A stretch of 21,233 bases of DNA. It comes from a virus. The stretch is from positions 1 through 21,233 of IMG/VR virus record IMGVR_UViG_3300027747_001184. The stretch is one strand, 5' to 3'. Shown one piece after another: positions 1-21,233 of the stretch; position 1 is the first letter of the stretch, and the number at the start of each line of letters is the position of its first letter. The notes under the pieces were generated by a model, which saw only the letters and a list, made by a program, of their open reading frames with translations, was not told the DNA's origin and searched no databases. The position numbers were made by a program, and so were the translations under genes.

Positions 1-434
1 GCTTTAACCAAACCCATGTAATTCATAAGAATGTTTTCTTCTTCGTCGGTATCTAGTGTAGAGATATAGACCTTGCCTTTTTTACGGGCTACTGGAATTC
101 CAGCTACGATACCCTTTTTAGGGTCACTATTCCACGCCATCAGGCGAAAAATGTCTTCAGCATCAAAGTTAATGTCTGAGTCAATAAACATGAGGTCAGT
201 GCAGTCTGAGTCTAAGAAGTCTTTAGCAATTAAGTTTCGTACACGAGACACCACGGAGCACCCAGAAATATTGCAGATCTGAATATCTACCCCATGTTGC
301 GTTGCACGAACGCAAAAAGAAGCTAGCGATATGGCTAGCTTTGCAGTTACTTTAAAGTCGTAAGTTGGAAGACCTAACATAATCTTCCGCCCTACTAAAT
401 CATATGAACCCTGCGCTTGAGTCGTTTCTGACAT
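1..434 (-). CDS. Glycosyltransferase-like protein (GT-A fold), C-terminus beyond window
   Basis: The first 144 codons of a leftward gene are visible; it runs off the left edge. ATG at 434 lies 3 bases after the stop of the upstream gene, so the two are probably co-transcribed, although the ribosome site is weak. Near residue 21 is GLPTYD, typical of the first strand of nucleotide-sugar transferases found in phages. SVVSRVRNLIA lies at about 60-70, and TDLMFIDSDINF at about 79-90 carries a DSD triplet (85-87) in the position of the metal and nucleotide-sugar binding DxD motif. GIVAGIPVARKKG follows. Such enzymes transfer a sugar from a nucleotide donor; in phages they may glycosylate virion proteins, DNA or host surface glycans. 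The acceptor cannot be told here. Its place after structural genes favours a virion- or surface-related role, which is inference. Confidence 0.75.
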   Translation of the reverse strand, partial: MSETTQAQGSYDLVGRKIMLGLPTYDFKVTAKLAISLASFCVRATQHGVDIQICNISGCSVVSRVRNLIAKDFLDSDCTDLMFIDSDINFDAEDIFRLMAWNSDPKKGIVAGIPVARKKGKVYISTLDTDEEENILMNYMGLVK

Positions 435-437
435 TTG

Positions 438-947
438 TTATCCGTAATAAATATTTACTGCGACTAAGTTACTGATATACGCATAAACACCAGTTACAGC
501 TTTTACACCCTCACCAGGAATAAACAAAGCATTATTGTAAGTATCGCTGGCGGCAACATCATAAGACATTAACCAATTGCCTGTGGAATAAACCATTGCA
601 GCACCCGCAGTAATTGTTCCGCTATTAATATCTGTAACGGTAAAGGAGTTGGCATTTACAACGGTTACAACGTAATTACCATTAGTAGCCGTTCCTTCTG
701 AACCAGCAGCAAAATCTATCCCAATTACTTGTCCAGTGGTTAACCCATGAGTTGTTTTTGTAACAGTAATAAGGGTTCCAGCACGACCATAAGTAGCCGT
801 TACAGGAGCAGTCACGGTATCAAATAAAGCTACATAACCCGCAGAAGTGCTTCCAGTAAAAGAAATACCTTTAATGCGTGTACCGTAAGGCACCATAATG
901 CCACTGCCATTTATATGCGCTTGTTTTACGTCATATTGCATCGTCAT
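438..947 (-). CDS. Small phage structural protein with an inserted beta-rich domain
   Basis: 169 aa. ATG at 947 has AGGAG six bases upstream. The two ends (about 1-45 and 122-169) look like one small family: YDVKQAHINGSG, KGISFTGSTSAGYVALFDT, then LFIPGEGV, TGVYAYISNLVAVNIYYG. From memory this pattern is common in short phage proteins of roughly 90-110 aa encoded near head and tail genes. Between them sits a Thr/Val/Gly-rich block with LITVTKTTHGLTTGQVIGI, a GNYVVTVVNANSFTVTD stretch and a final AAMVYS. This resembles the HGL-type beta-sandwich modules found in phage tail and fibre proteins. Probably a virion component, exact position unknown. It follows the 154-aa gene and precedes the glycosyltransferase. 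Confidence 0.75.
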   Translation of the reverse strand: MTMQYDVKQAHINGSGIMVPYGTRIKGISFTGSTSAGYVALFDTVTAPVTATYGRAGTLITVTKTTHGLTTGQVIGIDFAAGSEGTATNGNYVVTVVNANSFTVTDINSGTITAGAAMVYSTGNWLMSYDVAASDTYNNALFIPGEGVKAVTGVYAYISNLVAVNIYYG

Positions 948-999
948 AATTAATCTCCTAAGTTGAAAGAAAGGTAGGGTAAACCCCTACCTAACCAGA

Positions 1000-1464
1000 T
1001 TAATTTTGTTGACCAGTAGGACGTTGGCTGCCATCAGAGTTACGAACAGCATAGGTAACAATAATTGTTGCTGCACCTGTAGTTAATGAAGTGCCTGTTA
1101 GTGTGTATGCAATCAACACGTCAGAAGAACCAACATTTAACCAGCCGCCAGGAGTAGTAGCATTAGCACCCAAAGCTACGGAGCCTACGTTAGTAATGGT
1201 ACCAGTGGTAGTAAAGTCAGTACCGCCAATGTTTAATTTGCAAGTAGCAGCTGCATCAAAAACAGTTGTAGTAACAACTTTAACGTCCACGATTTGTGAA
1301 CCAGCTGGAACAGCAATCAAGTTGCCAGTTAATGTGCCAAATACAACATTACCAGATTGAGAAACAACAGTGCAACCTGTGTTAGCTAAAGTTGTTGCAG
1401 TCGTGCCAGTTGTGTAGCGATTTGTGCCTAATAGCCAAGGGCCTAGGTGAGTAGCGAATCCCAT
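1000..1464 (-). CDS. Hypothetical structural protein, beta-rich
   Basis: 154 aa, start ATG at 1464 with AGGAG six bases upstream. It begins MGFATHLGPWLLG and is very rich in Thr, Gly, Val and Ala with almost no charged residues, as expected for a beta-sheet virion protein. No enzymatic motif, signal peptide or membrane segment is visible. It is the first gene after the terminator-promoter junction at 1553-1617, so it may be transcribed separately from the capsid gene. It could be a head decoration, neck or tail-associated protein; I cannot distinguish these from sequence alone. Confidence 0.75.
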   Translation of the reverse strand: MGFATHLGPWLLGTNRYTTGTTATTLANTGCTVVSQSGNVVFGTLTGNLIAVPAGSQIVDVKVVTTTVFDAAATCKLNIGGTDFTTTGTITNVGSVALGANATTPGGWLNVGSSDVLIAYTLTGTSLTTGAATIIVTYAVRNSDGSQRPTGQQN

Positions 1465-1552
1465 GAGGATCTCCTATATACAAGTTAAGCCTATAAGTCG
1501 GTATATCGTCTGCTGGGGCAGTCAAATAGGCTGGATTTACCCAGATGTTTTA

Positions 1553-1580
1553 ATAATACTACTTTTTTAACTTTGTGCAA
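1553..1580 (-). promoter_or_regulatory. Candidate sigma70 promoter for the 154-aa gene
   Basis: On the minus strand, TTGCAC (1575-1580) and TATTAT (1553-1558) are separated by 16 bases. The pair lies just downstream, in the direction of transcription, of the hairpin terminator at 1592-1617 and about 90 bases before the ATG at 1464. The 126-bp gap between gene and terminator holds nothing else I can name. The -10 has 5 of 6 and the -35 has 4 of 6 consensus bases. Confidence 0.45.
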
Positions 1581-1591
1581 CATTTATAAAG

Positions 1592-1617
1592 AAAAAACCC
1601 CGCTTTTTGGGCGGGGT
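1592..1617 (-). terminator. Intrinsic terminator after the 62-aa gene
   Basis: On the minus strand ACCCCGC pairs with GCGGGGT (7 bp, GC-rich) around a CCAAAAA loop, followed by a run of six T. It begins 7 bases after the TAA of the 62-aa gene at 1624. The same hairpin occurs again at 1874-1898. Confidence 0.85.
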
Positions 1618-1623
1618 CTTAGC

Positions 1624-1812
1624 TTATTTACTTTCGCTTATAAACTTATTCATTTCCGCAGCTCGATCAAGAATATCTTGGAAGGAGGGAAACTTAGGGG
1701 GATCGCCAACTTTACCCATTAAATCCCAAAGGTGCATTGTGGCGTGAAACTGCCCCTCTAGCATGCTTTTAGCGGACTCAAGTAACTGATAGCGTAGTTC
1801 AAATGGATTCAT
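1624..1812 (-). CDS. Small conserved-looking phage protein in its own transcription cassette
   Basis: 62 aa, beginning MNPFELRYQLLESAKSMLEG. I chose ATG 1812 because AGGAG lies ten bases upstream. A longer reading from 1845 would begin inside the leader and has no ribosome site. The protein looks mostly helical (ESAKSMLEGQFHATMHLWDLM, split here as a description; then ILDRAAEMNKFISES) and has no cysteine or membrane segment. Short proteins starting MNPFE(L/I)R are, from memory, known in large marine and freshwater phages; their role is unknown. The gene sits alone between identical terminators, with an extended -10 promoter upstream, between the major capsid gene and the next structural genes. 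Expression independent of the capsid operon is therefore likely. Confidence 0.75.
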   Translation of the reverse strand: MNPFELRYQLLESAKSMLEGQFHATMHLWDLMGKVGDPPKFPSFQDILDRAAEMNKFISESK

Positions 1813-1859
1813 AATAAAACTCCTGTGTGTTGTGTGTATGAGCAAAAGCGCTCAGAAGT

Positions 1860-1868
1860 AGTATATCA
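1860..1868 (-). promoter_or_regulatory. Extended -10 promoter candidate for the 62-aa gene
   Basis: The minus strand reads TGATATACT: a TATACT -10 hexamer (1860-1865) preceded by the TGn extension. No good -35 is seen, which is normal for extended -10 promoters. It lies between the capsid-gene terminator (1874-1898) and the ATG at 1812. The roughly 45-nt leader has a small GAGC/GCTC hairpin and then the AGGAG site. Confidence 0.5.
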
Positions 1869-1873
1869 CAAGT

Positions 1874-1898
1874 AAAAACCCCGCTTTTTGGGCGGGGT
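1874..1898 (-). terminator. Intrinsic terminator after the major capsid gene
   Basis: Same 7-bp GC-rich stem (ACCCCGC with GCGGGGT) and CCAAAAA loop as the terminator at 1592-1617, followed by five T on the minus strand. It starts 22 bases after the capsid stop codon at 1921, so it should end or reduce late transcripts coming from the portal-capsid genes. Confidence 0.85.
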
Positions 1899-1920
1899 CT
1901 TAGTAAAGCCCAAATGCTAA

Positions 1921-2835
1921 TTAAGCACCTGGTGATCCCCACATTCCGAGTGGATCAGACCAACCGAATGAATAACGCTCACGAGACTTGTAACGAACGT
2001 TACCAGTATCGAAATCACCATCCATACCAGTGCTCAAAGGAGTACGAACAAAATGTTTCATACCATTTGGAACATCAGTTGTTAAGAAGTAACCATTGGT
2101 ATCGGTCAGGTAGTTATTAACTGTATAACCATCTGGAATCGAACCATTGTTTACGATAGCATTGATGTCATTATCGGTTGTACCAACACGCAATTGAGTT
2201 TCAAGCAAACGAGTTGCAACGAACTGTAGTGCAGGTGGAACTACCAATTTCTTAGGTTTAGCAGCAATTAACAAACCACGCTCATCAGTCCAAGCAGCGA
2301 TCTGAATAACGGCAGCTTCCAAAGAAGTCTCGTTTAAGTCAGCAGCTGTAGCCTGAGTGTTGCTGTTTGTACCGCCAGATACCAATGGGTGAGCAGTGCT
2401 GAACAAAGGAACGCCATCACCACCGTAATAAGCGGCAGAGTTAGTAAATCCATTGTTTAATACAGCAGCGGCTTTAACCTGTTTGGTATAAGCCATAGCA
2501 CGAGCCAAAGCCTTTGTATAGCGAGCTGATAAAGAATCGTAGAGGTTATCTTCGATTGCTTCTTCAGTCAAGCTAAAGCCAAGGGCAATAGTTTCGTGGT
2601 TGTAACGTGCTGTGAAAGCCTCTTGAGCATTGTCGTAACGAATAGCGGAGCCTTCGTTTTTGACAGGTGCAGCGGAGAAGCCAGACAGTTTTGTTTCTTC
2701 TTCAAACGAACGTTCAGAGGTCTCAGTATTGTAGATCTCTTTGTGTTGTTCACCATACGTTGCATACTCAAGTCCGAACAAAGCGTTCAATCCTGGGAGC
2801 AACTCTTTCAGTAGTTGTGCGCGTGAAATAGCCAT
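1921..2835 (-). CDS. Major capsid protein (HK97-fold, Mu gpT-like type)
   Basis: 304 aa; ATG 2835 with AGGAG six bases upstream, the same leader as the neighbouring decoration gene. The N-terminus (AISRAQLLKELLPGLNALFGLEY) and the sequence GDGVPLFSTAHPLVSGG in the middle are characteristic of the Mu gpT-like group of major head subunits. The C-terminal part contains YTVNNYLTDTNGYFLTTD, then RYKSRERYSFGWSDPLGMWG, the late beta region of this fold. The length fits a capsid protein without a separate scaffold domain. It assembles into the icosahedral head shell. Gene order portal, GroES-like, scaffold-like, decoration-like, capsid supports the call. A strong terminator follows the stop, and the gene is probably the most highly expressed late gene. 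Confidence 0.92.
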   Translation of the reverse strand: MAISRAQLLKELLPGLNALFGLEYATYGEQHKEIYNTETSERSFEEETKLSGFSAAPVKNEGSAIRYDNAQEAFTARYNHETIALGFSLTEEAIEDNLYDSLSARYTKALARAMAYTKQVKAAAVLNNGFTNSAAYYGGDGVPLFSTAHPLVSGGTNSNTQATAADLNETSLEAAVIQIAAWTDERGLLIAAKPKKLVVPPALQFVATRLLETQLRVGTTDNDINAIVNNGSIPDGYTVNNYLTDTNGYFLTTDVPNGMKHFVRTPLSTGMDGDFDTGNVRYKSRERYSFGWSDPLGMWGSPGA

Positions 2836-2847
2836 TTATAGCTCCTA

Positions 2848-3462
2848 TTAAGCTGCAGTAGCTACACCAGTAGCGCTGTAGTAAGTATGGATACCAAAGT
2901 TAAATTTAACAATAACTTCAGTATAAGAACCCGATGCATTAACTGTCTCTGGAATTACGTCAACAATACGCATTGGTAATGTTGAAGTACTAGCTGTAGT
3001 AGCTGAAACAGATGCTAAAGAGTCGCCTGTGGTTGTGCTACCAGTGGTCAAAATTAAAGCTGTATTTAGACCAACTGCTGCGCGTGTTACGCCAGACATT
3101 GTTGATGTGCCAGCAGCGGTAACCGCAACTTTGAACAATGCATCTGGATCATCCAATACAAAAGCTTGGATGTCAGTAGCGTTTGTGCTAGCTGGGTAAT
3201 ACTGTTGTTGCAACAATTGTTTAGTTGTTGGGTTTGTGAACTGACAACCCAAGAAAATACCAACTGCGTCGGTTGCGGTAGCTGTGGTTGAAACTTTGCT
3301 TAGAGTGCCACCAGTGTTTAAACGCACGACATCACCGTAAAAAATTGATGTGCCAGAGTTTTGAGCAATGGGGATTAAGCGAGTTGAACCAGCAAATACC
3401 TGACCACCGATCAAATTGATCGGTTGAAACCCGTAAGGGCCTGAAACGGTAGGATAAGCCAT
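2848..3462 (-). CDS. Putative head decoration or capsid-associated protein
   Basis: 204 aa, ATG 3462 with AGGAG upstream; 12 bases separate it from the capsid start. It begins MAYPTVSGPYGFQPINLIGG and continues with GSTRLIPIAQNSGTSIFYGDVVRLNTGG, a beta-barrel-like opening common in phage proteins encoded next to the major capsid gene. The rest is rich in Ala, Thr, Ser and Val, low in charge, with one FVLDDPDALFKVAV stretch. No catalytic motif is visible. Position and composition suggest a decoration protein that stabilises the expanded shell, but this is inference and the protein could be another minor head component. Confidence 0.8.
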   Translation of the reverse strand: MAYPTVSGPYGFQPINLIGGQVFAGSTRLIPIAQNSGTSIFYGDVVRLNTGGTLSKVSTTATATDAVGIFLGCQFTNPTTKQLLQQQYYPASTNATDIQAFVLDDPDALFKVAVTAAGTSTMSGVTRAAVGLNTALILTTGSTTTGDSLASVSATTASTSTLPMRIVDVIPETVNASGSYTEVIVKFNFGIHTYYSATGVATAA

Positions 3463-3481
3463 TTATAACTCCTAATTAAAT

Positions 3482-3931
3482 TTAATTACCTTTGCCAAAA
3501 CTTACCGTGGATTTTTTCTCGTTAAAGAGAGGCATCCTTGGGTCATTTTGGCGCATAAGATTATTGTCTACAGCATCCATCTGATTTTCGGCTTGAACTT
3601 GATAATGGTTATTACGTTGTTCAACGAATTCTTCTGGAGTTTTGCAAAGCAACAATCCGCCAATCTCAATGTTGTCTTTAAAACGACTATTGGGGTCAAT
3701 TAATAGTTGAAACTTAGGTTGTTCCTCAGCCCTAACAGGTTCCCATCCTTCTCTGAGTTTGGCAGAGAGATTGCGGGGATCCGCACTATTCAAAGTAGAT
3801 ACTCTAATCCAACGATATGCAAAACCTGCTTGCTTATCTGGTTCTGGCAACAACTCTGGTGGTTTCCATGCCTCTGGACGCACTGATTGTTGACGAGTTT
3901 CTATTTCACGAGGTTTTCTATTTTCAGCCAT
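3482..3931 (-). CDS. Conserved-looking phage protein of unknown function
   Basis: 149 aa. I chose ATG 3931 (MAENRKPREIETR) because GGAG lies seven bases upstream; a GTG nine codons earlier would also be open. The ATG overlaps the stop of the scaffold-like gene by 8 bases, implying translational coupling. Visible blocks are WKPPELLPEPDKQAGFAYRW, SADPRNLSAKLREGWEPV and LLLCKTPEEFVEQRNNHYQ. The middle block, with its Trp-Glu-Pro-Val ending, looks like a structured domain and the ends look charged and flexible. It is soluble, with no signal peptide or membrane segment. Its position between scaffold and capsid genes suggests head assembly or a minor head protein; I do not recognise a characterised family. 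Confidence 0.8.
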   Translation of the reverse strand: MAENRKPREIETRQQSVRPEAWKPPELLPEPDKQAGFAYRWIRVSTLNSADPRNLSAKLREGWEPVRAEEQPKFQLLIDPNSRFKDNIEIGGLLLCKTPEEFVEQRNNHYQVQAENQMDAVDNNLMRQNDPRMPLFNEKKSTVSFGKGN

Positions 3932-4901
3932 TTTTGGACTCCAATTTTGTAAGTTCACGAGCGTATTGCTCTGGGGTTAGATTGAATTTCTTTGCCAGTT
4001 GTAACTGCGTTGGCGTAAGTCTGACTTTTTTTGGAGAGGTAGACCTAGTGGCTGGCGCAACTACTGTGCTCGGTTTACTAGTTTTCGCAGAGGGTTTGGC
4101 CTCTACCTCGAAAGAGTCTTTGGTCTCTTCGGAAATCCCAAATTTCTCTGGGAATCTTTGACGTATTTCTTTGTCAATAACGCCATAATAATGATCGGAG
4201 CCTATTGCAACTCCTTCACGCTCAAGGCGTCTATGAATTCCCATAGCTAGGAAACTCATATCATCATCACTCCCATACCAGCTGTTTTTGTCCAGCCACG
4301 CTTGGGTTTTTGAGTCCAAACGTTGGGGTTGTTGTATTTGTACCTCATTTTCCTGAGATTGTAAAGCTTCTTGTGAAAATTCAGGCCTATACCTTTCTAA
4401 TTCCTGAGATTTAATTTTAGCTTCAGTTAACTTTTCTTGAGCATTTACTAAAAGCTCAGAATCGCCAGAGTCATAAGCTTCTCTGTAAGACCGTTTAGCA
4501 TCCTCTAGTTCGCGGCTTATATTTTGTTTATAGCTTGAAACTAAACTTTGCTCACCAGTGGTTAACCTGTTCTTAAGTTTTTTGTTTTCTTCAAGGATTT
4601 TAGTAGCAAAATCAATAGCTTCTTGACGTTCCTTATCTGCAGCGTCTTTAGCTCTACGTTCATCGTGGTAGACCTTTTTCATCTGGATTAACTTCTTTTT
4701 TACCTCTCCAGAAAACTCTTCTAGGTCATCGTTATCGAGTTCTTCAACAATTTCCTTGGGCATAGGTTCTGCATTTACCTTGTCCTCTACTGGTGTATCG
4801 TCTATAACCTCAATTTCAATAGGCTCTAACTCCTCTACTTCTGGAGCTTTATTTTCTAATTCATCTGGGAATTTATATTCCGTCATTTCCATATCTGGCA
4901 T
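3924..4901 (-). CDS. Putative capsid scaffolding protein
   Basis: 325 aa, ATG 4901 with AAGGAG six bases upstream. The first 70 residues are extremely acidic (runs of Glu and Asp in EEL and NDDLEEF segments). From about 65 to 190 there is a long charged helical stretch typical of coiled coils. A short folded-looking part follows (KTQAWLDKNSWYGSDDDMSF to RRLEREGVAIG), then a Pro/Ser/Thr/Lys linker and a basic C-terminus (KKVRLTPTQLQLAKKFNLTP). Acidic start, coiled-coil body and basic helical tail match phage scaffolding proteins, whose C-terminus binds the coat protein. Location between portal and capsid genes supports this. The scaffold directs procapsid assembly and leaves before or during DNA packaging. 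Direct family membership is not proven here. Confidence 0.75.
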   Translation of the reverse strand: MPDMEMTEYKFPDELENKAPEVEELEPIEIEVIDDTPVEDKVNAEPMPKEIVEELDNDDLEEFSGEVKKKLIQMKKVYHDERRAKDAADKERQEAIDFATKILEENKKLKNRLTTGEQSLVSSYKQNISRELEDAKRSYREAYDSGDSELLVNAQEKLTEAKIKSQELERYRPEFSQEALQSQENEVQIQQPQRLDSKTQAWLDKNSWYGSDDDMSFLAMGIHRRLEREGVAIGSDHYYGVIDKEIRQRFPEKFGISEETKDSFEVEAKPSAKTSKPSTVVAPATRSTSPKKVRLTPTQLQLAKKFNLTPEQYARELTKLESKNG

Positions 4902-4911
4902 TATTTTCTCC

Positions 4912-5334
4912 TTATGCTCTGGTTATGCCACGGGGATCTTGGACTATTCCTTCTACAGAATCGTCATTAATGATCCTAAATTCTCGTCCGTGGATCTTTA
5001 ATCGTGTGCCAGAGTTTGGTCTGGCTAGAATAAAGTCACCTTCTTTACACCATGGGCCAGTTGGGAACCTTGTGCTGTCTTTATAACAGTCAGGACCCAT
5101 CTTTACCACAAAGAATACGGTAGAAAGTAGCTCTTCCGTGTGCATAACGGAATCAGCTTTGATGATTCCGCTTTCATATTCCTTCTCTTGCTCTGGAATA
5201 GCTACCAAAATACGGTATCCAGAAGGCTCAGGAAGGACTTTTGCCTTTTCTTCGTTACTTGCACTAATGTTTACTGCGCCTACAACTTGTGGCTGATTGG
5301 GATTTGAGCCAATCAGTATCGTTGTATCACTCAT
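4912..5334 (-). CDS. GroES-like co-chaperonin
   Basis: 140 aa. ATG 5334 has GGAG eight bases upstream and overlaps the preceding stop by 8 bases. After about 35 variable residues comes the co-chaperonin fold: LPEPSGYRILVAIPE (first strand), ESGIIKADSVMHTEELLSTV (the position of the GroES mobile loop), FFVVKMGPD, CKEGDFILARPNSGTRLKI, then HGREFRIINDDSVEGIV at the C-terminus, which parallels the GroES ending that reads EEVLIM then ESDILAIV. GroES caps the host GroEL chamber. Phage versions such as T4 gp31 replace it so that GroEL can fold the phage capsid protein. The place in the head gene cluster fits that job. The hydrophobic tripeptide that contacts GroEL is not obvious; GII at the loop start is the nearest candidate. 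Confidence 0.85.
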   Translation of the reverse strand: MSDTTILIGSNPNQPQVVGAVNISASNEEKAKVLPEPSGYRILVAIPEQEKEYESGIIKADSVMHTEELLSTVFFVVKMGPDCYKDSTRFPTGPWCKEGDFILARPNSGTRLKIHGREFRIINDDSVEGIVQDPRGITRA

Positions 5335-5518
5335 CCGAGTTCTCCATTCTTTTTTTGAGGTCTGTAATGGTTAAACATGCAGACTCAAGACCTCTAATTT
5401 GTCCACATGCGTACTTATATTCCTCAAAATTGGTGCAATTTCCCGCTGAAACAGCTTTTTGGAGCATGTCTATGCGTTCTTTGTACTCTCTTAAGAGGTA
5501 ATCTAAATTTTGATCCAC
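5327..5518 (-). CDS. Small helical phage protein between portal and co-chaperonin genes
   Basis: 63 aa. The start is a GTG at 5518 that overlaps the portal stop codon by one base (TAGTG), and its stop overlaps the next ATG by 8 bases, so it is translationally coupled on both sides. The sequence is helical: DYLLREYKERIDMLQKAV, then EEYKYACGQIRGLESACLTI and a short charged end. The YKYACGQIRGLE segment recurs, from memory, in small proteins next to phage portal genes. Two cysteines are present but no metal-binding pattern. No function is known; a minor assembly factor is plausible from context only. Confidence 0.75.
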   Translation of the reverse strand: MDQNLDYLLREYKERIDMLQKAVSAGNCTNFEEYKYACGQIRGLESACLTITDLKKRMENSDE

Positions 5519-7950
5519 TATCTTTTCCCTGTTTGAGGTTTATTGGCGGCTACAACTGCTTGCATAGTCTTAAGTTCTAGCTCTTGCTGGTCTTTTTGTT
5601 GTTTGGACATCAGACTGGCTTGGGCTATACGCTCTTGTGAAGCGATTCTTTCCCGTTCTACCTCCAATCGAGCAGCGGCTTCTGCTGCATCGGATTGGTC
5701 TTTCAATGCTTTACGCTGTTCTTCCTGCTCTTTAAGCTGAAGTTCTTTAGCTTGCATTTGAATCACTGGATCTTGGGATGCTTGCTGGGCTTGCTGTGCA
5801 GCCACTTCAGTTTTGTTGCGATTTAGCAACATATCAGAAGCTTGGGCTGCCAACTGAGATATTTGTACTTCCATATCTTTTGGCATACCTTCTTCGCTTT
5901 CTTCTTCTCCAGTAGGCAATGGAACACCCATCATTTCTTCCATCTGTTTGCGGTATTCAAATGCTAAATGCTGTTGAATATGTGCCATAGCTGCTGCACT
6001 AATGGCTTGAGCTTGTGGGTTTTGCCCAACTAAAGCCGCCAGTTTTGGATCTTGCATGGCGTTCATGTGCACTTTAATGTGTGATTCATGGTCTTGGTAT
6101 ATAAAAGCCTTGACGGGTTTCATATTCAAGATGTTCATATTTTCCGTTACAGGATCTTCTGGCATCTGGTCATCTTCAATCTTTACCAGCTTCTTAGCGT
6201 TCTTAATACCCAATACTTCTAACATTTGGCGGTGCAATTGCCCCATGTCATACAGTTGCGGAGCTTGTTGAGCCAACTGAAGAACGGCTTGATATTGGAT
6301 AATCTTTTGTGCCATGGTTGCAGCATTTGGATCACTAACAGGAATTACGTCACAGTTGTCGTAATCTTCTTGTTTAGCAAAACGAGTGCCACTGTCAGGT
6401 GTGTAACTGTACTGGTCAGGCGTGTAGTCACGAATGATGTCTTTTAAGAGCTTTAACTCTTGTTTCATCGAATAGTGAACACGAGCCTGAACCGCGGACA
6501 TCACTTTGAGGGTACGCTCTAAGATTGCCAGAGTAGTACCTACTGGAGTATTTGCTGACATATCAGCAATCTTCATATCTGATGCCGAGGCAAATCTACG
6601 TCCTTCTTCTACGATTGTGCCAAGCAAGCTATAGAGGACTTGTGAGGGTTCCTTATATGGTAATGGCAGAATGTTGTCTTTTAGAACCCCACTTGGTACA
6701 TCAACATCTCTAAATTCTCCAGGACTGATCGGGGTGTCATCGCCCTTGATTCGCAGTCCACGGGCTTTAAAGCCACCTGGCAAGTTGCTAAGTGTTCCAG
6801 CATCAACGAGCTGTCTAATAATAGAAGTTCCAGACTTTGCAAAGGCGCCCACAAGATGAATGAGGCCAAAACAATAAAAGCCAAAGCCAGGCACATAGCC
6901 GTAATGAACGAAATGATTGCGTTTTTGTTTAGTTTCATCTTCAGGTCTCCAGTTTCTACGGATTGCTAAGACTGTTTGACTACCTTTTTCTACAGTAACA
7001 ATGTAAGGAAGAGCAATACCAGTTGGTTCGCCATCCTCATCCTCATCTTCAAAACCTTCAATATCAAGGCTTACTTGAATTTCTAATAACTTATAGCGGT
7101 CATCGGAAGTTGCTTGGAACCCCATTTTTTCCGCAATTTTCTTTTCTACTTCATCAAACGCTGTAGAGGGTTCACCTAAATCAACATCTCGGTAGAATCC
7201 TGCAACCTGTAGTTTGCGTAGCTCATTCTCAGTCTTACGCATAACGTGAGTAACACGCTCTGCGCTTTGTAAGTCGGATGCGCCATAAGGAACAATCAAA
7301 TCTTCCGCTGGAACAAATAAGGCTACTTGGCGGTTTAATGATGGATCAAAGTAGACTTTCTTAAAAGCGTTACCTGAAAGGCCCAGACCCCAGCACATAC
7401 GCTCATGCTCTGGACGGTACTCAGGCATCTTCTCGGTAATCTGGTAATTCATGTCTTTTTGAACGCGATCAGCAGAAGCCATAATCTCTGGTGTTTCTTT
7501 ACCAACAATGACGGTTTTTACTGGACCCGCTGGAGGCAAGGTTTCCATGACTGTCTCGGCTTGGAACTTGACTAAAGCTTCAGACAATAGGGGATGGTAC
7601 ACACCACAAGCGCCTTCCCACGGCTCAGATCGGATTTCAATCTTCATTCCTAATAGCTCAATGCCATCGGTATAGGTTTGCATCCATTCTTTACGGGAAC
7701 TAATATCACCTTCTACATCACCTAGAAGATCGTTACATATCTGGCTTAAATACCCTTTGTCTAGGTACTCTGCAAGGTTGACATCAAAGTCATCAGCAGT
7801 TTCTTCTTCTGGCTCTAATAAGATTTCTAACCCGTCAATGCCAATCTTGACGGATTCTGGATCTTCGATCTCAATATCGATTGGTTCCATGTTGGCAGAG
7901 GCTGCCTCAAGACCTTGGGGTAATTCGTAAAGTGCTTTATCTATTGCCAT
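5518..7950 (-). CDS. Portal protein
   Basis: 810 aa, ATG 7950 with AAGGA six bases upstream; it follows TerL after 9 bases. The acidic N-terminus (about 1-60) is followed by the portal core: EWMQTYTDGIELLGMKIEIR, EPWEGACGVYHPLLSEALVKF, then LSGNAFKKVYFDPSLNRQVA, VPAEDLIVPYGA and VHYGYVPGFGFYCFGLIHLVG. This pattern belongs to the large podovirus-like head-tail connector proteins that form the dodecameric ring at one capsid vertex, through which DNA enters and leaves. Residues from about 640 to the end are rich in Gln, Glu, Ala and Lys and predict a long coiled coil; helical C-terminal extensions are known in P22-type portals. At 810 aa it is longer than many portals, mainly because of this tail. 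Identification rests on motifs and on adjacency to TerL. Confidence 0.92.
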   Translation of the reverse strand: MAIDKALYELPQGLEAASANMEPIDIEIEDPESVKIGIDGLEILLEPEEETADDFDVNLAEYLDKGYLSQICNDLLGDVEGDISSRKEWMQTYTDGIELLGMKIEIRSEPWEGACGVYHPLLSEALVKFQAETVMETLPPAGPVKTVIVGKETPEIMASADRVQKDMNYQITEKMPEYRPEHERMCWGLGLSGNAFKKVYFDPSLNRQVALFVPAEDLIVPYGASDLQSAERVTHVMRKTENELRKLQVAGFYRDVDLGEPSTAFDEVEKKIAEKMGFQATSDDRYKLLEIQVSLDIEGFEDEDEDGEPTGIALPYIVTVEKGSQTVLAIRRNWRPEDETKQKRNHFVHYGYVPGFGFYCFGLIHLVGAFAKSGTSIIRQLVDAGTLSNLPGGFKARGLRIKGDDTPISPGEFRDVDVPSGVLKDNILPLPYKEPSQVLYSLLGTIVEEGRRFASASDMKIADMSANTPVGTTLAILERTLKVMSAVQARVHYSMKQELKLLKDIIRDYTPDQYSYTPDSGTRFAKQEDYDNCDVIPVSDPNAATMAQKIIQYQAVLQLAQQAPQLYDMGQLHRQMLEVLGIKNAKKLVKIEDDQMPEDPVTENMNILNMKPVKAFIYQDHESHIKVHMNAMQDPKLAALVGQNPQAQAISAAAMAHIQQHLAFEYRKQMEEMMGVPLPTGEEESEEGMPKDMEVQISQLAAQASDMLLNRNKTEVAAQQAQQASQDPVIQMQAKELQLKEQEEQRKALKDQSDAAEAAARLEVERERIASQERIAQASLMSKQQKDQQELELKTMQAVVAANKPQTGKR

Positions 7951-7959
7951 AATATTTCC

Positions 7960-9465
7960 TTAGTAGTAACCAACTGTCCTTTTAGACTTAAAGTATTGAA
8001 TTTCATCTGGTTCGTCTGACTGTAGTCGAATGAACCCACCTTTTCTAAAACGTAAAAGTGCTTGGGTTGAAGAGTCAACCAAGTCATCGTGGTCTGAATT
8101 AGGGAAAGCTGCCAATTCTTCAATTACTTCCTCTGCCCATCGTTTCCTTGGCGCCCATACTTTCCCTGATGCAAACATGTCTGCTACAGAGTTTACACGG
8201 GAGATCTTGTCATTACCACGGGTAGGCGTAAATTCCTGTACTGGTATACCCATGGATCTTAACTCAAAGATCAATGGAGCACCAGAGGCTTTTGCTTCCA
8301 CAATGAACGCATCGGGTTCCCATTCTTTATACATTTCCAGGGCGCGAGACTTTAATTCTGGAAATTCAAGCCGTTCTTTAAGGGCATCTAACAGAATAAT
8401 ATTGGCATCGTTAGGATCTTCGTTTACATAAAATACACCCCAAGTCGTGCAAGCAGAGTAGTCTGAACGCTCATTTTTAGTAAAGGCGGTATCCCAAGAT
8501 TGGATAATAAAATCACAAGCTGGGGGATTTTCTTTGTCCCAGACTTTCCACCATTCGCGTTTAATTAAAGCGCCTTCTTCTGAAGTCGGGTCTTGTTGAT
8601 ACTGCGCTTGCCATTTGGATAATGGCAATTCTTCCCGCAGATTTTCCAGTTCCTTTAAACTCCAGAACTCAGGCCATAAGGGTTTACCTGTAGGCAGGAT
8701 TGCGGGTAGAGAAATCATATCCCAGACTTCACCGTCTCTATCTATAATGGACTGGCAGATCTTTCCTGTAAGGTCTCTTTTTGCCCAACGCGTCATCACA
8801 ACGATGATTGAGCCTCCTGGTTGCAGACGCTGCCGTGGTCCAGAGGTATACCATTCAAAGACTTTATCAAAAACTCCAGGGTCTGAAGATGCTAATGCAG
8901 CCTCTTGTTCGGAGTGTGGATCGTCAATAATCAGAATATCCGCGCCCTTACCTGTTACAGTACCCCCGACCCCGATAGCAAAATAATCACCGTTGGCGTT
9001 GGTGGCCCAGCGCCCCGCAGCTTTAGAGTCTGACCGCAGCGACACATTAGGGAAAATCTTAGAATAGGGTTCAGAGCCTACTAAGTTTCTGACCTTACGA
9101 CCAAAACCTACGGCTAGTTCTGCGGTGTTAGAACATTGGATAATTTTTCTGTCAGGGTATTTACCAAGATACCAGGCGGGTAGTAGGTAGCTGGCAAACT
9201 CTGACTTAGTATGACGGGGAGGCATATTAATAATAAGCCGTCTAGATTTTCCATTGGCAATGTCCTCAAATTTTTGCGCCATCAGCGCATGGTGCCGTCC
9301 ATAAATAAAGCCAGGCCAGACAGACTTTACAAAAGACAAAAAGTCCTCCTGCCCAGCTTCTCGTTCCTTGGCCGAATACAAAGATTCTGAAAGCGGCAAG
9401 AAAGGTTCTTGCTCTGCTTCTGGCAATAAAGCAATTAACTCTAGAATCAGTTCATCTTGATTCAT
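7960..9465 (-). CDS. terL: Terminase large subunit (packaging ATPase and nuclease)
   Basis: 501 aa, ATG 9465 with AAGGA upstream, overlapping the preceding stop by 4 bases (ATGA). The N-terminal ATPase has a Walker A-type loop MPPRHTKS (81-88), Walker B ILIIDDP (177-183) and the coupling motif VMTRW (223-227). The C-terminal RNase H-like nuclease has QSWDTAF with Asp325, FIVEAKASG with Glu390, and SDHDDLVD with Asp458 and Asp460, as expected for the metal-binding acidic cluster. The protein pumps DNA into the procapsid through the portal and cuts concatemers. Length and motif spacing are normal, and all key residues I can check are present. The gene is coupled to the LexA-like gene upstream, with the portal gene 9 bases downstream. 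Confidence 0.96.
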   Translation of the reverse strand: MNQDELILELIALLPEAEQEPFLPLSESLYSAKEREAGQEDFLSFVKSVWPGFIYGRHHALMAQKFEDIANGKSRRLIINMPPRHTKSEFASYLLPAWYLGKYPDRKIIQCSNTAELAVGFGRKVRNLVGSEPYSKIFPNVSLRSDSKAAGRWATNANGDYFAIGVGGTVTGKGADILIIDDPHSEQEAALASSDPGVFDKVFEWYTSGPRQRLQPGGSIIVVMTRWAKRDLTGKICQSIIDRDGEVWDMISLPAILPTGKPLWPEFWSLKELENLREELPLSKWQAQYQQDPTSEEGALIKREWWKVWDKENPPACDFIIQSWDTAFTKNERSDYSACTTWGVFYVNEDPNDANIILLDALKERLEFPELKSRALEMYKEWEPDAFIVEAKASGAPLIFELRSMGIPVQEFTPTRGNDKISRVNSVADMFASGKVWAPRKRWAEEVIEELAAFPNSDHDDLVDSSTQALLRFRKGGFIRLQSDEPDEIQYFKSKRTVGYY

Positions 9466-9683
9466 AGATTCCTTAAACTAATATACGCTGGTCTTATGGA
9501 TCTGGCTTTCCCCACCACCCCTTTGCATACCCCAATTTCAATTAGGGCGCGCATTTTCCTCGAAACATTTCCGCGACCCTTCTCGCCAGTAATTCTCATA
9601 ATGTCATCAATCGTTGGCCCATAGCCAAAGTTCTTCCAATATTCGTCAATAATGAGAAACGTTTCCTTTTGCGCGGGACTCAT
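9462..9683 (-). CDS. LexA N-terminal-like winged-helix DNA-binding protein
   Basis: 73 aa, start ATG 9683 overlapping the previous stop by 4 bases; its own stop overlaps the TerL start by 4 bases. The sequence aligns by eye with the DNA-binding domain of LexA: SPAQKETFLIIDEYWKNFGY (helix 1), GPTIDDIMRITG (helix 2), GRGNVSRKMRALIEIGVCKG (recognition helix, then wing). The LexA autoprotease domain is absent, so it is a stand-alone winged helix. It may be a transcription regulator. Its coupling to TerL would also suit a DNA-recognition partner of the packaging motor, but another gene upstream already looks like a small terminase. Function is not established. Confidence 0.8.
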   Translation of the reverse strand: MSPAQKETFLIIDEYWKNFGYGPTIDDIMRITGEKGRGNVSRKMRALIEIGVCKGVVGKARSIRPAYISLRNL

Positions 9684-9916
9684 TTTTCCATCTTTTCCAA
9701 AAAGAACGGGGTATGTTCTCCCACATAAGCGCCAGCAATATTAAAGTCAAAATACTCCCAGGCCTCTTCCTCGGACATATCTTTCATTAAGATCTCTATG
9801 ATTTTGTCTTGGTCATAACAAACAGCCATAGTTCCCATACTATGTACTACGCCAAGGATAGCTTCATCAAAGCCATCAGCCGTCAATAACTCTGGATATT
9901 CTTCTGAAATTTTCAT
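9680..9916 (-). CDS. Conserved small phage protein, acidic
   Basis: 78 aa, ATG 9916. It contains GFDEAILGV, VCYDQDKIIEILMKDMSEEE and AWEYFDFNIAGAYVGEHTP. This combination (an AILGV strand, a CYD-IEILM helix, then EYF-FN-GAYVGE) is, from memory, seen in many phage small proteins of unknown function. It is soluble and acidic, with no cysteine cluster. It begins one base before the stop of the 63-aa gene is cleared and ends in an ATGA overlap with the winged-helix gene, so it belongs to the same leftward transcript as the terminase. Confidence 0.8.
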   Translation of the reverse strand: MKISEEYPELLTADGFDEAILGVVHSMGTMAVCYDQDKIIEILMKDMSEEEAWEYFDFNIAGAYVGEHTPFFLEKMEK

Positions 9917-9917
9917 A

Positions 9918-10109
9918 TTAGTGCAACATCCCTGTTCTTTTTAAATGGTCTATATGGTCTTGCGTCTTTTGGATTTCTTCATAAAACTCATACTCTGCCA
10001 GCTCATGAGCAAACTCTAGCGCATTAAACTCCTCAAAGTTTAATTTCCCAGAATCCATCATTGACCTTAGAGTAGCCATATAACGTCTAATCACTTCGAT
10101 AGTCTCCAA
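9918..10109 (-). CDS. Small hypothetical helical protein
   Basis: 63 aa if read from the TTG at 10109, which has a G-rich stretch (AGGGGGG) about seven bases upstream. Other possible starts are a GTG at 10094, preceded by GGAG, and an ATG at 10079 (MATLRSMM). The protein is helical and acidic: RYMATLRSMMDSGKLNFEEF, then EFAHELAEYEFYEEIQKTQD. No motif is recognised. The start is uncertain. It lies 11 bases after the small terminase fragment and one base before the next gene. Confidence 0.55.
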   Translation of the reverse strand: METIEVIRRYMATLRSMMDSGKLNFEEFNALEFAHELAEYEFYEEIQKTQDHIDHLKRTGMLH

Positions 10110-10120
10110 AATATACCCCC

Positions 10121-10780
10121 CTACCCTTTTTCTTTTGAATTAGTGACGGGGGGTGTTTCCTGTATATCTTCCCCGTCTGCCTGTCCTGAATTTAATACCC
10201 CCTCCCCCTCTGAATCATTATCTAAAGCTTCAGGGTTTATACCTATGGACGCGCAAGTATCTGATTCTAAAGGAGTTGTCACTATAACACCTGTTATAGT
10301 GAGATCTTGGAGTAAGTCATTGGAGTCGGATTGTTTGAGTGGAATACTATGCAAAGTTTCTGACTCGGAATTAGTCGATTTTTGGGGGTCGGGGTGTAGT
10401 GGGGTCGCGGGTTCTAGAATTTCATCATGGGTGGTGGTTTCGTCTTGCTCTATGGGCTCTGATAGCTCTATAAGCAAGCTCTCGGCCTTGCGCTTGGCTA
10501 GATCATTGATAGAGCGCGAGCTAGAAAAGGCTAGTCTTAGGCTCTCTAATAGTCGGCCCTTAATATCTTGGCTAGAATGTAAATGTAGGTGCGTCTTAGT
10601 CTCAGCGAATAGACTAACCTCTGACATCTTGCCGATTAGCTCTAAGGCCTTTAGCTTGTTACTAGTCTTTTCCCCGTCATCAATAGCTATTGTTACTAGA
10701 TTTTGTATTGCCATTGTTCTTATTTGTGCGGGAATTAGATATTCCCTCGCCTCATTAGCCAGAGTGAACGCCTCGATCAT
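10121..10780 (-). pseudogene. terS: Terminase small subunit, C-terminal part (out of frame with N-terminal part)
   Basis: Open frame of 219 codons from an ATG at 10780. Residues 1-11 (MIEAFTLANEA) repeat the end of the upstream fragment, and the continuation LIPAQIRTMAIQNLVTIAID then KLKALELIGKMSEVSLF is the typical small-terminase middle region. The two fragments together would make one normal small terminase that recognises phage DNA and activates TerL. The break is a 35-bp tandem duplication at 10758-10827, which shifts the frame. ATG 10780 lies just after the TAG of the first part, so reinitiation could still yield two chains. The last 110 residues are unusual: acidic, Ser/Thr/Pro-rich, apparently disordered. 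A palindrome at 10279-10302 lies within this coding region. A sequencing or assembly artefact is possible. Confidence 0.7.
10279..10302. repeat. 24-bp perfect inverted repeat inside the small terminase gene
   Basis: TCACTATAAC and GTTATAGTGA are exact reverse complements separated by ACCT. The element lies in the disordered C-terminal coding part of terS, where protein constraint is probably weak. It could be a protein-binding site, for instance a packaging-initiation site, or an RNA hairpin. In P22 the pac site lies inside the small terminase gene, which makes the position suggestive but not conclusive. Confidence 0.6.
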
Positions 10781-10827
10781 TGATGCTATCTTGCCAGAGT
10801 AAAGGCCTCGATCATTGATGCTATCTT
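10758..10827. repeat. 35-bp imperfect tandem duplication that breaks terS
   Basis: Copy A (10758-10792) and copy B (10793-10827) are directly adjacent and match at 33 of 35 positions. On the coding strand both encode ASMIEAFTLA. The two differences are third-position changes: GCC/GCG for Ala and TTT/TTC for Phe. Because 35 is not a multiple of three, the second copy moves the frame by one and a TAG follows at 10786-10788. Confidence 0.9.
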
Positions 10828-11091
10828 GGGATTCTTTGCTAGTCGGCTTGCTTGCTCGGCCTGACTTTGTGGTGATGCGCTTGTATTGTAGGATTCTCGG
10901 AACGCTTGCGCTTGTGGTTTACCCTCTGCGACTTTCCGCGCGAAGTCTTTTTGTTTCTTGGTTAGTCTAACTTTGTCGGCATTATGCGCGCCTACTAGAA
11001 TATTCTCTATGGGCATATTTTTGAGGCCGTCGGTTATTTCTTTGCGGGTTAGTTTAATGGACTTAGTCATAGGTATTATGGACTTAGTCAT
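10786..11091 (-). pseudogene. terS: Terminase small subunit, N-terminal DNA-binding part (truncated)
   Basis: 101 codons ending NPKIASMIEAFTLAR and then TAG. LTKKQKDFARKVAEGKPQAQ at about 43-62 followed by AFRESYNTSASPQSQ and EQASRLAKNPKIASMI is the helix-turn-helix region of small terminase subunits, which binds the packaging site. The protein stops abruptly where the family normally continues, and the continuation is found in another frame at 10121-10780. Two possible starts, 11091 and 11070, come from a 21-bp in-frame duplication; neither has a clear Shine-Dalgarno site. A TATACT -10 lies at 11121-11126 on this strand. Gene content immediately upstream of TerL supports the call. If the duplication is real, the small terminase is either two chains or defective. 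Confidence 0.8.
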
Positions 11092-11098
11092 AGGTATT
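11057..11098. repeat. 21-bp perfect tandem duplication at the terS start
   Basis: 11057-11077 and 11078-11098 are identical and adjacent. On the coding strand the unit holds a start codon and MTKSI, so the protein begins MTKSIIP then MTKSIKL. The length is a multiple of three, so the frame is kept. The octamer TAGGTATT inside the unit occurs a third time at 11102-11109. Confidence 0.9.
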
Positions 11099-11120
11099 TA
11101 CTAGGTATTTGTATACCCTA

Positions 11121-11163
11121 AGTATAGGACAGTTTAGCAAGGTTAGCTATACAGGACAGTTTA
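11121..11163 (-). promoter_or_regulatory. Leftward promoter candidate with two direct repeats
   Basis: AGGACAGTTTA occurs at 11126-11136 and 11153-11163, starts 27 bp apart. Read on the minus strand each TAAACTGTCC is followed by a TATA-like box: TGTATAG for the upstream copy and TATACT (11121-11126) for the copy near terS. TATACT is a good -10 about 30 bases before the terS ATG at 11091, but no -35 hexamer is at the right distance. The repeats may be activator or phage-regulator sites that replace the -35. Confidence 0.4.
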
Positions 11164-11360
11164 AGAGTATTCCCTCTCTATCTATTGAGTGTTATTCCCC
11201 TTGTAGGGTTTGATTCCTTGGACTGTTTCGCTTCGCTTGTTTGCCCGCGCGTAACCCTTCCCCGCGCAATATCCCCGCGATCAATACGCGCTATTGATAC
11301 CCTTAAATATACGGGTAAACCCTTAAGGGAAAGTCATTAGAAAATAATTGATAAAAACAC

Positions 11361-11388
11361 TTGACAAGCAATTATAAAGGCCTAAAAT
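11361..11388 (+). promoter_or_regulatory. Strong sigma70-like early promoter
   Basis: Consensus TTGACA (11361-11366) and TAAAAT (11383-11388) with a 16-bp spacer, preceded by an A/T-rich stretch. The expected start is near 11395, about 75 bases before the first early gene at 11470. It is the best promoter match in the window and should drive the 21-gene rightward block with host RNA polymerase. Confidence 0.75.
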
Positions 11389-11395
11389 ACTAATC

Positions 11396-11433
11396 ATATA
11401 GTAGGTGATTAGTTGATTTTATACCTACTATAT
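11396..11433. promoter_or_regulatory. Inverted repeat over the early transcription start (operator or leader hairpin)
   Basis: ATATAGTAGGT (11396-11406) and ACCTACTATAT (11423-11433) are exact reverse complements, 16 bases apart. The left arm begins at the predicted start point of the early promoter, so a protein bound here could block transcription. It could also form an RNA hairpin in the leader. A related ACCTAGTA sequence lies just upstream of the terS start on the other strand (about 11099-11106). Confidence 0.55.
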
Positions 11434-11469
11434 ATTGACCGCAAACCCTTTAGATATAAGGATTAGATC

Positions 11470-11595
11470 ATGGAAATAATTTATTCAGTTTATGAGATGG
11501 GGACTTGGGAATTTTGGGGTACTTATTCAGAGTGTCAAGAATATATCTTGCAAAATTCGTTTAAAAACGCATTTTTTACTATTGAGGAGTGCTGA
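11470..11595 (+). CDS. First early gene, 41-aa hypothetical protein
   Basis: ATG 11470 with AAGGA nine bases upstream; stop TGA at 11593. The protein begins MEIIYSVYEMGTWEFWG and continues with TYSECQEYILQNSFKN. It is aromatic-rich and has two cysteines. It looks like a short beta-hairpin plus helix and has no recognised family. It is the first gene after the early promoter. Its last codons contain the GAGGAG ribosome site of the next gene. Confidence 0.65.
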   Translation: MEIIYSVYEMGTWEFWGTYSECQEYILQNSFKNAFFTIEEC

Positions 11596-11597
11596 TT

Positions 11598-11756
11598 ATG
11601 ACACGCAAAGAATATTTGTCAGGCCTTGCCGAGGATTACGGGATACCGCGTAGTGAGGTTTTTATGCTCGCAAGTTTACTAGGCGAGAGTGAAGACTATG
11701 ACGGCCTTTTATCTATGTTGGCCGACTATTCCGATAGTTTAGATTTTGACGAGTGA
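11598..11756 (+). CDS. Small acidic phage protein (52 aa)
   Basis: ATG 11598 with GAGGAG eight bases upstream inside the preceding gene. Sequence blocks are MTRKEYLSGLAEDYGIPRSE, VFMLASLLGESEDYDGLLSM and ADYSDSLDFDE. It looks like a helical bundle; the VF-LA--LG--EDYDGL pattern resembles small early or superinfection-region proteins that I recall from many phages and prophages. Strongly acidic C-terminus. No function known. Confidence 0.75.
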   Translation: MTRKEYLSGLAEDYGIPRSEVFMLASLLGESEDYDGLLSMLADYSDSLDFDE

Positions 11757-11765
11757 AAAGGGGAG

Positions 11766-11783
11766 AGGCCTAGAAATAGGCCT
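11766..11783 (+). other. 7-bp RNA hairpin with GAAA loop between early genes
   Basis: AGGCCTA (11766-11772), GAAA, TAGGCCT (11777-11783) form a perfect stem with a GNRA tetraloop. No T-run follows, so it is not an intrinsic terminator. A GGGGAG sequence lies directly before the stem and the next ATG is nine bases after it. The stem would bring the purine-rich site close to that ATG, or it may be an RNA-processing or stability element. Confidence 0.5.
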
Positions 11784-11792
11784 TACTTAAAA

Positions 11793-11975
11793 ATGAATAA
11801 TACCGCCATTGTAGAAATTCGCGAAGTTTACGGGAATAGGACTATCTACCCCGTAAATGATGCCGCGCAATACCTTGCCCGTATCGCGGGGACTAAGACG
11901 CTAACCGAGCAAACAATTAAACACGCTAAGGCCTTGGGCTTTAATTTTGAAGTAAAACAAACCGCAACCATATAA
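11793..11975 (+). CDS. Conserved-looking small phage protein (60 aa)
   Basis: ATG 11793. Blocks are MNNTAIVEIREVYGNRTIYP, VNDAAQYLARIAGTKTLTEQ and TIKHAKALGFNFEVKQ. The order beta strand, YGNRTIYPV, A--L--IAGTKTLT, helix, F-V is one I recall from a common phage protein of unknown function, often in regions that regulate replication or lysogeny. No good Shine-Dalgarno lies at the normal distance; the hairpin at 11766-11783 separates GGGGAG from the start. Soluble, mildly basic. Confidence 0.8.
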   Translation: MNNTAIVEIREVYGNRTIYPVNDAAQYLARIAGTKTLTEQTIKHAKALGFNFEVKQTATI

Positions 11976-11986
11976 AGGGGTTTTTT

Positions 11987-12103
11987 ATGTTTCCAAAATT
12001 CGATTTTCTTTTCAATCTTGGCCTTGTGGCTTGCCTTGCTTATCTTGGCCTTGTAATCGGTAATGCTTTATTTCACTTTGCAATCATTCTATTAGGACTA
12101 TAA
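11987..12103 (+). CDS. Tiny single-span membrane protein (38 aa)
   Basis: ATG 11987, with AAAGGGG six bases upstream and stop TAA at 12101. MFPKFDFLFN is followed by a hydrophobic stretch from about residue 11 to 38 (LGLVACLAYLGLVIG, then LFHFAIILLGL) long enough to cross the membrane once. It ends two bases before the next ATG. It could alter the host membrane, act as a small holin-like protein or block superinfection; nothing in the sequence decides between these. Confidence 0.6.
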   Translation: MFPKFDFLFNLGLVACLAYLGLVIGNALFHFAIILLGL

Positions 12104-12105
12104 AA

Positions 12106-12582
12106 ATGGAAAACAACGATCTAGCTTCACTCATTAAAAAAACGGGTTTTGCGTCACTTTATGACAATAAATCTAGTTACGCAAAAAATAACGCGCAATT
12201 AAACCTAGAGGGGCGCAACCACTTCGCAACTGATGGCGCACTTCGATTTTTTGGCGCGCGTATCAATAGCGCGCATCCGATAGAAAGCGGGTTATTGTTT
12301 TACATCATAGAGTCATCATTCTTAGATTATGCAAAGACTAGGCGCGGGTTTCGGTTTCATTTATTTGATATTTTCGGGGAAGAGGTCGGAAAGCAAGAAT
12401 TAAGCGAGGCCGTAAAAACAACCGATCAAGCGCGCAAGGCCATGTATAAATTCCTAAATAATTTTGACCTTCCTAAGCATTACGCGCAGAAATTGGAGAG
12501 CATAGCGCGCCAATCAGAGCGCAAAGCAAGCGAGGCGCGAGCATTACGCGCAGAGCTAACAGAAAGCGAGGCCGTAGCATGA
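12106..12582 (+). CDS. Hypothetical early protein (158 aa)
   Basis: ATG 12106 with AGGA about nine bases upstream. It is the longest gene of the early block. Visible blocks are NHFATDGALRFFGARINSAH, LFYIIESSFLDYAKTRRGFR, FHLFDIFGEEVG and a helical, charged C-terminus with Arg/Ala/Glu repeats that may be a coiled coil (about 125-158). No catalytic motif is seen. I do not recognise the family. GC-rich codons and frequent GCGC words mark it off from the more A/T-rich genes after 13900. It ends in an ATGA overlap with the next gene. Confidence 0.75.
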   Translation: MENNDLASLIKKTGFASLYDNKSSYAKNNAQLNLEGRNHFATDGALRFFGARINSAHPIESGLLFYIIESSFLDYAKTRRGFRFHLFDIFGEEVGKQELSEAVKTTDQARKAMYKFLNNFDLPKHYAQKLESIARQSERKASEARALRAELTESEAVA

Positions 12583-12836
12583 AATTCGATTATTACCAAT
12601 ACGAGATAAGCGCGCATTTTGTAAGCGCAATTTTTAACGGGGACTATTCAGGCCTCATAGATAGCGATATAAAAGAACTTGATCTATTTATGGACAATTT
12701 ACCCGTAGATAACGGGCATTTTGACCTAGTAGATTATGACGGGGAAACCTTTTTTTCCCGTTGTGAGATTAGCGGGTTATATAGTGAATGTTTAAAAATT
12801 AGGCTTTATTTTCCACTAAGCGAGGCCACCGCATGA
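12579..12836 (+). CDS. Small acidic phage protein (85 aa), INGDYSGL type
   Basis: ATG 12579 in a 4-base overlap with the previous stop; GCGAGG lies seven bases upstream. YEISAHFVSAIFNGDYSGLI, DSDIKELDLFMDNLP, HFDLVDY and FSRCEISGLYSECLKIRLYF are recognisable blocks. The pattern YEIS-H---A--NGDY-GL, then a helix, then S-CE--GL---C--I is one I recall from a widespread small phage family of unknown function. Acidic and soluble. Co-translated with both neighbours. Confidence 0.8.
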   Translation: MKFDYYQYEISAHFVSAIFNGDYSGLIDSDIKELDLFMDNLPVDNGHFDLVDYDGETFFSRCEISGLYSECLKIRLYFPLSEATA

Positions 12837-13063
12837 AAACTAGATCAACCGAATTTTATTCAGACGCTTACGCTTATGCCGTAGGTTATCGAGATGGGCG
12901 CAATTATTCCCCTTGTGAATTTCCCGATATTTACCTATTTTCAGATCACCATCAAAAATTATATTGTGATGGAGTGCAGCAAGGACAACGGGATTATGAG
13001 CGATACGACCACCACAACGCAACACCCGCATACGCGCCAATTCAAAGTGGGGTGAGTGCATGA
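12833..13063 (+). CDS. Small hypothetical protein (76 aa), aromatic-rich
   Basis: ATG 12833 in a 4-base overlap with the previous stop; GCGAGG lies seven bases upstream. Blocks are AYAYAVGYRDGRNYSPCEFP, LYCDGVQQGQRDYERYDHHN. The repeated Y-DG pattern (GYRDGRN and CDGVQQGQRDY) is typical of a small phage protein seen in several early regions, function unknown. Tyr and Asp are abundant. The stop overlaps the following ATG by 4 bases. Confidence 0.75.
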   Translation: MKTRSTEFYSDAYAYAVGYRDGRNYSPCEFPDIYLFSDHHQKLYCDGVQQGQRDYERYDHHNATPAYAPIQSGVSA

Positions 13064-13239
13064 CCTACTATCTATACCGCAACACTACCCAAAAAAGCGA
13101 GGTAATAGCGCAATTTTCAGACCATGAGAGCGCGCTCGAACTAATGGAACAACTAGCAACCCGCGAGGAAAACCCGCTTGTGACGGGTTATTCGGTGCGA
13201 GATTACGCGCTCAAAGTTTATGCAGATTTTGAAATATAA
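13060..13239 (+). CDS. Small hypothetical protein (59 aa)
   Basis: Starts at ATG 13060 inside the stop of the preceding gene (ATGA) and ends at TAA 13237. Sequence begins MTYYLYRNTTQKSEVIAQFS and continues with DHESALELMEQLATREENP and YSVRDYALKVYADFEI. The arrangement strand, strand, helix, strand matches a compact alpha/beta mini-domain. No known motif. I place it in the same translationally coupled string (12106-13239) because three successive genes share ATGA junctions. Confidence 0.75.
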   Translation: MTYYLYRNTTQKSEVIAQFSDHESALELMEQLATREENPLVTGYSVRDYALKVYADFEI

Positions 13240-13260
13240 CCACCAAGAACGAGGCCAAAA

Positions 13261-13470
13261 ATGACTAATACAGAAAAATTAGAAACAATCCTACGCCATG
13301 ATTTTATTGAATGGCAAACCATGAGTAAAGATCAAATCTTGGAATTATTAACCGAGAGTCATAGATTTTTTTTAGAGGCGATGCTAGGTATAGGAAACGG
13401 CCTATATCTAGACGATAGATTAGAAGAAATAAACATTCCCGAAACTTGGGAAAAAGCAATACAAGGATAA
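13261..13470 (+). CDS. Small hypothetical helical protein (69 aa)
   Basis: ATG 13261. The leader before it, AGAACGAGGCCAA, is repeated exactly before the gene at 13720 and supplies the GAGG ribosome site. The protein is predicted helical: EKLETILRHDFIEWQTM, DQILELLTESHRFFLEAMLG, LEEINIPETWEKAI. It is acidic. No family is recognised. It lies 21 bases after the preceding gene and 7 before the next. Confidence 0.75.
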   Translation: MTNTEKLETILRHDFIEWQTMSKDQILELLTESHRFFLEAMLGIGNGLYLDDRLEEINIPETWEKAIQG

Positions 13471-13477
13471 CCACAAA

Positions 13478-13723
13478 ATGACGCTAAACGAAATCAAAAG
13501 TGCAGTAGATCGAGGCCAAATTGTTAATTGGCAGAACTCGCTTTATGTAGTGATTAAGGACAATTTAGGCAAATACCTCATTAAGTGTTTACAAAATGAT
13601 GACTGTATTGGCCTCACTTGGTTAGATGGCACGACCTTAAACGGCAAACCCGAACACTTTTATATCAAAGGTGAACTACTGAAAGAATTACAAAAAAACC
13701 ACATAGAACGAGGCCAATTATGA
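13478..13723 (+). CDS. Conserved-looking small phage protein (81 aa)
   Basis: ATG 13478 with AAGGA about ten bases upstream. It contains EIKSAVDRGQIVNWQNSLYV, VIKDNLGKYLIKC and IGLTWLDGTTLNGKPEHFYI. The pattern EIK-AVD-G--V-W-NS-Y-VI-D--G-YLI-C, then IGLTW-DG-TLNGK---F is one I recall from numerous bacteriophages; function unknown, probably a small beta-barrel. It overlaps the next gene by 4 bases. Confidence 0.82.
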   Translation: MTLNEIKSAVDRGQIVNWQNSLYVVIKDNLGKYLIKCLQNDDCIGLTWLDGTTLNGKPEHFYIKGELLKELQKNHIERGQL

Positions 13724-13935
13724 AAACTAACACAATGCTAGAAATAGCAATCGAAGTCGCTTGGCAAGTTGGAGATACTTTGACCGATTTTCCAAGAGCA
13801 GAATCAAGATGGCGCATAGCTGATATTGCGCTAGATATTATCAACCGAGGCTTAATTACAGAGCATAGCGAAGATATTGATGAAATTATTGGAGCATATT
13901 TAACTGAAAGAGGAATCAAAAATGACAACATATAG
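13720..13935 (+). CDS. Small hypothetical acidic protein (71 aa)
   Basis: ATG 13720 in a 4-base overlap with the previous stop, preceded by the repeated AGAACGAGGCCAA leader. Predicted helical: MLEIAIEVAWQVGDTLTDFP, WRIADIALDIINRGLITEH, EIIGAYLTERGIKND. It has two Trp and is acidic. No known family. The next gene begins inside its last codons (14-base overlap). Confidence 0.75.
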   Translation: MKTNTMLEIAIEVAWQVGDTLTDFPRAESRWRIADIALDIINRGLITEHSEDIDEIIGAYLTERGIKNDNI

Positions 13936-14104
13936 AGTAGTTTTTGCTAGTTATTGCACCGAGATTGTCGAGGCCGAGAATGAACAGGATGCTATTGATT
14001 TAGCGAATGGACAGTTTAGTCCTGATTATGAATGGTGTATAGCTGATGTAAGTATTGATGATTCATTTAGCCCACTTGAATATAAGGAGAATGAAAATGC
14101 CTAA
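13922..14104 (+). CDS. Small acidic protein (60 aa), DpnD/PcfM-like pattern
   Basis: ATG 13922 with GAGG eight bases upstream. It reads YRVVFASYCTEIVEAENEQD, then AIDLANGQFSPDYEWCIADV and an acidic tail. The plan of two strands, EAENEQDAIDLA helix, strand resembles the short DpnD/PcfM-type proteins found in phages and mobile elements; the match is by eye. About 14 acidic against 2 basic residues give a net charge near -12. Similar plans are seen in the genes at 14591, 14787 and 15447, so these may be paralogues. Confidence 0.75.
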   Translation: MTTYRVVFASYCTEIVEAENEQDAIDLANGQFSPDYEWCIADVSIDDSFSPLEYKENENA

Positions 14105-14300
14105 ATATGCCATGTTGGATTTTGATCCAACAGATACACAAGACCAATTTGCCATTGTTTATAACAACCACGCAGACGGAAGCGGAGATTGTCACATTGA
14201 ATGGTTTGATACAGAAGATCAAAGATCAATACAGGTAGAAAAGGATATTAACAAGGAAATTGTATTTTTAATTAAATGGAAGGAAAGACAATATGCTTAA
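14097..14300 (+). CDS. Small hypothetical acidic protein (67 aa)
   Basis: I chose ATG 14097 because AAGGAG lies seven bases upstream; the ATG at 14091 would be too close to it, and longer readings run into the previous gene. It overlaps the previous gene by 8 bases. MPKYAMLDFDPTDTQDQFAI, VYNNHADGSGDCHIEWFDTE, then KDINKEIVFLIKWKERQYA. The first strand plus DGSG--HIEWFDTED looks like a beta-rich mini-domain. No known family. Confidence 0.72.
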   Translation: MPKYAMLDFDPTDTQDQFAIVYNNHADGSGDCHIEWFDTEDQRSIQVEKDINKEIVFLIKWKERQYA

Positions 14301-14604
14301 TTGGGAAGATCAACTAAACGCGTGGGAGGCCAAGTATCAACCTATGCAGAACCACATAGATCCGAAGGCCTATGACAAGTTTGAGACCTATGGGGAAGAG
14401 CTTGATTATGTCTTAAGCATAGCCAATACCGAACCCGCGCGCGTATGGACTCTGGTGGACGGGGATGATGGCAATTTGTATATCACAAGCGGGTATCACC
14501 TAGTAAACAGGGTTAATTACTTTATCACCAAAAACCCATGCGAATTTGAGTATGAAGAATACCCATATTTTATTTTTGAGGAGCAAGAAGATGAAACGAT
14601 TTAG
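14293..14604 (+). CDS. Conserved-looking small phage protein (103 aa)
   Basis: ATG 14293 with AAGGA about nine bases upstream; 8-base overlap with the previous gene. An acidic N-terminal half is followed by ARVWTLVDGDDGNLYITSGY then HLVNRVNYFITKNP. The phrase VWTL-DGD-GN-YI-SGYH-VNR--YFIT-NP is one I recall from a common phage family of unknown function. The C-terminus is very acidic (FEYEEYPYFIFEEQEDE). It overlaps the following start by 14 bases. Confidence 0.82.
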   Translation: MLNWEDQLNAWEAKYQPMQNHIDPKAYDKFETYGEELDYVLSIANTEPARVWTLVDGDDGNLYITSGYHLVNRVNYFITKNPCEFEYEEYPYFIFEEQEDETI

Positions 14605-14797
14605 AGCTTATGCCACGATTAGTTATGACTTGATTTGTGATTTTGAAATAGGGGAAGATGAAATAGACGAAGACTTTACCCCATTTCAATATGCACGGGA
14701 TTATTTAAATGGCGATGATTTTACAGAAATACCTGATTCAGGTGATTGGAATGTTTACGAAGTAGAAGAAATAAAGGAGCAAGAAAATGAGCTATGA
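14591..14797 (+). CDS. Very acidic small protein (68 aa)
   Basis: ATG 14591 with GAGGAG seven bases upstream; a longer reading from 14546 lacks a ribosome site. Begins MKRFRAYATISYDLICDFEI and then GEDEIDEDF, QYARDYLNGDDFTEIPDSGD, YEVEEIKEQENE. I count 21 acidic and 5 basic residues, net about -16. The strand-strand-helix-strand plan resembles its neighbours at 13922 and 15447. Such charge is seen in DNA-mimic inhibitors, but also in many harmless small phage proteins. Confidence 0.75.
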   Translation: MKRFRAYATISYDLICDFEIGEDEIDEDFTPFQYARDYLNGDDFTEIPDSGDWNVYEVEEIKEQENEL

Positions 14798-14969
14798 CAC
14801 CGATTTTGAGAATGTTTACATGGTCGAATTTAAATCAGGCCGAACCATCTTTGTAGGTCAATTTACAGTTCAAGATGTTATTGAATATTGCGCTGATGAG
14901 CATGAGGATGAAGTTATCAAATCAATTTACGAAGAAGTTTATGTCGCGGGAGAAGATGATGAAGATTGA
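14787..14969 (+). CDS. Very acidic small protein (60 aa)
   Basis: ATG 14787 with AAGGAG seven bases upstream; overlaps the previous gene by 11 bases. MSYDTDFENVYMVEFKSGRT, IFVGQFTVQDVIEYCADEHE, then YEEVYVAGEDDED. 18 acidic and 3 basic residues, net about -15. The plan strand, strand, helix, strand matches the other acidic genes of this block. No catalytic motif. Confidence 0.75.
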   Translation: MSYDTDFENVYMVEFKSGRTIFVGQFTVQDVIEYCADEHEDEVIKSIYEEVYVAGEDDED

Positions 14970-15147
14970 AATGACAATAGATCAATACAACAAAATACGC
15001 AGATTGTCGGATTTTGCTGATTGGTATCTTGATGACCATATACCAAGTTCAGATTTTTACGCAGAGCAATACGAGTCCGATAAAGAAGAAATATTACAGG
15101 CTCAAGAAGTATTCCAAGAAATTGATGCACGTTTACAGTTTTCTTAG
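14959..15147 (+). CDS. Small hypothetical protein (62 aa)
   Basis: ATG 14959 is the best start: GGGAG lies six bases upstream. ATG 14956 and ATG 14971 are alternatives. It reads MKIEMTIDQYNKIRRLSDFA, DWYLDDHIPSSDFYAEQYES, then a helix with EEILQAQEVFQEIDARLQF. Helical and acidic, no recognised family. It overlaps the previous gene by 11 bases; its TAG stop forms part of the strong AGGAGG site of the next gene. Confidence 0.7.
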   Translation: MKIEMTIDQYNKIRRLSDFADWYLDDHIPSSDFYAEQYESDKEEILQAQEVFQEIDARLQFS

Positions 15148-15156
15148 GAGGAAATA

Positions 15157-15450
15157 ATGAAAACAATGATTGAAGTAGATATTCCCGAAGGTAAAACAGT
15201 ATCAGAGGCCATTGATGCAGTAGAGAAATGCTTTGATCCTGATTGGATGGCTAGTTGGTGGCATATATCAGATGTCCACAGTTGCGCTAATGGGTTTGAG
15301 GACGATGATGCTGATGATATTACCGATCAAGAGGCTCAAGAAGTTTTACGGCTAATGAAAAAGTATCACGATTCAGAGGTGGGCATTTGTTGGGATGTTA
15401 TCAATACATGGATTGAGCATATTAAAAATCAACGAAAGGTGAAATTATGA
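15157..15450 (+). CDS. Conserved-looking small phage protein (97 aa)
   Basis: ATG 15157 with the strongest ribosome site of the block (AGGAGG, six bases upstream). Two parts can be seen: residues 1-45, IEVDIPEGKTVSEAIDAVEK and DPDWMASWWHISDVH; and 50-97, DDITDQEAQEVLRLMKKYHD then SEVGICWDVINTWIEHI. The second part (EA--VL-LM-K-HD---GI-WDVI--W) is a pattern I recall from many phage early proteins of unknown function. The two-part layout could be a fusion of two small domains. Overlaps the next start by 4 bases. Confidence 0.82.
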   Translation: MKTMIEVDIPEGKTVSEAIDAVEKCFDPDWMASWWHISDVHSCANGFEDDDADDITDQEAQEVLRLMKKYHDSEVGICWDVINTWIEHIKNQRKVKL

Positions 15451-15629
15451 AAATGAAAGGATATGCAGTAAGGCTTAACTTTTATGGCACAACGACTGTA
15501 TTTGTGACCGCACCTGACTATGATGAGGCCGAAGAGGTGGCCTTAGAAAATGCTGAAAATGGTGATTACAATCTACTTGAAATAGAGTTTGAGGTAGAAG
15601 GCTCAGAGTTAGACGATGATGAATCTTAA
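15447..15629 (+). CDS. Very acidic small protein (60 aa), DpnD/PcfM-like pattern
   Basis: ATG 15447 in a 4-base overlap with the previous stop, with AAGGTG upstream. GYAVRLNFYGTTTVFVTAPD, YDEAEEVALENAENGDYN, then LLEIEFEVEGSELDDDES. 17 acidic and 3 basic residues, net about -14. The strand-strand, EAEEVALENAE helix, strand arrangement resembles the 60-aa gene at 13922, suggesting a common origin. Function unknown. Confidence 0.75.
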   Translation: MKMKGYAVRLNFYGTTTVFVTAPDYDEAEEVALENAENGDYNLLEIEFEVEGSELDDDES

Positions 15630-15978
15630 AGAAGGGCGGGGAAAAGTCCCGATTAGAAATACCACTCAGCATGAGGCCACACCTTATCTATTAGTGGACT
15701 TTCCTACGCGAGAAGAGTTTGATGCACTCTATTCCAAGCATAAATCCCAAGAGTTAAAGGATAGATATTGGTCTATCCTTAACTTGAGGGCGCAAGGTAA
15801 AACTCTGGTGGACTCTGGTGATTCGTTTGGTCTAACGCGGGAGCGGGTTAGGCAAATTGAGGCCAGATTTCAAAGACTTATGGAAAAAAAATATACCACT
15901 CAGATCGAGGCTAATTTATCTATGTTATCCTCAAACCAGAACTTAGTAGAGCTTTTTTTAAAATCTGAGACATCTTAA
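15616..15978 (+). CDS. Sigma-factor region 4-like DNA-binding protein (120 aa)
   Basis: ATG 15616 (or 15619) lies inside the previous gene; the ribosome site is weak. The middle holds a clear sigma-70 region 4 helix-turn-helix: RYWSILNLRAQGKTLVDSGD at about 50-69 and SFGLTRERVRQIEARFQRLM at 70-89, with the RERVRQIEA recognition-helix signature of region 4.2. Regions 1-3 of a full sigma factor are absent. It could therefore be a stand-alone region-4 regulator, an anti-sigma-like competitor for the beta flap or -35 DNA, or a late-gene activator. It is the last gene of the early block, and its final 59 bases overlap the primase gene on the other strand. Confidence 0.85.
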   Translation: MMNLKEGRGKVPIRNTTQHEATPYLLVDFPTREEFDALYSKHKSQELKDRYWSILNLRAQGKTLVDSGDSFGLTRERVRQIEARFQRLMEKKYTTQIEANLSMLSSNQNLVELFLKSETS

Positions 15979-16756
15979 ATGTGCCATATAGCCTATGATC
16001 GTCATTGAAATCGTTCCCGATTGTTTCGGAGATCCAATAAGGTTTGCCTGTTTCTTTGGCAGACATCTCTCCGATACAGTTGGGGTCGTTATCGGCAATG
16101 ATGAACCCATTCCCAACTGTCCTTACTATGTTCTTCATGTTACTTGCGCTAAAGCAAACATAGATCGAATAGCGGATATTGCTGGCTTTCATACACTCCC
16201 TAACAGACAAGGCAGTCGCGTAACCCTCGCAAAATATCGGGATACCTTTTGCGTTCATGCAGAAGGATGCGCCTTTAGTAGTTTGACCATGCAAGAACTT
16301 CTTCTTCCCCTCATGATCGATGAGTTGCACTCCCATCAATCTGTTATCCACCCGCATGGGTATAACTAATATCTCTTTTCTATCGGGAGTATCCCAAACA
16401 TTCCCCATCTCATCTGGAAATCCTTTGGACGCTAAATAGGGATGTGTTCTCAACTCAGTTTGATGCAAGATCCAACCCGCTTTTCTTTGAGCGCGCTCAG
16501 TAAGGGCTTGGGTATTTCTCTTAGCCTCTACCATTCTTTTTTTAATGTCAGGACTATCCATGTTATAGCCTTCTGCAAACCAAGTGGCTGGCTTTTCCAT
16601 AGTTGCCCAATTCTGAACCCAACCTACATTACCCAAATACTTATACCGCCCGTTACTACTGCGCGGATGATCTTCTGTCGGAGTTGGAACCCATCTGTCT
16701 AATTGGACACCACTTATTATGAGGCCATGCGACCTAGCAAAATCTTCAAATATCAT
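15920..16756 (-). CDS. Toprim-domain DNA primase
   Basis: 278 aa, ATG 16756 with GGAGG four bases upstream; overlaps the HTH gene by 4 bases. The N-terminal 60 residues (LIISGVQLDRWVPTPTEDHP, then RYKYLGNVGWVQNW) look like the template- and zinc-associated domain of small phage primases, but the zinc cysteines are not obvious. From about 125 to 278: ILVIPMRVDNRLMGVQLIDH, IPIFCEGYATALSV with Glu177, and FIIADNDPN with Asp222 and Asp224. These are the Toprim Glu and DxD residues that hold catalytic metal. GNDFNDDH follows at about 247-254. It should make RNA primers at the fork; no helicase domain is fused, and the separate SF2 helicase lies upstream. Its 3-prime end overlaps a convergent gene. 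Confidence 0.85.
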   Translation of the reverse strand: MIFEDFARSHGLIISGVQLDRWVPTPTEDHPRSSNGRYKYLGNVGWVQNWATMEKPATWFAEGYNMDSPDIKKRMVEAKRNTQALTERAQRKAGWILHQTELRTHPYLASKGFPDEMGNVWDTPDRKEILVIPMRVDNRLMGVQLIDHEGKKKFLHGQTTKGASFCMNAKGIPIFCEGYATALSVRECMKASNIRYSIYVCFSASNMKNIVRTVGNGFIIADNDPNCIGEMSAKETGKPYWISETIGNDFNDDHRLYGTFKMSQILKKALLSSGLRIT

Positions 16757-16923
16757 TTGACCTCCAAAAAGTCGCTGGCTTTGATTCCTCGTTTTTCAAG
16801 GAATACTCTAATCTTTTCTAATGCACTTTTTTCACATTGATTCACTCTAGAACGGCTTATCCCTAACTGATCTGCTATTTCTTGTTGTGTCATTACGCGC
16901 TGATCTCTTGTTTGATTTGTCAT
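16753..16923 (-). CDS. Small sigma region 4-like HTH protein (56 aa)
   Basis: ATG 16923 with AGGAAGG about four bases upstream, overlapping the helicase stop by 4 bases; a reading from 16959 would lie within the helicase gene. MTQQEIADQLGISRSRVNQC (11-30) followed by EKSALEKIRVFLEKRGI is a helix-turn-helix of the sigma region 4 kind (T-QEIA--LGISRSRV-Q-EK-AL-K-R). The rest is too short for any other domain. It may bind promoter DNA or RNA polymerase. It is co-translated with the helicase and the primase. Confidence 0.8.
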   Translation of the reverse strand: MTNQTRDQRVMTQQEIADQLGISRSRVNQCEKSALEKIRVFLEKRGIKASDFLEVK

Positions 16924-18407
16924 GCTGCCTTCCTTGCCTTTTGTTTGCCTTTTACCCATGCAATATTTTTATGCTTAACCCAATTGATTGTTGTCAAAGA
17001 TGGAATACGCGGTACATGATCTAAACCTTTAGGCCAGACACCAAACTTCTCACGATACTTATGGCTTGCCCAATTGGAGTTGTAACTTTTTTGCTCTGCC
17101 ATGTGCAGTAACTCTGAATAGAATACTTGCTTCTCATTAGTATTAGACTTGCCCATCTCACCAAGCGCGATCAACTCACCAGCTACGGCTTCAATCTGCT
17201 TCTTAGGTTTAATGTAACCACAAGCATGGCATGTATCACTTCCCTTATGCCAGAGCGCGGTGCATACAGGACACTTCTGCTCTTTCTTTTCTTTTTCAGT
17301 AGGCTCTTTTTTAGTCTTTTCTTCTTTGTTGTGAAGATCTTGGACACCATCCGCATAGATCCGATCCCATTCATTTCTGAAACGAAGGTAATTACCTGAG
17401 TGATCTAGCCATAAAGCAAACTCTTTGCCCTCGCAAGGACGCATGACGCGCCCTAACTGCTGAATATGGGAAGATAAAGACTTACTAAATGGCCTAGCTG
17501 ATACCCCAACCATAACATCAGGAACATCAAACCCACGAGTGAGAATATCAGTAGCGATAAGACCATGTATATCTGTGTCAGGCTTGGAGAAGTCCTCGAT
17601 GGCAGCTTTCTTAAATTCATCATTGTCCTTATATGAAATAGATACAAAGTTATAACCTTTTTGAGCAAACTGATTTACTAAGTCTTGACCATGAGCTACT
17701 CCAGCACAAAACACAATCGTCTTACGTGGACCACCAAACACTTGGTTAGTTTTAAGTATCCATTCTTGGACAATATCCCCAGTGATCTGCATACCACGCT
17801 CTGTCACCTGGTCAGGACTCCACTCACCAGCAACCTTCTTTACCCCAGTCATGTCAATCTCTTTAGAGATAAAAACTTTAAGAGGTGTAAGCCATCTCTT
17901 GTCAACCAAAGCGCCCGTTGTAGAGGCGCAGATAACATTACTGTATATCTTGCCAAGACCTTTAGTAAAAGGGGTGGCAGTCAATCCAATGACTTTTAAC
18001 TTGGGGTTTTCTAGAATGATGTCAGTGATCTTTTTGCGGGTGATGTGACACTCATCCACAATTAACAGATCAATATCAGGAAACTTATTCCTACGCTCTA
18101 AGGTCTGCGCGGAGCATACCTGAATGCGCTCGGTGGTATCGTACTTCCAGTGATTGGCCTGATAAACCCCGTGCCTAATTTTATATTTGGATAGTCGCAT
18201 ACTGGTCTGATCTACCAACACAATGCGATCTAAAATCATAGATGATTTCTTGTAGTTATCTGAGGTAGCCTTCATCAATGAGATAGCTATTTCAGTCTTT
18301 CCAAATCCTGTTGGGGCATATAACAACTGCGCCCTATGTCCCGCTTTAAACCCATCCCTTAACGCATCAATGACCCATGATTGATGCTCGCGCAACTGTA
18401 ATTCCAT
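16920..18407 (-). CDS. SF2 DNA helicase with C-terminal zinc ribbon
   Basis: 495 aa. I chose ATG 18407 because AAGGAAG lies just upstream; a TTG seven codons earlier is less likely. Motif I YAPTGFGKTE at about 30-39, Walker B IVDECH at 116-121, motif III LTATPF at 142-147, motif V GLIATDILTRGFDVP, motif VI IQQLGRVMRP at 315-324. These are the motifs of RecG/UvsW/type III restriction-like SF2 enzymes. After the helicase core comes a zinc ribbon, with CPVC at 379-382 and CHAC at 393-396, then a C-terminal domain with SELLHMAEQKSYNSNWASHK. It probably unwinds or remodels replication or recombination intermediates. It stands between ParB-like, HTH and primase genes. Confidence 0.9.
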   Translation of the reverse strand: MELQLREHQSWVIDALRDGFKAGHRAQLLYAPTGFGKTEIAISLMKATSDNYKKSSMILDRIVLVDQTSMRLSKYKIRHGVYQANHWKYDTTERIQVCSAQTLERRNKFPDIDLLIVDECHITRKKITDIILENPKLKVIGLTATPFTKGLGKIYSNVICASTTGALVDKRWLTPLKVFISKEIDMTGVKKVAGEWSPDQVTERGMQITGDIVQEWILKTNQVFGGPRKTIVFCAGVAHGQDLVNQFAQKGYNFVSISYKDNDEFKKAAIEDFSKPDTDIHGLIATDILTRGFDVPDVMVGVSARPFSKSLSSHIQQLGRVMRPCEGKEFALWLDHSGNYLRFRNEWDRIYADGVQDLHNKEEKTKKEPTEKEKKEQKCPVCTALWHKGSDTCHACGYIKPKKQIEAVAGELIALGEMGKSNTNEKQVFYSELLHMAEQKSYNSNWASHKYREKFGVWPKGLDHVPRIPSLTTINWVKHKNIAWVKGKQKARKAA

Positions 18408-18443
18408 ATTCTTCCTTAACTTCCGCAAACCCTGCGGTGTGGG

Positions 18444-18602
18444 TTACTTTTTAACTAATGACTCTTTCAACATATCAACCAACACTCCGAGATGATACGC
18501 ATACTCAAATGTTTTTTTGTACTGACGATTGTTAGCACTTTCCTCTATGCCCCTCAATAACTTCTGAGCATAGATTACATATTCAGAATAATCCATCTCC
18601 AT
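18444..18602 (-). CDS. Small hypothetical protein (52 aa)
   Basis: ATG 18602 shares one base with the TAA of the ParB-like gene (TAATG) and has AAGGTG about six bases upstream. Sequence: MEMDYSEYVIYAQKLLRGIE, ESANNRQYKKTFEYAYHLGV, LVDMLKESLVKK. Helical, with many Tyr, Lys and Glu; no known motif. It is translated from the same transcript as the ParB-like protein and ends 36 bases before the helicase start, so it may act with them in replication; this is inference from context. Confidence 0.72.
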   Translation of the reverse strand: MEMDYSEYVIYAQKLLRGIEESANNRQYKKTFEYAYHLGVLVDMLKESLVKK

Positions 18603-19456
18603 TATTCACCTTTGTTTAATTTTTTCTTTAATGAATTTACTGATTTTATAAGCTCCGCATTTCGATTCTGAAACATGTCGCGGCTTTCTCGTAATGCTTG
18701 ATTGTCAATTTCCAAAATACGGATTTGTTCTCTAAGATTCTTAATAGTCTCTTCCGCGTCAATCTTCTCGATCTCGGAGGCATCCCATTGACCAATCGCG
18801 ATCTTATCTCTGAGAACCGTGTTTTCATCTGCCAAATTGGTGATGGTATCCATGAGTTCTTGGAGCTTCTCTTCCTCTGGATTGTAAGTATTTGCTGACG
18901 CATTTTGTGTCTCATTTGTTGGATCCTTCTTAGGCTTATCCTTTGGCTTCTTTTTGCCAATCTTGGATGTATCCATAGTAGATTGATTGCCGTGCTTATC
19001 TAAATAAGTTTTCTTAGCTTGTTGTGGCTCTGTTTTTTCTTTTTTTACGCGCCCAACTGTCATGGCTGATACGCCAATGTGCTTGGCTATCTGTGCGTTA
19101 GACCACTTACTCCATGTAGGATGCTCAAGCATAATGTTGATCGATCTACGGTAGTCTTCCGCAGTCATATTCAGGCCGTGCTTGTTGCTTCCCAAAGAAA
19201 ACAAGATGGCATCTTCAACTGTGCCGTTAATAACATTAGCTTTGATGGTGGTTGATCCGCGCTTTCTTTCACCAGATAAGCGGTGGAAACCTTCACCTAG
19301 CCATGTGCTAGATCCATCATAGAAAACCGTAATGGGTGGAAACTCAATTCCATCATCCATCAGTTGCGCGTATTCAGATACTTTGTCTAAATTTAATTCT
19401 TTTCGTATCTGTGTGCCACCATCAATACGAATGTCTGATATGTTTAATTCTTTCAC
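18602..19456 (-). CDS. ParB-like nuclease-domain protein with HTH and coiled coil
   Basis: 284 aa from a GTG at 19456 that has AGGAG five bases upstream; earlier starts have no ribosome site. Residues 1-65 hold the ParB/Srx-type fold: ELNISDIRIDGGTQIRKEL, EFPPITVF, and LGEGFHRLSGERKRG, the ParB box that binds and hydrolyses nucleotide in CTPase ParB. SNKHGLNMTAEDYRRSINIM (about 90-110) and WSNAQIAKHIGVSAMTVGRV (about 118-137) form the helix-turn-helix. A Lys-rich linker and a coiled coil follow (about 200-284). It could direct partition, DNA binding in replication or gene regulation. No ParA is in the window. Confidence 0.85.
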   Translation of the reverse strand: MKELNISDIRIDGGTQIRKELNLDKVSEYAQLMDDGIEFPPITVFYDGSSTWLGEGFHRLSGERKRGSTTIKANVINGTVEDAILFSLGSNKHGLNMTAEDYRRSINIMLEHPTWSKWSNAQIAKHIGVSAMTVGRVKKEKTEPQQAKKTYLDKHGNQSTMDTSKIGKKKPKDKPKKDPTNETQNASANTYNPEEEKLQELMDTITNLADENTVLRDKIAIGQWDASEIEKIDAEETIKNLREQIRILEIDNQALRESRDMFQNRNAELIKSVNSLKKKLNKGE

Positions 19457-19482
19457 TTTTTCTCCTAGCAGTTTGGTCTTAC

Positions 19483-19511
19483 AGTATATCAATTTTTATT
19501 ACGCGTTTCAA
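19483..19511 (-). promoter_or_regulatory. Near-consensus promoter of the ParB-helicase-primase unit
   Basis: On the minus strand TTGAAA (19506-19511) and TATACT (19483-19488) are 17 bases apart, ideal spacing. The start point would lie near 19477, so the leader before GTG 19456 is only about 20 bases and contains AGGAG. It should drive the ParB-like, 52-aa, helicase, HTH and primase genes with host polymerase. Confidence 0.7.
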
Positions 19512-19847
19512 ATTTTATCCAGTTAGTTATATATGTAACATCAACGCGGTTAAGTAACAGGTTGCTAATTGGTGGACGCACTCCGCCCTAGCAGTGCGCC
19601 TTTAACTGTTGCTTATTGGAGCCACAGCACTCGCCAGTCGTTTGTAGAATCGGCACTAGCTTCGCCACCGACATTGCGTTGTTACATCTACTTCCCCAGT
19701 AACGCTTGTATTTATATCGCTGGTGTTTCTCTGCCGTCCAATATAAACCGCGAAGAAAATAAAACAAAATTAATTGTCAGTTTATTTTTCCTAGCTCATG
19801 TAGGTTAAACGAAATGAAAAAGTTTTGCAACAGAAAGTTACATAAGG
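19512..19847. other. Gene-free stretch with several inverted repeats
   Basis: 336 bp without a gene I can support. Elements seen: CGCACT and AGTGCG pairing across 10 bases (about 19577-19598); two near-copies of GTTGCTAATTGG and GTTGCTTATTGG; GTTAC and GTAAC pairing across a short loop near 19680-19703; an A/T-rich end (19755-19800). The composition is more GC-rich in its left two thirds. A 79-codon rightward frame runs through it (from 19569), but it starts with TTG or GTG, has no clear ribosome site, and its product has no recognisable features. The strand of any transcript is unknown. Confidence 0.5.
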
Positions 19848-19957
19848 AAAACCCCTAGAGGATTAGTCTAGGGGTTTTGAGGATCGTGGATCCGTGGGCT
19901 TGCATTGCACAAGTTCTCTGCTAGGAAAAATAAGTGCGTGTCAGAATGTGGGCTGAC
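19846..19957 (-). ncRNA. Candidate structured small RNA (about 110 nt)
   Basis: A TTGACA/TACATT promoter at 19964-19993 points leftward and a 12-bp terminator hairpin ends at 19848. Between them the minus strand shows, in order, a TGTCAG/CTGACA hairpin (19939-19958, at the start point), a CTTG/CAAG hairpin (19899-19913), a GGATC/GATCC hairpin with a CAC loop (19880-19892) and the terminator. There is no open frame with a ribosome site in it. AGCCCAC occurs both in the first loop and again before the third hairpin. Function unknown; a regulatory RNA or a decoy for a host protein is possible. Evidence is structural only. Confidence 0.4.
19848..19878 (-). terminator. Strong hairpin terminator
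   Basis: AAAACCCCTAGA (19848-19859) and TCTAGGGGTTTT (19867-19878) pair perfectly over 12 bp with a 7-base loop; a short T-run (TTTT) lies on either strand, so it may work in both directions. It follows the HNH gene and the candidate RNA on the minus strand. Confidence 0.8.
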
Positions 19958-19963
19958 ATACTA

Positions 19964-19993
19964 AATGTACCATAAAATTTAAAAAAATGTCAA
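19964..19993 (-). promoter_or_regulatory. Candidate promoter of the small RNA
   Basis: On the minus strand a consensus TTGACA (19988-19993) lies 18 bases before TACATT (19964-19969). The upstream flank is A/T-rich. No coding frame follows on this strand before the terminator at 19848-19878. The -10 is imperfect (4 of 6). Confidence 0.45.
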
Positions 19994-20025
19994 TATATAG
20001 TGTTTTTTTGATACGCTATGACACT

Positions 20026-20322
20026 CTATGGGTGGCTATGGAAGTCTAAATGCCCTGTTTCAAAAAGCCAGCCAATAGTTTTGCGGTGTGCCTCTTCCCA
20101 CGCCTCAACACGTTCAGCCTTGGAGAGCGATTTTCCTTGGTCAAGCTCCATGTGGCACGAATAGCACAATGCCGCGATGCGGTAATCATGTGCCTTAATT
20201 CCTCGGCCTTTACCGTCTCGAAGCTGATTGGAATGTGCAGCCACAACTGTGCCGTCTTCTCGACCACACGTCTGGCATGGGGATTGTCTAAGTATTTCAA
20301 GTAATTTCCTATTTCTATACAT
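20026..20322 (-). CDS. HNH-type zinc-binding nuclease-like protein
   Basis: 98 aa, ATG 20322; no strong ribosome site is seen. Pairs of cysteines at CQTC (16-19) and CYSCH (53-57) hold a structural zinc, and VVAAHSNQLRDGKGRGIKAH (26-45) contains the His/Asn region of the HNH or beta-beta-alpha-metal fold. KAHDYRIAALCYSCHMELDQ completes the motif. The pattern is close to the small phage HNH/DUF1364-like proteins found near replication or packaging genes. Such proteins nick or cut DNA; in some phages an HNH protein works with terminase. The catalytic residues are partly assigned by eye only. It is divergent from the metallophosphoesterase gene and 33 bases upstream of the candidate RNA promoter. 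Confidence 0.75.
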   Translation of the reverse strand: MYRNRKLLEILRQSPCQTCGREDGTVVAAHSNQLRDGKGRGIKAHDYRIAALCYSCHMELDQGKSLSKAERVEAWEEAHRKTIGWLFETGHLDFHSHP

Positions 20323-20409
20323 TATTTGTTATTATTCAATGGTTTACACAAAAGTGAAACATCACTAACCTACTATCGACTTTACAGTATAACTTTGCTA
20401 GGAAGTTTT

Positions 20410-21233
20410 ATGCCAAAAACTGCAATAAAAGACAAAGAATTTATAGCTTTGTGGGAAAAATTAGGATCACCTACATTGGTGGGTAAAGAGCTTGGTATGC
20501 CGCCTAGAAGTGTTATGAATAAAAGAAACGCTATGGAGTGCAAGTACAACATAGAATTGCCTACGCATAACTCCCAGCGTGATCCAAAAAAAGAAAAACC
20601 CAGAAAGATAGATTTAGCAGCTCATAACGTGCGTAGGGGCATAGAAGTTGACAAGGTTAAGCGCGTTATTGTTTTCTCAGACGCCCATTTCACCGATACC
20701 ACCACCACAGCATTTAAAGCCCTACTGGTAATGATTAAAGAGTTTTCCCCACAGGTCATCATCTGCAACGGGGACGCCTTCGATGGGCAGGTTTTAAGCC
20801 GTTTTCCAAGCATTAATTACGATCAAAAGCCAACAGTCTTAGAAGAGCTAAACGCCTGTCGTTATCACCTAGACGAAATAGAAAAAGTGCGCCCTGCTGG
20901 ATGTCGTTTAATCTGGTGTCTTGGCAATCACGATATGCGCTACGAGGCTTGGCTAGTTAATAAAGTGCCTGAGTATTCTGGTGTAGATGGCTTTAGCCTT
21001 AAGTATCATTTTCCAAATTGGGAGACTTGCTGGAGCTTTTGGATAGGTGAAGATACCGTTGTAAAGCACCGCCATCGCGGAGGCCGAAATGCGGGTTATG
21101 CCAATTTGCAAGCGGCTGGGAATACGAACATCATTACGGGGCATACGCACGTATTAGCCACCCAGCCGATTAGTAATTACCAAGGAACCTATTGGGGTAT
21201 TCAGACTGGCTGCCTAGCTGACCCTATGTCTCC
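20410..21233 (+). CDS. Metallophosphoesterase with N-terminal HTH-like region (right end missing)
   Basis: 274 codons are visible from ATG 20410, which has AGGAAG five bases upstream; the gene continues past the edge. Residues 10-50 (FIALWEKLGSPTLVGKELGM, then RSVMNKRNAMECKYNIEL) look like a helix-turn-helix. The calcineurin-like core has FSDAH (Asp91, His93), NGDAFDG (Asp122), CLGNHDM (Asn173, His174), then HRHRGGRNAG and ITGHTHV: all metal-ligand motifs in order. It hydrolyses phosphodiesters or phosphoesters; its substrate is unknown, though DNA-processing roles are known for the family. The 87-bp divergent gap to the HNH gene contains a TATAAC -10 candidate (20388-20393) without a clear -35. 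Confidence 0.88.
   Translation, partial: MPKTAIKDKEFIALWEKLGSPTLVGKELGMPPRSVMNKRNAMECKYNIELPTHNSQRDPKKEKPRKIDLAAHNVRRGIEVDKVKRVIVFSDAHFTDTTTTAFKALLVMIKEFSPQVIICNGDAFDGQVLSRFPSINYDQKPTVLEELNACRYHLDEIEKVRPAGCRLIWCLGNHDMRYEAWLVNKVPEYSGVDGFSLKYHFPNWETCWSFWIGEDTVVKHRHRGGRNAGYANLQAAGNTNIITGHTHVLATQPISNYQGTYWGIQTGCLADPMS

Follow-up and report, generated by a model that had tools for sequence, protein, structure and literature searches.

The terminase small subunit gene (terS) of the virus record IMGVR_UViG_3300027747_001184 appears in two pieces. Does the split reflect an event in the phage or one in the assembly of its sequence? We analyzed all 21,233 bases of the record (hereafter the window), in which terS lies on the minus strand. 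Our preferred reading, to which we assign a probability of roughly 0.7, is that the split is a metagenome-assembly seam at which fragments of two strains were joined with their overlaps untrimmed, and that it is probably not biology.

A 35-bp tandem repeat divides terS into two reading frames

Two exactly adjacent 35-bp copies, identical at 33 of 35 positions, occupy positions 10758–10827. They differ at 10766/10801 and 10769/10804, which in the terS frame correspond to two silent changes, Phe TTC/TTT and Ala GCG/GCC. The repeat shifts the frame and leaves two ORFs of 101 and 219 codons, the first of which (11091–10786) closes with a TAG at 10788–10786 while the second starts with an ATG at 10780–10778. 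A first-pass annotation of this DNA had described the same break, the two silent differences between copies and the neighboring stop and start codons, all of which we reproduced. The features are as follows.

10786..11091, minus strand: 5′ ORF of the split terS, 101 aa, predicted helical DNA-binding part, ending ...IEAFTLAR before the stop (phrog_51, E=7.4e-08)
10121..10780, minus strand: 3′ ORF of the split terS, 219 aa, with the remainder of a predicted long helix, central helices and a low-confidence C-terminus (from the ORF list)
10758..10792, minus strand: 35-bp repeat, downstream copy in the terS sense, allele GCG TTC, equal to the single copy of relatives L003 and L004
10793..10827, minus strand: 35-bp repeat, upstream copy, allele GCC TTT, equal to the single copy of relative L002
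7960..9465, minus strand: terL, large terminase subunit, intact, 501 aa (Terminase_6C, E=6.9e-14; phrog_38, E=2.3e-110)

Profile matches to TerS families identify the split gene as a phage terminase small subunit: the intact proteins of relatives match phrog_51 at 4.9e-08 to 1.9e-11 and Pfam Terminase_2 below its cut-off, and the profile built from them matches the frame of the 3′ ORF at 66–305. The same profile found no match among solved structures. As in the small subunits of that family (phrog_51, and weakly Terminase_2), a helical DNA-binding part at the N-terminus would be followed by a long central helix, and the gene lies upstream of terL; unlike them, and in the window only, it is divided between two frames. 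It is followed by intact TerL and portal genes. The intact TerS of one relative (L014:463–1362) also matches the porphobilinogen deaminase family of Pfam weakly (E=1.9e-05) over its central helices, which is very probably due to chance.

In the intact protein the break falls at residues 81–92, adjoining the most conserved stretch (AN.AREYL.P.Q.RT). Our TerS structure model has low confidence overall (mean pLDDT 53), and for this reason we used only its helical region, residues 38–118. There the break lies where a long predicted helix (81–118) begins, one that would join the DNA-binding helices (38–78) to the central ones.

terS is uninterrupted in relatives of the window

We collected 86 related loci from other viral contigs by searches with the 5′ ORF and with TerL; the nearest relatives are L002, L003/L088, L004/L089 and L008. 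When the intact-TerS profile was run against six-frame ORFs of all loci, a terS match was found in 65, of which 44 are complete in one frame and none is split. The break point is crossed in one frame in 55 loci, and in every one of these a single chain links the DNA-binding and central helices that are separated in the window. Whether related phages share the split, a check that the first-pass annotation had proposed, can thus be answered in the negative, and we reject a conserved split arrangement. In an alignment of the terS region, L002–L007, L009 and L012 carry the 35-bp unit once within an uninterrupted gene, and in records 023Pt_psg01 and HTVC027P terS is annotated as one gene. A DNA search of a phage collection with the terS region returned no match, and the TerL relatives among known phages, at most 57.5% identical, are too distant to inform on the repeat.

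These counts bear on the possibility, also raised in the first-pass annotation, that the gene works as a two-chain small terminase whose second chain arises by reinitiation at ATG 10780 after TAG 10786. The stop lies only 5 bases from the next ATG, where a long 3′ ORF starts, but no clear Shine–Dalgarno sequence precedes that ATG, the split would cut the predicted 81–118 helix and part the DNA-binding helices from the central ones, and a second overlap-like repeat lies 229 bp away. With the same split in no relative, a functional two-chain form is very improbable. A version in which the junction is real, arising by near-homology-free, out-of-register recombination between the terS genes of co-infecting phages and yielding two cooperating chains by stop–reinitiation, is equally hard to credit.

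The repeat copies are alleles of two strains

L002 reads C and T at the sites where the copies differ, as in the upstream copy, and L003 and L004 read G and C, as in the downstream copy. Each copy is therefore, letter for letter, the single copy of a different relative, so that the two represent alleles present in the population. The flanks, too, switch strain at this point. Compared with L002, the window has 1 mismatch in the 250 bases above the repeat (10828–11077), 26 in the 308 bases below it (10450–10757) and none in the 550 bases after those (9900–10449), a pattern with a Fisher p of about 9e-15 (calculated with 27 differences instead of 26). Across 10858–11062, 19 of the 20 variable sites place the window with L002 against L003 and L004. 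Below the repeat many sites place it with L004 against L002, and seven further changes, all at third codon positions, are common to neither. The 35-bp repeat thus sits exactly where the contig passes from one strain's terS to another's. Both the letter-for-letter matches and the flanking change of strain strongly support the earlier idea that the copies represent two alleles, drawn from related phages. The stretches compared are as follows.

10793..11077, minus strand: proposed bridging piece, about 285 bp, close to L002 (outside the repeat, 1 mismatch in 250 bp)
10450..10757, minus strand: block with a third allele of terS (differences from L002 at 26 of 308 bases, 24 being silent, and from L003 at 15 of 243)
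9900..10449, minus strand: stretch without a mismatch to L002 over 550 bp, the identity extending to about 7800

Because 24 of the 26 changes in the downstream block are silent, both halves derive from working genes. This downstream allele has no match elsewhere in viral contigs.

Replication slippage can produce tandem repeats of such size, and the two copies could in principle have arisen so, with two silent mutations following in one of them. We reject this origin, which we regard as scarcely credible, since the variants at the two differing sites occur in relatives already, as linked alleles, and since the strain changes in the flanks of the repeat.

The third-allele block is flanked on both sides by near-L002 stretches, and its lower edge (about 10455) has no repeat; this edge may reflect natural recombination. 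The stretch between terS and terL (9679–9918) also varies among relatives, with L004 matching it in two pieces separated by extra sequence, as if the small genes there were exchanged as cassettes.

A second tandem repeat lies over the terS start codon

A further tandem repeat, absent from the first-pass annotation, consists of two identical 21-bp copies in frame, adding 7 codons.

11057..11098, minus strand: second tandem repeat, two identical 21-bp copies that span the terS start codon, unrepeated in any relative covering the site MTKSIIPMTKSIKL

It lies 229 bp from the 35-bp repeat in the same gene, both falling inside 341 bp, and the L002 contig begins exactly at the boundary between its two copies (11077). 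In relatives whose sequence reaches beyond the start of terS, the 21-bp unit, unchanged or diverged, occurs once, so that neither repeat is duplicated in any relative. In direct scans of the viral collection, the 35-bp core occurred in three contigs and the 21-bp unit in L002 only, always as a single copy; the 21-bp junction itself had no match, and no other viral contig had either repeat twice.

Such repeats are rare. A scan for adjacent repeats (16–199 bp, at least 92% identity) found two in the 21-kb window, both within terS, as against five in the 86 other loci (about 713 kb), which argues that the terS repeat is not due to chance and, given two repeats within 341 bp, suggests one common cause.

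Origin of the split

The phage population includes several strains with differing terS genes. We propose that a piece of about 285 bp from an L002-like strain (about 10793–11077) was set between sequence of the other allele downstream and the region upstream of terS, with overlaps left at both ends: 21 identical bases at one, and 35 bases with two strain-specific silent differences at the other. Untrimmed, these overlaps would appear as false duplications in tandem, one at each end, and the longer, of 35 bp, would shift the frame. The joining, we infer, happened in software and not in the phage. The printed sequences show 0 and about 1 bp of microhomology at the joins, unlike typical slippage, and we count this in favor of a seam. 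In addition, the L003 contig ends at 10515 and that of L008 at 10409; together with the end of L002 these cluster here, indicating that assemblies of this population break at this place.

Some observations count against a seam. The joins contain no Ns, and reads across them would normally be required by a de Bruijn assembler whose final k is large. The repeat-free block boundary near 10455 suggests that part of the mosaic may be real recombination, and the L002 end at the 21-bp boundary could equally reflect a real 21-bp repeat polymorphic in that population. On these grounds a true recombinant with a broken terS, while unlikely, keeps an appreciable share of the probability. In a co-infected cell, replication or repair would have switched between the terS genes of two phages 35 bp out of register, and the resulting genome would be a terS mutant kept by co-infection or as a minority form. 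Both parental alleles are present in relatives, the preponderance of silent differences in the foreign block implies that each half was functional until recently, and there is wider mosaicism around 10450 and against L008. On the other hand, terS is intact in every relative, microhomology is all but lacking at both joins, the 21-bp duplication 229 bp away would have to be a second, independent event, and the small terminase is described, in the accessible part of the source, as essential for packaging (PMC9611059). The first-pass annotation had left the choice between a recombination product expressing two chains and a chimeric assembly; the chimera is favored and the two-chain enzyme is unsupported.

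Resemblance to described assembly errors

A described class of assembly error comprises false duplications at contig boundaries, of heterotype and homotype form, which sometimes occur side by side (PMC8081667). As in those cases (PMC8081667; PMC9516828), the window has tandem copies at what would be contig boundaries, one pair differing by strain or haplotype and the other identical, and a gene whose split or duplication is probably spurious. The described examples come from diploid vertebrate assemblies, with homotype copies of about read length and a scaffolding gap between copies, whereas the repeats here measure 35 and 21 bp and are gapless in a phage metagenome contig. In keeping with the heterotype form, the 35-bp copies are the alleles of two strains (L002 versus L003/L004) and the strain switches in the flanks (1/250 versus 26/308 mismatches to L002). 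The 21-bp copies, which are identical, are candidates for the homotype form, the contig end between them being that of the related contig L002. Chimeric contigs built from more than one closely related virus genome have likewise been described in virome assemblies (PMC5610896), the accessible part of which does not name short tandem overlaps as a sign of the seam. Literature searches found no useful account of this exact short-read artefact and nothing of use under the sample numbers.

An artefactual seam would mean that this contig is no example of a split small terminase and should not be quoted as one, and that the strain mixture should be flagged in any population analysis. A tandem repeat whose copies match different relatives, combined with a strain switch, offers a simple read-free test for chimeric viral joins. 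Were the junction real, it would be a seldom-seen instance of recombination out of register within an essential phage gene. An assembly chimera that kept its overlaps is the likeliest cause.

Other genes of the window

A GroES-like co-chaperonin gene lies among the head genes at 4912–5334 (phrog_3188, E=7e-12), and the gene at 15616–15978, adjoining convergent Toprim and helicase genes, encodes a small protein that matches sigma-70 region 4 in Pfam (E=7e-06).
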